This document shows, one piece after another, positions 1 to 64,000 of a stretch of 64,000 bases of DNA. Under the pieces are notes generated by a model. The model had not been told where the DNA came from. It searched no databases and saw only the letters and a program-made list of their open reading frames with translations. The DNA is from Bacillus sp. F19. GTDB taxonomy: Bacteria > Bacillota > Bacilli > Bacillales > Bacillaceae. The stretch lies in contig CP085710.1 of the NCBI GenBank assembly GCA_023823795.1, forward strand, positions 3,622,001-3,686,000, read 5' to 3'. A program made the translations under genes and the position numbers. How positions within the stretch are numbered: the stretch's first letter is position 1; the number at the start of each line of letters is the position of its first letter.

Positions 1-294
1 GTTTTTGATGTAGTAATCAAAAAATTTGATTTCTCTTATACGTACAAAAAGATGGAATTTACAATCTCAATATATGTATATGTATACCCTAATGAGGCGG
101 AATTGAACTATATGATTACTTTGAATGATGGCCGCTTTTCTTCTAAATTTTTTGATTTAATTACCGACGCTCTATCGAAGCAATTAATTTCTATAAGTAA
201 ATACCTCCTAGAGGTTTTGGTGAAATGTTCGGGTGTTGATAAAAACAAATTCAAACTTGGGAAAAAAATTAGTGATTTGGAATCAACAGATTAA
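1..294 (+). CDS. Unknown protein, 5' end cut by the window edge
   Basis: The reading frame is open from base 1 to the TAA at 292-294. The first in-frame ATG (52) has no convincing RBS and the frame continues upstream of it, so this is probably the C-terminal 97 residues of a longer protein. The visible part is rich in Phe, Tyr and Ile at its start and Lys/Asp-rich at its end. No motif is recognised and no function is assigned. It belongs to the AT-rich stretch left of the truncated comGA and is probably mobile-element cargo (inference from position). Confidence 0.55.
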   Translation, partial: VFDVVIKKFDFSYTYKKMEFTISIYVYVYPNEAELNYMITLNDGRFSSKFFDLITDALSKQLISISKYLLEVLVKCSGVDKNKFKLGKKISDLESTD

Positions 295-364
295 AAACCT
301 CTATTTGAATTAAACCTCATTTGATAAACTTATCTTGTAGTAAATACAAGATAAGGAGTACAAA

Positions 365-652
365 ATGATCATACTTCAGGAAATCGGTGCAATTACAGAT
401 AAAGATGATACCCCCATTGGTAGAATAGTTTCAGTTCATGTCTTAATAAATAACACTAAGTATCTGGTTGAAATTAAGAAAGATAGTAGTGGAAAGTGGA
501 TTCTAAATTGCATAAGTCATTTTCAAGAACAAAGTTTGAAATGTCCTTGTAGCAGTAATGATTATATATGTGATTTATTCGATGATAAAGAAGAAGAGTA
601 TATATTTTCACAAGTTTATGATATGAATAAAGTAAGGCTCCAAGGTTATTAA
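365..652 (+). CDS. Small unknown protein (95 aa)
   Basis: A 95-residue ORF with an RBS (AAGGAG) about 7 bases before its ATG, so translation is likely. It contains a short Cys cluster (KCPC near residue 60 and YIC near residue 68) and an acidic run (DDKEEEE-like) near the C-terminus. There is no signal peptide or membrane segment. It is not recognised as a member of a known family. Its position between the partial gene at the left edge and the repeated motifs at 1038-1147 suggests cargo of a mobile element. Confidence 0.6.
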   Translation: MIILQEIGAITDKDDTPIGRIVSVHVLINNTKYLVEIKKDSSGKWILNCISHFQEQSLKCPCSSNDYICDLFDDKEEEYIFSQVYDMNKVRLQGY

Positions 653-660
653 TTTGCATT

Positions 661-819
661 ATTGTTTATTACTTATTTAAAGTAGCATTTTAGGCAACTT
701 TTTAAGGGCGAGAGAACTTATCGGCCTTCATTTTGTCTCCTTCTTATATTGGAGACTTAAAATTCCGCCTTCTTTATCTCAAATAGATTTATCTAATTGA
801 TAATATTGATTGTATTTCA
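661..819. other. Intergenic stretch in the accessory region
   Basis: About 160 AT-rich bases between two convergent small genes. On the minus strand there is a good RBS (AAGGAG, near 750) followed by an ATG that opens only nine codons before a stop. A one-base shift would extend it by another nine codons. This may be the remnant of a small gene. Nothing else is seen here. Confidence 0.3.
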
Positions 820-996
820 CTAATGGATTAAATAACGATAAAAGAAATAATACATTTCAATAATATCTTTAAATGTTCCCGAGTCTTTGGGATTTTCATA
901 AGAACAGTCAGCGTGAAGAACAACATTTTCCTTGGTTAAATGTACTAAGTCTTGATACTCAAAATGCTTTCTGCATTCTGGACATCTTATTTCCAA
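820..996 (-). CDS. Small Cys-containing protein (58 aa), TTG start
   Basis: The frame could start upstream, but the best start is a TTG at 996-994: GGAGGT lies seven bases before it. This gives 58 residues beginning MEIRCPECRKHFEY. A CPEC pair near residues 5-8 and a later single Cys resemble half of a zinc ribbon, with only one CxxC visible. The C-terminus is Tyr/Phe-rich. No family is recognised. It is the gene closest to the element end, about 40 bases from the innermost repeat, and reads away from comGA. Confidence 0.5.
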   Translation of the reverse strand: MEIRCPECRKHFEYQDLVHLTKENVVLHADCSYENPKDSGTFKDIIEMYYFFYRYLIH

Positions 997-1037
997 TGTG
1001 AGTACCTCCAAATCAATAATTTTACAACCTAACTCTG

Positions 1038-1156
1038 TCTCAAGGTTTATGAAAGCTGGTATTACTATATCAAGGTTTCTAGCGTGTGCCTATCTCATCC
1101 TGTGTGAAACTTTCTCAAGGTATCTGACTGAATCTCAAGATGTGTGACGGATTACA
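1038..1156. mobile_element. Putative end of a Tn7-like or IS21-like element inserted in comGA
   Basis: Five copies of a 15-base motif lie in the same direction, starting at 1038, 1068, 1093, 1113 and 1133. The consensus is TCTCAAGGTNTNTGA, and the last three are spaced exactly 20 bases apart. Just outside them the minus strand reads TGT at 1156-1154, and ComGA similarity stops at this point. Elements with Tn7-, Tn5053- and IS21-type transposases carry several about 20-bp transposase-binding sites per end and terminate in TGT (family knowledge). Seen: the repeats and the coincidence with the break. Inferred: that they are transposase sites. No transposase gene is visible, because the rest lies left of the window. 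Confidence 0.6.
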
Positions 1157-1956
1157 GCTATAAACGTCTGTTCAATTTCTGAAAGACTGACATCAAATTC
1201 AAGCATTCTGTAAATTGCTCCCTTTGCATCTCTAGTATGCATAGTTGATAACACCAAGTGTCCTGTCAGCGCTGCTCTTATGGCAATTTGAGCAGTTTCC
1301 CTATCCCTGATTTCACCCACCATTATGATGTCCGGATCATGCCTTAGAATGGCTTTTAAACCAACAGCATAAGTAATTCCAGCCTTTTCATTTACCTGTA
1401 CTTGCAGGACTTCAGAGCTTTTCGTTTCTACAGGATCTTCAAGGGTAATAATGCTGCGGTTAAAATGTTTTTTCGCATAATGAATCAATGAATATAAGGT
1501 GGTCGTTTTTCCTGAGCCGGTCGGACCGGTAAATACCATCAGACCATGAGAGTGGTTAATAAAGGAGAGAAGTTTATTTGCTGATTGAGGAAACAGAGAG
1601 AGATGCGCAAGTGACGGAATGACTTCGTTTGGAAGTATGCGGATAACAAGACTTTCTTCGAAGATTGTTGGCAGGGAAGACAAGCGAAGCTGAACATCAA
1701 TTGTTTCATTTGAAAGGGCTAAAGCTCCATTTTGCGGCCTTCTTCTTTCTCCGATATCCATTGATGCCAAAAATTTAAAGTGCGCGATAATCCGTTCACA
1801 TACTTCTTTTCTTATGGTGCGCTTTTCAATGAGGTCATCATCTATACGATATTGAATGACCGCATCCCGTTCTCTCGGGACAAAATGAATATCTGATGCA
1901 TTTAATGAACACGCTTCTTCCACAATTCTTTCACTTAGTAGTTCGATTGAGTTCAT
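1135..1956 (-). pseudogene. comGA: ComGA competence pilus ATPase, C-terminally truncated
   Basis: ComGA is the cytoplasmic secretion ATPase that drives assembly of the transformation pseudopilus. The start at 1956 has a strong RBS (AAAGGAGG), and the protein matches ComGA from residue 1. Seen in the 273 residues: Walker A GPTGSGKT at 144-151, Walker B DPDIIMVGE at 207-215 and the His-box HTRDAKGAIYR at 240-250. After EIEQTFIAV the family continues for about 80 more residues with a Cys-rich zinc site. Here it ends after IRHTS at a stop inside the repeated element end. comGB-comGG are absent on this side. The truncated product is probably inactive, so the strain should lack the competence pseudopilus unless another copy exists. 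Confidence 0.85.
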
Positions 1957-1975
1957 GACATCCTCCTTTCGATCA

Positions 1976-2074
1976 GTTATAAACAGCGTACTTGATTTTC
2001 TTTCAAAACGCACATCCTTAAAATGAAGTTTTATCATCCATTTTAACTGCTTTTCCGCCTGAAAATTTCATTAT
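1976..2074 (-). promoter_or_regulatory. comGA promoter with ComK-type box
   Basis: A perfect AAAA-N5-TTTT box lies at 2020-2032. A second box with one mismatch (AAAA-N5-TTAT) lies at 2062-2074. Start-to-start distance is 42 bases, about four helical turns. ComK binds paired boxes of this form. Downstream on the minus strand, TTGAAA (2006-2001) and TATAAC or TTTATA (around 1983-1976) form a plausible SigA promoter just before the comGA RBS. The regulatory region therefore looks intact although the gene is broken. Confidence 0.45.
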
Positions 2075-2152
2075 CTTTTATAGAAAATATAAAATTACAG
2101 ACCGAACTGCATAATTTTTCATGTTCTGTCAATAATGTATAGAGATTTTCAT

Positions 2153-2224
2153 TGGGCTATAGCCAAGCGGTAAGGCAACGGACTTTGACTCCGTCATGCG
2201 CTGGTTCGAATCCAGCTAGCCCAG
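2153..2224 (+). tRNA. trnQ: tRNA-Gln (anticodon TTG)
   Basis: A 72-base cloverleaf. The acceptor stem TGGGCTA pairs with TAGCCCA and the discriminator is G; CCA is not encoded. The D-loop contains AGCGGTAAGG, the anticodon loop reads CTTTGAC with anticodon TTG, and the T-arm contains GGTTCGAATCC. It is a single tRNA gene, divergent from comGA, followed at once by a strong terminator. Confidence 0.95.
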
Positions 2225-2240
2225 TTCATAAATACAAAAG

Positions 2241-2265
2241 ACCTGCGAAAATTCGCAGGTTTTTC
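2241..2265 (+). terminator. Rho-independent terminator of tRNA-Gln
   Basis: The inverted repeat ACCTGCGAA / TTCGCAGGT is followed by TTTTTC, 16 bases after the end of the tRNA. Confidence 0.85.
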
Positions 2266-2507
2266 TATGCTTCTCTTTTTGCATAATAAATGTATGGTTT
2301 GCGCTTGGATTTGAGTAAGGAAGGTTTCATATAATATACCCGGTAACCGCTGTTTAAGATCTCATGATCAATGTATTTAAGTTTGTTTTTTTAGCGAATT
2401 CCTTTGATGCTTTCTCAATGCTATCTCACCTGAAATATTGGACTTGAATAATCAGTTGTTACGTTTCGATTGCCAATGCCCTCTAAAAAGAATTGAATTT
2501 CTGTCAT
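2265..2507 (-). pseudogene. Decayed small gene of unknown family
   Basis: On the minus strand an ATG at 2507 with RBS AGGTGAAG opens 28 codons (MTEIQFFLEGIGNRN...) and then hits TAG. Reading resumes in another frame (EKASKEFAKK), then after a run of seven A returns to the first frame and encodes about 35 basic residues (IDHEILNSGYRVYYMKPS...) ending in KREA. The overall length is exactly 81 codons. Two compensating indels would restore one open frame of about 80 residues, so this looks like a recently inactivated gene. Family not recognised. Sequencing error in the A-run could explain one of the shifts. Confidence 0.5.
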
Positions 2508-2694
2508 TTTTGCTTCACCTTTTCGTTCTTTATAATGAACCATTTCTATTCACTATACAAAGAAAATGGCGGAAAGAAAATTTCTAAAAATGGGTGATTT
2601 TCTCATATATATCACATTTACTTAGTATTTCTGAAGATTACTCTATTTTTCTTAGAATTATGTTCCCTTTTAAAAATAAATTGTTCTTAATAAA

Positions 2695-3069
2695 TTATGA
2701 AACGGATTTATGAATTTCCTTTTTCTTTGCAAGTTTTGTAAGTGACTGGGGATTATAACCTACAACAAGCTTTTTTCCGTCTGTTATAATCGGTCTTCTT
2801 AAAAGCTTCGTTTCTTCAATGATTATTACATCTGATAACGGTAGATCATCTATCTTTAAATTTAAGTCTTTATACGTTTGGCTGCGGGTTGCTAAGATCT
2901 CATCCATACCATCTGTTGTCAGCTCAAGAATTTTCTGAAGTTCTGTACAAGAAGGAGTTTCACGAAACAAATGCTTTTCACTGAAATTAATGTTATGAGC
3001 TTTTAGCCAAAGCTTCGTTTTTCTGCATGATGTACAGCTTGGATAACTATAAAAAATTAACTCATTCAT
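2695..3069 (-). CDS. mgsR: Spx/MgsR-family stress regulator
   Basis: A 124-residue protein of the ArsC/Spx thioredoxin-fold family. The redox CxxC motif is at residues 12-15 (CTSC). The family signature RRPIITDGKKLVVGY lies near residue 92, and the C-terminal tail is Lys-rich. By position upstream of comGA and by length it corresponds to B. subtilis MgsR (YqgZ), which modulates a SigB-dependent sub-regulon by binding RNA polymerase. Spx itself is the alternative, but the genomic context favours MgsR. It is a single gene followed by about 190 bases before the decayed gene. Confidence 0.8.
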   Translation of the reverse strand: MNELIFYSYPSCTSCRKTKLWLKAHNINFSEKHLFRETPSCTELQKILELTTDGMDEILATRSQTYKDLNLKIDDLPLSDVIIIEETKLLRRPIITDGKKLVVGYNPQSLTKLAKKKEIHKSVS

Positions 3070-3263
3070 TGTTCTTCATCTCCCATTCTTGTAAAAGGTT
3101 TGTTTAAAAATAACTTACAGATCCCAGCAATTCTTAATATCAAATTTCATTGTACAGTATTTGTTTAACTTTTGTACAGAAATAACCTCTCTATAAACAA
3201 TCATTTTATTTTAAAAAGTTTACACTTTGTTACATAAATGGCACTTCTAGAATGTAAACGCTA

Positions 3264-3293
3264 TTTACAATGGTATTGGACGTACATTATAAT
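3264..3293 (+). promoter_or_regulatory. Probable SigA promoter of yqgY
   Basis: TTTACA at 3264-3269 and TATAAT at 3288-3293 are separated by 18 bases and lie about 45 bases before the yqgY start codon. Confidence 0.5.
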
Positions 3294-3339
3294 TAAAAAA
3301 GTGATGGACTTAGGGACTAAACAAAGGAGGGATTGACAT

Positions 3340-3585
3340 ATGGATCGCATGTTCCGAGTATTAGGCTTTTGGACTGGCATCTTTGCTGTCATGTTTTATT
3401 TGGGAGATATGAAAACGACTTCATTATTATTCTTCGGACAGACTGGATTTTTCGTGCTTTTATCTTATTTAAAATTATCTGAACGCATGTATATTTACAT
3501 TTTTGGAGCATATTTAACTGTTTTCTTCGTTGGCTTTACATATTGGACGACGTTTATGATGGTGCCTGGACAGGGCGGGCATTAA
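3340..3585 (+). CDS. yqgY: DUF2626 membrane protein YqgY
   Basis: An 81-residue hydrophobic protein with about three predicted membrane segments (roughly 8-22, 27-45 and 51-70) and a short polar C-terminus ending GQGGH. The RBS AAAGGAGG precedes the ATG. Length and position match the Bacillus DUF2626 family protein YqgY; no function is known. It converges on the MidA-type methyltransferase across a shared terminator. Confidence 0.8.
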   Translation: MDRMFRVLGFWTGIFAVMFYLGDMKTTSLLFFGQTGFFVLLSYLKLSERMYIYIFGAYLTVFFVGFTYWTTFMMVPGQGGH

Positions 3586-3590
3586 TTAAT

Positions 3591-3629
3591 AAAAAAGGGT
3601 GAGCTGCCACTGGCAGCTCACCCTTTTTT
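3591..3629. terminator. Bidirectional terminator between yqgY and the methyltransferase gene
   Basis: The inverted repeat GGGTGAGCTGCCA / TGGCAGCTCACCC is flanked by A-run and T-run, so it can end transcription from both sides. Confidence 0.9.
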
Positions 3630-4719
3630 AATAGATATCTTTTCCTTGAAGGTTTGTTCCCTTTTCATGTATAAATACTCGAAAAGAAGAACTCATCCCC
3701 TCAGGCATAATTAAACTTCGAATCGCTCTATTTTGTTTCGCCGCTTCCCCAAAGGGATTGAGTTCTCCATTTTCTTTAAGATAAGAAAGGATTCCTGCAT
3801 TCACTAAAAAAAGATCCTGTCTCTCTCTTTTCAGCAAACTCCAGCCAAACTCCTCTGCTCTTTTTTCCAGTGCATCGAAGTGGATGTGCGCAGTCAGGTC
3901 CATTTCAAATGGGCGTTCCAGCGGAGTCATCATTTTATGCCGGAAGTATCCCCGCATGCTCCCTTCAAATCTTGCAGGATGCTGCCATTCTTTATTGGAA
4001 TATCCATAGTCAATTGTAACAATGACTGCCTGCTCAGCTAAGGCATTTATCTCATCTAAATATTCGAGCATCGCTAGTGGAATCTCAAAGCGCTGTCCTT
4101 CGCTGAGCTGGATATTCTGCCAATCTAAGTAATTTCTTATTTTATCATTTTTTAAGGGTTCAAGCTTTTCAACAAGTCCACTTTCTTGATTAACAGAAAT
4201 ATACACTTCAAACAATTGGTTATGTCTTTTTTCAATGACTTCCACAGGAAAGGCATCAAACAATTCATTTGAAAATAGAATGCCTCTGTATGGCTTTGGA
4301 AGCTCGTATATGGACGAAACAGATGTATAGCGATGCAGCTTAATGCCGCTTAATTGAAGTTCTCTGTGATATCCGCTTTTTTCAGCGGAATAGACATTCA
4401 GTATTTTAAATGTTTCAGGAGATAACTCCTGCCATTCATGGAGCATGGCTGATAGAAATCTTCCAGTTCCTCCACCCAATTCACAAAAGGCAGGCTCAGC
4501 AGCTCCGCTTTTAACCAGCCGTGAAAACAGTTTGGCAAATACTTTTGCAAAGACATCAGAAACATTGCTTGAAGTATAGAAGTCCCCATCTTTGCCGATT
4601 TTCTGTTCACGCTTTGAATAATACCCGATTTCCGGATGATAAAGGACAAGATTCATATATTCTGAGTAGGTAATGGCTCCGCCTTGTTTATGTATATAAT
4701 CAATAACATTAGAAACCAT
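3628..4719 (-). CDS. MidA-family SAM-dependent methyltransferase
   Basis: A 363-residue protein of the MidA/DUF185 (COG1565) family. In mitochondria this family methylates an arginine of the complex I subunit NDUFS2; the bacterial substrate is unknown. The SAM-binding motif ELGGGTGRFL lies at residues 80-89. The N-terminal signature YYSKREQKIGKDGDFYTS (residues 33-50) and LFSNELFDAFPV further on are typical of the family. Its start overlaps the end of yqgX by 11 bases, so the two are probably translationally coupled. Confidence 0.8.
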   Translation of the reverse strand: MVSNVIDYIHKQGGAITYSEYMNLVLYHPEIGYYSKREQKIGKDGDFYTSSNVSDVFAKVFAKLFSRLVKSGAAEPAFCELGGGTGRFLSAMLHEWQELSPETFKILNVYSAEKSGYHRELQLSGIKLHRYTSVSSIYELPKPYRGILFSNELFDAFPVEVIEKRHNQLFEVYISVNQESGLVEKLEPLKNDKIRNYLDWQNIQLSEGQRFEIPLAMLEYLDEINALAEQAVIVTIDYGYSNKEWQHPARFEGSMRGYFRHKMMTPLERPFEMDLTAHIHFDALEKRAEEFGWSLLKRERQDLFLVNAGILSYLKENGELNPFGEAAKQNRAIRSLIMPEGMSSSFRVFIHEKGTNLQGKDIY

Positions 4720-5341
4720 TTAAATATGGATTGCTTTCCATTTCAGTTTCTATTGTCGTCTCTTGTCCATGTCCAGGCAGAACAATTGTCTCCTCCGGCA
4801 AAGTAAGCAGCTTTTGATGAATGCTTTTTATTAACTGCCCATGGTCACCCTGCGGCAAATCTGTTCTGCCGATGCTGCCTGCGAATAAAGCATCCCCTGA
4901 GACAACAAAGCCGCTTTCCTTAAAATAATAAGAAATGCTGCCTGGTGAATGTCCAGGTGTTTCGTATATCTGACACGAAAAAGAGCCAACTGAGAGCATA
5001 TCTTCCTGGTCAATTAAGTGATCTGCATCACGCGCAGAAATGGACTGTGACATAAAAGCTATCGAACCGTTCATCGCCGGATTTGCAAGCCATTTCTTTT
5101 CTTGACGGTGAATGTATACAGGTATTTTAAATTGATCGCGTACATCATCGACTGCGCCGATATGATCAAAGTGTGCATGTGTCAGCAGAATAGCGATTGG
5201 TTTTAAACCTCTTTTTTTAATATGATGAATTAACTTTCCGCCTTCACTGCCAGGATCAATGACAAGACATTCTTTCATAGAATTCGCAATTAGATAACAA
5301 TTTGTTTGGAGAGGTCCTAAAGGCATCTGCTCCCATTTCAT
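4709..5341 (-). CDS. yqgX: Metallo-beta-lactamase fold hydrolase (glyoxalase II-like) YqgX
   Basis: 210 residues with the THAHFDH metal motif at 54-60 (His55, His57, Asp59, His60). Later ligands are TPGHSPG and the LPGHGQET motif near the C-terminus. YqgX is assigned to the hydroxyacylglutathione-hydrolase-like branch and probably hydrolyses a thioester; B. subtilis uses bacillithiol rather than glutathione. It is the first gene of a two-gene unit with the MidA-type methyltransferase. Confidence 0.82.
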   Translation of the reverse strand: MKWEQMPLGPLQTNCYLIANSMKECLVIDPGSEGGKLIHHIKKRGLKPIAILLTHAHFDHIGAVDDVRDQFKIPVYIHRQEKKWLANPAMNGSIAFMSQSISARDADHLIDQEDMLSVGSFSCQIYETPGHSPGSISYYFKESGFVVSGDALFAGSIGRTDLPQGDHGQLIKSIHQKLLTLPEETIVLPGHGQETTIETEMESNPYLNGF

Positions 5342-5424
5342 ATGAACACCCCGATTGCATGTTTTTTCTTTCTATTCTACACTAAACTTATCATGAACTA
5401 AATGATATGGGAGTGAAATGTGGG

Positions 5425-5889
5425 TTGAAAGTGTATTATGGAATCGAATGGTACTCAGACGCAGATGTTAAAGACATCATGACCGATTATGAATACTGTG
5501 ATAAAGATAACAGTATACTGATAACAGATTGTTTCAAGCAGGCAAGCCTTTTAAAAAAGATCTTTATCACCAAAAAGATCTTTAAGGACATGCACCGATT
5601 AATCCTTTTGCAACCAACAGAGCTATATGGCTCTTATACCGACTACGGAATCATTGCAGATTCAGGGAATCACTACCTATTCAAGGAGATAGTTTGTCAT
5701 TTTCAGCTCAAGTCAACTGATTCCACGCAGATGAAGATGTGTATGCTGCAGCTCGAGGAACATTTACTCGCTGTCAGTGATAAAACATTTTATGCGGACA
5801 GGAACGACTCCGAGCTTGTTCGAAAAATTGCTGAATCATATGATGTTACTGTTGAAATCGACCTCGACAAAAAGAATGAAAACGTTTAA
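5425..5889 (+). CDS. Unknown 154-aa protein
   Basis: The frame is open from an ATG at 5407 that lacks an RBS. A TTG at 5425 lies nine bases after GGGAGTG and is the better start. The product is soluble and mildly acidic at its end (EIDLDKKNENV), with several Cys and Tyr residues and no recognised motif. It is not obviously similar to a B. subtilis yqg product I can recall. It reads away from yqgX and toward yqgW. Codon usage looks native. Confidence 0.6.
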   Translation: MKVYYGIEWYSDADVKDIMTDYEYCDKDNSILITDCFKQASLLKKIFITKKIFKDMHRLILLQPTELYGSYTDYGIIADSGNHYLFKEIVCHFQLKSTDSTQMKMCMLQLEEHLLAVSDKTFYADRNDSELVRKIAESYDVTVEIDLDKKNENV

Positions 5890-5973
5890 AATATTAAAAG
5901 GAATATTTTGTTTTTCATTCTCAGTTTACATTACGACTTAAAAAAAGACTTACATACGTCAGGGGGCTTCAAA

Positions 5974-6147
5974 ATGGGATTAGTTATTATATTCACTCTA
6001 GTTACATTACTGTCTGTATACGGACTTTACCGCTCGTTTAAAGGCAAAAACGTACTTGGCATTGTCTTTGCCGGAGGTACTCTTGCAGTATTTGGATGGT
6101 TCACTGTTATGACAATCATCCATCATGGATTTCCTACTGCGCATTAA
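5974..6147 (+). CDS. yqgW: DUF2759 small membrane protein YqgW
   Basis: 57 residues from the ATG at 5974, with AGGGGG seven bases upstream. An in-frame upstream extension to 5908 lacks an RBS. Two hydrophobic segments (about 3-18 and 30-48) are joined by a basic loop containing SFKGKN. Size and position match the Bacillus DUF2759 protein YqgW; function unknown. Confidence 0.8.
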   Translation: MGLVIIFTLVTLLSVYGLYRSFKGKNVLGIVFAGGTLAVFGWFTVMTIIHHGFPTAH

Positions 6148-6149
6148 TA

Positions 6150-6300
6150 AGAAAAGCGCAAGCGCCTTCTTCCAGCTCCGTAAGGCAGATAAGCAGCCAG
6201 AAAGGTTCGGATTTGACTTTTTTGGCTGATCCGTTCTGTCTGGAGTGTGTCGCTTCCGCTTGCCATGAATGCTCCAAACCTTATACTCCTATAACCTGAA
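6150..6300. repeat. Dispersed intergenic repeat, copy A
   Basis: Starts GAAAAGCGCAAGCGCCTT at 6151 and contains CAGCTCCG and GATCCGTTCTG. The same blocks recur at 40064 (GAAAAGCGCAGGCGCCTT, CAGCTCCG, GATCCGTTCTGACCGAGG), and related blocks near 54410. It is richer in GC than its surroundings and has no open frame. It resembles the short dispersed repeats known in several Bacillus genomes. Confidence 0.6.
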
Positions 6301-6305
6301 ATAGC

Positions 6306-6358
6306 AAAAAGCGGCGAGGGTCTGTCTGCGTAAGCAGAAATAGACCAGCCGCTTTTTC
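6306..6358 (-). terminator. Terminator of yqgV
   Basis: A long imperfect hairpin with outer arms AAAAGCGGC / GCCGCTTTT, followed on the minus strand by a T-run, just after the yqgV stop codon. Confidence 0.75.
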
Positions 6359-6373
6359 TTTTGTTGGAACTAA

Positions 6374-6688
6374 CTATGATCTTGAGTGAAGATTTACACT
6401 GTTCAATTTGCTTTCCATCGTTGAAGCTTTATCTCTGCGGTCATCGATGCGGATATTTGTGGCCACACGTTTAATCCCCTTCTCAAACGGTGATTCATGA
6501 ATGGTTTTAATCACGTCAAGCAAGGTTGATAATTCACCCTCAATAATTGTATTCATTGGAGTCAGCTGAAATTTAATTTTCCCCTCGCGTTCATATTCTT
6601 TTAGAATGGATTGAATTGCCGCTACATATTCACTTACACTTGCTGTTTCGGTCCCTATCGGAATAATGGTTACGTCTGCAATTGCCAT
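6374..6688 (-). CDS. yqgV: MTH1187-family thiamine-binding protein YqgV
   Basis: 104 residues of the MTH1187/YkoF-like (DUF77) family, which form ferredoxin-fold oligomers; some members bind thiamine (YkoF). Family features seen: the start MAIADVTIIPIGTETASVSEYVA and the block PMNTIIEGE near residue 45. Its 28-base spacing to upstream yqgU suggests one operon, reading yqgU to yqgV. A role in handling thiamine or a related small molecule is inferred only from the family. Confidence 0.8.
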   Translation of the reverse strand: MAIADVTIIPIGTETASVSEYVAAIQSILKEYEREGKIKFQLTPMNTIIEGELSTLLDVIKTIHESPFEKGIKRVATNIRIDDRRDKASTMESKLNSVNLHSRS

Positions 6689-6715
6689 ATATTTTTACCG
6701 CCTTTTAAGATGTTT

Positions 6716-7825
6716 TCACTTTACAATACCTTTAATTTCGGAGTCTTTCAAGTTAATCACATTTTCTAAATAGGATCCATATAAGGCAAGTTCCCCATTT
6801 GGAGACAGTTTAATTTCGCTGTTTTCAATATTTGCTAAAACGACTTCCGTTTTTTTGCTTTTAGGATCGAAAGCTGTTAAATCGAATTTATTTTCCACGG
6901 TTCCAGGAACAAAGGTATAGAATAGACCGCTTCTGCTGGAATAATCAAATTCAGGTACAAGCCATTCCGAGTATAGAGGCAGCAGTTCCACATCAAAAGA
7001 ACAAATGATATCCTCATAATTTCCATTATAAAAAGTATAAGAACCTATTGATTCTTCTTCATTCTCAATCTGAACAGCAAATGAATAATCTTTAAAAGTC
7101 GCGTAAGAAATGATATGTTCTTCAATCAAAACATCTTTCTTACTTACTAATGAATGCTTATATAAAGGAGCTGTTAATTGCGGTTCGGCTTCATCCCATT
7201 TTAGATACGTTACTTCCTCATCAGACAGCCACTGTATAAATGGAATTTCCACAGGATTTTTATCTAATGAAAAATCACTCATATTCAATATGAAGGTTTG
7301 AAACGTCCAGTTTTCATCAAAAGAGGTCAAAAACAATCGTTCCCCTGCCGGACTCCATGAAAAAGTAAGCTCGGAAGAAGGAATTGTCCGTTTCGTTTTC
7401 ACATTTCCCATTGGATCAATAATCGTAATTTCTGCTTCAAAGCTTGATGGACTGGCGTGAACAAGAATTAAATTTTTTTCAGGATTCAATTCGAGCTGCA
7501 CGATAGAAGCTGACGATTCAAAGAGTTTTTCTTTTTCTCCTGTAAAGAGATTGTATTTATAAGCCGTAGATTTTTCCGCATTTTCGCTTAAGTAAAGAAT
7601 ATGCTGGTTATCAAGCCAGCCTTCAATTGAAAAGAAATTCTCATCCGATAATGGAATAAGGTTTTTTGCCTCAAGAAAATCAACAGATATATATCGTTCT
7701 TCTGTTCCTGGCTTTCTTATCTCTGCAAGTTCAGAAACACCATGATGTTGATGAGATTGCTGCGAACAGCCAGTGAATAATATTGCCGTTATGATTGCTA
7801 TTAGTGTTACTCTGAATCTCATCAA
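6716..7825 (-). CDS. yqgU: Lipoprotein YqgU, WD40/beta-propeller-like
   Basis: 369 residues. The N-terminal hydrophobic stretch ends in the lipobox LFTGC with the lipidated Cys at residue 20, so it should be anchored on the outer face of the membrane. The mature part has recurring beta-rich blocks such as YLSENAEKSTAYKYNLFTGE and SWSPAGERLFLTSFDENWTF, as in TolB/WD40-type propellers. Position and length match YqgU of B. subtilis, whose function is unknown. Confidence 0.75.
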   Translation of the reverse strand: MMRFRVTLIAIITAILFTGCSQQSHQHHGVSELAEIRKPGTEERYISVDFLEAKNLIPLSDENFFSIEGWLDNQHILYLSENAEKSTAYKYNLFTGEKEKLFESSASIVQLELNPEKNLILVHASPSSFEAEITIIDPMGNVKTKRTIPSSELTFSWSPAGERLFLTSFDENWTFQTFILNMSDFSLDKNPVEIPFIQWLSDEEVTYLKWDEAEPQLTAPLYKHSLVSKKDVLIEEHIISYATFKDYSFAVQIENEEESIGSYTFYNGNYEDIICSFDVELLPLYSEWLVPEFDYSSRSGLFYTFVPGTVENKFDLTAFDPKSKKTEVVLANIENSEIKLSPNGELALYGSYLENVINLKDSEIKGIVK

Positions 7826-7886
7826 CGAATGCTCCCCTCTACTGTCTCACATCTTGTATTACGTTTTATTCAATTAAATTGTTTCA

Positions 7887-9026
7887 TCATTTTAAAGAAT
7901 ATAATGAAGCCCAGAAAATCCCTCTGCTCTTCTCATATATCTCATCAAATTGATTTAGCGGCAGCGGATTGACACCAATGCCAAGTTCTATGGTGAAACC
8001 GCATTTTTTCTTTTCATAAATAAACCAATCCCGGAAACCCCCATGACTGTCTAAATTCTTTATAGCTTTATACCCGCTGAGGCGGCTGTATTCAGTCACA
8101 ATGGACAATGATTCCTCCGGTTCACAGTTCATGTATCCCCAATAGATCTCCTCTCCCTGGGTATGTACAGCCACTATAAGGTCAAATCCACGAGCATCAG
8201 CAAGCTTTGCCATTGCAATAGATTCCGGTTCAGTTAGAGGAGCATCTCCAGGGTAATCTCTCGAGGCAGGAAATTTAGGGATTTTTCTTTCCTTTTCTAT
8301 TTCCCAGAATGCAGGATACTGATTATTCAGATCTACTCCATTAATATTGGCTTTCCATTGCTCAAAATCTAAACTGTTGTTATTAATAAACATAACGGAC
8401 TGGTAATGGGAATGGTCAGGCGGCAGTCCATTTATCACCAGCTGGACCCCATCAGGATTAACCATTGGAACAAAAGATAAAGTCGTATTTTGATACAGAT
8501 CCATCGCAGCATGCCCTTCAAATGTACCCCCATCTACTACTGCTTCCAAATACTCATGAAGCCAGCACATTAATACGGATGTTGTAATCCACTCATTAGC
8601 ATGAAATGATCCATTCATATGAACCTTTTTTGTGCCGGTTCCAATCAGAAGTTCAAAAATAGGAAGACCGAGTACACTTTGTCCGATCGACCGCTTCTCT
8701 ATAAACGGAAAGGATTCCGTTACTTTTTCCAGATCTTCAAGAAGGACATTGTAATCATATGCCCGTTTTTTTTGGATAAACTCGGATGATTTTGGCAGAC
8801 AGTCATTACTCTCATAAAAGTCTATTATATTCCTAACTGGGGCCTTATTGGAAGTGGACGATATGTGACAATTCAATTTTTCAGTATAAGGGATATTGAA
8901 TGTCTCACCAGACTTTATGAACGTTGATTTCAAATGAGGATTTGAATCATAAAGCAGCTGCTCATGAACGTTCAATATACTTGAGAGCTCCTTTAGATTT
9001 GTGTTTTTTCCTGCTCTGACTTTCAT
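7887..9026 (-). CDS. yqgT: Gamma-D-glutamyl-L-diamino acid endopeptidase (M14), YqgT
   Basis: 379 residues. Residues 1-50 look like a LysM domain (HEQLLYDSNPHLKS, FNIPYT). The rest is an M14 zinc carboxypeptidase domain: HANEW gives zinc ligands His142 and Glu145, His288 in AVHTQGEE is the third, and Glu347 in FTIELGIG is catalytic. The family cuts the D-Glu-diaminopimelate bond of peptidoglycan peptides. There is no signal peptide, so it probably acts in the cytoplasm or inside the sporulating cell. It is a single gene, with no terminator obvious downstream. Confidence 0.82.
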   Translation of the reverse strand: MKVRAGKNTNLKELSSILNVHEQLLYDSNPHLKSTFIKSGETFNIPYTEKLNCHISSTSNKAPVRNIIDFYESNDCLPKSSEFIQKKRAYDYNVLLEDLEKVTESFPFIEKRSIGQSVLGLPIFELLIGTGTKKVHMNGSFHANEWITTSVLMCWLHEYLEAVVDGGTFEGHAAMDLYQNTTLSFVPMVNPDGVQLVINGLPPDHSHYQSVMFINNNSLDFEQWKANINGVDLNNQYPAFWEIEKERKIPKFPASRDYPGDAPLTEPESIAMAKLADARGFDLIVAVHTQGEEIYWGYMNCEPEESLSIVTEYSRLSGYKAIKNLDSHGGFRDWFIYEKKKCGFTIELGIGVNPLPLNQFDEIYEKSRGIFWASLYSLK

Positions 9027-9117
9027 TCAGATTCCTCCCTGATGTTTGGTTATTATTAGCATATGATTCAACTTCCCTATTCTTGTTAAACGCTTTAAAA
9101 CAGTCTGAAAGACTGAC

Positions 9118-9150
9118 AAAAAAAGCTTTAGCCTAAAGGCCAAAGCTTTT
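9118..9150 (-). terminator. Terminator of yqgS
   Basis: AAAGCTTTGGCC / GGCTAAAGCTTT hairpin followed by seven T on the minus strand, directly after the yqgS stop. Confidence 0.88.
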
Positions 9151-9156
9151 GATCAT

Positions 9157-11049
9157 TTATTTATTTGATTCATTCTCATCTTTTCCATTTTTCATTTCAT
9201 CATAGAAGCGCAATAAATCTCCATAGATGATTTTATCTGAGTAATTTAATTCCTGCTTTGCTTTTTCCATATACGGCTCACAAGCTTTTTTATCTTCAGC
9301 CGGTTCACCGGTTGATTTATCGTAGCATGTTCCACTCGTATATACGAATTTGTCTGTAATGAAGCTTCCATCACGCAGAACGGTAAAAGGCAATTTGTCT
9401 TTTGAGAATAAATCTTTGCCAAATTCAATTTCATCTTTCGTCTCGATGCCTAATAAATGCATAAGAGTTGGACGAATGTCTATTTGACCTGAGACATCTG
9501 AAATTGTTTCAGGATTTTTATCTGTTACACCTGGAATATGAACGACAAACGGAACCCTCTGCAGCTGAATTTCATCAAAAGGCGTGACTTCTTTGCCTAA
9601 AAATTGACCCATTGCAGCATTATGGTTTTCTGAAATTCCGTAGTGATCACCGTATAAAACAATTATTGAGTTCTCATATAAGCCTTCATCTTTAAGCTTT
9701 TGAATGAAGTTTTTCAAAGCTTCGTCCTGATAACGGACAGTCGGGAAGTAGTTATTCAATGTTTTGCTATTTGAATTAAATTCATCTATCATTTTGTCTT
9801 CTTCATTCAGTTCGAATGGGAAGTGATTTGTGAGTGTAATATGCTTGCTGTAAAATGGCTGCGGCAATTCTTTCATATGATCAACAGATTGTTCAAAGAA
9901 CTCCTTGTCTTTAAGTCCCCAGCCGACAGAATTTTCTTCGTTTACTTCGTAATCATTCACATCAAAGAATCTGTCATATCCTAAAGCCTGATACATGATA
10001 TCACGATTCCAGAAGCTTTTATTGTTTGCATGAAATACAGTCGAGTAGTAGCCTTTATCTTTCAATAATTCCGGAGTAGCTACATATTCGTTATTGCTGT
10101 TTGTGAAAAATACAGCACCGCGTCCAAGAGGATAAAGCGAGTTATCAACGATAAACTCTGAATCCGATGTTTTCCCCTGGCCTGTCTGATGATAGAAATT
10201 ATCAAAATTATAGCTTTCTCCAATAAAGTCATTAAGGAATGGTGTTATCTCTTTTCCATTAATTTTTTCATTGATGACAAAGCTCTGTGTAGATTCTAAT
10301 GAAACCATAATCACATTTCGGCCTTCAGCAATGCCGAACATTTCATCATTTGGCTCTTTTTTATTAGCTTTTACATAGTTCTCAATTTCAGTAAGACTGT
10401 TGCTGTCAGCGAGTGCACGCTGAGCAGATGTTTTCGACTGCAGAACTGCGTCGTAAATATGGAAGTTATAAACACTGATATTTTTAACAAGCATTTCTCT
10501 ATCGAAAGATCGTGTTAAAAGCTGCGGACGCTCTGTTTCAGCAAGTCCAAGGTTGAAGAAAAATACACCAGCCACTAAAAGATAGAAAGCTGTTTTTTCT
10601 TTTCTTGTCACAGTTGCCTGAGTTTGAAATCTTGGACGCCTCATAAGCCAAAAAAGAATGACAATATCAACCAAAAGCAATAAATCAATTGGTTCAAAGA
10701 GTGAAGAAATACTGCTTCCAAGATCACCCATATTACTGGTCTGGAATAAAACAGGAATGGTTAAGAAATCATTAAAGAATCGGTAGAAAACAATATTGGC
10801 AATAAGGACAGCTGTTACAACGATGCTTGCCCCCAAAATGTACCTGTTTCGATTCTTCTCTTTCATAAACAGTCCAAAACCAAAAATGAACAGCAGAAAG
10901 CTTAATGGGTTTATGAACAGGATAAATTCCTGTGTGAAGTTTTCAATTTTAATGTCAAAGCTAGTTTTGTAGACAATGTATGTTTTCACCCACATAAACA
11001 ATGTCGCAATTAGTAAAAATGAAATTTTAGAAAGTGATTTAATACGCAT
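9157..11049 (-). CDS. yqgS: Lipoteichoic acid synthase-family protein YqgS
   Basis: 630 residues. Five N-terminal membrane segments within about residues 1-175 are followed by an extracellular sulfatase-fold domain. LESTQ with metal ligand Glu252, the catalytic Thr294 in [10 protein letters not shown] and LYGDHYG near 466 are the LtaS signatures. TSAQRA near 208-212 resembles the signal-peptidase site that releases the domain in homologues. It polymerises glycerol phosphate from phosphatidylglycerol; B. subtilis has several paralogues (LtaS, YfnI, YqgS, YvgJ), and synteny picks YqgS. It has its own terminator. Confidence 0.87.
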
Positions 11050-11310
11050 TTCATAACCTCCTCATACGTTAGAACCTGCGTAACGATTATCTTCCACTTA
11101 TACATTTTCCATAAATTAGGCTGATTTGAAACAACTAAATCATATCTTAATACTTCTTTAACAAAAAATCAATCGTTTTTAACATTACCCATACAATAGG
11201 ATGATAGAATAATAATGTTCAGCTTATTCGTTTTACCCTATAGTTAGACGTATAAAACCTAAAAAAGTTTCAAATTCACCAAAATAAAAATTATTCAGAA
11301 TATTCCGCAA
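11050..11310. other. Intergenic region upstream of yqgS
   Basis: About 260 AT-rich bases between the yqgS start and the glcK terminator. It must contain the yqgS promoter, but no unambiguous -35/-10 pair was chosen. No ORF, tRNA or conserved RNA structure is seen. Confidence 0.3.
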
Positions 11311-11345
11311 TAAAGGAGCCTTATCTCACAAAGAAAGGCTCCTTC
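11311..11345 (-). terminator. Terminator of glcK
   Basis: AAGGAGCC / GGCTCCTT hairpin with a 16-base loop, located 33-65 bases after the glcK stop. The T-run is short. Confidence 0.65.
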
Positions 11346-11378
11346 ATATTATGACTTATTATATTATTTATATGTGCA

Positions 11379-12344
11379 TCAAACTGTTGAAAGGTTTGTT
11401 TTTACAAGCCAAGCACCGCCGATGACTCCGGCATCATTGCCTAAAGAAGCAATTGAAATGGAAGCTCCCTCTGCAACGCGGGGAAATGCAAAACGCTTAA
11501 AATATTTTTCTGTATTTTTTCTTAAATGTTCGCCCGCTTTTGAAACACCGCCGCCAATGACAATCTTCTCCGGGTTTAAACCGTTGGATAAATTGGCAAG
11601 AGCAAGACCCAATTGTTTTGTAATATACTCAACAACCTCTGAAGCAACTAAATCGCCTTGTTCAGATGCTTCAAAAACATCTCTTGACGAAATACTTCCA
11701 TTTTCCTCATATAATTTTCTTAGAGTACTAGGTGAATCGCTCTCATTCAGCTTTTCTACAGCAAGCCTTACAATTCCGGTTGCAGAAGCAATTGTTTCAA
11801 GGCATCCTTCTTTGCCGCAATTACAAGGGGCTCCTCCCTCTACTACAGAAGTTATATGGCCGATCTCACCGCCAGCTCCATTCACACCATGCACGACAAT
11901 GCCATTTGAAATGATGCCTCCGCCTACTCCTGTACCTAAAGTGACACATATAACATCTTTCGCTCCGTCGCCGGCACCTTTCCACATTTCTCCGATAGCA
12001 GCAATATTTGCATCATTGTCGATTACAGCTTTTAAACCTGTTTCGATTTCAAGATGATGCTTTAGCGGGTAGTTCTTCCAGCCTAAGTTTACTGTTTCAT
12101 AAACAAGGCCTGTCTCTAAATTCACAGGACCGGGAGCTCCCATGCCAATTCCGGCAAGTTTTGATTTCGTTTGTCCGAGCTCTGCAAGTTTAGCATCGAT
12201 TGCTTTTGCAATATCTGTTGTTATCGTTTTCCCGCTTTTATCTGTCGGTATTTCCCATTTTTCGATCATTTCCCCATAATGGCTGATAAACGCCATCTTA
12301 ATTGTTGTTCCGCCTAAGTCAATTCCTACTAGCCATTTATCTAT
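11379..12344 (-). CDS. glcK: ROK-family glucokinase
   Basis: ATP-dependent glucokinase that makes glucose-6-phosphate. From the ATG at 12344 it is 321 residues, the usual length; the frame extends upstream to 12401 without a good RBS, and 12359 is an alternative start. Seen: the phosphate-binding [12 protein letters not shown] at the start, GTGVGGGI, and the ROK zinc site [10 protein letters not shown]. It follows yqgQ closely, and gluP-yqgQ-glcK is the B. subtilis order, so it probably shares a transcript. Confidence 0.92.
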
Positions 12345-12414
12345 CATTGTCTCTGCCATCCTTTGTTTATATTCTTCTAAGAAACCGTTTGCACAATTCA
12401 TTGAAAGGTTTGCT

Positions 12415-12615
12415 TTAATTTTTCTTCCTCACGCGCTGGCCCTCTTGTCTTAAAAGCAGCACAGCCATCTGATAATCCTGAACTTCGATAAGATTTGATT
12501 CAAACAACTGTCTGACTTCCATTTCCATCAGTTCTAAATCAGCTGAACGGTCTCCAATGTATATGATTGTTCCATACTTTTTTAAAAGCTGCTGAATATC
12601 ATAGATTGTTTTCAC
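12415..12615 (-). CDS. yqgQ: YqgQ-family protein (DUF910)
   Basis: A 66-residue helical protein with the family pattern [20 protein letters not shown] followed by an acidic helix and a basic tail. It lies between gluP and glcK exactly as in B. subtilis. Structural work on the family suggests a helical nucleic-acid-binding-like fold, but the function is not established. Confidence 0.85.
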
Positions 12616-12782
12616 TTTCCCACCTACTCATTTGAAGCTTAATCTAACTACATTAAAGTATAAAGGAATGTTGAAGTGCGTCAAGAGAATTATCAGCAAA
12701 AAAGGAAATATCCGTACTGATCGAGAAATTGGGAGGTTTAATAAAGTGAAAAAGAGCAGTTTCCTGCCCTCCTGAAGCTTTT

Positions 12783-13949
12783 TTAGAATACCTTTGCATA
12801 ATAGACTCCATAAAAGTATGCAAAAACTACAAACAGAATGGACAGTAAAGCTCCAATCAGCCTCAGTCCCCATTTGTGCTGTTTTGGCAGCTGAACAATC
12901 AGCGCAGCTAAAAAACCCCCAAACAAGCCTCCAAGATGACCTGCATTATCAATATTCGGCACAGCAAATCCAAAAAGAAGATTAAGCACAATAATGAAAA
13001 TTAAATTTGAGCCAATCGTTCTGAAAAACAGCTTTGGTTTGCTAATTCCTAAATAAAGCAATGCACCGAAACATCCAAAGATGGCTCCTGAAGCTCCTGC
13101 AGATATGGAAGGACTCAGAGCAAAGCTTGCAAGCGTACCTGCTGCACCTGCAAATAAGTAAATGACTAAAAATTTAACAGAACCGTACATTTTCTCAACG
13201 GCGCTGCCGATGTAAATTAATGCCAGTGTGTTCATCAAGAGATGAAGCATGCCAATGTGAAGAAAAATCGGCGTAAAGAAACGCCACCACTCACCGCTAA
13301 TAATAGAGGGGTTGTATTTAGCTCCAAACTGAATTAAGGTTTGTGTGTTTTGACTTCCGCCTGCTGCTTCTAAAAGCATAAACATAAAGATTTGGACCGC
13401 AGTAAACGTGTAGGTGAAGATTGGTTTTCCAAAATTGAAAATTTGCTTTTCTTCTTTTATTCTGCGATTTGAGTGAGAAATTGCTTCACTTTTTAAAATG
13501 GTAGTGTTAATTGTATCTGATGTTTTAGCAGTTAGGCTGACTCCAAGCAGCTTTTCAAGGTAAAAGAGGATCTCCTCTTCATTATCTTTATGAACGACAA
13601 CTGATTTTAAAGTGGTTTGTCCCTCATGATAAGGTTTTTCAATTCGAAACTCCCAATGATCTACCGGCGGATACGCAGAAATATACACATTTAATAATTG
13701 TATGGGATGCTTCCAGGACTGTTTGCGAATGCGGTCTATGTGCATCGCTGTTCTTTCAATATCCTGCTGCAGCTGACTTCCCCAATCAAGGTCCTTTCTA
13801 ATAAAGCGAACAATTTGAAACTCTTTATTGTTATATGGACCAAGCAAGACTTCCTGCTCATCATCTGATAAACGGATCAACTGATAATCATGCATCGTGA
13901 CAACATCATGGATTAACTTCCAGAAAAGCTCATCCTGCTTAATTCCCAT
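12783..13949 (-). CDS. gluP: Rhomboid intramembrane serine protease GluP, short form
   Basis: 388 residues. A cytosolic N-terminal domain (about 1-170) is followed by six to seven membrane helices. The catalytic Ser287 is in GASGAIFG and the catalytic His338 is in NAGHLGG; WWRFFTPIFLHIGMLHLLMN is the conserved L1/TM2 region. B. subtilis GluP is about 507 residues with C-terminal TPR repeats. Here the protein stops after the last helix, so the TPR part is missing. Both catalytic residues are present, so protease activity is expected. In B. subtilis it helps clear the magnesium transporter MgtE. Confidence 0.87.
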   Translation of the reverse strand: MGIKQDELFWKLIHDVVTMHDYQLIRLSDDEQEVLLGPYNNKEFQIVRFIRKDLDWGSQLQQDIERTAMHIDRIRKQSWKHPIQLLNVYISAYPPVDHWEFRIEKPYHEGQTTLKSVVVHKDNEEEILFYLEKLLGVSLTAKTSDTINTTILKSEAISHSNRRIKEEKQIFNFGKPIFTYTFTAVQIFMFMLLEAAGGSQNTQTLIQFGAKYNPSIISGEWWRFFTPIFLHIGMLHLLMNTLALIYIGSAVEKMYGSVKFLVIYLFAGAAGTLASFALSPSISAGASGAIFGCFGALLYLGISKPKLFFRTIGSNLIFIIVLNLLFGFAVPNIDNAGHLGGLFGGFLAALIVQLPKQHKWGLRLIGALLSILFVVFAYFYGVYYAKVF

Positions 13950-14023
13950 ATTCTTCTCTCCGAACTTTTTATCAATAGTATATCAACTTAAATGAATGTT
14001 GTTAAAGTATTGTGCTTTTCAAA

Positions 14024-14054
14024 TAAAAAAACACCTGTTTACTAAACAGGTGAG
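14024..14054 (-). terminator. Terminator of yqgO
   Basis: CACCTGTTT / AAACAGGTG hairpin followed by seven T on the minus strand, right after the yqgO stop. Confidence 0.88.
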
Positions 14055-14056
14055 CG

Positions 14057-14239
14057 TTAACGAAAAGCACGAAACATAAATTTTTCCCTGATAAATGGAA
14101 TTCTCATGGACAGCTGGATAAAAAAGTGGCGAATTTGCGGCTGACTGAGCACAACGTTCATCAGACGGTAACGATACTGGTAAAAAGCAAGCACTCCGAG
14201 CACCATAAGAAGTATAGAATTTAACTTTCGCATCTTCAT
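14057..14239 (-). CDS. yqgO: Small membrane-associated protein YqgO
   Basis: 60 residues: a basic N-terminus, one hydrophobic segment (about 7-22) and an amphipathic basic C-terminus ending FMFRAFR. Position between gluP and the yqgN region matches yqgO of B. subtilis. A plausible RBS (AGGAGGG) lies before the ATG. Function unknown. Confidence 0.65.
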   Translation of the reverse strand: MKMRKLNSILLMVLGVLAFYQYRYRLMNVVLSQPQIRHFFIQLSMRIPFIREKFMFRAFR

Positions 14240-14291
14240 CCCTCCTAGTAATACTTTTTGCCGGGATCCCCTTTTTTATCCGTATTTTCTT

Positions 14292-15062
14292 TCAGTATAT
14301 AAGGAACGCTAACAAAGCAGCCGCAAGAATGGCTGAAAAATTAACTGCATCATTGTTTAAAAATCCTTTTATTTTATTGCCCTGTTTCTGACAATGCAAG
14401 TATCGTTCTGTTTTTTTCCCGCAGGCAGGACATTGATATTGCACCTGAATCGAAGCACCGAGCACCGTATCTATCAAATTGCCCATGAATCCAAGCATAA
14501 TGATAAGCAGTAAATCCACAGCTTGAATCGAAAAAACCAAATAAGCTGAAATTCCTATCAGCCATGCACCGGAAAATGCTGATGCAGTTCCAAGAGAACT
14601 TACTGCTCCTGATGTTCCTTTCCTTACCTGCTTCAAAGTGAAAATCATTCTTGGCATTTTTTTGCTGAGCGTTCCTATTTCAGATGCCCATGTATCCGCG
14701 TTTGCTGCAGCGATAGAAGCGCTGTAAACCATGAAACTCCCGTCAAATGGCATAAAAGCATTTACAATGCTGATGAATGCAGAAACACCTCCATTTGCCA
14801 ACACTTGAATGGCGTCTCTCTGATCCCCTTTTACAAGTAAATCGTCTATACTCTTTTTTTGATCACGCTTAAACTTGCTCCAAAAACTTGAGCTTCCAAA
14901 GAAAATCCCGAGTAAAATCAATCCCGGATAGCCGAAGCCTGCAAAAATAGAAATACCAATAAAGCATGCAGCAACAGTTCCGCTAATGGTTAATGACTTC
15001 ATCTTCAGCCCTGCAAATGAAATCAGGAGAATAAAGGATATGGCAAGAAAATGATCACTCAC
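14292..15062 (-). CDS. DUF92-family integral membrane protein
   Basis: 256 residues with about six membrane segments. The conserved block AAANADTWASEIGTLSKK (near residue 118) identifies the DUF92/TIGR00297 family. Some eukaryotic members act in phytyl or prenyl phosphate phosphorylation (VTE6), but the bacterial role is unknown. A CPACGKKTE Cys pair sits in a loop near residue 210, so a bound metal is possible. It overlaps yqgN by 8 bases, suggesting translational coupling. Confidence 0.8.
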   Translation of the reverse strand: MSDHFLAISFILLISFAGLKMKSLTISGTVAACFIGISIFAGFGYPGLILLGIFFGSSSFWSKFKRDQKKSIDDLLVKGDQRDAIQVLANGGVSAFISIVNAFMPFDGSFMVYSASIAAANADTWASEIGTLSKKMPRMIFTLKQVRKGTSGAVSSLGTASAFSGAWLIGISAYLVFSIQAVDLLLIIMLGFMGNLIDTVLGASIQVQYQCPACGKKTERYLHCQKQGNKIKGFLNNDAVNFSAILAAALLAFLIY

Positions 15063-15621
15063 TTGTTATAATCACCTCATTTTCCGTCAAAATTTGATGG
15101 ACAGGCAGATCATGTGCTTCTGCAGGAATACATGAAACTAATTGAATTTCAAAAGCTAGTGAAACAGTTAAACCGCTGTATAGTGTCAAGTACCTGTCAT
15201 AATAACCCCCGCCATAGCCAATTCTATAGCCATTTCTGTCATAGCATATTCCAGGAACTATGAGAAGATCGATTTCATCAGGGGAAACTGGATCTGTTTT
15301 TGAAACAACAGGCTCTTTTAAGCCGAAATAAACAGTTTCAAGCTGATCTGTTGATTGAAACGTCCGAAATTTCATTTTCTTTTCCCCTGGGTAGCATTTA
15401 GGAATTGCCACTCTCTTATTTTGCTTTAAGGCCTCTTGAATGATCAGGCTTGTGTCCACTTCTTTGCCATTTGAAATGGTAATGGCTATTGTCTTGCTCT
15501 GCTTCCAGAAGGATTGCTTAAAAAGTCTTTTATTTATACGTTCGCAATTCTTTTTGTATGTATCAAAGTCTAAAGATTCGAGCTTGCTTTTTACGTCATT
15601 TCTAAGTTTTGTTTTCAGCAT
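15055..15621 (-). CDS. yqgN: 5-formyltetrahydrofolate cyclo-ligase
   Basis: ATP-dependent conversion of 5-formyl-THF to 5,10-methenyl-THF. From the ATG at 15621 (GGGAG upstream) it is 188 residues, as in the family; the longer frame would run into the rpmG terminator. Seen: the ATP-binding RIGYGGGYYDRYL near residue 135, IDLLIVPGICYDRNGYRIG just before it, and the substrate-side FRTF. It lies immediately downstream of rpmG. Confidence 0.9.
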   Translation of the reverse strand: MLKTKLRNDVKSKLESLDFDTYKKNCERINKRLFKQSFWKQSKTIAITISNGKEVDTSLIIQEALKQNKRVAIPKCYPGEKKMKFRTFQSTDQLETVYFGLKEPVVSKTDPVSPDEIDLLIVPGICYDRNGYRIGYGGGYYDRYLTLYSGLTVSLAFEIQLVSCIPAEAHDLPVHQILTENEVIITSE

Positions 15622-15654
15622 TCCAAAAACTCTCCCTTTGCCCAGTATTTGTAT

Positions 15655-15690
15655 GTATAAAAAAAACAGCAAGGAAAAATTCCTGCTGCT
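15655..15690 (-). terminator. Terminator of rpmG
   Basis: GCAGCAGGAA / TTCCTTGCTG hairpin with one bulge, followed by eight T on the minus strand, starting at the rpmG stop codon. Confidence 0.8.
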
Positions 15691-15839
15691 TACTTTGTTT
15701 CGCGGTGTAATGTAACCTTTTTCTCTCTAGAGCAATATTTTTTAAGCTCCATACGATCCGGGTTATTACGTTTATTCTTTTTAGAAATGTAATTACGTTC
15801 GCCGCACTCTGTGCAAGCTAATGTAAGATTAACGCGCAT
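15690..15839 (-). CDS. rpmGA: Ribosomal protein bL33 (RpmGA type)
   Basis: A 49-residue protein beginning [18 protein letters not shown] and ending LHRETK, a clear large-subunit bL33. The first Cys pair (Cys9, Cys12) is present, but of the second pair only Cys35 remains (YCSREK). Zinc binding is therefore probably lost or altered. It sits upstream of yqgN as in B. subtilis. The ATG has GGAGGG upstream. Confidence 0.95.
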
Positions 15840-15957
15840 GTTGATTTCCCTCCAAACTAAAAAACTTATACTAAATCAGACTTAACTATAATAGCATTTT
15901 TAAAAAAGAAATTCCACATTATTTTATTTTTTTCTTCAATCTATAAAAAGAAGAGAA

Positions 15958-17007
15958 TTAAGAATCCCTTTTCGTATACTCTCTCCAGGCATTAACCGTC
16001 TCTTCATTTATATCTGCGAGCGCTGAATGATCCTGAATCTGACAGTGGCCAATCATCCCGCCAATGCTGCAGGATTTTCCCACATAGCTATTTTCCCATA
16101 AAATCGAATGGGTAATTTCTGATTTTTCATGGATAATAGCAGACTCTGAGAGAACCGTCTGCGGACCTACTATTGCGCCTTCATGAATAATCGTATTTCT
16201 GCTTATATATATCGGTCCTTTTAATGTCACATCATCATAAATGGTCACACCATCCTCCATCCAGATGCCTTTAGCTATCTCTTTGCCCTTAGAAGGAAGA
16301 CTGACTTTATGATGGAGCATGTCAAACTGTGCCTCGCGATATGTTGCAAGTGTCCCAATATCAGACCAATACCCCTCAGCTTCAAAAATACTGATTTTCT
16401 CATTATGCTTTAAGATTGCAGGAAACACATCTTTACTGAAGTCATAATGAGTAAAATCTTCGAGATAGGTAAATATCTTTGGGTCCAGAATATAAATCCC
16501 CGTATTAATTGAATGTTTAGTAAGGTCGCTCCAGTTTGGCTTTTCGAACATCTTATCCATTCTTTTATCTGAAGACAAAAGCACTCCATACTCGATCGGC
16601 AAATCCAGCGGTTTTGTAAAGATAGTCGCTGCTGCAAGCTGGTCCTCATGATGCTGTATTCCTGCACTCAAATCAAAATCCGTCAGAATATCTCCGCTTA
16701 TAACAAGAAATGATTCCGTCAGCATTTGCTCTGCCAGTTTTACACTTCCTGCTGTACCGAGAGGCATTCCGTCTTCACTGTAAGTAATAGTGACACCCCA
16801 TTTTGAACCGTCGCCAAAATGGGAACGGATGGAAGACGACAGATAATGAACAGTCATAATAATATCAGTTATTCCATGTCTTTTTAATAACTCAATGCTA
16901 TATTCCATGACAGGCTTGTTTAATATAGGGACCATTGGTTTTGGACAGTGATTTGTAAGAGGTCTAAGCCTGCAGCCTTCTCCGCCTGCGAGGATCACAG
17001 CTTTCAC
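15958..17007 (-). CDS. NDP-sugar pyrophosphorylase (nucleotidyltransferase plus hexapeptide repeats)
   Basis: From the GTG at 17007 (AAGGAG nine bases upstream) it has 349 residues. The N-terminal nucleotidyltransferase domain starts [19 protein letters not shown], followed by [14 protein letters not shown]. Residues from about 245 onward form left-handed beta-helix hexapeptides ([19 protein letters not shown]). The usual signature is GGxGTRL; here Thr is replaced by Cys. It should activate glucose-1-P or mannose-1-P to a nucleotide sugar; which one is not clear from sequence. The gap to the upstream GH57-GT4 gene is only 13 bases, so it probably supplies that enzyme's donor. Confidence 0.82.
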
Positions 17008-17020
17008 ATTTTTCAGCTCC

Positions 17021-19663
17021 TTATCTTTTATGATAAAGCACTTCATACTCTTGAATAACTTTTTTCACGATATGTTCATAGGCAAAACGGCTCAAAATTT
17101 CTTTATATCCCTGTTGGGCCAGACGGTCTGCCCGCTCTTTATGTTGGAGTGCCTCTAGGATTGCTGATGCCAAAGCTTTTGAATTTCCTCGCTCAAATAG
17201 GAGGCCATTTTCATTGTGCTTGATAATCTCTTTTAACCCGCCGGTATTTGCAGCAATTGTCAGTTTTTTTGCCGCCATGCTCTCCAGTGCAACAATTCCA
17301 AATGGTTCATAATAGCTCGGAATAATAGTCATCTCACAGTGCGTAAGGAGTATATGTATAAGGTCTTCATCTATAAAACCAAGGAATGTTACATTTTCAT
17401 GAACGTTCAATTCTTTCGCTTTTTTTTCATATTCGTTGCGATGCGGTCCATCTCCTGCTATAACAATGTGGATTTTAGGAAAACGCTTCAAAATACCCGG
17501 TATAGCGGATAACAGCACATCAAAACCTTTTTCTGCGACAAGTCTTCCCATCGAGAAAAGATAAGGCTGCCCAGTCAATGATATATCATTGCGCTTTGGT
17601 GAATTTTTATCATACATATTAGTTTTTAAAAGATTTATTCCATTAGGGATTACAGTTAGTTTTTCAGAAGGTATGTGAAATTGCTCCGTGACCTCTTTCA
17701 ACATATAGTCACTGCATATAATCACTTGATCTGCAGCTTGCACCAGCAGGCTTTCTTCCCTTTGTATGTACTTTTGCAGCTGGGTCATGATCCCGCCGTT
17801 CCTTCCCATTTCTGTCGCATGAATCGTGGCAATCAGCGGCACTTTAAACAGCTTTTGTATAGATCTTCCCGCCCCTGCTGTCAGCCAATCATGAACATGC
17901 ACTAAATCATATTTGATGTGACTATTCTTTATTAGAAATTGAACAAATGCACGATTGTAATTTATTACCCACTCAGAGAGCGACTGATGCTTTTGCTGAA
18001 TAGACTGAATCCGGTATATATGAAGGTTTGGAACTGGATTCTCATACAATGGGAGTTCTTCATCTGAAGCTATTGTAAGAAGCGCAACTTCATAATTTTG
18101 TCCAGCAAGTGCATTTGTCAGCTCATCCACATGTCTTCCAAGCCCCCCAACAAGATTTGGGGGGTACTCTGTAGACACCATCAGTATTCTTGGCCTGACA
18201 GCAAACTCTTGTAACTCAGATGTGTTTCTTTTCAATGGAAGAAATGTAAATAAATCTGGTTCCGGGTTATAGTTTTCTAATTCTTCATCCGATCGTTCGC
18301 TCAGTTCGTAATAATGATTTAGGTGCTTTTGAATACGATAATGTCCATAATCAGCAGAAGTGCCGTTTCCAATCATGAATGTCCAGTCGCTGCTTGCGGC
18401 AAGCATCCATTCCTTAATAAGATACCATTTTTTCCTTGTATTCATTTCCCGGGAATTTACAGACTGGCTGTATAACTGCTTCTCGATTAAATGAAAGTGC
18501 TGAAAGTATTCCGCTGTTTTTTCATTCAGCCAAATATCACCGTACCCATTTCTTCCCCATGTAGAAAAACCTAAGCCGACATGGCGGCTGACCTTATTTT
18601 TATTTTTCAGCCAATCAGAAGGGAGAACAAACGGGTTTTCCTTTTTTAACAGCTCAGAAAGAAAGGCCGGACCCTCAAACCACCAATGGCCGAATAACTC
18701 AAAATCAAATGGAAGCACGATAAGCTCAGTTGCAGAACACAGCCTCTCCAAAAAATTATGAGCATCATTTTCAGCTTGTTCAAATGCGATTTCATCATTA
18801 TAAATCGTTTTATCTTCCGTCTTTCCAGTTATGCTCCAAAGTTTCAGTCCGGTATTGATTCTTGTCTTTTTAAGAAATGCAAACTCTTTAATATCTTCCC
18901 AATTTCTTGTCAGCCCGACATCCCGGTAATATTCCCGATATACATGATGTGCAGGGTATCCACTATGCTTATCCCATACAGCATTAGCTTTTTCACTGTT
19001 CCGTTTAAAAATTGTGAGGCCTTTATAGTTCAAAACAGGGCCATTTATTTCAGGAGAATCAGCAAACGTGTATTTAATTCCTTGTTGAATGAGAATCTGC
19101 GCGGTTTGATCATTTATCGCCATTTCTGGAAGCCAAAACCCTTTTGGAGCTGTTCCGAAATGGTGTTCAAACACTTTCATTCCCGTTTCCACTTGCATTT
19201 TCATGCCTTCATCCGTGCAATGAAACGGGAGAATTGCATGCGTTGCACATGTAGTGATAACCTCAATTTTTCTTCTTTTGAATAGATCAATATATCCTTT
19301 TAAAATATTGCCCTTAAATTCTTCAAAGGTTTGGATGATCTTATTGTAATGAGAAAGATAAAAATGTAATACTGATTGCTCCTCATTAGTTGCCCTGCTG
19401 AATTCTGATCTGATTAACAAAATCATCTTGTCCAGGTGACAACGGTATTTTTCCTGGGTCTTCTTATCGGTCAGCATTTCCATAAGAGTAGGGGAAAAAG
19501 AGATTGTTATGGACGGATTGTCCACACCGTTTAAACTCCAAAGCATTGGAATATACGATTCTGAGAGAGCTTCAAAAAGCCAGAGCTGTTCATATTCTGT
19601 ATTTGTATAGTCAGTTATGAAAGGCAAGTGGGCATGAAGGATGATCATGCTGTTTTTCACCAT
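17021..19663 (-). CDS. GH57 branching-enzyme-like domain fused to GT4 glycosyltransferase
   Basis: 880 residues in two parts. Residues 1 to about 480 are a GH57/DUF1957 domain: HAHLPF at 10-15, GFWLPE with candidate nucleophile Glu180, [10 protein letters not shown] with candidate acid/base Asp320, and SSDWTFMI near 424-431. GH57 enzymes of this branch make alpha-1,6 branches in glucans. Residues about 490-880 are a GT4 GT-B transferase: [19 protein letters not shown], then [17 protein letters not shown] and [14 protein letters not shown] glucan synthase and branching enzyme in one chain is the natural reading (inference). No signal peptide: cytoplasmic. B. subtilis has, as I recall, only a stand-alone GT (YqgM) at this place. 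Confidence 0.85.
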
Positions 19664-19678
19664 GTGCTAATTCTCCTT

Positions 19679-20125
19679 CTATTTGTCATATACCGTATAA
19701 GCTGAGAATTGCTTTTCCCAGGATTCAGGTTCCCCTTTATAAACTGTCCAGTCAGTATCTCTGCCATCAGTATCCGTCATTTTCAATTCATTTGACTTCA
19801 GAATAGTCAGTTTAACATTTTCAGATGTATGCAAAATTAATTCTGCATAGTAGCTGGAAGCTGCTCCTATGCCTTCAATAAAAAGATAAGTGTGTTCATC
19901 TGTGATTTTAAAATCTTTATAGTAAAGAGAGCTTTTCTTTTTTTGATAAAGTCTTAACGTTTTTTTCAGAGAAGAAAAAGGCTCCATGCATAATATGGAG
20001 ATCGCGATCTCAGTTTTAAACCCTACATTCCACTGTAAATACAAAACAGATGGATTTTTCATTATAAGAGTCATTGCATCTCCATGCAGATGGTTTAATT
20101 GATCCATCGAGGTCTGATTTACCAA
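19679..20125 (-). CDS. DUF4912 protein, first gene of the polysaccharide module
   Basis: 148 residues with an N-terminal segment typical of DUF4912 (MKNPSVLYLQWNV), followed by a beta-rich body. DUF4912 domains often occur beside GH57 and glycosyltransferase genes; a carbohydrate- or protein-binding role has been suggested by context only. It ends 15 bases before the GH57-GT4 gene and begins opposite yqzD, so it most likely opens a three-gene operon. Confidence 0.65.
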   Translation of the reverse strand: MVNQTSMDQLNHLHGDAMTLIMKNPSVLYLQWNVGFKTEIAISILCMEPFSSLKKTLRLYQKKKSSLYYKDFKITDEHTYLFIEGIGAASSYYAELILHTSENVKLTILKSNELKMTDTDGRDTDWTVYKGEPESWEKQFSAYTVYDK

Positions 20126-20296
20126 AGGGCTTCATCCCTTTCATTGTTCATTGCTGTTATTATTATGACATAAGTATAATCTATGAGAAAATCACTTGAA
20201 TTAAGACATTTTTCGACAATTTACATATTACCCTTTAGAATGTATCAAATCTATGATATAAAGAAAAAGGGAAAAAATATTAGAAGGTGAATAAAT

Positions 20297-20644
20297 ATGG
20301 AGATTATGATCATTGCCCTGTTTGTAGTCAGCATTCTTTTAATTGGCATCTCTTTCTTTCAGAGAGATCACGTAAAAGATATTGAACAGGAAGTTGAACA
20401 CCTGTCTGTTTCTTCGATGCAAGAAATATACAAGCTGAAGAAAAAAGTCAGAGTGCTGGAAGAAGAAATTCTTCAAAATGATTTGGAGCTTACTGATAAT
20501 GATTCGATTGACCCTCAGACGCTGCAGCGCATCATTTTGAAACATAATCAAGGCTTATCCACTGAGGCAATTGCAAGATCTGAATACTTAAGCGAAGAAG
20601 AGATCGGAGCCATTCTTAGAAAGAATGAGAGGGTCTTAACATGA
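20297..20644 (+). CDS. yqzD: YqzD-like membrane-anchored protein
   Basis: 115 residues. There is one N-terminal membrane segment (about 3-18), then a heptad-rich coiled coil (about 25-65, KLKKKVRVLEEEIL) and a C-terminal helix-turn-helix-like segment (LSTEAIARSEYLSEEEIGAIL). RBS AGAAGGTG precedes the ATG. The stop codon overlaps the yqzC start (ATGA). Synteny with B. subtilis supports yqzD; function unknown. Confidence 0.7.
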   Translation: MEIMIIALFVVSILLIGISFFQRDHVKDIEQEVEHLSVSSMQEIYKLKKKVRVLEEEILQNDLELTDNDSIDPQTLQRIILKHNQGLSTEAIARSEYLSEEEIGAILRKNERVLT

Positions 20645-21117
20645 GCAAAAAAGGATTTCAATCATTCGCAGCCGGAATGATTTTGTCTACATCTGTCCTT
20701 GCTGCTACATATTTCATAGGTGACAGCAATGAAAAAACAGCTGTTCCTGTAAACAAAGAATTTACCGAAAATGATATTAAAGAATTTTTAATAAAAAATG
20801 GCCAGACAGCGATTGATACAAAAGAGTATGACGAGCTGATTGCGTTTAAAGAAACAACGCTGATTGAAAAACAAAAGCAAGCTGAAGCCCCTCCTGAAGA
20901 AAAGCCTCAAAATGAAAAATACACGCTGAAAATTGTAGAAGGCATGAATACAGGTGATGTTTCTGACATCCTTGAACAAGAAGGCGTCATTGCCTCTGCA
21001 AAGGAATTTAACGAATTTGTCATTAATGGGAATTATCACACAAAGGTGCGCATGGGAACTTTTGAACTTACTAAAGGCATGAGCTTCAGCGAAATTGTCA
21101 ATGTACTTGTTAAATAA
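20641..21117 (+). CDS. yqzC: YqzC-like protein with MltG/LysM-like domain
   Basis: 158 residues. An N-terminal signal-anchor (about 9-25) is followed by a linker rich in Glu and Pro (KQAEAPPEEKPQNEK). The C-terminal domain (about 98-157) resembles the LysM-like part of endolytic transglycosylase MltG: LKIVEGMNTGDVSDILEQEG and FELTKGMSFSEIVNVL. The catalytic YceG domain is absent, so it probably binds peptidoglycan without cutting it (inference). Translationally coupled to yqzD. Confidence 0.7.
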   Translation: MSKKGFQSFAAGMILSTSVLAATYFIGDSNEKTAVPVNKEFTENDIKEFLIKNGQTAIDTKEYDELIAFKETTLIEKQKQAEAPPEEKPQNEKYTLKIVEGMNTGDVSDILEQEGVIASAKEFNEFVINGNYHTKVRMGTFELTKGMSFSEIVNVLVK

Positions 21118-21120
21118 TGA

Positions 21121-21157
21121 AAGAAGAGCTTGTCACTCCCAGGTGACAAGCTCTTTT
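21121..21157. terminator. Bidirectional terminator between yqzC and phoU
   Basis: AAGAGCTTGTCAC / GTGACAAGCTCTT hairpin between convergent genes. Confidence 0.85.
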
Positions 21158-21161
21158 GGCC

Positions 21162-21821
21162 TTATGCATTTAAATCATATCTTCTGCCTTTTACAAGATA
21201 TAAGACACTTTCAGAAATATTCGTTGCATGATCTGCAGTACGCTCAATATATCTGCAGACAAACATTAATTGAGTAATCTGCTGCATAAGCTCTTTGCGC
21301 TCCGGCATGATTTCCAGAAGCTCTTTAATTGTTTGTCCATATAAATCATCTACTTGATCGTCCATATCAGCAACCTTCTTAGCTAATAAGACATCTTCCT
21401 CGTTATATGCCTTAACAGAAAGAGAAAGCATTTCTACAGCAAGCGCATGCATTTTTTTGATTGTTTCAATCGGTTTGAATAAAGGTTCATCACCTATTCG
21501 GATCGTTGATTTGGCGATATTAACTGCAAAGTCAGCCATTCTTTCGATATCATTAGAAATTTTAATGGCAACAATAATACGTCTTAAATCAATCGCAACT
21601 GGCTGCTGTTTTGCAATAAGCAGGATAGCTAAATCATTAATTTCCTCATCCAAATCATCAATGCGCTCATCGTTTTCAATGATTTCGAGCGCCGCTTCTA
21701 CGTTTTTAGTTTCCAGGGCCTGGATAGCTTCTGTTAAAGCCAGCTCAGTGAGTTGTGCAATTTCATTTAATTTATCACGCAGCAATTTTAAATCGTATTC
21801 AAATTTCTCTCTAACCACCAT
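21162..21821 (-). CDS. phoU: Phosphate signalling protein PhoU
   Basis: 219 residues with two PhoU three-helix repeats. The metal-site motifs are NDERIDDLDEEIN (near 50), ERMADFAVNIAKS (near 95) and the second-repeat ERTADHATNISESV (near 195). PhoU restrains the Pst transporter and couples it to the PhoR histidine kinase. It ends the pst operon here. As I recall, B. subtilis itself has no phoU in its pst operon, so this marks a difference from that species. Confidence 0.92.
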   Translation of the reverse strand: MVVREKFEYDLKLLRDKLNEIAQLTELALTEAIQALETKNVEAALEIIENDERIDDLDEEINDLAILLIAKQQPVAIDLRRIIVAIKISNDIERMADFAVNIAKSTIRIGDEPLFKPIETIKKMHALAVEMLSLSVKAYNEEDVLLAKKVADMDDQVDDLYGQTIKELLEIMPERKELMQQITQLMFVCRYIERTADHATNISESVLYLVKGRRYDLNA

Positions 21822-21881
21822 GTTTAGTTCCCTCCAAATTTTTATCTATTTTCTATAATTATAGATGATTGTCTAAAGATA

Positions 21882-21925
21882 TGGGAATAAGTCGTGCAAG
21901 TTATCATCTGCACGACTTATTCCTT
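21882..21925 (-). other. Stem-loop between pstB and phoU
   Basis: A perfect 15-bp stem (GGAATAAGTCGTGCA and its complement) with a 10-base loop. No T-run follows on the minus strand, so it is more likely an RNA-processing or partial-termination element that sets phoU level relative to pstB. Confidence 0.6.
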
Positions 21926-21931
21926 TAAACA

Positions 21932-22756
21932 TTATCCGAAACGTCCAGTAATGTAATCTTCTGTTCGTTTATCTGAAGGATTTGAGAATAAACGGTCTGT
22001 TTCTGAATACTCAACAACTTCACCATTTAAGAAGAACGCAGTCCGATCCGAGATACGTGCAGCCTGCTGCATATTGTGAGTAACGATTACAATGCTGTAC
22101 TGTTTTTTCAATTCCTGAACAAGCTCTTCCACTTTTAATGTGGAAATTGGATCAAGAGCAGATGTAGGTTCATCCATTAAGATAACATCCGGCTCAATTG
22201 CAAGACAGCGGGCGATGCATAGACGCTGCTGCTGACCACCAGATAACCCGAAAGCATTTTCTTTTAGACGGTCTTTTACTTCGTCCCAGATGGCAGCACC
22301 CTTTAAACTCTTTTCAACGATTGCATCAAGTGTCTTTTTGTCACGGATCCCATGGATTCTTGGACCGTATGCAACATTGTCATAAATTGATTTTGGGAAA
22401 GGATTTGGCTTTTGGAATACCATGCCTACTCGTGTGCGCAGATCTTCCACTCCATAGCCTTTATCAAAGATATTTTTACCGCGGTAGATGATTTTTCCAG
22501 ATGTTCGAACTGTAGGAATCAGCTCAACCATGCGGTTTAGCGTTTTAATATAAGTAGACTTTCCGCAGCCAGACGGTCCGATAATCGCCGTTACTTCATT
22601 TTCATAGATATCCAGGTCAATATTTTTTAATGCCTGATCATTTCCGTACCAAAGGTTGAGATTATCTGTTTTGTAAACGATGCTTTTTTCTTTTTTTGCA
22701 TTCGTTTCAAATTCTTCGTTTTCCTCGCGCTCTTTCACAATTTTTGTCATTTCCAT
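21932..22756 (-). CDS. pstB: Phosphate ABC transporter ATP-binding protein PstB
   Basis: 274 residues, the ATPase of the high-affinity phosphate importer. Walker [10 protein letters not shown] is near 58-66, the Q-loop is [15 protein letters not shown], the signature LSGGQQQR lies near 173, and Walker [14 protein letters not shown] follows. The N-terminus carries about 25 extra charged residues. There is a single pstB, against the tandem pstBA-pstBB of B. subtilis. It lies 32 bases after pstA. Confidence 0.96.
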
Positions 22757-22788
22757 GTGAAACCTCCTTCATCCATATCAAAAAAATC

Positions 22789-23667
22789 TTAGTAGCGTTT
22801 TTGGAACTTGTTGCGAATTAACACGGCAACTGAGTTCATAACGATCAAGAAAATAAACAATACAATAATTCCTGCAGCAGCAACATTCTGGAAGTCAGCC
22901 TGAGGCCTTGAAGCCCAGTTATATATTTGAATAGGTATGACTGTAAATGTGCTCAAGAAACTTTCCGGCAGGTAATTTACAAAGGCAAATGCTCCAACCA
23001 CAAGCAGAGGTGCAGTTTCGCCAATTGCTCTTGAGAAAGCAAGGATACTCCCTGTTAATATACCTGGTACAGCAGCAGGCAAAACAACTTGACGAATTGT
23101 CTGCCACTTAGTAGCACCCATTCCATAAGATGCTTCGCGCATCTCTTTTGGAACTGAACGGATGGCTTCTTGTGATGCAACAACAATAACTGGAAGAACA
23201 AGCAGCGACATGGTGAATCCACCTGCGAGAATGCTTCTTCCGAGGTCAAAGAAACGCACGAAAACCGTTAAGCCCAATAATCCGAAAACAATGGAAGGAA
23301 CGCCTGCAAGGTTGGCAATGTTAATTTGCAGGAAGTTTGTAAATTTATTTTTCTTTGCATACTCCTCCATATATAGTGCCGTCCCTACTCCCAAAATTAA
23401 ACCAGTTGGAATGACGACAGCCATCATCCACAAGGAACCTACTAATGCAGCTTTTATTCCAGATGCCTCAGGTCTTCTGGAAGCAAAGTTTTGAAAGAAT
23501 TCCGGAGTCAAATAACTAAATCCTTGAGTGAATATCCGATATAAAAGAATCGCCAGTACAATTAGAGCAAAGCTTGTCGCTAATAAGAAAATACCTTTAT
23601 AGATACCATTAACGGCCAATCTGCTCGTCATTTTCTTTGCGACAGTGTCTTTATTGATGTAGTTCAT
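22789..23667 (-). CDS. pstA: Phosphate ABC transporter permease PstA
   Basis: 292 residues with about six membrane segments. The binding-protein-dependent permease EAA loop (EASYGMGATKWQTIRQVVLP) lies near residue 180. It forms the membrane channel together with PstC. The gene starts one base after the pstC stop codon, so the two are tightly coupled. Confidence 0.95.
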   Translation of the reverse strand: MNYINKDTVAKKMTSRLAVNGIYKGIFLLATSFALIVLAILLYRIFTQGFSYLTPEFFQNFASRRPEASGIKAALVGSLWMMAVVIPTGLILGVGTALYMEEYAKKNKFTNFLQINIANLAGVPSIVFGLLGLTVFVRFFDLGRSILAGGFTMSLLVLPVIVVASQEAIRSVPKEMREASYGMGATKWQTIRQVVLPAAVPGILTGSILAFSRAIGETAPLLVVGAFAFVNYLPESFLSTFTVIPIQIYNWASRPQADFQNVAAAGIIVLFIFLIVMNSVAVLIRNKFQKRY

Positions 23668-23668
23668 T

Positions 23669-24610
23669 TTAATATTCCTCCCTAAAGCGGCGAGAAATGA
23701 ACTGCGCCAGTAAATTCATCAGTAATGTAAAGAGGAACAGCGTCATCCCTACAGCGTATATACTATAGTAGATTGTTGTGCCATAACCCGCATCCCCTGA
23801 ACTTACTTGAACAATATAAGCAGTCATCGTCTGGATCGATTCTGTCGGATCAAATGTCAGCTTAGGTGTAGCTCCGCCTGCAAGAGAAACAATCATTGTT
23901 TCTCCGATTGCTCTTGAAATAGCTAAAACAAATGATGCAACAACACCTGATACAGCAGCAGGAAGAACAACTTTTATCGCTACCTCGAATTTAGTAGAAC
24001 CTAGTGCCAAGGCACCTTCCCGCATTGATTTAGGGACAGAAGTCATTGCATCTTCAGAAAGAGATGCAATCATTGGAATAATCATGATTCCTACAACAAT
24101 ACCCGGACTAAGCGCATTGAAAAATCCTAAGTCTGGAATCATTGATTGCAGCAATGGCGTCACAAATGTAAGAGCGAAGAAGCCATAAACAATCGTCGGA
24201 ATTCCAGCTAATACTTCTAATATCGGTTTAATAATTCTTCTGACTCGATCTGAAGCATATTCACTCAAATAAATAGCAGAAGCTAATCCTAACGGTAAAG
24301 CCACTACCATAGCTATTACAGCTACAAGTAGGGTTCCTGAAATTAACGCAATAATTCCATATGACGGATCGCTTTCAAAGAATGGATACCATTCTTTTTG
24401 TGTAATAAAGTCAATAAACGGAACCTGGCTGAAAAAGGTAAATGTTTCAACGATCAGTGTAAATAAGATTCCTACCGTAGTAAGGATGGATATAATTGCC
24501 GTCAGCAGCAAAAAAGCAGGAACCATTTTCTCTGTATATTTTATCCAAGATTTTTTCTCTTTTTTTTCTCTGATCAGTTCACTGACAGAGCGGCTAGTTT
24601 CAGTTGCCAT
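23669..24610 (-). CDS. pstC: Phosphate ABC transporter permease PstC
   Basis: 313 residues from the ATG at 24610, which has AAAGGGG ten bases upstream; an in-frame TTG at 24631 would precede that RBS and is rejected. Six membrane segments are visible, with the EAA-type loop REGALALGSTKFEVAIKVVLP near residue 210. It follows pstS across a stable stem-loop. Confidence 0.95.
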   Translation of the reverse strand: MATETSRSVSELIREKKEKKSWIKYTEKMVPAFLLLTAIISILTTVGILFTLIVETFTFFSQVPFIDFITQKEWYPFFESDPSYGIIALISGTLLVAVIAMVVALPLGLASAIYLSEYASDRVRRIIKPILEVLAGIPTIVYGFFALTFVTPLLQSMIPDLGFFNALSPGIVVGIMIIPMIASLSEDAMTSVPKSMREGALALGSTKFEVAIKVVLPAAVSGVVASFVLAISRAIGETMIVSLAGGATPKLTFDPTESIQTMTAYIVQVSSGDAGYGTTIYYSIYAVGMTLFLFTLLMNLLAQFISRRFREEY

Positions 24611-24639
24611 ATTGTGAAAACCCCTTTCCAAAACATGGG

Positions 24640-24669
24640 AAGATGAGAAGCGGTTACGCTTCTCATCTA
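24640..24669 (-). other. Stem-loop between pstS and pstC
   Basis: A perfect 12-bp stem AGATGAGAAGCG with a four-base loop lies 14 bases after the pstS stop and about 30 before the pstC start. No T-run follows. Such a structure typically protects the upstream message and lets the binding protein be made in excess over the permeases (inference). Confidence 0.6.
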
Positions 24670-24682
24670 TTAGATTTTGAAA

Positions 24683-25657
24683 TTATTTTAAACCTTCGAT
24701 TGTTTCAAGCTGTTCTGTATATTTTTCTTCCGGAAGACTTACATAGCCAACTTCTTCAGATAATGCGCCAGCGTTTTCCAGGTAGAATTTAACAAACTCA
24801 GCAACTTGCGGCTTTTCTTTCATTGAAGCGTTATTAACATAAATGTAAAGCGGGCGTGAAAGCGGATTGTACTCGCCAGTCTCAACTGATTCATTAGTCG
24901 GTTCAACGGCTTTTCCCTCTTCATTTACGATAGGAACAACTTTCAATGTATCTTTATTTTCCAAGTAGTAAGCATAACCAAAGTAACCCATTGCATTTTT
25001 ATTGCTTTGTACACCTTTAACTAAAACATTGTCATCTTCAGAAAGAGTAGCTGCTTTAGCAACAGGCTCTTCGTTAAGAATTACCTCATCGAAGTAATCG
25101 TATGTCCCTGAATCAGTACCAGGTGAGAATAATGTAATTTTTTCTTTAGGCCATTCAGGGTTAATGTCAGACCACATTTTTTCTTTGCCGTCTTCAACCC
25201 AGATCTTTTTCAAATCTTCTACAGTTAATTCTTTAATGAAATCATTTTCTTTGTTAACTACTACTGATAAACCGTCAAATGCTACTTGTAATTCTGTATA
25301 TTCAATTCCAGCGTCTTTCGCTGCTTTAGCTTCTTCATCTTTAATTGGACGTGATGCTTGAGAAATATCTGTTTCGCCAGCTACGAACTTTTCAAAGCCG
25401 CCGCCAGTTCCTGATACGCCGATTGGAGCTTTAACATCTTTGTATTCCATAGCGAATTCTTCAGATACTGCTTCACCGATAGGAGCAACAGTTGATGATC
25501 CGTCGATTCCAACTTCACCTTCTAATTGAGCTGCTTCTTCAGAAGATCCATTTTCTGAACCATTGCCTTCTGAACTTTCACCATTTCCACATGCTGCTGC
25601 GAATGCAAGCAATGATGAAATCATAATTGTCATGGCTAAAAATTTGAAGCTTTTCAT
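24683..25657 (-). CDS. pstS: Phosphate-binding lipoprotein PstS
   Basis: 324 residues. The signal peptide ends in the lipobox AAAC with lipidated Cys23, followed by a Gly/Ser/Glu-rich linker. Phosphate-contact motifs are [11 protein letters not shown] near 50, [12 protein letters not shown] near 80 and [12 protein letters not shown] near 175. It delivers phosphate to PstCA on the outer face of the membrane. First gene of the operon, directly downstream of a Pho box. Confidence 0.96.
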
Positions 25658-25719
25658 ATTTCTTAATTCCCCCTACAAAGTGGTGTTTTTGTCCTACAAG
25701 TAATACAATAACGCTAAAG

Positions 25720-25747
25720 TGTTAACATGGTTTTAATCGAATGTTAA
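25720..25747 (-). promoter_or_regulatory. Pho box upstream of pstS
   Basis: On the minus strand TTAACA (25747-25742), TTAAAA (25736-25731) and TTAACA (25725-25720) repeat with an exact 11-base period. PhoP binds TT(A/C/T)A(C/T)A repeats spaced like this. A weaker fourth repeat and an AT-rich -10-like TATTGT follow before the pstS RBS. The operon should be induced by phosphate starvation through PhoPR. Confidence 0.82.
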
Positions 25748-25803
25748 GGTTTTGTAAATGTATGAATAATCGTGTCGTCTTTTGTAGAATGATTTATACA
25801 TAA

Positions 25804-25833
25804 TAAAAAGCACTCTATATAGAGTGCTTTTAT
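25804..25833 (-). terminator. Terminator of pbpA
   Basis: AAAGCACTCTA / TAGAGTGCTTT hairpin followed by T-run on the minus strand after the pbpA stop. Confidence 0.85.
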
Positions 25834-25850
25834 TATTTTCATTTGAATGG

Positions 25851-28019
25851 CTATCTATTCATTTCATCTTCAATCACCCTTGCATTCTCCGGCTGACCTA
25901 CACCTTCCTGAATGCCTTCTTTGCTTTGTTCGCTTTTCAGCTCAAAGTATTTATCCATAACCCTTCTTCCGATCAGATTATTAATTGGATGTGAATTTTT
26001 AGCTGTATCATAAGCCCATGGCACTACTACAGCAAATGCAACCTCCGGGTTATTGTGGGGAGCATATCCAACAAGTGTTAAGTTGTAGGTAGGAGACAGA
26101 AATTTGTCTTTATTGGGCCCATCATAGAAAGCCTGTGCCGTCCCTGTTTTTCCTGCAGGAAAATAATCTGCCCCTGAAAAATAACTATAGGCAGTTCCAT
26201 TTTTCTCCTGCATTACACGCCTGAAGCCTTCCTGTACCCTCTCAATGTACTCACTCTTCATATCAAGCCGGTTTAAAATTTCAGGGTTTATTGATTGAAT
26301 GACGGAACCAAGATTATCTTTAGGCGACGGCTCTCTGATCTCTTTTACAAGCTGAGGTTTCATGCGGTATCCGCCGTTTGCTATTGTTGAAACGTATTGT
26401 GCCATTTGCAGCGGCGTATACGTATCATATTGTCCAATGGACAAATCAAGCAATAATCCAGGAGTCAGGTCCTCTCCTTTGAAGCCGGTTGCTTCATTAG
26501 GAAGGTCTATACCCGTTTTTACCCCTAATCCGAACTGACTGTAATAATTACGGAGCACAGAGAACGCAGACGTATCAAGGGGCAATGATTTGTTTCTTCT
26601 GTATTCCCCGTTTGCCATTGCTATCACAGTTTTGAACATATACACATTGGATGACCGCTGCAGAGCTTCAAGATCATCAATATTCCCCATATTGCGGTAC
26701 GATTTTTTGGGAGGAGATCCCTTAATATATAATGGTTCATCAAGCTGGACAGTTCCGGGTTTAATGACACCGGACTCAAAGCCGGAAAGAACTGTAGCTC
26801 CTTTAACTGCAGATCCCATTGTGTATGAGCTGGTCATTGTTCCTAATGCATAATCTTCAAAAACCATTTTTCCGTTTTCGTCTTTTTTAATTTGCTTTCC
26901 TGCCATTGACAGCATTTCGCCATTTCTAGGATCCATCATGACGACAAATGCGCGGTCAAGTAAAGCTGTTCCAGGTTTTTTCTTAGCAGCAAGCAGTTCT
27001 TCCTCAATAATCTTCTCAACCTCTTGCTGAAGCTGTACATCGATTGTCATGATCAGGTCCTTGCCGCTTTTTCCTTCAGATATAATTTCTGTTTCAAGAA
27101 TATTGCCGGACTTATCAGTAATATTGCGGGCTTTTGCTTTTTGTCCTTGAAGAATATCCTCATATTGATACTCTAAATAGCTTTTCCCCACCCGGTCATT
27201 TCTGCTGTAATCACGGGATGTGAAATAATCCAGACGATCCTCTGGAATGCCTTCTTCTGAAGAGGAGATGCTTCCAATCAGCGTTCTTAAAGTTTTGTCA
27301 TAAACGTAATGGCGTTCCCAGTCTGTTGTAATATCCACACCGGGTAAATCTTCCAGATGCTCGCTAATATAGGCAAATTCCTGTTCTGAAATATTGTCTT
27401 TTTTGATAATTTGCGGCGTTAATGCATACCCGCTGTCCATTTCTCTTTTTATCGAAAGTATTTTTAATTCATCGATTGAAATCTCCTGCAAATCTTTTTC
27501 AGTTATCCGCTCAAGCTGAAGATCGTAGAGGTCATCATCGCTCATGACTCCATCAAGAACTTTTTGTCTATCCGCTTTTGTAATTTTCTTTTCTGCTTCT
27601 TTTGGACGTGTTAAAATCCAATAATCTTTTTTATCCCTGAGAGTGATTTTTTCTAACTCTTGTTTCAGTTCCTCTTGATCTTCTTTAGAGTTCGTTCTGT
27701 CCTGGTCAAAAATCTTTGCAAGCTTTGCTGCAACTTCCAAACGTTCTTCTTGTGACGTAGTATTCGACCTGGTGTATGTAATGGCATTAATAGGTTTATT
27801 ATCGACAATTGTATTGTAGTTCCGGTCAAAGATTTTCCCCCTCGGAACCGAAGTGCTGATATTCACTTCCTCATTCCGTTCAACTTCATTGCGGTAATCC
27901 TCGCCGTATACAATTTGAACAACCCCAAGCCTTAATATCATTCCTGAAAAAACTAAAAATACTAGGAAAAACAAAATATTAAGGCGAAGCTGAACTGTTC
28001 TTTTCTTTTTCTTTGACAT
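25851..28019 (-). CDS. pbpA: Class B penicillin-binding protein 2A
   Basis: 722 residues from the ATG at 28019, the last ATG before the membrane anchor and preceded by AAGGCGG. A single N-terminal membrane segment (about 15-35) is followed by the PBP dimer domain. The transpeptidase domain has GSAVKGAT (SxxK), SSNVYM (SxN) and AGKTGTAQ (KTG) in order. It cross-links peptidoglycan for side-wall (rod-shape) growth. The neighbours yqgE upstream and pstS downstream match B. subtilis pbpA. Confidence 0.9.
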
Positions 28020-28041
28020 ATAGCACCGCCTTATTTTCTTT

Positions 28042-28081
28042 AAAAAACACAATAGACACCATTTTAAGGTGTCTATTGTTA
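28042..28081 (-). terminator. Terminator of yqgE
   Basis: ACAATAGACACC / GGTGTCTATTGT hairpin with a T-run on the minus strand, between the yqgE stop and the pbpA start. It could also act as an attenuator ahead of pbpA. Confidence 0.8.
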
Positions 28082-28150
28082 TAGTTTATGAAAAAAAACG
28101 ACAAATTTCTACCAAATTCGACACTTGTAACATGATTGTCATATGTGGCG

Positions 28151-29437
28151 CTAACTGTTTTCTCCATCTACAAGATTCGATTCGGGCATATTTTTTTGAC
28201 CGTTATCATTTATGGCCTCATTAGATTCCAATAAAGTCACTTTTCGGATAAACAAATAAATAAAGCTATGTCCAGAGCCAATAACCGCAAGTAGAATGGG
28301 AATACTCTGCTTTTCATCAAAGAGAGTGACGGCAAGAATGAATAAAAGAATGGATGAGATTCTGCCCAAGTTTAAAAATATTTCTCTTACGACGATATAT
28401 TCAATTCTCGCTTCAGCTGCATTCCAAGACCGTCCAATCACATCGTAAGTCAGGGAAATATAAGGAACCAGCAGTATGGGATATGCAATCGCAATTGCAA
28501 TAGCATACATAATCAGCTTTGGATATGTAAGGTCAAACAAGAGCAAAAAGATGGAAGCATATAATAATATTCCCCCGATTAAAATAGATTTTTTTCTCAT
28601 TTTCTTTGTAATCAGCCGTGTTGCCAAATAGTAAAAAACAAAGGCTACAGCAGAGTTAATCAGGCCATATTTACCAAGGGCAAACTCGCTTCCGGTCGTA
28701 ATAAATACAAGGACTCCAATGACGAAAATGAATGTTCCTTCCCTAATCCCCTGAAAAAAGTGGGCGTTTGTAATCATTCTCCAATTGACATTCCGTTTTC
28801 TTTCCTTCAATACGTCAAGCAGCAAATACCTGCCGTGTGCATGTCTTCTCTTTAAAAAAAGGCTTAATATAACGGCACAAAAAAATAATCCGAGTGAAAT
28901 AGAAAAGATTGACTTATACCCAATATCACCTGCAAATCTTGAGATCACAAAACCTGCGACAATAGGACCGATCATGCCAGCAGAGGATGACATGATTCCT
29001 AAAAACCCGTTAAAAAAATCTCTTGTCTCAGGTTCTGTAATTTCAAATGTAAGCACATTAAAAGACAGCCAGTAAAACCCCGATCCAATCCCAAGCAGCC
29101 CTCCAAGCAAGATGATATTATTCGCTGCATTATTTCCTATTAAAAGCACCGATAAATAAAATACAGCTAAAAAAGCAACACCAAGCCTGAAAACTATTAC
29201 ACGATCAATTTTTTTTGCCCATCTTCCCGCAATAACAAACGTGACTGGCTGCATGATCACAATGGACAAATTATAAATACCCAAATCCAGAAAACTGCCG
29301 GACTGTTTCCAAAGATATACATTGACAAAAGAGTTAGATAGGGCGATTCCCAAAGAATATAATCCTCCAATAATCAGCAAAAGGATTAGTTCCTTATTGA
29401 CTTCTACATCTCCAAATAATTTTTGCAACTTTGACAT
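28151..29437 (-). CDS. yqgE: Major facilitator superfamily transporter YqgE
   Basis: 428 residues with about twelve hydrophobic segments in two halves. A basic loop after segment 2 (AGRWAKKIDRVIVFRLG) has the MFS pattern. The substrate cannot be read from the sequence. Position between sodA and pbpA matches YqgE of B. subtilis. The N-terminus starts with a short hydrophilic stretch (MSKLQKLFGDVEVNKE). Confidence 0.78.
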   Translation of the reverse strand: MSKLQKLFGDVEVNKELILLLIIGGLYSLGIALSNSFVNVYLWKQSGSFLDLGIYNLSIVIMQPVTFVIAGRWAKKIDRVIVFRLGVAFLAVFYLSVLLIGNNAANNIILLGGLLGIGSGFYWLSFNVLTFEITEPETRDFFNGFLGIMSSSAGMIGPIVAGFVISRFAGDIGYKSIFSISLGLFFCAVILSLFLKRRHAHGRYLLLDVLKERKRNVNWRMITNAHFFQGIREGTFIFVIGVLVFITTGSEFALGKYGLINSAVAFVFYYLATRLITKKMRKKSILIGGILLYASIFLLLFDLTYPKLIMYAIAIAIAYPILLVPYISLTYDVIGRSWNAAEARIEYIVVREIFLNLGRISSILLFILAVTLFDEKQSIPILLAVIGSGHSFIYLFIRKVTLLESNEAINDNGQKNMPESNLVDGENS

Positions 29438-29512
29438 ACTTTAAAACTCCCCTTTATTAGCTAACCATTAGTCTGTCTTTATGAGGTGGAGTTATGTATC
29501 CTAAATTTAACA

Positions 29513-29550
29513 GAAAAAAGCAGGAGATCTTAATAGACCCCCTGCCTTTA
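29513..29550 (-). terminator. Terminator of sodA
   Basis: AAAGGCAGGGGGTCT / AGATCTCCTGCTTT imperfect hairpin followed by a T-run on the minus strand, right after sodA. Confidence 0.8.
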
Positions 29551-29564
29551 ATTCGCTAAAAAAA

Positions 29565-30173
29565 TTACTTCGCTTCTTCGTAGCGTCTTGTAACTTCTTC
29601 CCAATTGACTACATTCCAGAATGAAGAAATGTAATCCGGGCGGCGGTTTTGATAATTCAGGTAGTATGCATGCTCCCAAACGTCAAGGCCAAGAATAGGA
29701 GTTTTGCCTTCCATTAAAGGAGAATCCTGATTAGGAGTGCTTGTTACTTCTAATTCGCCGTTATTGACAACCAGCCAAGCCCAGCCAGATCCAAAGCGAG
29801 TTGCTCCAGCTTTAGCAAATTCTTCTTTGAATGTTTCAAAGCTTCCAAATTTGCTGTTGATTTTATCAGCAAGCTCACCAGATGGAGCTCCTCCGCCATT
29901 TGGGGAAAGAATTGTCCAGAAAAGGCTGTGGTTTGCATGTCCGCCGCCATTATTGCGGACTGCCGTACGTGCTGCTTCAGGAACTGCATCCAAGTTAGAT
30001 ACTAGTTCTTCAACGCTTTTGCTGAGAAGATCATCGTGACCTTCTAATGCTGAGTTTACGTTTGTGATATACGTGTTATGATGTTTTGTGTGATGAATGT
30101 TCATTGTTTCCTTATCAATATGCGGTTCTAATGCATCATAAGCATAAGGCAATTGCGGTAGTTCGTAAGCCAT
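29565..30173 (-). CDS. sodA: Manganese superoxide dismutase
   Basis: 202 residues of the Fe/Mn SOD family. Metal ligands are His27 (in [12 protein letters not shown]), a second His in NHSLFW near 80, and Asp and His in LDVWEHAYY near 164-168. The Gly-Gly and Gln pattern (NNGGGHANH) favours manganese. It detoxifies superoxide in the cytoplasm and in spores. A strong RBS (AAGGAGG) precedes the ATG. Confidence 0.96.
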
Positions 30174-30309
30174 TTAAATCTCCTCCTTAAATTGTATGTA
30201 AATAGGAAGCTTATTCTTTCATAAGCTTGTCACTTTAAGATTACCAAAATTGTCCGATTGTTTCAATTTAAAAGCATTAAATATGTTTTGTTTGCATTAT
30301 ATATCGTCT

Positions 30310-30813
30310 TTATAGAACCACGAATAAAAAATAACCAATCATAATCAGCTGAATGATTGTTTTTGCAAACACACCGGATATAAATCCGATCAGTGATCCA
30401 AGACCTATTTTAACTGATTCTTTCATATCCTTTTTATGAACAAGAAGCTCTGCAATAACTGCACCAAGGAATGGTCCAATAATAATTCCTGCAACCGGAA
30501 TAAGAAACGGACCTATCAATAAGCCTATTGTACTTCCCCATATAGCAGCCTTGCTACCGCCGACTCGTTTGATCCCCATTAAGTTTGACACATAGTCCGC
30601 CGCAAATAAAACCGCAACAAACACACCTTCAATCAGCCAGAATTGATATCCGTATTCCTGAAAGCCAAAAAATGCACCATAGAGAAGAAATCCTCCAACT
30701 ATAAAAATGACGCTGGGTATAATTGGATAGATCAATCCGGCAAATGCAATGATAAACATTAATATAATCAGTGCCCAGTAAATAATCTCCACTGCCATCC
30801 ACCACCATTCCAT
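30310..30813 (-). CDS. yqgC: DUF456 membrane protein YqgC
   Basis: 167 residues, almost wholly hydrophobic, with about five membrane segments and the Gly-rich DUF456 block ([20 protein letters not shown]) near residue 95. Position next to sodA matches YqgC. The N-terminus is Trp-rich (MEWWWMAVE), and the start at 30813 has only a weak RBS. Function unknown. Confidence 0.78.
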
Positions 30814-30833
30814 GATCTCTTATAAAACTGATG

Positions 30834-30866
30834 TAAAAAAAGCAAGAGCATAAGCCCTTGCTTTCA
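30834..30866 (-). terminator. Terminator of the Na/Pi cotransporter gene
   Basis: AAAGCAAGGGC / GCTCTTGCTTT hairpin and seven T on the minus strand, after the stop at 30895. Confidence 0.85.
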
Positions 30867-30894
30867 TTATAACTGAAACATTCTTTTTTAAACA

Positions 30895-32526
30895 TTATTT
30901 ACGATAGCCTAAAACTGCCTCTGCAATGTTTACAGAATGATCACCGATTCTTTCAAGATTGCTGATAATATCTACAAACACAATGCCTGCTTGGCCAGTA
31001 CAGCTACCTTCATTAATGCGAAGGATGTGTTTTTTGCGGAGCATGCGCTCCATTTTATCAATTTGATCTTCAGACTTCATAACCCTTGCTGCTAAAGATG
31101 TGTCTTTGTCATCTAATGCCGATATGGCATCTTTGATTGTTTGAATGGTTAATGCAAACATTTCCTCCAGATCTGCATATGCAGAATCTGTCAGTTTTAC
31201 TTTATTTGCTAATTGATAATCAACAAGCTCAACGATATTTTCGAAATGATCACCCACGCGCTCAATATCTCTTAGAGCATCCATTAGTGCAGTGTGTTCT
31301 TCAGATTCATATGCAGACATTTCTGCTCTTGAAATGAGTACAAGATAATCTGTTATTTTGCGGTCAAGATTATTTATTGCATCCTCGATTTGATAAGCAG
31401 TATCTGAATGTTTTTGCTGATGGGTTTTTAGATATTGATTTGCTTCTTCAAGTCCTAAAGCGGCAAACTGTCCCATTCGCAGAATTTCCTCTTTAGCCTG
31501 GCCGAGTGCTATTGATGAAGATTGTTCAATGAAAAGAGGATCTAAATGCTTTGCTTTGTATTCCATCATTGCATCTTCTCCGGGAATCAGCTTTGTAACT
31601 ATGTATGCAAGACCCCCGATAAACGGCAGCTGGATTATAGTATTTGTAACATTGAAGGTTCCATGGGCAAATGCAATCGTCATTTCTGGATTTAATCCTA
31701 AATTCATCTTCAGCATTCCTATAAAAGTTGTAAATAAAGGCAAGATTACTAAAAAGATTGCCGTACCTATTAAGTTGAAAAGAACATGTGTTAACGCAGC
31801 GCGCCTTGCAGCTACTGAAGCACCAATTGAAGCAAGGACTGCAGTTATAGTCGTTCCGATATTATCTCCAAACAGCACAGGCAGTGCAGCGTTAATATCA
31901 ATTAGCCCCAAGCCATGCAATTCCTGCAGAATTCCAATGGTCGCACTGGAACTTTGGACGATTACTGTAAATACAGTTCCAATTACTACACCAAGAAGCG
32001 GATTATCGCTCATGCTGATTGTTAATTCCTGAAATTCTTCTAAAAAGCGCAAAGGCTGCATGCCTTCGCCCATAAGTTCCAATCCGAAGAAAAGAGCTCC
32101 AAAACCAAATATAATTTGACCGATGTTGTGTATTTTTTTATTTTTAAAAAAGAAAAGTAATACAGACCCTGCAAATAGGACAGGAAGCGCGTATTCAGAA
32201 ATATTAATACCGATAATAAATGCCGTGACAGTGGTTCCAATGTTTGCTCCCATTATCACCCCAATTGCCTGTCTTAAACTCATAAAGCCTGCACTGACGA
32301 GACCTATTGTAATAACAGTCGTTCCGCTGCTTGACTGAATGAGGATGGTAACAAATATACCTGCTAGAACACCCATAATTGGATTTGTTGTAAATTTATC
32401 TAGAACATCCCGAAGTCTGTCACCTGCTGATTTTTGCAGACCGTCTCCCATGAATTTAATACCAAATAAGAAAATTCCCAGTCCGCCAACAAATTCAAAT
32501 ATCATTTTCTGTATATCTAAATCCAA
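30895..32526 (-). CDS. Na/Pi cotransporter-family protein with PhoU-like C-terminus
   Basis: 543 residues. The N-terminal two-thirds are membrane segments containing two inverted QSSSGTT / QSSSATI repeats (near residues 62 and 192), the transport signature of the SLC34/NptA family. The C-terminal part from about 345 is a PhoU-like helical domain with ERVGDHFENIVELV and ERIGDHSVNIAEAV. It imports phosphate with sodium and possibly senses it. It is the second phosphate system in the window, but no Pho box was found upstream. Confidence 0.87.
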   Translation of the reverse strand: MDLDIQKMIFEFVGGLGIFLFGIKFMGDGLQKSAGDRLRDVLDKFTTNPIMGVLAGIFVTILIQSSSGTTVITIGLVSAGFMSLRQAIGVIMGANIGTTVTAFIIGINISEYALPVLFAGSVLLFFFKNKKIHNIGQIIFGFGALFFGLELMGEGMQPLRFLEEFQELTISMSDNPLLGVVIGTVFTVIVQSSSATIGILQELHGLGLIDINAALPVLFGDNIGTTITAVLASIGASVAARRAALTHVLFNLIGTAIFLVILPLFTTFIGMLKMNLGLNPEMTIAFAHGTFNVTNTIIQLPFIGGLAYIVTKLIPGEDAMMEYKAKHLDPLFIEQSSSIALGQAKEEILRMGQFAALGLEEANQYLKTHQQKHSDTAYQIEDAINNLDRKITDYLVLISRAEMSAYESEEHTALMDALRDIERVGDHFENIVELVDYQLANKVKLTDSAYADLEEMFALTIQTIKDAISALDDKDTSLAARVMKSEDQIDKMERMLRKKHILRINEGSCTGQAGIVFVDIISNLERIGDHSVNIAEAVLGYRK

Positions 32527-32739
32527 CCTATTTCAACCCCCAGCATCTTTAATCGACAACTTTCTACAACCTCCCCAATTATTATCGAATTGTGGATTAT
32601 ATGTAAAGGTATTTAGCCTTATTTTCTTAAAAATTTACAATTTCTTAATATTAATTTAGGCACTATACCTTTAGCCTTGTTTCTTTCTGCTGAGATGTAT
32701 AAAATGAAAGCTGGATTATAATGAAGGAAGTGTACATAA

Positions 32740-33510
32740 ATGAACATTTTTAAACAGTTTGCTAAAAGTTTATACTCTCCAAAGTCGATTTCCATGTTTA
32801 GATTTCAAGGAATAGGCAAAACCATTCTTTATGTGTTTTTACTAACCCTGCTTGCGACTCTCCCCATGGCAATCTACATGTCTACCGGCATTTCAGGGCT
32901 GTTGAAAGGATTAGATTCTACCCTGCAGGAAGACCTTCCTGACTTTAAAATAGAGGAAGGCACCCTAATTTCAGATACAGCTGAACCGCTTGAATTTAAA
33001 AAAGATGATTTATTTATTGTTTTCGATCCAACTGGGGCCTTTACAGCTGACGAGATTGAAAATAAGCAAAACGGAATTGGCCTTCTAAAAAATGAATTTG
33101 TTTATGCAGTTGCGGGCCAAGCTCAAAGCTATGATTATTCCATGCTGAATACAATGACTTTAACAAAAGAAGACATATCCCAATACTCATCTCAATTTGA
33201 AAATGTACTTCCCATTGTTTTGAGTGTTGTCATTGTCATGCTGTTCCTTTTTACAGCAGCTTCTAAATTCATTGAAATTACCTTTTTAGCTATAGTCAGC
33301 ATTCTTTTTAAAAATAGTTTGAAGCGAAACGTTAATTTTAAACAACTTTGGGTCATGTCGGCATATGCTGTTACTCTTGCCACTGTTTTCTTTCTCATCA
33401 TGGAGTTTCTTCAAGTTTCCGTACCGAGCGGAATTTTCGTTAACTGGTTTGTTAACCTGATCATGTTGTATCTTGCTTTAAAAGAAATTCCTGCAGCCAG
33501 AAAAAAATGA
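32740..33510 (+). CDS. yqgB: DUF1189 membrane protein YqgB
   Basis: 256 residues with the family start MNIFKQFAKSLYSPKSISMF. An extracellular loop (about 50-150) lies between membrane segment 1 and three C-terminal segments. The RBS AAGGAAG precedes the ATG. Matches YqgB/DUF1189 by position; function unknown. Ends in a strong terminator. Confidence 0.78.
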   Translation: MNIFKQFAKSLYSPKSISMFRFQGIGKTILYVFLLTLLATLPMAIYMSTGISGLLKGLDSTLQEDLPDFKIEEGTLISDTAEPLEFKKDDLFIVFDPTGAFTADEIENKQNGIGLLKNEFVYAVAGQAQSYDYSMLNTMTLTKEDISQYSSQFENVLPIVLSVVIVMLFLFTAASKFIEITFLAIVSILFKNSLKRNVNFKQLWVMSAYAVTLATVFFLIMEFLQVSVPSGIFVNWFVNLIMLYLALKEIPAARKK

Positions 33511-33514
33511 AACA

Positions 33515-33557
33515 CTTAAAAAGCGAACCCCTTCATCCAAGGGGTTCGCTTTTTAAC
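33515..33557. terminator. Terminator after yqgB
   Basis: AAAAAGCGAACCCCTT / AAGGGGTTCGCTTTTT, a 16-bp stem with A- and T-runs on both sides. Confidence 0.92.
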
Positions 33558-33982
33558 TCACTTTGTATTCTTTTGTGTACTTGAAAGATTTCTGGATAAA
33601 TCCGTTAATTTTTGCCCTATTTGGTGAGTCCTGTTCATCTGAGCAATTTGCACTCCTGAAGCTGCGAGCATCTGTTCAGCCTGCACAGCTCCAGCTCTTA
33701 CTATCTTTATCGCCTCAACAAGCTGACTATTATGTACGATCACATCATCAGCGGGTTCCCTGAGCTGCTCCCCCGTTACTGACAAATCTCCTGTAGTCAA
33801 TGTTGCCTACCATCTTCTGCATTTGCGTCATCATTTGGTTAAAGCTTTTCATGAGTGAATTTATTTCAGGAATCGATGATTCTACATGGATATGCTTTGT
33901 TAAATCACTCTAAAAATTCTAATTCTTCTTCCACAAGATAAGCAAACATTAAATTACCTGCAATTTCACCGGTTAATTTCAT
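33558..33982 (-). pseudogene. Methyl-accepting chemotaxis protein remnant
   Basis: Three pieces in different frames. An ATG at 33982 with RBS GGAAGG opens 25 codons (MKLTGEIAGNLMFAYLVEEE...) and stops at 33905. The next frame gives SDLTKHIHVESSIPEINSL and SFNQMMTQMQKMVGNI, a HAMP-domain end. After a further shift the last 80 codons (33800-33558) give GDLSVTGEQL and a coiled coil QIGQKLTDLSRNLSS. The order HAMP then coiled coil fits an MCP. The conserved signalling hairpin tip is missing, so the gene has both internal deletions and frameshifts. Confidence 0.6.
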
Positions 33983-34183
33983 TTTGATTCATCCTTCCCA
34001 TTAGATCTATGAAAATTTCCCCGAATAATTATTAAGCAAATGTAAAGCCACCATTAATTTAATAAAAATATGCCTATATTTCAGAAGAAATCTAGGTCTT
34101 TTTACCTCTTTTCACTAAAAAAAGGACATATTCGAATGGGACAAGCATAAAAATAACTATCGTGAAATTACTGGGAGATGATT

Positions 34184-34525
34184 TTGTTGAAGCGTCTTAT
34201 GATCTTCATTTTATTTATATTTCTGATCTATATCGTCTACTATGATATGAACAGCGGTACGATTGCCATAAATCCTCCTCTTGCGGCAAATGATGACCCT
34301 GCTGTAGAAACAATATCTTCAAGTTCTAAACCTTACACCGAAAAAAAGATCAATCAGGGAGAAACCGTTCTTACAATTGTCGAGCAGCTTCATAAGCAAT
34401 TCCCTGTCCCGATTGATCAAATCAGAAAAGATTTTGAAAAGCTTAATCCAAGCGTAAAAGCTGACACGATACAAGTAGGAAAAACATATAAATTTCCGCT
34501 TTATGAAAAAGAAGTTGCTTCATAA
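34184..34525 (+). CDS. yqfZ: Membrane-anchored LysM protein YqfZ
   Basis: About 113 residues. GGGAG lies too close to the ATG at 34178 but six bases before the TTG at 34184 (or nine before 34187), so a TTG start is preferred. One N-terminal membrane anchor (about 4-22) is followed by a Ser-rich linker and a LysM-like domain (INQGETVLTIVEQLH ... VGKTYKFPLYEK). Expected to bind cell wall outside the membrane. It lies upstream of ispG as in B. subtilis. Confidence 0.75.
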   Translation: MLKRLMIFILFIFLIYIVYYDMNSGTIAINPPLAANDDPAVETISSSSKPYTEKKINQGETVLTIVEQLHKQFPVPIDQIRKDFEKLNPSVKADTIQVGKTYKFPLYEKEVAS

Positions 34526-34653
34526 TTCTTGTCAATATTAAGCACACACTGTTACAATATGTGAGAGAAAGCACAATTTCTCGCATTGATCGATAAAAAT
34601 GGTTAACATGATAATATAGAACCATGATTATTAATTTAAGGAGCGATTTACAC

Positions 34654-35769
34654 GTGAGTGAAATCATACATCGTACCAAAACCCGTCCTGTTAAAGTTGG
34701 TAATTTAACAATTGGCGGAAACAATGAATTAGCCATCCAAAGTATGACAACCACGAAAACACACGATGTGGAAGCTACGGTCGCTGAAATCCTGCGATTA
34801 GAAGAAGCAGGCTGTCAAATTGTTCGTGTCGCTTGTCCGGATGAACGTGCAGCCGATGCTATAGCAGAAATAAAGAAACGCATTAATATTCCACTTGTTG
34901 TAGATATTCATTTTGATTACAAGCTTGCACTTAAAGCAATTGAGGGCGGAGCAGATAAAATCAGAATCAATCCAGGCAACATCGGCAGACGCGAAAAAGT
35001 TGAAGCCGTTGTAAAAGCTGCAAAAGAAAAAGGTATCCCAATCCGCATTGGGGTTAATGCCGGTTCATTAGAAAAGCGTATTATTGAGAAATACGGTTAT
35101 CCAACAGCAGACGGCATGGTTGAAAGTGCCCTTCATCATATAAAAATTCTTGAAGATCTGGATTTTCACGATATTATCGTATCGATGAAAGCATCTGATG
35201 TGAACCTTGCGATTGAAGCATATGAAAAAGCTGCAAAAGCTTTCGATTATCCGCTTCACTTAGGCATTACAGAGTCGGGCACCCTTTTTTCAGGCACTGT
35301 TAAGAGTGCTGCCGGCCTTGGCGCCATCCTAAGCAAAGGCATCGGAAATACTCTGCGCATCTCACTTAGCGCTGATCCAGTTGAGGAAGTAAAAGTTGCA
35401 AGAGAGTTATTAAAATCTTTTGGACTGTCTTCAAACGCAGCAACACTTATTTCATGTCCTACCTGCGGCCGGATTGAAATTGATTTAATCAGCATCGCAA
35501 ATGAAGTTGAAGAGTATATTTCAACTATTAAGGCTCCAATCAAAGTTGCGGTTTTAGGCTGTGCAGTTAATGGACCTGGAGAAGCACGGGAAGCTGACAT
35601 TGGAATTGCGGGTGCAAGAAAAGAAGGACTTCTTTTCATGAAAGGGCAAATTGTCCGAAAAGTGCCTGAAGAAACAATGGTTGAAGAATTGAAAAAAGAA
35701 ATTGATAAAATTGCGGCAGAATATTATGCAAAACAGGAAGCTGAAAAAGCATCTGCCGAAATCCAATAA
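34654..35769 (+). CDS. ispG: 4-hydroxy-3-methylbut-2-enyl diphosphate synthase
   Basis: Converts MEcPP to HMBPP in the MEP isoprenoid pathway. The start is a GTG at 34654 with AAGGAG ten bases upstream, giving 371 residues beginning [16 protein letters not shown]. The 4Fe-4S ligands are in [13 protein letters not shown] and [12 protein letters not shown] in the C-terminal domain; the TIM-barrel residues [14 protein letters not shown] are intact. Together with ispH at 43882 it makes up the last two steps of the pathway in this window. Confidence 0.96.
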
Positions 35770-35770
35770 A

Positions 35771-35805
35771 AACAAGCTTGGCATTTTATGCCAAGCTTGT
35801 TTTTT
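35771..35805. terminator. Terminator between ispG and yqfX
   Basis: AACAAGCTTGGCA / TGCCAAGCTTGTT hairpin with T-run, between convergent genes. Confidence 0.9.
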
Positions 35806-35811
35806 ATTTCC

Positions 35812-36204
35812 TTAAAAGAAGGGCAAAATGAATATTCCAAGAATTAATGAGACGATACCAATACCGATCGCCCATCCGCCTAACCCTTCTGCTCCTCTGC
35901 GGCGTGCAATAAACCCTACAATAATCCCTGCTGCTCCTAAAATAACAGGGAAAATAAATAATGAAATGACTGAGAGGACGATGGCCAAATAGCCCATTCT
36001 CCGTCCATCATCAACTGTCTCGTCCTTTTCTTCATGACGATCATAGTCTGCATCTCTTCTCAATGTTGCAGGTGCTGCAATTTCAGCCGCTGTTTCTTCT
36101 TTGTAATCATCGCGCATATCTGGTCTGTTGTAGCCAACTTCATCTTCACGGAGATCATATTCTTTAATATTTCCGTGATAATCATAATGTTTCTCATCTG
36201 CCAT
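35812..36204 (-). CDS. yqfX: Membrane protein YqfX
   Basis: 130 residues from the ATG at 36204 (GGAGGG upstream). A charged N-terminal half (HYDYHGNIKEYDLREDE) is followed by two membrane segments (about 75-100 and 107-129) separated by a basic loop RRRGAEGLGG. Position between ispG and yqfW matches YqfX. Function unknown. Confidence 0.75.
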   Translation of the reverse strand: MADEKHYDYHGNIKEYDLREDEVGYNRPDMRDDYKEETAAEIAAPATLRRDADYDRHEEKDETVDDGRRMGYLAIVLSVISLFIFPVILGAAGIIVGFIARRRGAEGLGGWAIGIGIVSLILGIFILPFF

Positions 36205-36350
36205 GCATGATCCCTCCATTCATATAGTAAAGGAACATTTATAGTATGAGCCGCACATCCTTTCAGTATAACTGTCAAAGATTACTGTGATTGTAAGCAC
36301 GGATTATGATACACTAGCTAGTATAGTTCAGACAGCAAGGGAGAGAGTAC

Positions 36351-36929
36351 ATGATGCTGCAATTAGGGATTGATATCGATGGAACCGTCACTTCGCCTGA
36401 AACATTCGTTCCATATTTAAACAAATCATTCGGCATAAACATTACGCTTGATGATATTAAGGAATATGATTTAACTAAATTACTTAACATTTCTGAAGAG
36501 GACTTCTGGAAATGGATGGATGAGCAAGAACCGCTGATTTACCAAGAAGCACCTATGGCGCCAGATGCAAAATTAGTACTGGATGAATGGAAGAAAACCC
36601 ATAAACTTTTATTTATCAGTGCACGGAGAAGCCATTTGCAGGATGTGACATTTGACTGGTTCAAGCGCAATGAAGTATTTTATCATCAGATTGAATTGAT
36701 TGGCACTCATGATAAACTTGGCGCAGTCAAAAAAAACAATATTGATGTTTTTTTTGAAGACAAGCATGATAATGCCTGCATGATCAGCGAGGAATTTAAC
36801 ATACCCGTTATTTTATTTAATACACCATATAATCAGGAACCCATCCCAAACGGAGTTATCCGTGTGAAAAATTGGCTTGAAGCAAGGGATTGGGTCAATG
36901 CCTACCAGAAACGTGCAGTACTCCGATAA
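36351..36929 (+). CDS. yqfW: 5'(3')-deoxyribonucleotidase-like HAD phosphatase YqfW
   Basis: 192 residues with the HAD motif I GIDIDGTVTSP at residues 6-16 (nucleophile Asp8), motif II LLFISARR and motif III/IV VFFEDKHDN. The NT5C type of HAD fold removes phosphate from nucleotides; its substrate here is not known. It is transcribed toward zur across a terminator. Confidence 0.82.
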   Translation: MMLQLGIDIDGTVTSPETFVPYLNKSFGINITLDDIKEYDLTKLLNISEEDFWKWMDEQEPLIYQEAPMAPDAKLVLDEWKKTHKLLFISARRSHLQDVTFDWFKRNEVFYHQIELIGTHDKLGAVKKNNIDVFFEDKHDNACMISEEFNIPVILFNTPYNQEPIPNGVIRVKNWLEARDWVNAYQKRAVLR

Positions 36930-36935
36930 AACAAT

Positions 36936-36976
36936 AAAAAAAGCTTGCGAAACAACGTTCGCAAGCTTTTTTTTAT
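36936..36976. terminator. Terminator between yqfW and zur
   Basis: AAAAGCTTGCGA / TTCGCAAGCTTTT hairpin with flanking A- and T-runs. Confidence 0.9.
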
Positions 36977-36981
36977 ACAGC

Positions 36982-37404
36982 TTAAACTGTCAGTACATGG
37001 CACTCAGGACAAGTGCCGTAAATCTCAAATTTATGTCCGCTGATTTCATATCCGCTTAAATTTTCTTTTAATTTTTCCATTGGGCACGAGGCAATTTCTT
37101 TCGTCTTTCCGCAATTCAGGCAAATAAAGTGATGGTGATGATGATTCGTCGAACATGTAAATCGAAAATGCTTTTCTCCTGAGAGCTCTGTTGTTTCAAG
37201 AATACCCATTTCAGCAAACAAAGAAAGATTGCGGTAAATGGTATCAAAGCTTAATCCCGGATAGTCAGCCTTCATTTTGTCCAGAACATCTCTTGCTGTT
37301 AAATATTTATTTGATTGAGCAAATAATTCGAGCATTTCCTCGCGTTTACTTGTGTACTTATATCCTTTTTCCTTCATAAGGAGTAGAGCTTCTTGAACAT
37401 TCAT
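36982..37404 (-). CDS. zur: Zinc-responsive Fur-family repressor Zur
   Basis: 140 residues. A winged-helix DNA-binding domain (about 1-80, with [13 protein letters not shown]) is followed by the His-rich [14 protein letters not shown] segment. The structural zinc site has CLNC and CPEC pairs. The gene is the third in znuC-znuB-zur, starting two bases after znuB ends, so it probably represses its own operon when zinc is plentiful. Confidence 0.9.
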
Positions 37405-37405
37405 C

Positions 37406-38239
37406 TTACTGACCCCTTTTTATTTTGGTCCATAGTATCGACAGTATCAGGATGACGACTGAAAGCATAACAATCGTGCCTCCAGGAGCTAAATCTAATT
37501 GATAAGCCAGCACTAATCCAATAATAACAGAGATTTCTCCAAAGAGTACAGAAAAGAATATTGCCTGCTTAAACCCTTTGGCAATCCGGATACTTGCTGC
37601 AACCGGCAGCGTCATTAGAGAAGATACTAATAAAATGCCGACGATTCTCATGGAAGCAGCTATCACAAGTGCTACCGTTAAAATGAAAATAAAGTGAATC
37701 CACTTAGAATGAATGCCTGATGCCGCTGCGTGTTCTTCATCAAAGGACAGCAAAAAAAGTTCCTTATATAAGGCAAAAATAACAATCAGGACAAAAACTG
37801 AAATGGCAGAAATCACCCAAAGATCTGTTCTCGTTACCGCACTGACACTTCCGAAAAGATAATTAAATAAATCCGTATTAAATCCATCAGCAAGAGAAAT
37901 AAAAATAACGCTCAGCCCTACTCCGGCCGAAAGAATTATCGGTATTGCGAGCTCCTGAAAATCCTTATAGACAACTCTCAATTTTTCTATAAATAACGAC
38001 CCTGCCACAGAAAATCCCATTCCTAAATAAATCGGATTTATCCCCGGCATGCCAGCTTTTTTCTCAAGCAGCAAGCTTGCTGCGATTCCTGCTAAAGTCA
38101 CATGACTCAGGGCATCAGCTATTAAAGAAAGTCTTCTTACGACAACAAAAACTCCAAGAAGCGGAGCAATCAGGCCGATGAGAATTCCTGCCAGGAATGC
38201 ATTTTGTAAAAATTCATAATTAAGAATACTATTTATCAT
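37406..38239 (-). CDS. znuB: Zinc ABC transporter permease ZnuB
   Basis: 277 residues from the ATG at 38239 (GGGGAAGG upstream). Seven to eight membrane segments of the ABC-3 family, with [20 protein letters not shown] near residue 40. Length is as expected. Metal specificity for zinc is inferred from the operon partners zur and znuC; manganese is less likely. Confidence 0.88.
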
Positions 38240-38240
38240 T

Positions 38241-39014
38241 TTACCTTCCCCCATGACCATGGTGATCGTGAGTTAATACATGAACAGAATGACCATAAAA
38301 GTCAGACATATCAGAGTTTTGCAGGCTTTCAAATTCCTGTGTATTTCCGTGGAAATGCAAATGTTTATTTAAACAGGCTACGTGTGTTACTTTATCTGTA
38401 ATTGTCCCTACATCATGTGTGACAAGAATTAAAGTAATTCCCATTTCTGTGTTTAAATTTTTCAGCATTTCGTAGAAGCTCTGAACTGTTTGAGCATCAA
38501 CTCCTACTGTCGGCTCATCAAGTATAAGCAATTTCGGATCACTTACAAGCGCCCTTGCGATAAATGTCCGCTGCTGCTGGCCTCCAGAAAGTTCACCGAT
38601 ATTTCGTTTTGACAGCTGTTCTAAACCGACAGCCTTAATGGCAGCTTTTACTTTTTGATGATGAGCCGGTTTCAGCATTTTAAATAAACCTAATTTAGAT
38701 GTCAGGCCGCTTGCAACTACTTCGTACACAGATGCCGGAAAGCCTGTATTAAAGCTATTAGCTTTTTGTGAAACAAAGCCGATTTTATACCACTCTTTAA
38801 ATTTGCGGCTGTCTTCACCGAAAAGCGAAATTTCTCCCTCATCAGGCTTTAATAGACCGAGAAGGCATTTCAGCAGTGTTGTCTTCCCCGATCCGTTTGG
38901 TCCGACTAATCCCAGAAAGTCGCCCTCTCTTACTTTAAAATGAACATCTTCAAGCACTTTAGTACGGTCATATGTGAATGATAAATGACGGATATCAATA
39001 ATAGGCTGATTCAT
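38241..39014 (-). CDS. znuC: Zinc ABC transporter ATP-binding protein ZnuC
   Basis: 257 residues with Walker A GPNGSGKTT (near 41), signature LSGGQQQR (near 140) and Walker B LLILDEPTVGVD. The His-rich C-terminus (LTHDHHGHGGR) suits a zinc-handling protein. The start at 39014 has AGAAGGTG upstream. The solute-binding partner ZnuA is not encoded in this window, so it must lie elsewhere. Confidence 0.9.
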   Translation of the reverse strand: MNQPIIDIRHLSFTYDRTKVLEDVHFKVREGDFLGLVGPNGSGKTTLLKCLLGLLKPDEGEISLFGEDSRKFKEWYKIGFVSQKANSFNTGFPASVYEVVASGLTSKLGLFKMLKPAHHQKVKAAIKAVGLEQLSKRNIGELSGGQQQRTFIARALVSDPKLLILDEPTVGVDAQTVQSFYEMLKNLNTEMGITLILVTHDVGTITDKVTHVACLNKHLHFHGNTQEFESLQNSDMSDFYGHSVHVLTHDHHGHGGR

Positions 39015-39058
39015 TCGTTTCACCTTCTAGTTTAAGAATCGTTCCGATTTAAATTCGT

Positions 39059-39128
39059 AAAAAAAGATCAGAAACAAATGTCTGATCTTTAACATAAAGA
39101 TTATACAAGATTGTATAGAAAAGAGCAA
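39059..39128 (-). promoter_or_regulatory. Promoter-hairpin region upstream of znuCB-zur
   Basis: On the minus strand TTGCTC (39128-39123) and TATAAT (39105-39100) are 17 bases apart. A transcript starting about seven bases later would at once form the hairpin AAGATCAGA / TCTGATCTT (39092 to 39063) followed by seven T. The hairpin is also the natural terminator of yqfU. A palindrome AATCG-GAA-CGATT follows in the leader; it is shorter than the Zur consensus as I know it. Confidence 0.5.
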
Positions 39129-39158
39129 GAAACATGTTTAAAGTCTTTTAAAAGAAGT

Positions 39159-40040
39159 TTAATGAATCGCTGACTTGAAATTTGTCCCTTTTGTTTCTTG
39201 TGTATTCATTATTGTAATAAATGCATTTGTATCGATTTCATGAACAATTGATTTTAGCTTTGTCACTTCGAGTCTTGTGACAACTACATAGATGACTTCC
39301 TTTTCGTCATCTGTATAGCCGCCTTTGCCTTTTAATTTTGTGGTTCCGCGCCCAAGCCTTTGAAGGATGGCATCAGATACATCTTCATAATAGTCAGAAA
39401 CAATGATCACTGCCTTTGTTTCGTCTAATCCTTGAATGACAGTATCAATCGTTTTAAATGCTATATAGTAAGCCATCACCGAATACATAGCTTGCTCTGC
39501 CCCAAATACAAATGCTGCCCAGGCAAAGATGAAAATGTTAATAAACATGACAAATTCCCCTACTGAAAACGGCAGTTTTTTTGTAAGCAATATGCCTAAA
39601 ATTTCTGTTCCGTCCATTGAACCGCCGTTTCGTATGACCAGCCCTACACCCACACCAAGGATCAGTCCTCCGAAAACAGTTGCTAAAATCGGCTCTGCCG
39701 TGAACGGTTCAACATGGTGCAGCATGCTTTCTATGATAGCCAGAGAGACTATACCAAAAATCGACGATATCATAAATGTTTTACCTATTTGTTTATAGCC
39801 ATAATACATAAACGGCAAATTTAAAATGACGACCAGTGTTCCAAAATTGATGAATGACAGACTGTCAGGTGTGATATGGTCGACAATCAGCGATATGCCG
39901 ATTATTCCCCCATCAATAATCTGATTGGGAATAAGGAAGAGTTCAATTGAGACAGCTGCAAACGCTGCACCGATGATAATCAAAATCAGTCTTGTTAATA
40001 ATCGTCCTGTACTTTCTTTTTTATGCTGTTTTTTTGTCAT
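39159..40040 (-). CDS. yqfU: YitT-family membrane protein YqfU
   Basis: 293 residues: five membrane segments in the first 200 residues (DUF161/YitT type, with [13 protein letters not shown]), then a soluble DUF2179 domain ([23 protein letters not shown]). The family is linked to unknown transport or sensing roles. RBS GGGGAA lies before the ATG. Confidence 0.82.
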
Positions 40041-40060
40041 TTAAATGATTCCCCTCTCAT

Positions 40061-40165
40061 AAAGAAAAGCGCAGGCGCCTTGTTCAGCTCCGAATTGCGG
40101 ATCCGTTCTGACCGAGGAGTTTACGCGCAGGAGCTAAACATCAATGCGCGAAATTTTATACTTTT
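40061..40165. repeat. Dispersed intergenic repeat, copy B
   Basis: Starts GAAAAGCGCAGGCGCCTT at 40064, then CAGCTCCG and GATCCGTTCTGACCGAGG. The first 18 bases differ from copy A (6151) at one position. It sits between yqfU and yqfT and is not coding. Confidence 0.6.
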
Positions 40166-40280
40166 TTATCATTTAAGAATAGTGCAGAAAGCTAAAAAAT
40201 TTTATCCTATTCGATTACTAAAAAAATAGGCACTTTTCCTAAATCTTCACCATACATTGAATGGTGAGGGAGGTATGTAC

Positions 40281-40535
40281 GTGATTTTATTTCAAAAGAT
40301 CGTTAACCAGAAACTAAATTCATTGGACACAGATGGATTGCTTCAGCTTGCTAAACAGAACAGCCTTGCAATCAACAGAGCTCAGGCTCAGGAAATCGTG
40401 AAAATCATCCGCGGCAGAAACATTAATATCTTTAATGATTCAGAGCGCATCAGCCTATTAAAGAAGGTAGCTGCGATTACTTCGCCTGCCACTGCACAGC
40501 AAATGAACCAATTGTTTCAGCAGTTTATAGGCTAA
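40281..40535 (+). CDS. yqfT: DUF2624 protein YqfT
   Basis: 84 residues from a GTG at 40281 with GGGAGG seven bases upstream; the frame extends to 40257, but that start has no RBS. An all-helical small protein (LDTDGLLQLAKQNSLAINRAQAQEIVKIIRG). Synteny next to nfo matches YqfT. Function unknown. Confidence 0.75.
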   Translation: MILFQKIVNQKLNSLDTDGLLQLAKQNSLAINRAQAQEIVKIIRGRNINIFNDSERISLLKKVAAITSPATAQQMNQLFQQFIG

Positions 40536-40573
40536 AAAGCTGTCGATTTTCTCCGACAGCTTTCTTTTTTATG
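40533..40573. terminator. Terminator between yqfT and nfo
   Basis: AAAGCTGTCG / CGACAGCTTT hairpin with A- and T-runs between convergent genes. Confidence 0.88.
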
Positions 40574-41465
40574 CCTGATTTCGGATGCGTTCCAGCAGAT
40601 CAGAATTGAATTCTTTCCCCCGCAGCATCTCAATTTCAAAACGGTATGGCGGTTTTTTATCTTTCTTATCTTCACCTACATAAGGAGTTTCAAGAATTTT
40701 AGGCACATCTGCAAGCTGCGGATGATGAACGATATCATTCAATGCCTTAAATCCGATATGGCCAAATCCGATATTCTCATGACGGTCTTTCCGGGCTCCA
40801 GAAATATTTTTGCTGTCATTTATATGAAGCACCTTCAATCGATCCAGACCGATAATGGAATCAAATTGCTGCAGAACTCCATCAAAATCATTGATGATAT
40901 CATATCCTGCATCATGTGTATGGCACGTATCAAAGCATACTGAAAGATGCTCATTATGCGTGACACCCTCAATGATCTGTGCGAGTTCTTCAAATGAACG
41001 GCCGCACTCAGAGCCTTTTCCGGCCATTGTCTCAAGAGCGATTTGAACATTTTCTTCTCTATCAAGAACTTCATTGAGTCCTTCGATGATTTTTTTAATG
41101 CCTGCTTCTGATCCTGCTCCAACATGAGCCCCTGGATGTAGCACAATTTGTTTTGCTCCAAGAGCGTGCGACCGGTCAATTTCAGATCGCAAAAATTGCA
41201 CGCCAAGTTCAAAGGTTGCCGGATTTGTTGTATTGCCGATATTGATGATATATGGTGCATGAACAACTATATCAATCATCCCATTTTCCCTCATATGGGC
41301 CTGTCCTGCTTCAATATTCAGCTCTTCAATCTTTTTACGTCTAGTATTCTGAGGTGCTCCTGTATAGATCATGAACGTATTCGCACCGTAAGATACTGCT
41401 TCCTCACTTGCAGCCAGCAGCATTTTTTTTCCGCTCATTGATACATGTGATCCTATTTTCAGCAT
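40569..41465 (-). CDS. nfo: Endonuclease IV (AP endonuclease)
   Basis: 298 residues, class II apurinic endonuclease with a TIM-barrel and three zinc ions. Seen: GSHVSMSG at the start, LHPGAHVG near 108, [27 protein letters not shown] and GFGHIG, which carry the metal ligands in the family order. Repairs abasic sites, notably in spores. Lies 12 bases downstream of cshB and is probably co-transcribed. Confidence 0.95.
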
Positions 41466-41476
41466 CTATTCTCCTC

Positions 41477-42793
41477 CTACTTGCGCTTTTGATTCAATCT
41501 TCTTTGACGTTTTTTAATTTCATCCATTTCTCTCGTCAATTTCTTTTTGTATCCAGGTTTTACACCTTTTGGCTTTCTAACCTTGCTTTTCGCCATTTGG
41601 TCAACGCCATCTGAAGGTCTTACGCGTTTTTGTCTGCGTTTGCGGTCCTCAACTTTTTTCCACTCGCCGTCAACGAGATCCTGGTTTTCAAATTCTATCC
41701 CTAATTTTTCGAGGGTGATTAACGCATCTTCATTTTCCGGCTCATAGATCGTCGCTGCAATACCTGAGTAGTCTGCACGTCCCGTACGTCCAACACGGTG
41801 AATGTAAAAATCGAGATCACTTGGAAGCTCAAAATTGATGACATGGCTTACACCGTCAATATCAATGCCTCTTGAAGCCAAATCTGTCGCAACGACATAC
41901 TGATAATCAAGATCATTAATTTGCTTCATCATTTTTTTGCGGTCTCTTGGTGATAAATCGCCGTGAATACGTCCAACTTTGAGGCCTTTTGCAATCAGCC
42001 CGTCCGCTACCTCATCCGCTTTTTTCTTTGTGTTTGTAAACACAATAGCTAAATAAGGGTTGTAGTTTTTCAGCATTTCAAATAAAAGATTTGTTTTATT
42101 ACGGTGGCGCAGCGGCACCAGCACGTGCTTAATTTTCTTGGCAGTTGCCTGCTTTGGTGCAACGTGAGTAAATTTAGGGTTTTCCATATATTTTTTCAGG
42201 AAAGGTTTTAATTTCTCGGGAATAGTTGCAGAAAAAACAAGGATTTGCAGTTTTTCAGGCATATTGCCGCCAATTTTATCAACATCTTCAATGAATCCCA
42301 TATCAAGCATAAGATCTGCTTCATCAACAACTAATGCTTTTGCCTGATGAACGAAAAGAGCTTTTTCGGCAATTAAATCCTTAATTCTGCCCGGCGTGCC
42401 GATGACAAGCTGAGGCTGGCTTTTCAGTTTATCAATTGTACGCTGCTTGTCTGTTCCGCCAATAAAACATTTAGCAGAAATCGTTTCATTTTCCGGTGCA
42501 AATTTAAGAACATGCAGAGCATCCTGGTAGATTTGATTGGCTAGTTCTCTTGTAGGGGCAGTAATAACAACTTGTACGTTTTCATTTGAGGGATCAATCC
42601 TTTGAATAAGAGGCAATAAATAAGCATGCGTTTTCCCTGTGCCTGTCTGTGATTGTCCTATAGCTGTTTCCCCTTTTAATAGTGAAGGGAATAAGCGAGC
42701 TTGTATTTCAGTCGGTTCATAAAAACCCAGCGCTTTGACAGCATCTATAATAAAAGGCTTAAATGGAAACTGATTGAACTTTGTTTGTTCCAT
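41477..42793 (-). CDS. cshB: DEAD-box RNA helicase CshB
   Basis: 438 residues from the ATG at 42793 (AAGGAG upstream), matching CshB length. Motifs in order: Q-motif EIQARLFPSL, I GQSQTGTGKT, Ia PTRELA, II VDEADLML, III SATIP, IV IVFTNTKKKADE and VI HRVGRTGR. The basic C-terminal tail (KRRQKRVRPSDGVDQ) binds RNA in such helicases. Implicated in cold-shock RNA remodelling and ribosome biogenesis. Confidence 0.94.
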   Translation of the reverse strand: MEQTKFNQFPFKPFIIDAVKALGFYEPTEIQARLFPSLLKGETAIGQSQTGTGKTHAYLLPLIQRIDPSNENVQVVITAPTRELANQIYQDALHVLKFAPENETISAKCFIGGTDKQRTIDKLKSQPQLVIGTPGRIKDLIAEKALFVHQAKALVVDEADLMLDMGFIEDVDKIGGNMPEKLQILVFSATIPEKLKPFLKKYMENPKFTHVAPKQATAKKIKHVLVPLRHRNKTNLLFEMLKNYNPYLAIVFTNTKKKADEVADGLIAKGLKVGRIHGDLSPRDRKKMMKQINDLDYQYVVATDLASRGIDIDGVSHVINFELPSDLDFYIHRVGRTGRADYSGIAATIYEPENEDALITLEKLGIEFENQDLVDGEWKKVEDRKRRQKRVRPSDGVDQMAKSKVRKPKGVKPGYKKKLTREMDEIKKRQRRLNQKRK

Positions 42794-43104
42794 GTTCATC
42801 ATCTCCTTGATGAGTAAATTAATAAAAGGCTCCATTTTAAGTTGTTGCTGTTTTCATTTATACATCTTAATTAGAAAAGAGCACGGTTTCCTAATAAAAG
42901 GATGCGCGAATTCATCTTTTTATGAAGGGCAGCAATTCTTGCGATAACAGCCAAAAAATAAGACGGTTGTCCATCAAAACATTATATACGATTTGAGAGA
43001 AAAACTCCAATCGATTCCGCCTATTCTTAAAACCATGCAAACCTTTCAGCTGCTTCTGCATATTGTGTAGGTAGTATACACGTTAGTTTAAAAGGAGGAT
43101 CATC
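42794..43104. other. Divergent intergenic region cshB / yqfQ
   Basis: 311 bases. Near its right end AC then CATATTGTG with a 16-base spacer (CATA at 43059-43062) resembles a SigK promoter with one mismatch, about 40 bases before yqfQ; this fits a spore-related role but is weak. No ORF or RNA gene is seen in the rest. Confidence 0.3.
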
Positions 43105-43761
43105 ATGTTTCAGCAAAGACCTATGCCTCCAATGCCTTCTAGAGGATTCCAGCCTCAAAGAATGCAAATGGGCGGTCAGCCGTTTTCAAACCAGCCTTTT
43201 GGAAATCAGCAAGCAAGGGGATTTAGACCTACTCGTTCCTTCCAGCCGTTTGGGCAGCAAAGGGGACCTTTTTCATCACAGTTTGGACCGCCTGGGTTTG
43301 GCGGACAGCAGTTTGGACAGCAGGCAATAGGAAGAGGCGGCGGCATCAAAGGCATTCTCTCAAGATTTTTGCCTGGAGGCGGCCAAGGTGCTGCAAGTGC
43401 TGCAAATACTGCTCAGGGTCTGCAGGGAATAGCCAATCCCGCTAATTTATCAAGCATGCTCGGAAACGTACAGAAAGTTCTCGGCATGGCTCAGCAGGTC
43501 ACGCCCATGGTTCAGCAATATGGCCCGCTTGTCAGAAATCTGCCTGCCATGATTAAAATATACAGTGAATTAAAAGGCGGAGGGCAAAGCGATGAAGAAA
43601 GTACTGGTTCAGATGAAGAAAATTCCTCGTCCGACGTTTCCGCTTCAGCACCGTCTGATGGAGACACAGTTGTTATTGATTCACCTAAGAAGACAGTAAA
43701 AGAAGAAATCGAGAAAGCACCTCCTGTAAAAGGAGCATCTGCTCCAAAGCTGTATATCTGA
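43105..43761 (+). CDS. yqfQ: VrrA/YqfQ-family protein
   Basis: 218 residues. The first 80 are low-complexity and rich in Gln, Gly, Phe and Pro (for example RSFQPFGQQRG and GFGGQQFGQQ). Residues about 110-155 form the conserved YqfQ core (NLSSMLGNVQKVLGMAQQ). The tail is acidic and Ser-rich. The family includes the B. anthracis VrrA variable-repeat locus. Exact function unknown; spore association is inferred from the family only. RBS AAAGGAGG precedes the ATG. Confidence 0.85.
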   Translation: MFQQRPMPPMPSRGFQPQRMQMGGQPFSNQPFGNQQARGFRPTRSFQPFGQQRGPFSSQFGPPGFGGQQFGQQAIGRGGGIKGILSRFLPGGGQGAASAANTAQGLQGIANPANLSSMLGNVQKVLGMAQQVTPMVQQYGPLVRNLPAMIKIYSELKGGGQSDEESTGSDEENSSSDVSASAPSDGDTVVIDSPKKTVKEEIEKAPPVKGASAPKLYI

Positions 43762-43813
43762 CATTCTTCTTTGTATTCTTCTGCAGTCTCCGCTATAATA
43801 ATAAGAGATTACG

Positions 43814-43844
43814 AGAGCCAAAAGCCTTTTTCTTGGCTTTTTTA
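43814..43844 (+). terminator. Terminator after yqfQ
   Basis: AGCCAA / TTGGCT short stem followed by six T, between yqfQ and ispH. The stem is short, so read-through into ispH is possible. Confidence 0.5.
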
Positions 43845-43881
43845 TATTCTCTCTCGAACTTCTCTCTAGGAGGATCCTTTA

Positions 43882-44826
43882 ATGGAAGTTATTAAGATTG
43901 CACCGCGGGGATATTGCTATGGTGTTGTTGATGCCATGGTTATTGCAAAGAATGCCGCTTTAGATAAAACTTTGCCAAGGCCTATCTATATTTTAGGCAT
44001 GATTGTTCACAATAAACACGTAACAGACGCTTTTGAAGAAGAAGGTATTATTACTTTGGATGGCAGCAACCGTATGGAAATATTGGAAAAAGTAGAAAGC
44101 GGCACCGTTATTTTTACAGCTCACGGAGTTTCTCCCGAAGTCAGGAAGATCGCTGCTGAAAAAGGCCTTGTCACTCTTGATGCAACATGCCCTGATGTTA
44201 CAAAGACACATGATTTAATCCGGGAAAAGAAAGCTTTGGGCTATCATGTGATCTACATCGGGAAAAAGTCGCATCCAGAACCAGAAGGAGCTGTCGGTGT
44301 AGCACCAGATATTGTCCATTTAGTAGAAACAGAAGAAGATGTTGATGCTCTTACTTTCCAAAATGATAAAATTGTCGTCACAAATCAGACAACAATGAGT
44401 CAATGGGATGTATATGACATTATGGAGCGCGTGAAAGAAAAGTATCCACATGTAGAATATCATCAGGAAATCTGCCTGGCTACTCAAGTAAGGCAGGAAG
44501 CTGTTGCAGAGCAGGCAAAAGATGCTGACCTGACAATTGTCGTCGGAGATCCGAAGAGCAACAATTCAAACCGTCTTGCACAGGTTTCTGAAGAAATTGC
44601 CGGAACAAAAGCATACAGAGTATCAGATATAAGCGAAATAAAGCTAAAATGGTTTGAAGGTGTAAAAAAGGTAGCGATTACTGCAGGAGCCTCAACTCCT
44701 ACACCAATTACAAAAGAAGTCATTCAATTCCTTGAAAAGTACGATCCGGAAAATAGCCTGACATGGAACATCGAACATAATGTTCCTCTTCAAAAAATCC
44801 TGCCTAAAGTAAAAGCAGTCAAATAA
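43882..44826 (+). CDS. ispH: 4-hydroxy-3-methylbut-2-enyl diphosphate reductase
   Basis: 314 residues. Makes IPP and DMAPP from HMBPP, the last MEP step. The cluster ligands are Cys in GYCYGV (near 12), [11 protein letters not shown] (near 95) and [11 protein letters not shown] (near 195). The conserved His residues in IVHNKHV and FTAHGVSP are present. RBS AGGAGG precedes the ATG. Confidence 0.96.
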
Positions 44827-44839
44827 AGAAAAAACAAAA

Positions 44840-44878
44840 CAACAAAACCGCTGGGGATCAACACCAGCGGTTTATTAA
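44840..44878. terminator. Terminator between ispH and yqfO
   Basis: AAACCGCTGG / CCAGCGGTTT hairpin between convergent genes. Confidence 0.82.
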
Positions 44879-46000
44879 TTAAACAAATGTAAATGGATCT
44901 GTATGAATCTCTGAAGGGAAAATACTTACTTCAAATTTCTTTTCTTCACACATAGAAAGAAGCAAATCTGTTACCCCTTTTTTCATGACTTTCTCTACAT
45001 TGTGACCTGGATCAATCACATTTAAGCCCATCATCATGGCATCATGCGCTACGTGATAATAAAGATCCCCGGTAACATAGACATCAGCTCCCTTACGCTT
45101 TGCCTGATGAATGTACTTATTTCCATCCCCTCCGAGCACAGCAACTCTCCGTATCTTTGCATCCTTATTCCCTACCATTCTTACACAAGGAACATCAAGC
45201 GCTTCTTTCACATGCCGGGCAAATTCAGACAATGTCATGTCATTCTCAAGCAAGCCTATGCGTCCCAATCCTAAAGCTTTGCTCTGCCCTTCAATTGGAT
45301 AAATATCATATGCAGGTTCCTCATAAGGATGAGCTTTTAGCATAGCAGAAACAATCTTTCGCTGCTTGCTTTCCGGAATGATCGTTTCAATTCTTTCTTC
45401 TTCCACAAACTCAATTTTTCCTGATTGTCCAATATAAGGATCTGTTCCCTCAAGAGGAAGAAAGCTTCCTGTTCCATTTGATGAAAATGTGCAATGACTG
45501 TACATTCCAATATGTCCTGCACCTGATTGTCCCAGAACAGCCCTTATATCGTCCGCGCGGTCTTTTGGTACATAGACGACCAGCTTCTTCATTTCCTCCA
45601 GATAGGTGTCAGCGAGAACCTCTGTGTCCGTTAATTGGAGAGCCTCTGCAAGTAAATCATTGACTCCTCCGGCTGCGACATCTAAGTTGGTATGTGCCGC
45701 GTATACAGCAATATTATTTTTAATGCATTTTTCAAGCAGTGCACCGCCCGGCTGATCCGTTGCTAAATTTTTTAGAGGACGGAATATTGGCGGATGATGG
45801 GCGATAATTAAATTCGCATTTTTTTCAATTGCTTCATCAACTACTTCATCGAGAACATCGAGTGCGACCAGTACACCATGAATCGGTTTATTCAACGTTC
45901 CAATTTGCAGGCCAATTTTATCGCCTTCCATGGCATATTCTTTTTTCGAAAACGATTCAAACAATTGGATGATTTCGTAGCCGTTAGGTATTTTGCTCAT
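44879..46000 (-). CDS. yqfO: Nif3-like dinuclear metal protein YqfO
   Basis: 373 residues. The NIF3 core is split: ANLIIAHHPPIF and AAHTNLDVAAGG (metal His and Asp residues) lie in the N-terminal half, and VTGDLYYHVAHDAMMMGLNVIDPGH in the C-terminal half. Between them sits a PII-like insert (about 130-230), as is typical of the long Firmicutes form. Called GTP cyclohydrolase I type 2 in databases, but that activity is doubtful. Its ATG overlaps the trmK stop by four bases. Confidence 0.88.
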   Translation of the reverse strand: MSKIPNGYEIIQLFESFSKKEYAMEGDKIGLQIGTLNKPIHGVLVALDVLDEVVDEAIEKNANLIIAHHPPIFRPLKNLATDQPGGALLEKCIKNNIAVYAAHTNLDVAAGGVNDLLAEALQLTDTEVLADTYLEEMKKLVVYVPKDRADDIRAVLGQSGAGHIGMYSHCTFSSNGTGSFLPLEGTDPYIGQSGKIEFVEEERIETIIPESKQRKIVSAMLKAHPYEEPAYDIYPIEGQSKALGLGRIGLLENDMTLSEFARHVKEALDVPCVRMVGNKDAKIRRVAVLGGDGNKYIHQAKRKGADVYVTGDLYYHVAHDAMMMGLNVIDPGHNVEKVMKKGVTDLLLSMCEEKKFEVSIFPSEIHTDPFTFV

Positions 46001-46710
46001 TTTCTGATAACCTCCTCAAGCATTGCAATCAAATCGTGAAGCTCTCTCTTCTTCGCTTCATTCCCGGGGCTCACTGCCGCACTTTCTATACTTGTTAATA
46101 TCCTTCTGAAATGCTCGATTTCCTGGGTCCATTTTTTTATAAACGGTTTAGATTTTTCTTTCATCAAAAAAGGACCCACAAGTAAACCTTTTTGCAGTGC
46201 AGTATGCTGATAAGGAGCTTTAGCCTCGCCCTTTTCAGCAATAAGAACCTCATAAATCTTGCCGTCTTCCTCTAATATTTCTTCATTTACCAGTTCCCAG
46301 CCGTTTTCTAGCAGCCATTTTCTTACATGATGTGCATGAATATTAGGCTGGAGAATCAGCCGCTTGACTCCTGCTAATTTTTCCTTTCCGGCTTCCAGAA
46401 TCTTTTCAATTAATGCCCCGCCCATTCCTGCGATCGTGATGCAAGTTGCTTCATTAGGATCAATGACATCGAGCCCGCTTCCTAACCGCACGGATATGAC
46501 GTCCTGCAGTCCGCTTTTTTGGACTTGCTTCTTTGCAGACTGAAACGGCCCCTGGACTACTTCACCCGCAACAGCTGAAGCTGCCAGTCCGTTTAAGATT
46601 GCATAGCAGGGCAAGTAAGCATGATCTGAGCCGATGTCTGCCAGAACAGCGTTTTTAGGTATATAATCAGCTACTGTTTTCAGCCTTTTTGATAAATTAA
46701 CATCATTCAT
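45997..46710 (-). CDS. trmK: tRNA (adenine22-N1)-methyltransferase
   Basis: 237 residues from the ATG at 46710; the upstream extension to 46725 has no better RBS. SAM-binding motif AVLADIGSDHAYLP near 23-36, then the catalytic-site region TIAGMGGALI near 95. Methylates N1 of A22 in tRNA. Coupled to yqfO as in B. subtilis. Confidence 0.88.
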   Translation of the reverse strand: MNDVNLSKRLKTVADYIPKNAVLADIGSDHAYLPCYAILNGLAASAVAGEVVQGPFQSAKKQVQKSGLQDVISVRLGSGLDVIDPNEATCITIAGMGGALIEKILEAGKEKLAGVKRLILQPNIHAHHVRKWLLENGWELVNEEILEEDGKIYEVLIAEKGEAKAPYQHTALQKGLLVGPFLMKEKSKPFIKKWTQEIEHFRRILTSIESAAVSPGNEAKKRELHDLIAMLEEVIRK

Positions 46711-46757
46711 TTTAAACCACCACATTCTTATGTACTTTTAATTAGATCCCTCTATAT

Positions 46758-46800
46758 AATAAGAAAAGTCCTCCGCAGATGCAAAGGACTTTTCTTTTTC
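46758..46800 (-). terminator. Terminator of cccA
   Basis: AAGAAAAGTCC / GGACTTTTCTT imperfect hairpin after the cccA stop on the minus strand. Confidence 0.75.
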
Positions 46801-46840
46801 GCTCAAAAGGAACGGTTCATATAAACTCTTTTGTTTAGAA

Positions 46841-47203
46841 CTATTTGACTTTAGAAACCCATTCTGCCATCTCGTCCAGTTTTTCATCAGGAACTAAACC
46901 GGCAGGCATGTTTCCCCGGCCATTTTTAATCGTTTCTTTAATTCCGTCAACGCCGAGCCTGTCCCCAACTCCTTTAAGAGCAGGACCAGCACCGCCTTCG
47001 TAATTCTCGCCATGACAAGAAATACAGCTTTGCTGGTAGATTTCCTCTGGTGAAGCGTTTGCAACTTCTTCCGATTTATCTTCCTCTTTACCTTCTCCAG
47101 CCATTTCTTTCATATCGCCGAGCCCTTTAATAGATAGAAAAAACATAAGGCCGATTCCGATTACGGCAACTAAAGCAAATGGAATAAGTGGATTGCGATT
47201 CAT
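46841..47203 (-). CDS. cccA: Cytochrome c-550
   Basis: 120 residues. One membrane anchor (about 7-26), an acidic linker (EGKEEDKSEEV) and a small class I cytochrome c domain. Heme is attached at CISCH (Cys60, Cys63, His64), and the axial Met is probably in NGRGNMPAG. It carries electrons on the outer membrane face. In B. subtilis it lies beside sigA; here a dehydrogenase gene separates them. Confidence 0.94.
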   Translation of the reverse strand: MNRNPLIPFALVAVIGIGLMFFLSIKGLGDMKEMAGEGKEEDKSEEVANASPEEIYQQSCISCHGENYEGGAGPALKGVGDRLGVDGIKETIKNGRGNMPAGLVPDEKLDEMAEWVSKVK

Positions 47204-47333
47204 TATGTAACCTCCCTTATGTAAAAATCTTGAAATGCAGGTAAACGATAGATTTAAACAATCTCTATTTTACTTCAAAATTTGAGGAAGTAAAAGACTT
47301 ATTGTATAAGTTGGGCTATTTTTCAAAAATTAG

Positions 47334-47367
47334 TCAAAAAAACCTCATCAATTAAGATGAAGTTCTT
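47334..47367 (-). terminator. Terminator of the acyl-CoA dehydrogenase gene
   Basis: AACTTCATC / GATGAGGTT hairpin with T-run on the minus strand. Confidence 0.8.
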
Positions 47368-47378
47368 TTTTTATTTCG

Positions 47379-48518
47379 TCAGCAGCCAATCTGTCTTGCA
47401 ATGACCATCCTCTGAACTTCACTTGTGCCTTCGCCGATTTCAAGCAATTTAGCATCACGCAGATATCGCTCAACATGATATTCTTTCATATAGCCATAGC
47501 CGCCGTGAATTTGAATGGCCTGATTTGTCACTTCTGTACACATTTCGGATGCAAACAGCTTGCAAAAAGAGGCTTCTTTCGTATATGGCTTTCCCTGATC
47601 CTTTAACCAGGCAGCTTTATAAACCATTGTACGTGCCAAATCGATATTCATTGCCATATCTGCAAGCTTGAATTGAATAGCCTGGAACTCACTAAGTGTT
47701 TTTCCGAATTGTTTTCTTTCTTTTGAGTAAGCTAATGCTTTTTCAAAAGCTGCCTGAGCTATCCCGACTGCCATAGCACCAATTCCTATTCTTCCTCCGT
47801 CTAATGTCATGAGGAACTGTCTGAAGCCATTCCCCTTTTTACCAAGAAGATTCTCTGCTGGAACGACAACATCTTCTAATATCAATTCAGTTGTATTAGA
47901 TGCATTCAGTCCCATCTTTTCATAATTGTCTATTACTTTGAATCCCGGTGCATCAGTTGGGACAATAATGGCGCTTATCTCTTTTTTTCCTTCTGAGCGA
48001 TCCGTGATAGCCGTCAGAGCCAGAAACTTTGCATAAGATGCATTCGTAATGTAACATTTGTTTCCATTTATGGTAAACTGCCCATCCCTTTCAACAGCTT
48101 CGGTCAGTGTGCCCCCTGCATCCGACCCTGCATTTGGCTCAGTCAGACCAAAAGCACCCATTGATTCTCCCGAGCAAATTTTTGAAAGATACTTTCTTTT
48201 TTGCTCTTCTGTACCAAACATATTAATCGGAGCTCCGCCTAATGAAATGTGGGCTGAATATGTAATGCCGGTTGAACCGCATGCTTTGCTTAGTTCTTCC
48301 GTTACAATCGCGAAACTGATCGTATCTGCGCCGCTCCCTCCGTATTCTTCTGAAAATGGCAGACCAAGCATTCCCATTTCACCAAGCTGCTGAAAAATTT
48401 CTGCTGGAAATTGCTTTGTTTTATCTCTTTCATATGCTCCTGGTTCAACAACTTCTTCTGCAAATTCTTTAATGGTTTTCTGAATCATGCGCTGTTCTTG
48501 TGATAGTTCAAAATTCAT
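47379..48518 (-). CDS. Acyl-CoA dehydrogenase
   Basis: 379 residues with the short-chain acyl-CoA dehydrogenase pattern: FAIVTEELSKACGSTG, FGLTEPNAGSDAGG (FAD/substrate loop), CYITNASYAKF, and the catalytic Glu region IQIHGGYGYMKEYHVERYLRDAK near the C-terminus. It oxidises acyl-CoA to enoyl-CoA and passes electrons to ETF. Chain-length preference cannot be set from sequence. It stands alone, with no other beta-oxidation gene nearby. Confidence 0.93.
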   Translation of the reverse strand: MNFELSQEQRMIQKTIKEFAEEVVEPGAYERDKTKQFPAEIFQQLGEMGMLGLPFSEEYGGSGADTISFAIVTEELSKACGSTGITYSAHISLGGAPINMFGTEEQKRKYLSKICSGESMGAFGLTEPNAGSDAGGTLTEAVERDGQFTINGNKCYITNASYAKFLALTAITDRSEGKKEISAIIVPTDAPGFKVIDNYEKMGLNASNTTELILEDVVVPAENLLGKKGNGFRQFLMTLDGGRIGIGAMAVGIAQAAFEKALAYSKERKQFGKTLSEFQAIQFKLADMAMNIDLARTMVYKAAWLKDQGKPYTKEASFCKLFASEMCTEVTNQAIQIHGGYGYMKEYHVERYLRDAKLLEIGEGTSEVQRMVIARQIGC

Positions 48519-48876
48519 TTTATCCCTCCGTTTTGAATACGCTTACATATTAAATTATAAAGTGAAATGGTCTGTTTTCACAACTTTTTAAATTTTTTAT
48601 TTAATGAAAAAATATTTTTGTGCTACTTTGTTTAATAAAAAGCTTTCATTTATTTTGAATACATTCTTATGTATTTGTCAGTAATTTCAAGGTTTTTTCT
48701 AAGAAAAAGAAAGGAATTATGCATAAAATTTTGAAGATGAAATGAAGTTTTTGATGCTAGGTTAGGCATAAAATTTTATGAGGGTGATTTGCAAATTAAA
48801 TAACAATTAAGTAAAATAAATGAAAAGATGATGTAATATGAAATTAGTTTTTACCGCTGTCAAAAATAAATAAACA
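48519..48876. other. Intergenic region between acyl-CoA dehydrogenase and sigA genes
   Basis: 358 very AT-rich bases. No ORF, tRNA or clear conserved RNA is seen. It must hold the promoter of the dehydrogenase gene, but none could be chosen with confidence. Confidence 0.3.
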
Positions 48877-48904
48877 AAAAAAAGCGAACTAAAGTCCGCT
48901 TTCT
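48876..48904 (-). terminator. Terminator of sigA
   Basis: AGCGGAC / GTTCGCT hairpin with eight T following on the minus strand, overlapping the last bases of sigA. Confidence 0.82.
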
Positions 48905-50015
48905 ATTCTAAAAAGTCTTTTAATCGTTTGCTTCTGCTTGGGTGGCGCAGCTTACGAAGTGCCTTTGCTTCAATTTGACGGATGCGTTCTCTAGTAACGC
49001 CAAACACTTTCCCTACTTCTTCAAGTGTTCTTGTACGGCCGTCATCCAGTCCGAAACGAAGACGCAGAACGTTTTCTTCACGGTCAGTCAATGTATCCAG
49101 TACATCTTCAAGCTGTTCTTTTAACAGCTCGTAAGCAGCATGTTCGGAAGGAGAAGTTGCATCTTGATCCTCAATAAAATCTCCAAGATGTGAATCATCT
49201 TCTTCACCAATTGGTGTTTCAAGAGATACCGGTTCTTGTGCAATTTTTAGAATCTCTCTTACTTTATCAGGAGTTAAATCCATGTCTTCTGCAATTTCTT
49301 CCGGAGATGGTTCACGTCCTAAATCCTGAAGAAGCTGACGCTGAACACGAATCAATTTATTTATTGTCTCAACCATGTGTACCGGAATACGAATGGTTCT
49401 TGCCTGATCAGCTATGGCTCTTGTTATAGCCTGGCGAATCCACCAAGTAGCATAGGTACTGAATTTAAATCCTTTGCGGTAATCGAACTTCTCTACAGCT
49501 TTCATTAAGCCCATATTGCCTTCTTGGATAAGATCCAAAAACAGCATTCCACGGCCGACATATCTTTTAGCGATACTTACAACAAGACGAAGGTTGGCTT
49601 CTGCGAGTCTTCTCTTCGCTTCTTCATCGCCTTCTTCAATGCGGTTTGCAAGCTTAATTTCTTCATCTGCAGTTAAAAGATCTACCCGGCCTATTTCTTT
49701 CAGATACATACGCACAGGATCATTGATCTTAACACCTGGAGGCACGCTTAAATCATTAAGATCAAATTCTTCTTCCTTCGCCAGCTGCTGTATATTGGGA
49801 TCATCAGTCGATTCATTATCACCAACTAATTCAACGCCCTGCTCGCCAAGGTATTCATAATACTCATCCATTTGGTCTGATTCAATTTCGAAGCCAGACA
49901 TGCGCTCAGCAATCTCTTCGTATGTTAAAACTCCACGTTTTTTTCCGATTTCAGTTAATTGGTCTTTTGCTTGTTCCAATGTCAATTCAGAATCATGGGT
50001 TTGTTTATCAGCCAT
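48903..50015 (-). CDS. sigA: Primary sigma factor SigA
   Basis: 370 residues from the ATG at 50015 (GGAGGGG upstream), the usual Bacillus length. Region 1.2/2 contains [14 protein letters not shown] and region 2.3-2.4 [17 protein letters not shown]. Region 4.2 has the [23 protein letters not shown]. It directs RNA polymerase to housekeeping promoters. Last gene of the yqxD-dnaG-sigA macromolecular synthesis operon. Confidence 0.98.
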
Positions 50016-50132
50016 TGGATCCCCTCCTTCCAAACTCTTGCAATTAATGCTTTATGTGAATGGGCTAAATGATTTATGAAACCGATTAGCCGCAATGAAT
50101 CTCTAAGTGTTGCGCAAGTCATTCGTCAGCCC

Positions 50133-51941
50133 TCATTTAAGATCGCGCTTAAGCCTTATGACTTCCATGGCGATATTGGCAGCCTTGACGAAATCCTTTT
50201 GGCGCTCTGCTTCATGCTTTTCAGCTTCTTTTTCTTTTATCATTAACCAATTTTGGTGATTCAACACCTGTTTAATATAATCTGACAGCTCCCGCTCAGA
50301 TATTTCTTCGTTTACCGAGAGCATAGCTATATCTGAAACAAACTGATGAAGCTGATTGTCCGGCAGTTTTCTCAGAAACGAGCTGACATTTGCTTCATTT
50401 CCATCTTCGTAATAAGCATATAAGTACGTAATTATCGCTCTGTGCTCTTCTATATTGAATTGAAGTCCTATACGGTCAAGCACTTTTTGTGCAATGTCCC
50501 TATTGCGCAGCATATGCGCTATAAGAAGTCTTTCAGCATTATGAAATGCCGGCAGAAGCCTTCTTTGCTTAGGTTTCATCACATGCTGGACAGGAGTGCT
50601 CTGCTGCTGCTCCTTTTTTCGTTCAGGCTTTTGGCCTGATCTTTTATCCTGGATTTGACTCTTCAGAACATCCATCGATAATGAAAATTCTCCGGACAGC
50701 TGTTTTAAATACAGTTCGATTTCCACTGGATTTTCAAGGAGGCTGAGTTCTTTCAGTATTTCTTCTATATACTGCAGTCTTTGTCCTTCATCTTGAAGAT
50801 TTTTTCCTTTGCGGAAAACCTGCATTTTAAAAGCCATTAACGTAATGCTTGCCCCTATTACATCTTTTTTGAACTTTTCTGCTCCGAATGTACGGATGTA
50901 GTCATCAGGGTCTGTTCCATCAGGCAGCGCGGCAACTCTCATTTTGCAGCCGGCAGCAGCAAGTGTTTTAGAAGCTCTTAATGTTGCTTCAAGTCCTGCA
51001 GAATCAGAATCATAACAGATTATAACATCTCCGGCGTTTCTTTTGATGATTTTTGCCTGAGCTTCTGTCAGTGATGTTCCCATCGTTGCAATTGAATGCT
51101 GCACATCTGAACGTACAGCAGAAATTACATCTGCAAAACCTTCAAATAAGACAACTTGCTGATTTTTTCGTATATGTACTCTTGCCTGATGAAAATTATA
51201 AAGAACTTTGCTTTTGTTAAAAATAGGTGTTTCGGGACTATTAAGGAATTTAGGCTGTTCTTTTCCAAGCACCCTCCCTGAAAACGCAATGGTCCGGCCG
51301 GTATGATCAAGGATTGGAAACATAATCCGATTGCGAAAACGGTCCAGATACCCATCCGAGGAGCTTTTCTTAACAAGCAGACCTGCTTTTTCCATCATCT
51401 GAGGTTCGTAACCCCGTTTTGTCAAAAACTTGGCGACGAAATCCCAGGAATCAAGCGCATAGCCAATTTCGAACTGTTCAATTGTTTCTTTGGTAAACCC
51501 TCTTGCTGTTAAATAATCGAAGGCAGCTTGCCCTTCTTTTGTGTTTACAAGTAAATGATGATAAAACTTCTTCAGCAGTTCATGTGCTTCGATCATTTTT
51601 TCATCATCGCTGTTTGCATCTTTTGGCTGAACTGCGTTAAGCTGATCCGGAAGATCAATATGCATTTTTTCAGCGAGTGCCGAAGCTGCTTCAACAAATG
51701 AATAGCCTTCAATTTGCATCAAGAATGAAAAGACGTTCCCGCCGGCGCCACATCCAAAGCAATGGTAGATCTGCTTATCATGTGAAACGGAGAACGATGG
51801 TGATTTTTCGCCATGAAATGGGCATAGCCCAAAATGATTTCTTCCCTGCTTCTTCAATTGAACATATTCACTGACAACATCAACGATGTCTGCCGATTGC
51901 TGAATTTTATCGATTATTTCATCGGGAATTCGATTTCCCAT
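50133..51941 (-). CDS. dnaG: DNA primase
   Basis: 602 residues from the ATG at 51941. N-terminal CHC2 zinc site: Cys40, His43, Cys61, Cys64. The TOPRIM domain has [13 protein letters not shown] (near 265) and the metal-site Asp cluster [12 protein letters not shown] (near 310). The C-terminal helical region contacts the replicative helicase. Makes RNA primers at the replication fork. Lies 117 bases upstream of sigA. Confidence 0.96.
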
Positions 51942-51973
51942 ACCAACAACTCCGTGATACAAATATTCGCGAT

Positions 51974-52447
51974 TTAACCACTAATTCCTGCATCTTTCGA
52001 CAAAATCTTTTCCAGTGTGAAAATAAAACTGTCTCTGTCTGATTGGGTAAACTTTTTGGGGCCTTTTGTATGCTTTCCGCCTCGGCGTTCTTTCGCAGAA
52101 AGATACCTGAACTCAAGCGCCATCTCAATATTTTCTTCTGTATACTGTTTACCCCGCGGTGTCATGACTCTAACCCCTTTTTTCAGCAGCAGACCTGCAA
52201 GACCAATATCCTGCGTCACAACTAGATCATGGCGATAAGAATGATTAACGATGTATAAATCAGCAGATTCTTTGCCGGTGTCCACATAAACCCAATCATA
52301 TCCGTATGTATTTGATGTTTTATGGTTATAAGACGCAACAAACAGGACGTTGATTTGATAATGGGCAGCTAGATCAGCGATTTCCTGTTTAACAGGACAG
52401 GCATCTGCATCGACAATTATCTGCATCTTTTTTTCGTCATCTTTCAC
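51974..52447 (-). CDS. yqxD: YaiI/YqxD-family (DUF188) protein
   Basis: 157 residues starting at a GTG (52447). Family signatures [14 protein letters not shown] near residue 10 and [18 protein letters not shown] near 75 place it in the UPF0178/PIN-like fold, and the DADACP acidic residues suggest a nuclease-like metal site. Function unproven. First gene before dnaG and sigA, as in B. subtilis. Confidence 0.88.
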
Positions 52448-52694
52448 TATTCTACATCACTCCGATAGATTCCTTCTTAACCTTTTAGAAAAGATTGCGA
52501 GGAAAACAAGACTGAATTTGTCGAATTATTTTTCACTACTTCACTTGACAGATCACAATAAATAGTTTATTCGTTCTTAGTCAAGTCTAAACCTAAAATA
52601 AGTAATTTTATCACAATTTTTTATTATAATACAAAGTCTTTAATTTTTCCATTCTTTTTCATGAACTTAAATTGTTAATTTCAGGACATATATA
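52448..52694 (-). other. Upstream region of yqxD-dnaG-sigA
   Basis: About 250 AT-rich bases that must carry the operon's main promoters. A TTGACT on the minus strand near 52580 is a possible -35, but no convincing -10 at 17 bases was found. No RNA gene is seen. Confidence 0.3.
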
Positions 52695-52726
52695 AAACTC
52701 AGAGCTTTTGTTTCTCTGAGTTCAAT
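52694..52726 (-). terminator. Terminator of ppsR
   Basis: AACTCAGAG / CTCTGAGTT hairpin followed by TTAT on the minus strand, just after the ppsR stop. Confidence 0.75.
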
Positions 52727-52742
52727 ATTCGTGCGGTGATCT

Positions 52743-53555
52743 TCAGTTATATCCATTCATGATATTTTGGATCATGTTTGCCGTTTCTTCAACAGCTTTA
52801 TTAGATACATCAATTACCTGGCAGCCTATTCTATCAATAACCTTTTCGAAGTATTCAAGCTCCACTTTGATTCTGTCGATATTAGCATAAATAGCTTTAT
52901 CATTAAGCCCAAGTGAAATTAATCTTTCTTTTCTAATGTCATTTAATTTATCAGGGCTGATTTTAAGTCCGATGCATTTTTTTGGAGAAACTTTAAATAG
53001 TTCCTCTGGAGGTTCGACTTCAGGAACAATCGGCACATTCGCGACCCTAAAGCGCTTATGAGCCAAATACTGAGACAGCGGTGTTTTAGATGTTCTCGAT
53101 ACTCCCACAAGAATAATGTCTGCTTTCATGATGCCGCGAGGATCACGGCCGTCATCATATTTTACAGCAAACTCAATGGCCTCTACCTTTTTGAAGTAAT
53201 CTTCATCAAGTTTACGGACTCTTCCAGGTTCATATTTTGCATTAATCCCATAAGCAGATTCCATTTTGTCTATTAACGGGCCGATGATATCATAATAGAC
53301 AACACCTTGTGAATTTGCTTCTTCAATCAGTCCCTTTCTGAGCTCAGGAACGACAAGTGTAAAGCACACAATTGCCTGCTCCAATTTAGCCAGTGCCACC
53401 ACTTCTTTAATTGTGCCTAAATCTTCAACGTAAGGAATTCGTTTAATTTTTGTATCAGCTGCATTTCCATTAAATTGGCTGATAGCTGCTTTTATAACCA
53501 GCTCAGCTGTTTCGCCTACAGAATCTGATACAACATAGACATGACGATTGTTCAT
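52743..53555 (-). CDS. yqfL: PEP synthetase/PPDK regulatory kinase-pyrophosphorylase
   Basis: 270 residues from the ATG at 53555, starting [18 protein letters not shown], the family start. The P-loop-like [11 protein letters not shown] lies near 152 and [14 protein letters not shown] near 205. The family phosphorylates and dephosphorylates a Thr of PEP synthetase or PPDK using ADP/Pi. It ends the ccpN-yqfL unit: the B. subtilis homologue also modulates CcpN activity. Confidence 0.9.
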
Positions 53556-53575
53556 ACTATTCCCCACTTCCTCAG

Positions 53576-54214
53576 TTAGATGATTTCATTCTCCGCTAGT
53601 CCGACCAATATCTTCGTCATATTTGTTTTTGTAATTCTGCCCGTTACTTCAAAACCTTTGTCCGTCTCTTTAATGACTGGAATAGCATCTATTTGCTTGT
53701 TTATTAAAAACTTCGCGACATCCATGATATAATCCTCGCGCCTGCACATTGTAATGTTCGGCATTCTTGTCATAATAATATTCACAGGTATGGATGCAAG
53801 TTCCTGCTTTCCGATGCTTGCTCTGAGTAAATCTTTTCTGGACAATACTCCAGCGAGAATAGACCCCTGATCCACTACAAATAAAGTTCCGACATCCTCC
53901 AAGAACATCGTAACGATTGCATCATAAACCGATACATTCTCATTTACTACGACCGGAATTGACTGGAAATCTTTCACCTGAAGTTTTTTCAGTTTATCTG
54001 ACAGAAGTCCGGCTCCTGTTTTACCTGTATAAAAATACCCAACCCTCGGCCTCGCTTCAAGATACCCAGCCATAGTCAATATAGCTAGATCAGGCCGAAG
54101 GGTCGCTCTTGTTAAATTCAGCTGATCGGCAATATGTTCACCAGTAATCGGTCCATTGTCTTTTACAATTTGCAGAATGTGTTCCTGCCTTTTATTAAGT
54201 TCGATTGTACTCAC
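53576..54214 (-). CDS. ccpN: Gluconeogenic gene repressor CcpN
   Basis: 212 residues starting at a GTG (54214) as [10 protein letters not shown], the family start. The longer frame to ATG 54235 lacks an RBS, but the RBS for the GTG is also poor, so the start is not certain. An N-terminal HTH ([20 protein letters not shown]) is followed by two CBS domains ([36 protein letters not shown]). Represses gapB and pckA on glycolytic carbon. Confidence 0.9.
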
Positions 54215-54327
54215 CGCCTTAAGGTTCCAATACATTTGTATCCGCGTTCTAATTCCCGATGGTTAAATAGGTTATACTATATAAAAATATTATATACTAT
54301 TTGGACGGATTGAAAAGAACCTTTGGA

Positions 54328-54485
54328 AAAAGAAATGCGGAACCGACCGCTTAGACCCAACAGACAGATAAGGATCCGACAGAAAAGGCGCTTTTTGCCT
54401 TTACTGGCGGAGCCGTTCTGGCCGAGGGGATGGGAGGTGAAGCTGGACACCACGAAATGCTGAACCGACCGCTTAGACGCGAGAG
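54328..54485. repeat. Dispersed intergenic repeat, copy C, with internal direct repeat
   Basis: GAAATGCGGAACCGACCGCT at 54332 and its near-copy at 54454 form a 25-base direct repeat (one mismatch) 122 bases apart. Between them lie CGGAGCCGTTCTGGCCGAGG and AGCTGGACACCA, which share the GTTCTG(G/A)CCGAGG block with copy B at 40064. Not coding. Lies between ccpN and glyS. Confidence 0.6.
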
Positions 54486-54529
54486 AATGACGATCATTTT
54501 TACTTCTTAAACTTCAATCTTTATAAAAT

Positions 54530-54568
54530 GAAGCAGACGATTGCCCTCTTTTAGGCAACCGTCTGACT
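54530..54568 (-). terminator. Terminator of glyS
   Basis: CAGACGGTTGCC / GGCAATCGTCTG hairpin (one G-T pair) after the glyS stop. The T-run is interrupted. Confidence 0.65.
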
Positions 54569-54571
54569 TTA

Positions 54572-56635
54572 TCATTTTACAATAACAGCATCCATATTAG
54601 CAAAGGATTCTATCAATGCAGCAAGCTTTTTCATTTGTGCAAGACGATTATTTTTCAAAGCTTCGTCTTCAGCCATGACCATCGTTTCGTTAAAATACGA
54701 TTGGATAAATGGCTGCAATGTACGGAGGGATGCAAATGCAGAATTGTACTCACCGTCAGCTGCATGTGCTCCATACTCCTCTTTTACCTGCACATATTGA
54801 TCATACAGCTCCTGCTCGTCTTTATTTTTAAAGAGCTCAGGATCAACAGCTTCTCCGGATGCTTTTTTCGAGATATTTTGAACTCTCGCAAAAGCTTCCA
54901 TAATGCCCTTAAAGCTTTCATCTTTAGCTGCATTTTCCAAAACTGCTGCTTTGTTCAAGATAGCTGTCAGTTCCATTTGGCCTGCGCCAAGCACTGCATC
55001 AATAATATCGTATCTGATTTTCTTCTCATCGAGAACATGCTTAACTCTCATTTTGAAAAATGCAAGAAGTTCATTTTTCACTTTATTTTGATCAATTTCA
55101 TTAAAAGGCGCAAGAGCAATGTCAAATAATTCTTCTAAAGAAATTGTCCATTTTTTCGCTAAAAGGATTTGAACAATCCCGCTCGCCTGGCGTCTAAGGG
55201 CGTAGGGATCCTGTGAACCAGTTGGAATGACACCGATTGAGAAGAAACCTGCAATCGTATCAAGTTTATCTGCAAGCGCCACTATCGCACCTGCAGTTGT
55301 TGCCGGTGCTGAATCTTCAGCATGCCGCGGCATGTAGTGCTCATTCACAGCTGCAGCAACTTCTTCTGCTTCACCAAATGCTCTGGCGTACTTTTCACCA
55401 ATTATCCCCTGCAATTCAGGAAATTCATAAACCATGTGAGTGACAAGGTCAAATTTACAAATCTCAGCTGCTCGCAAGACATGCATTTTTTCTTCGGAGG
55501 AAACGTTAAATCGCTCAGCTAGAGTTTTTGACAAGGTGATCATTCTTCTGACTTTATCTCCAGTAGATCCAAGTTCTTCATGGAAAACAATTTTATCAAG
55601 TTTTTTCACATTATCCGAAATCACAAGCTTTTGGTCTTCATTGTAAAAGAATGCTGCGTCTGACAGACGTGCGCGCAAGACTTTTTCATTTCCTCTTGCC
55701 ACATTTTCAATATGATTGTGGTCACCATTTCTGACTGTTACAAAATAAGGAAGCAATTGTCCTTCCGCATTTTTCACCGGAAAATAACGCTGATGTTCTT
55801 TCATCGTTGTCACAAGCACTTCTTCCGGAAGCGAAAGATACTTTTCTTCAAATTTACCAAATAAAGCAGTAGGATACTCAACCAGATTTGTCACTTCTTC
55901 TAATAAATCTTTGTCGATTGGAATGTTCCACTTATTTTCTTCTTCAATATGATGCAGCTGAGTTAGAATTGCTTCTTTTCTTTTTACAGGAGAAGCAATG
56001 ACAAACTGTGAAAGAAGAGCCTTTTCATACGCAGATGGATGATCAATGACTTGATCTGAGCCTAAAAAGCGGTGTCCTCTTGTTTCTTTTCCTGTTTGGA
56101 CGCCTGTAATGTTAAAAGGAATCACTTCCTGGCCGTACAGGGCGATCATCCATTTTATCGGTCTTGCAAATCTCAGGTCCTGAGATCCCCAGCGCATATT
56201 TTTAGGAAACGTAAGGCCGGTAATGATCTCACTTAAATCTGATAAAAGCTCTTTCGTTTCTTTTCCTTTTATGAACTTATGGACATGAGCATATTCAATG
56301 CCGCCAATTTCTTTAAAGAAAATATCCTCAACACTTGCTCCCTGGCCTCTTGAAAATCCGACAGCAGCTTTTGACCAGTTTCCGTCTCCATCAAGCGCAA
56401 TTTTCTTGGCAGGTCCCTTAGCTTCTTCCTCGATATCCTCCTGTTTTGCAGCAACACCCTCTATTTGCACCGCAAGTCTTCTTGGTGTTGAAAAAACATT
56501 TACTTCACCAAAAGAGATATTTTTCTCCTTCAGCCAGTTCGTTACTTTTAGAGAAAGCTGGTTCATTGCTTCCGTTACAAATCTTGCAGGCAATTCCTCA
56601 AGTCCGAGTTCAAGCAGCAAATCATGTTTACTCAT
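54572..56635 (-). CDS. glyS: Glycyl-tRNA synthetase beta subunit
   Basis: 687 residues of the heterotetrameric (alpha2beta2) GlyRS beta chain. The start [14 protein letters not shown] is the family signature. An HD-like region carries [10 protein letters not shown]-type sequence ([12 protein letters not shown] near 280), and the C-terminal DALR-type anticodon-binding region follows. Overlaps glyQ by eight bases. Confidence 0.96.
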
Positions 56636-57518
56636 CTGTTTTAGCCTCCTCTTTTTTCAGCATTGGAAATCCCAGTTTTTCTCTTTCATCATAAAACGTT
56701 TTTGCCACTTTCCTTGCTAAGTTTCTTACACGTCCAATGTATCCTGTTCTCTCTGTTACAGAAATGGCTCCTCTAGCATCAAGGAGGTTAAATGTATGGG
56801 AGCATTTTAAAACATAGTCATAAGCAGGATGAACGAGTCCTTCGTCCATTTGTCGATGCGCTTCTTTTTCATAGATCGAAAATAGATTAAACAGCATATC
56901 AGCGTTTGACGTTTCAAACGTGTATTTTGAATGCTCAAATTCAGGCATCAAGAAAATATCGCGAACGGTAAATCCATCTGTCCATTCTAAGTCAAATACA
57001 TTTTCTTTATCCTGGATGTAGGAAGCAAGGCGTTCAATGCCATATGTGATTTCAACAGATACGGGTTTGCACTCAATTCCGCCCACTTGCTGAAAATAGG
57101 TAAACTGAGTAATTTCCATTCCATCAAGCCAGACTTCCCAGCCAAGTCCCGCACAGCCAAGTGAAGGGTTCTCCCAGTTATCTTCAACAAATCGGATATC
57201 ATGTTTCAGCGGATCAATGCCCAGAGCTTTTAATGAATCCAAATACAATTCCTGTATATTATCAGGAGACGGCTTTATGATAACCTGAAATTGATGATGC
57301 TGATAAAGGCGGTTTGGGTTTTCCCCGTAACGGCCATCAGCAGGACGGCGGGACGGTTCTACATACGCCACTCTCCACGGCTCAGGACCTATTGCCTTCA
57401 GGAACGTGTACGGACTCATCGTTCCTGCTCCTTTTTCAGTATCATAGGCCTGCATTAAAATACAGCCGTGATCTGACCAATGCTTTTGCAATGTTACTAT
57501 CATGTCTTGAATATTCAA
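56628..57518 (-). CDS. glyQ: Glycyl-tRNA synthetase alpha subunit
   Basis: 296 residues from a TTG at 57518, with GGAGGT seven bases upstream; this matches family length and start ([14 protein letters not shown]). Class II motifs: [24 protein letters not shown], and [11 protein letters not shown]. Forms the catalytic part with GlyS. Expression is controlled by the T-box leader immediately upstream. Confidence 0.96.
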
Positions 57519-57544
57519 ACCAAGCACCTCCAAATATCTAATAA

Positions 57545-57790
57545 TTAAATAAACAAAAAAAACTCTCGTCCCTATGCCGTCTGATAGCAGCATAGGGACG
57601 AGAGTTAACCCGCGGTTCCACCCTAATTGCCAATGCATATCAAATGCATCAGCCTCTTTCCGGTAAAGTCGCTCAAGAAACGCCTTTCTTTGCCGGTTAT
57701 CCCTTAGCTCGCACTATCCTAAGGTCGCTTTTCATAACGTTATGCAAATACTCTTTTTCCTTCACAGCAACATATTAATTTACAAGCATC
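57545..57790 (-). promoter_or_regulatory. glyQS T-box riboswitch
   Basis: On the minus strand the leader has the AGCGA-type and GGATAGTGCGAGCTAAGGG stem I features and the highly conserved T-box AGGGTGGAACCGCG (57624-57611). It is followed by a strong terminator: AACTCTCGTCCCTATG paired with its complement (57606-57561) and eight T. Uncharged tRNA-Gly should stabilise the antiterminator and allow glyQS transcription. Confidence 0.95.
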
Positions 57791-57826
57791 ATAATAGAAA
57801 CAGAAGACAAAGTCAATATGTATAAA

Positions 57827-58582
57827 TTATGTCAGTTTCCCTTTTAATGATTCCATCTGATCTAAAAATTTTTTTGACTTTAGAAATATGCCTGAGTATT
57901 CGCTGTAATAGGAATCAATCACCAATTTAAGCTCAGCTTTTGTTTCAGGCTTTACAGTTACTTTTCCCAGCCTTTCTAGATCAAAATAATAAAATAAACG
58001 CAATAATTTAGCGGTAGCCTGAGAAATCTGCAGCCTGTACGGATCGGCCCCGAAGCATCTGTGACAGATAAAACCGTTTTCTCTTATCGAGAAATGAAAG
58101 GTTCCATCCTTGCTGCTGCAGTTTACGCATGAATCAAGCTGCGGGTATAACCCGAGAACATTCACGATTTTCATCTCAAAAATAAAAAGCAGGACATCAG
58201 GATCCACGCCTTCATTCAGGAGCTGAAGGGTCTGGCTGAACAATTCAAAAAGAAAGGGATTAGGCTCATTCTGCTCTGTGCTTTTATCAAGCAATTCTGC
58301 TGCATATGAAGCATATGCCGTCAGAAAGATATCTTCCCTGATCCCCCTCATCGAAGAAATGGTCTCGCCCTGCTGCAGCCCTCCTAGTCCGGAAGACTTC
58401 TGAAATAAGAAATACCCGTATGTGAATAACTGAGTGGAAGAGGTTAACCGGCTATTAGGCTTTTTTGCCCCTCTAGCCATTACCCCCACCTTCCCAAGTT
58501 CACGGGTATAAATAGTCACAATTTTATTAGTTTCACCGTAATCATTTGTTCTAATGACAATGCCTTCGCACTTTTGAAGCAA
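57827..58582 (-). CDS. recO: DNA repair protein RecO
   Basis: 251 residues. The N-terminal OB-fold ([24 protein letters not shown]) is followed by a helical region and a zinc finger-like Cys set ([16 protein letters not shown] ... GFICHRC). Loads RecA onto SSB-coated DNA in the RecFOR pathway. 32 bases downstream of yqzL. Confidence 0.94.
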
Positions 58583-58614
58583 TCTTTCTCACCATCCAGA
58601 AGGATACGGTCAGA

Positions 58615-58758
58615 TCACGAAATTGGAAAGTCAGCTTCCGCCAGCTCATGATCTTGTGAATCGGGTCCGTCACCTGTATCTTTTTCCAGTTCCTTAAAAA
58701 GAAGATAGGTATCAATATTACCTGTTTGAATAAAGACTTTCCAGGTAAAATCCAACAT
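58615..58758 (-). CDS. yqzL: YqzL-like small protein
   Basis: A 47-residue ORF starting MLDFTWKVFIQTGNIDTYLL and ending ADFPIS. The pattern DFTWKVFxQTGNIDTYLLFKE and the position between era and recO identify the YqzL family, which is easily missed because of its size. RBS AGGTGGGGG precedes the ATG. Function unknown. Confidence 0.85.
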   Translation of the reverse strand: MLDFTWKVFIQTGNIDTYLLFKELEKDTGDGPDSQDHELAEADFPIS

Positions 58759-58869
58759 GTAAACCCCCACCTTTCTGTCGTTAAGACAAGCAAGCTATAA
58801 TCCAATTTCTATAATCTTATCTTGACCTGAGATCCTTCGTTTCATGTTAAACAAATTTTGTTAAAAAGC

Positions 58870-60214
<1,345 letters not shown>

Positions 60215-60290
60215 CTATTTTACCTAAAATGAGGTGAAATTTCACGCAGATGCCGTAAATGTAATTTAATTGTAAGAATTTTCTCATAAC

Positions 60291-60662
60291 TTATAAAATT
60301 TTAGGGATAAAGATGATTAACCCTATAATAACTGCTAGCACTGCATAAATCAAAACTGCACCGGCTGCAGCATCTTTAGCTGCTTTTGCCAGCGGATGAT
60401 ATTCTGCCGTGACAAGGTCCACAAGCCGTTCTACGGCCGTGTTCATCAGCTCAAGCGACAGCATTCCCCCCATTAAGAAAAGGACGATAAGCCATTCAGT
60501 GAGAGTGATATGATAAAAGAAGGCTGCAGCTGTAACTAGAATACAAATGACGGTATGTATTTGAAAATTACGCTCAGATCCAAATGTGCTCTTTATCCCA
60601 TCCCACGCATAGGAAAAGCTTCTAATGAAACGTTCCCGCTCAGATCTCTCTTTTGAGCCCAT
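60291..60662 (-). CDS. dgkA: Undecaprenol kinase DgkA
   Basis: 123 residues from the ATG at 60662 ([16 protein letters not shown]), as in B. subtilis; the frame extends into ybeY to 60707. Three membrane segments and the conserved [13 protein letters not shown] and [16 protein letters not shown] motifs of the prokaryotic diacylglycerol kinase family. In Gram-positives it phosphorylates undecaprenol. Overlaps ybeY by 23 bases. Confidence 0.9.
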
Positions 60663-61119
60663 ATGCATCCAGGATTTCTTTTTGTTTTCCAAACATTTTT
60701 TTCTCATCTTCCTCTGTCATATGATCATAGCCAAGCAAATGAAGCAGACCGTGAACAGCCAGGAAGCCAAGCTCTCTTGTAAAGGAATGACCATATTCCT
60801 CAGCCTGCTCAGATGCACGGGGGACAGATATAATAATATCTCCTAAAACCGGAGGCATGTCCACCCCTACAATTGAAACTTCCCCTTCCCCCTGTTCTTC
60901 CATGGCGAAAGATATGACATCTGTAACCTGATCTTTGCTGCGGTAATCCCGATTGATTTCTTTAATTTTTTCATTGTCAACAAATGTAACAGACAGCTCA
61001 GCGTCCTGTGCAACGCGTTCTGCTTCAGCTGCGTGCTGAAGCAGCGATTCAACCATTTCAAGCTGTTCTTCTGTCAGCAATTCTGTTTCATCTTCCATAT
61101 CAATAATCATTCTAGTCAT
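60640..61119 (-). CDS. ybeY: rRNA maturation endoribonuclease YbeY
   Basis: 159 residues with the zinc motif [11 protein letters not shown] near 125-135 and the substrate-site [15 protein letters not shown] near 56-70. Processes the 3' end of 16S rRNA and takes part in ribosome quality control. Its start overlaps the pgpH stop (ATGA). Confidence 0.95.
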
Positions 61120-63293
61120 GCTTGTTTCACCTTCTGTTTTGAAATTTCAGGATATTCGATTCTGGAATGAAAAATACCTTTTAATGTTTCACTGAATGAT
61201 TTTGCAATAATATCTAGCTCTCTGAGCGTTAAATCACATTCGTTAAGCTGATGATCCTGAAGTCTGTCTGTTATAATGCCCCGAATAAGCTTTTCAATTT
61301 TATCAGGAGTTGGACTCGACATGGATCTCACTGCAGCCTCAACACTGTCAGCTATTGAGATAATCGCGATCTCTTTCGTCTGTGGTTTAGGTCCCGGGTA
61401 TCGAAACTCCTCTTCATAAATATCAGGATGATTTTGTTTAGCTTTATGATAGAAAAACTTCAATAACGTTGTTCCGTGATGCTGTTCGGCTATATCTACA
61501 AATTCCTTAGGCATTTTGTGCCTGCGTAGAAGCTCTGCACCATCTGACACATGAGAAATAATGACATTCTTGCTTAACTGCGGCGACAATTTATCATGCG
61601 GATTTTCAATATTCATCTGATTTTCGATAAAATACTGAGGCCGTTTTGTTTTGCCAATATCATGGTAATAGGCTCCCACACGAGCAAGAAGGCCATTCGC
61701 CCCAATTGCTTCACAAGCTGCCTCTGATAAGTTGGCAACCATGACACTATGATGGTATGTGCCCGGTGTTTCAGTTAATATTTTGCGGAGAAGCGGATGA
61801 TTTGGATTCGATAATTCAATTAATTTCATTGTAGACAGTATTCCAAACCCCGTTTCAAAAAACGGCATAAATCCGATAGTCAAAACAGACGACACAAGTC
61901 CAGATGCAAGTGCCATGATAAAGTATGAGCCGAGTTCAATGTTTGAATAGCTTCCATTTTGCATTAATAGGATAGAAGTAATGATAAGGATATTTATCAA
62001 GGCTACAAATAATCCAGTCTGAAGAATTCTGAAACGGACATTTTGCTCATTCAGAAATAAGACTCCCGCTATACTTCCAAACAGGAAATACACGCCGATT
62101 GTAAAATTGAATGTACCCGTAACGCCTTCATTAAAGATAATACTGCCGCAGACGGCAAAAATTATACTCGTTAAAATGGCAAGCCTCTCGTGAAGAAGAA
62201 GCTTAATAAGCATGGCGCCCATTGCAACCGGAACCAGATATCCTACATTCGAATAATCAATTTCCTGGAAGAAACTGATAATTTTAATGAGCAGGATCGT
62301 AATGCTGAAAATTAAAACGTAAAGAATAAGAGAGTGATTTTTTCTCTCTGAAGGCTTATCAGGTGCTTCAAAATAATAAATCAGTGTTGCAATAATTAAA
62401 AGAATAATCAGCATTAGTCCTGCAAACGGCTTTAGTGCCAGCTGATTATCGAGAAGCCCGACAAGATCAAGCTTCCGGTAGATGTCTCTGCTGATGTAAC
62501 CGCCTTCTTCAACGAGAATCTGGCCTTGTTTAATCTGCACTTCTTTCACATCATCATAAGCCTGCTGCTTTTTTTCTTCCGTTGCATCAAGATCAAATAC
62601 ATAGTTTGCAATCACCGCGTATCTCCCAAGCTGAACAGCTGCATTTGATAAGTCAGCCCGCAGATTAGAAGACTTAAGATCTTCTTCGACAAGGTCCTTT
62701 GCTTCATCCTGTTTCTGAAGGGGAATTTCATTGCTCATTACGCGATTAACGGCCGTAATGATTGCATCTTTTGCAATGGCCAATTCATTGTCTGAAGAGT
62801 CCAGCAGCGCCCTGAAGGCATCATCAGGAATTTTTTCTCTAATATCCGAAGTAAGCTTGTCCTTTAAACGTTTAAGCTTTTCATCTTCTGAAATAGAATA
62901 GGCTTCTTCACCTTCTGTGACATTTTCATTCTGCAGTTTTATTTCATCTGCTGCCTCTTTATTTGTTTCTTTTACAAAATCAAAAATGGATGTTATAACT
63001 TCTACTCTATTTACGACATAGTCTTTTCTTAAAACATATTCATCTTCAACTGCGTCATAGGCTTCCTGGCGCTTGTTGTCCGTTTCATAGGTATCATCTG
63101 CCTGTGTTGGGGCAATGATCGTTTGATCGGAATAAGTGAAAAGTTCAACATCAATCGTTTCCGGCTTTACATTGCTGTAAAGCGAGACAAAAATAACCGC
63201 GGCAAGCATGATATACATCGATATATGTATAAATTTATAATTCTTTATATTTTCGATTAGCTGACTAAATTTAGGCTTTAGCTTCGTTTTCAT
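61116..63293 (-). CDS. pgpH: Membrane HD phosphodiesterase PgpH (YqfF)
   Basis: 725 residues from the ATG at 63293 (GGGGGTGAGG upstream); a longer frame to 63359 has no RBS of its own. An N-terminal extracellular 7TMR-HD domain is followed by seven membrane segments (about 300-480). The cytoplasmic HD domain has [14 protein letters not shown] and [16 protein letters not shown]. Hydrolyses c-di-AMP. Cotranscribed with phoH and ybeY. Confidence 0.93.
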
Positions 63294-63355
63294 AACCTCA
63301 CCCCCTGCTCCCCTTTGCAATCGTGAAAAAAGTGACCCGAAATCGGGCTGTCGGG

Positions 63356-64000
63356 TCACTTCGTCTGATCATATGCTTCGATGATTTTCGCAACCAGCGG
63401 GTGGCGAACAACATCTGATTGCTGCAGTTCGTTAAAAGCAATGCCGCTGACAGAACTTAAAGTTTCTTTTGCGGCAGCAAGTCCTGATTTAACGCCTTTT
63501 GGCAGGTCTACCTGAGTAATGTCTCCTGTAATGACCATTTTTGATCCAAACCCAAGCCTCGTCAAAAACATCTTCATTTGCGCTGGTGTCGTATTCTGGG
63601 CCTCATCCAAAATAACAAAAGCGTCATCAAGCGTTCTGCCTCTCATGTAGGCTAGAGGAGCAATTTCTATTGTTCCTCTTTCAATTAATCTTTGCGTGTG
63701 CTCCATTCCAAGTACATCATGCAAAGCATCGTATAGAGGCCGTAAATAAGGATCCACTTTTTCTTTAAGATCCCCTGGAAGGAATCCAAGGCTTTCTCCG
63801 GCTTCTACCGCAGGTCTGGTTAAAATAATTTTTTTAACGCTGTTATTCTTTAATGCACTCACTGCCATGACAACGGCTAAATATGTTTTTCCTGTTCCTG
63901 CAGGTCCAATACCAAAGACAAGATCTTTATTCCTGATAGAAGAGATATAATGTCTTTGTCCAAGAGTTTTAACCCTGATTGATTTCCCGCGGGCGTCTTT
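63356..64000 (-). CDS. phoH: PhoH-family ATPase, cut by the right window edge
   Basis: The frame is open across the window end (215 codons seen). An internal ATG at 63868 is not the start: upstream in-frame sequence includes [16 protein letters not shown], the Walker A of the family. Later [12 protein letters not shown] (Walker B) and [11 protein letters not shown] follow. PhoH-like ATPases are linked to RNA handling beside ybeY. The N-terminus lies outside the window. Confidence 0.93.

Follow-up and report, generated by a model that had tools for sequence, protein, structure and literature searches.

A Tn7-like transposon family with no TnsA found recurs in the competence gene comGA of Bacillales

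The Escherichia coli transposon Tn7 encodes TnsB, TnsC and TnsD, produces a 5-bp target duplication and has unequal ends, one with dense and one with spaced sites, which enter the target site in one orientation. The element analyzed here resembles Tn7 in its TnsB, TnsC and TnsD-like TniQ proteins, its 5-bp duplication, its unequal ends and its single orientation. It differs in that no TnsA was found, in its gene order and target, and in that the transposition genes are located at the spaced-site end. Tn7-like elements are described as leading a two-pathway life (PMC11406308), and branches lacking tnsA are reported to carry resolvases typically, with host recombination resolving where none is present (PMC8649781). 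The closest solved TnsB and TnsC proteins are those of type I-F3 CASTs (Tn6677, PseCAST), from which the element is set apart by the lack of Cas families among 33 proteins scanned, the lack of a found TnsA and its location at comGA. We consider it likely (probability of about 0.85) that it belongs to a family of Tn7-like transposons without TnsA in which a TnsD-like TniQ directs insertion to comGA, thereby shutting down transformation.

The window is a stretch of 64,000 nt from Bacillus sp. F19 (contig CP085710.1), and positions without prefix refer to it. An earlier note had read five same-direction motif copies near its left edge as the end of a mobile element. A pattern match in the window confirmed these copies at 1038, 1068, 1093, 1113 and 1133, all on the plus strand, with exact copies at 1038 and 1113, one mismatch at 1133 and three mismatches each at 1068 and 1093. 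Taken one by one, weak motif matches are insignificant (31 in the window versus 25.8 expected, with at least 31 in 18 of 100 shuffles). The cluster, with five plus-strand matches in 120 nt, is different: 200 windows simulated by a first-order Markov model gave at most two. Read inward on the minus strand, the copies form an array of putative TnsB-type binding sites with the consensus TTCANNAANNNTGAGA: site 1 (1133-1148, 9-24 nt from the tip, two mismatches), site 2 (1113-1128, 29 nt, two mismatches), site 3 (1093-1108, 49 nt, one mismatch) and site 4 (1038-1053, 104 nt, no mismatch). The copy at 1068-1083 (minus strand, 74 nt from the tip) is degenerate, having three mismatches to the motif of the earlier note and no match to the TTCANNAANNNTGAGA pattern at up to three mismatches. 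The other four copies match the spacing conserved in related elements (104, 49, 29 and 9 bases from the tip), and of the two ends of the element this is the dense one.

The terminus proposed at 1156 also held, since an inverted tip, GGATTACA, occupies 1149-1156 (minus strand; TGTAATCC when read inward) and ends exactly there. It is followed by GCTAT at 1157-1161, where a short target duplication had been predicted, and by the 5' part of comGA (1162-2037, minus strand, putative start), which gives a T2SSE match. The open frame of comGA (ORF 1135-2037) continues six codons into the element up to a stop at 1137-1135. On the element side, a small cargo ORF of 63 aa adjoins the terminus (820-1011, minus strand; CxxC by eye, no Pfam match); the window also holds a cargo ORF of 95 aa (365-652, plus strand) and the 3' end of a cargo ORF entering from the left (1-294, plus strand), both without NCBIfam match. 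A tRNA-Gln (ttg) gene is located upstream of comGA at 2152-2225, which accounts for three other matches within query 2147-2224.

The left part of the window, suspected to be the edge of a larger island, turned out to be the last 1,156 bp (1-1156) of a complete element of 60,483 bp (G000:C1:3562674-3623156), with the remainder located left of the window. A genome-wide motif search at up to one mismatch yielded 12 matches versus eight with a reversed control pattern, including two minus-strand matches 54 bp apart (G000:C1:3562683 and 3562737). They mark the second, inverted end: TGTAATCC starts at G000:C1:3562674 (partner tip 3562674-3562681), directly preceded by the second copy of GCTAT (L017:10669-10673), and mirrors the near terminus. 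Beyond this end we found the missing comGA 3' end and what the earlier note had expected as comGB-GG, namely a T2SSF protein (comGB), two ORFs with pilin N-methylation motifs, ComGF and ComGG, with one intervening ORF without family match. Joining both flanks in silico minus one GCTAT restored a single uninterrupted ComGA frame, and the T2SSE family has one match in this genome, at the truncated comGA. The G+C content of the element is 34.0%, versus 36.8 and 38.9% in the flanks. Paired ends with 8-bp inverted tips and a 5-bp duplication, as read from the genome sequence, thus show an element inserted in comGA with both ends complete.

The cargo includes the defence systems Hachiman (HamA/HamB) and Gabija (GajA/GajB) and a type IV (Mrr-type) restriction enzyme, along with an Abi_C protein, an XPB-like helicase, SUKH proteins and a PIN protein. 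Sporulation proteins are also carried, SpoIID and SpoIIP, at L018:15932-16909 and L005:252-1460. DNA repeats are present within the cargo at element coordinates 28723/50183 (154 bp, 91%) and 39685-43088 (several, 57-89 bp).

A transposase of the TnsB/TniA/IstA type with an AAA+ partner had been predicted to the left, and a TnsB-type transposase with a TnsC/TniB partner was found there. From the left end inward, the element encodes TniQ-A (600 aa), TnsC/TniB (324 aa), TnsB (666 aa), a small HTH protein on the opposite strand and TniQ-B (555 aa). In this element the matching N-terminal stretch of TniQ-B is open, without an obvious start codon, so that its start is uncertain. In TnsB, Mu-transpos_C scores above and rve slightly below the Pfam cut-off, and the catalytic residues D268, D353 and E389 are aligned in six of six intact elements. 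Its nearest solved relatives come from type I-F3 CASTs (TnsB proteins, 3e-104 to 1e-98 with profile A3, in which G083 is represented by a catalytically altered TnsB paralogue, its main TnsB being left out). TnsC matches TniB (8e-24, Pfam), and its nearest solved relative is the TnsC of Tn6677 (VchTnsC, 4e-36). Both TniQ proteins exceed the Pfam cut-off; the TniQ-A profile hits TniQ and TnsD chains of solved structures, the TniQ domain being common to several CASTs.

A TnsB/TniA-type DDE transposase, a TnsC/TniB AAA+ protein, TniQ/TnsD proteins and inverted end arrays together make the element Tn7-like, and 5-bp duplications with TGT...ACA tips occur in this element and in five relatives. Of the earlier label 'Tn7-like or IS21-like', the first half stands with TnsB, TnsC and two TniQ proteins. 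The second half falls: the IS21 transposase model scored 22.7 bits versus a cut-off of 160, TniB and TniQ are present instead, and no IstA/IstB pair was found. The TnsA of Tn7 proper and the CRISPR-Cas effector of a CAST were not found either; a Pfam scan of 33 element proteins, covering the larger ORFs, detected no TnsA, no serine or tyrosine resolvase and no Cas family. TnsA_N (PF08722, the N-terminal family of TnsA only) was detected in none of six element-bearing genomes versus 12 of 38 other genomes, and this probe is therefore functional within the order.

Relatives of TniQ-A are rare, with two of 81 genomes of the family at an E-value of 1e-15 and three of 397 genomes drawn from the order at 1e-30 (query included in both), while in the genus only the query genome was recovered (one of eight). 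When genome contigs were searched, the TniQ-A alignment retrieved five loci and the single protein no relatives. IMG/VR yielded none either. Among plasmids, TniQ-A matched four remote records (best 23.6% identity over 65% of the query) and TnsB 4,991 records, all below 60% identity. Matching 5-bp duplications delimit elements of 32,093 bp in Bacillus tianshenii DSM 25879 (G319), 32,340 bp in Bacillus suaedaesalsae RD4P76 (G083), 42,985 bp in Metabacillus lacus KCTC 33946 (G079) and 29,543 bp (element 1) in Cytobacillus oceanisediminis 15_TX (G462), while Bacillus sp. FJAT-29814 (G463) contains a degenerate remnant. Element 2 of G462 starts on contig C10, 14 bp past element 1, and has its other end on contig C3; CCGAG is present at both outer sides, and it probably represents a single element split over two contigs. 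G462 (L055-L057, L072-L073) contains two different Tn7-like elements in tandem within one comGA, 14 bp apart.

The ends of these elements share their architecture. With up to two mismatches, TTCANNAANNNTGAGA matches 61 times inward versus nine times outward in 13 ends of 260 nt, against a background from element interiors of 0.09 expected per end and strand; the consensus was derived from some of these 13 ends, so that the count is non-independent and the fixed spacing of the sites is the stronger evidence. Dense ends (n=7) have sites at about 9, 29 and 49 nt from the tip and, in six of seven, at about 104 nt, with one site in G462 element 2 having three mismatches. Spaced ends (n=6) have sites at about 9, 64, 86 and 116 nt, some also at 158 nt; several have three mismatches, site 116 is lacking in G083 and site 86 in G462 element 2.

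TniQ-A proteins of the elements inserted in comGA share 27-37% identity. Residues 376-450, HTH-like by eye, have a conservation of 0.34-0.44 versus a protein mean of 0.31, and the N-terminal TniQ domain reaches 0.51 (G079 was left out as a near-duplicate); for residues 376-450 this is suggestive only. Five of the six intact elements encode a RecJ-type exonuclease (DHH, DHHA1, RecJ_OB) close to tniQ-B (L027:8048-9733, L028:8754-10415, L022:8013-9578, L055:17754-19319 and L073:17236-18903); none was found in the element of Bacillus sp. F19. Second TnsB-like proteins occur in G083 (L028:13709-14965, without two DDE residues) and in G462 element 2 (L073:13243-14925, without one), the latter fused to a TnsC-like ATPase.

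The earlier note had named competence as the target, and the preference is stronger than it could have known, since related elements recur in comGA of other genera. Five of the six intact elements, in four of five genomes (Bacillus sp. F19, G083, G319 and both elements of G462), are located in comGA, and T2SSF (comGB) adjoins the comGA 3' piece in all four genomes in which this family interrupts the gene. The insertion points of G083, G319 and G462 element 2, from three host genera, lie within 1 bp of each other at the codons R-L-L/A-E. G462 element 1 is inserted 9 bp upstream, which places four insertions within 10 bp, and the element of Bacillus sp. F19 41 bp downstream of this common site. 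The orientation is identical in all five cases, with the dense end toward the 5' part and the spaced end toward the 3' part. These five insertions in four genomes show comGA to be a preferred, orientation-specific attachment site of the family in Bacillales. Across the order, comGA matches were obtained in 370 of 397 genomes; among the 150 matches listed, three have short frames (Bacillus sp. F19, 310 aa; G083, 269 aa; G241, 278 aa) and the other 147 frames of at least 343 aa, the three-piece comGA of G319 scoring below the cut-off. The four other genomes drawn from the same genus all have an uninterrupted comGA of 362 aa. As to the side of the insertion on which comGA would be recognized, the flank at the dense end is slightly more conserved among four hosts (0.66-0.71 identity) than the other (0.58-0.63), and the double insertion of G462 fits either order.

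The sixth intact element, that of G079, is located inside a mocR-like gene (aminotransferase part by Pfam, regulator part by eye), and its host has an uninterrupted comGA of 380 aa. It shares a transposition module of 9,241 bp at 95.7% DNA identity with G462 element 1, with no further DNA match apart from ends and short stretches, while the ComGA proteins of both hosts are 63% identical. The near-identical module, divergent ComGA and differing cargo therefore indicate a fairly recent transfer of this module from one genus to another and an exchange of its cargo. Its presence in a mocR-like gene means that comGA is not the sole target, so that targeting is not absolute or a second pathway exists. 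No motif common to the mocR-like and comGA flanks emerged (615 and 150 of 1000 shuffles were as good). Near-identical modules at both sites suggest either a second pathway, with two TniQ proteins encoded by each element, or occasional off-target events; two TniQ proteins per element would fit the two-pathway life outlined for Tn7-like elements (PMC11406308).

Serine-recombinase elements unrelated to the Tn7-like family also break comGA in two genomes. The comGA of G319 is broken a second time at the Walker A codons (L032:16776-18263 and 18302-18742); the inserted element measures about 11 kb and encodes, at the break, a serine recombinase of 495 aa. In G241 (L075:1-19076), from another genus, the break in comGA is at another position and is due to a prophage-like region with a terminase and, at the break, a serine recombinase of 486 aa.

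Several other explanations should be weighed against a family homing to comGA. Choice of target could be loose, with comGA hits seen since hosts tolerate the loss of competence and no TniQ seeking the gene. The mocR-like location of one of six intact elements, the degenerate G463 element, which lies outside an uninterrupted comGA (367 aa) just behind an ABC-2 membrane protein gene, and the breaks by serine-recombinase elements agree with this idea. Tolerated random insertions should, however, be spread across the gene and across many other dispensable genes, whereas three insertions from three genera fall within 1 bp, a fourth 9 bp away, and five of five share one orientation, which makes loose targeting distinctly improbable. 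We also doubt strongly its assignment to the Tn5053 family proper (TniA, TniB, TniQ and a resolvase, with plasmid res sites as targets). The TniB and TniQ matches and the lack of a found TnsA point that way, but neither TniR nor any other serine or tyrosine resolvase was detected among the 33 proteins scanned with Pfam, both TniQ proteins are long, the target is a chromosomal comGA instead of a plasmid resolution site, and TnsB is nearest to I-F3 CAST TnsB among solved relatives, a comparison made without Tn5053 TniA.

The motifs might in principle be an ordinary promoter or operator array beside a merely truncated comGA, as direct repeats spaced by about 20 bp resemble regulator sites. The inverted sites at the other comGA fragment, the matching tips, the duplication and the transposase genes leave this idea virtually no probability, and the paired ends, duplication and transposase genes refute it. 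Neither comGB-GG directly adjoining without a second inverted array nor the same motifs as a promoter or operator array in relatives with intact comGA was encountered. A variant of the homing family, which we regard as unlikely, is a TnsA-less and resolvase-less branch in which element-borne factors (the RecJ-type 5' exonuclease and the second, non-catalytic TnsB-like protein) replace TnsA. If true, Tn7-like elements would have a third means of handling the joined intermediate, in addition to cutting by TnsA and to resolvases.

Under the preferred reading, a TnsA-less family guided to comGA by TniQ, the arrays of sites at the two ends would be bound by the TnsB homologue, which would join these ends to the target with 5-bp staggered cuts, while a TnsD-like TniQ bound at the target would recruit the TnsC homologue. 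One TniQ, most likely TniQ-A, may recognize the conserved coding stretch of comGA, and recurrence and orientation of the insertions support such guidance. As no TnsA was detected in six element-bearing genomes, movement is probably not classical Tn7 cut-and-paste but may be replicative or otherwise TnsA-independent. The insertion cuts the pilus ATPase gene and parts comGB-comGG from the upstream operon, and the host should therefore lose transformation, which would shield the element and its phage-defence cargo from removal by recombination.

A search of the open-licence literature found no report of a Tn7-like element in comGA; insertions of this kind may be contained in the data tables of Benler 2021 and Faure 2023. 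Prophages in comK, comYC and comFA (PMC4774983) and in comGA of Staphylococcus pseudintermedius (PMC8297860) likewise disrupt competence genes, in the latter case the very same gene, whereas the present element is a DDE transposon. That comGA is struck by Tn7-like elements as well as by a serine-recombinase element and by a prophage-like region is as predicted by an intragenomic conflict between transformation and mobile DNA (PMC4774983). Since its ends are defined and comGA offers a candidate attachment site, this TnsB/TnsC/TniQ system of Bacillales makes target recognition testable in laboratory strains. Tn6022/AbaR-type elements in comM (PMC10293859, PMC11406308) are likewise Tn7-like and home into a transformation-aiding gene, which they inactivate; this is also an ATPase gene, and the insertion falls within a conserved part of its coding sequence. 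Tn6022 encodes TnsA, TnsE and TnsF and targets comM, while the present element, from Bacillales, has no TnsA found, encodes two long TniQ proteins and is located in comGA. What Tn6022 is to comM, this family would be to comGA in Gram-positive bacteria: DDE transposons, as opposed to prophages, that have interrupted the DNA-uptake operon of bacilli repeatedly and import phage defence.
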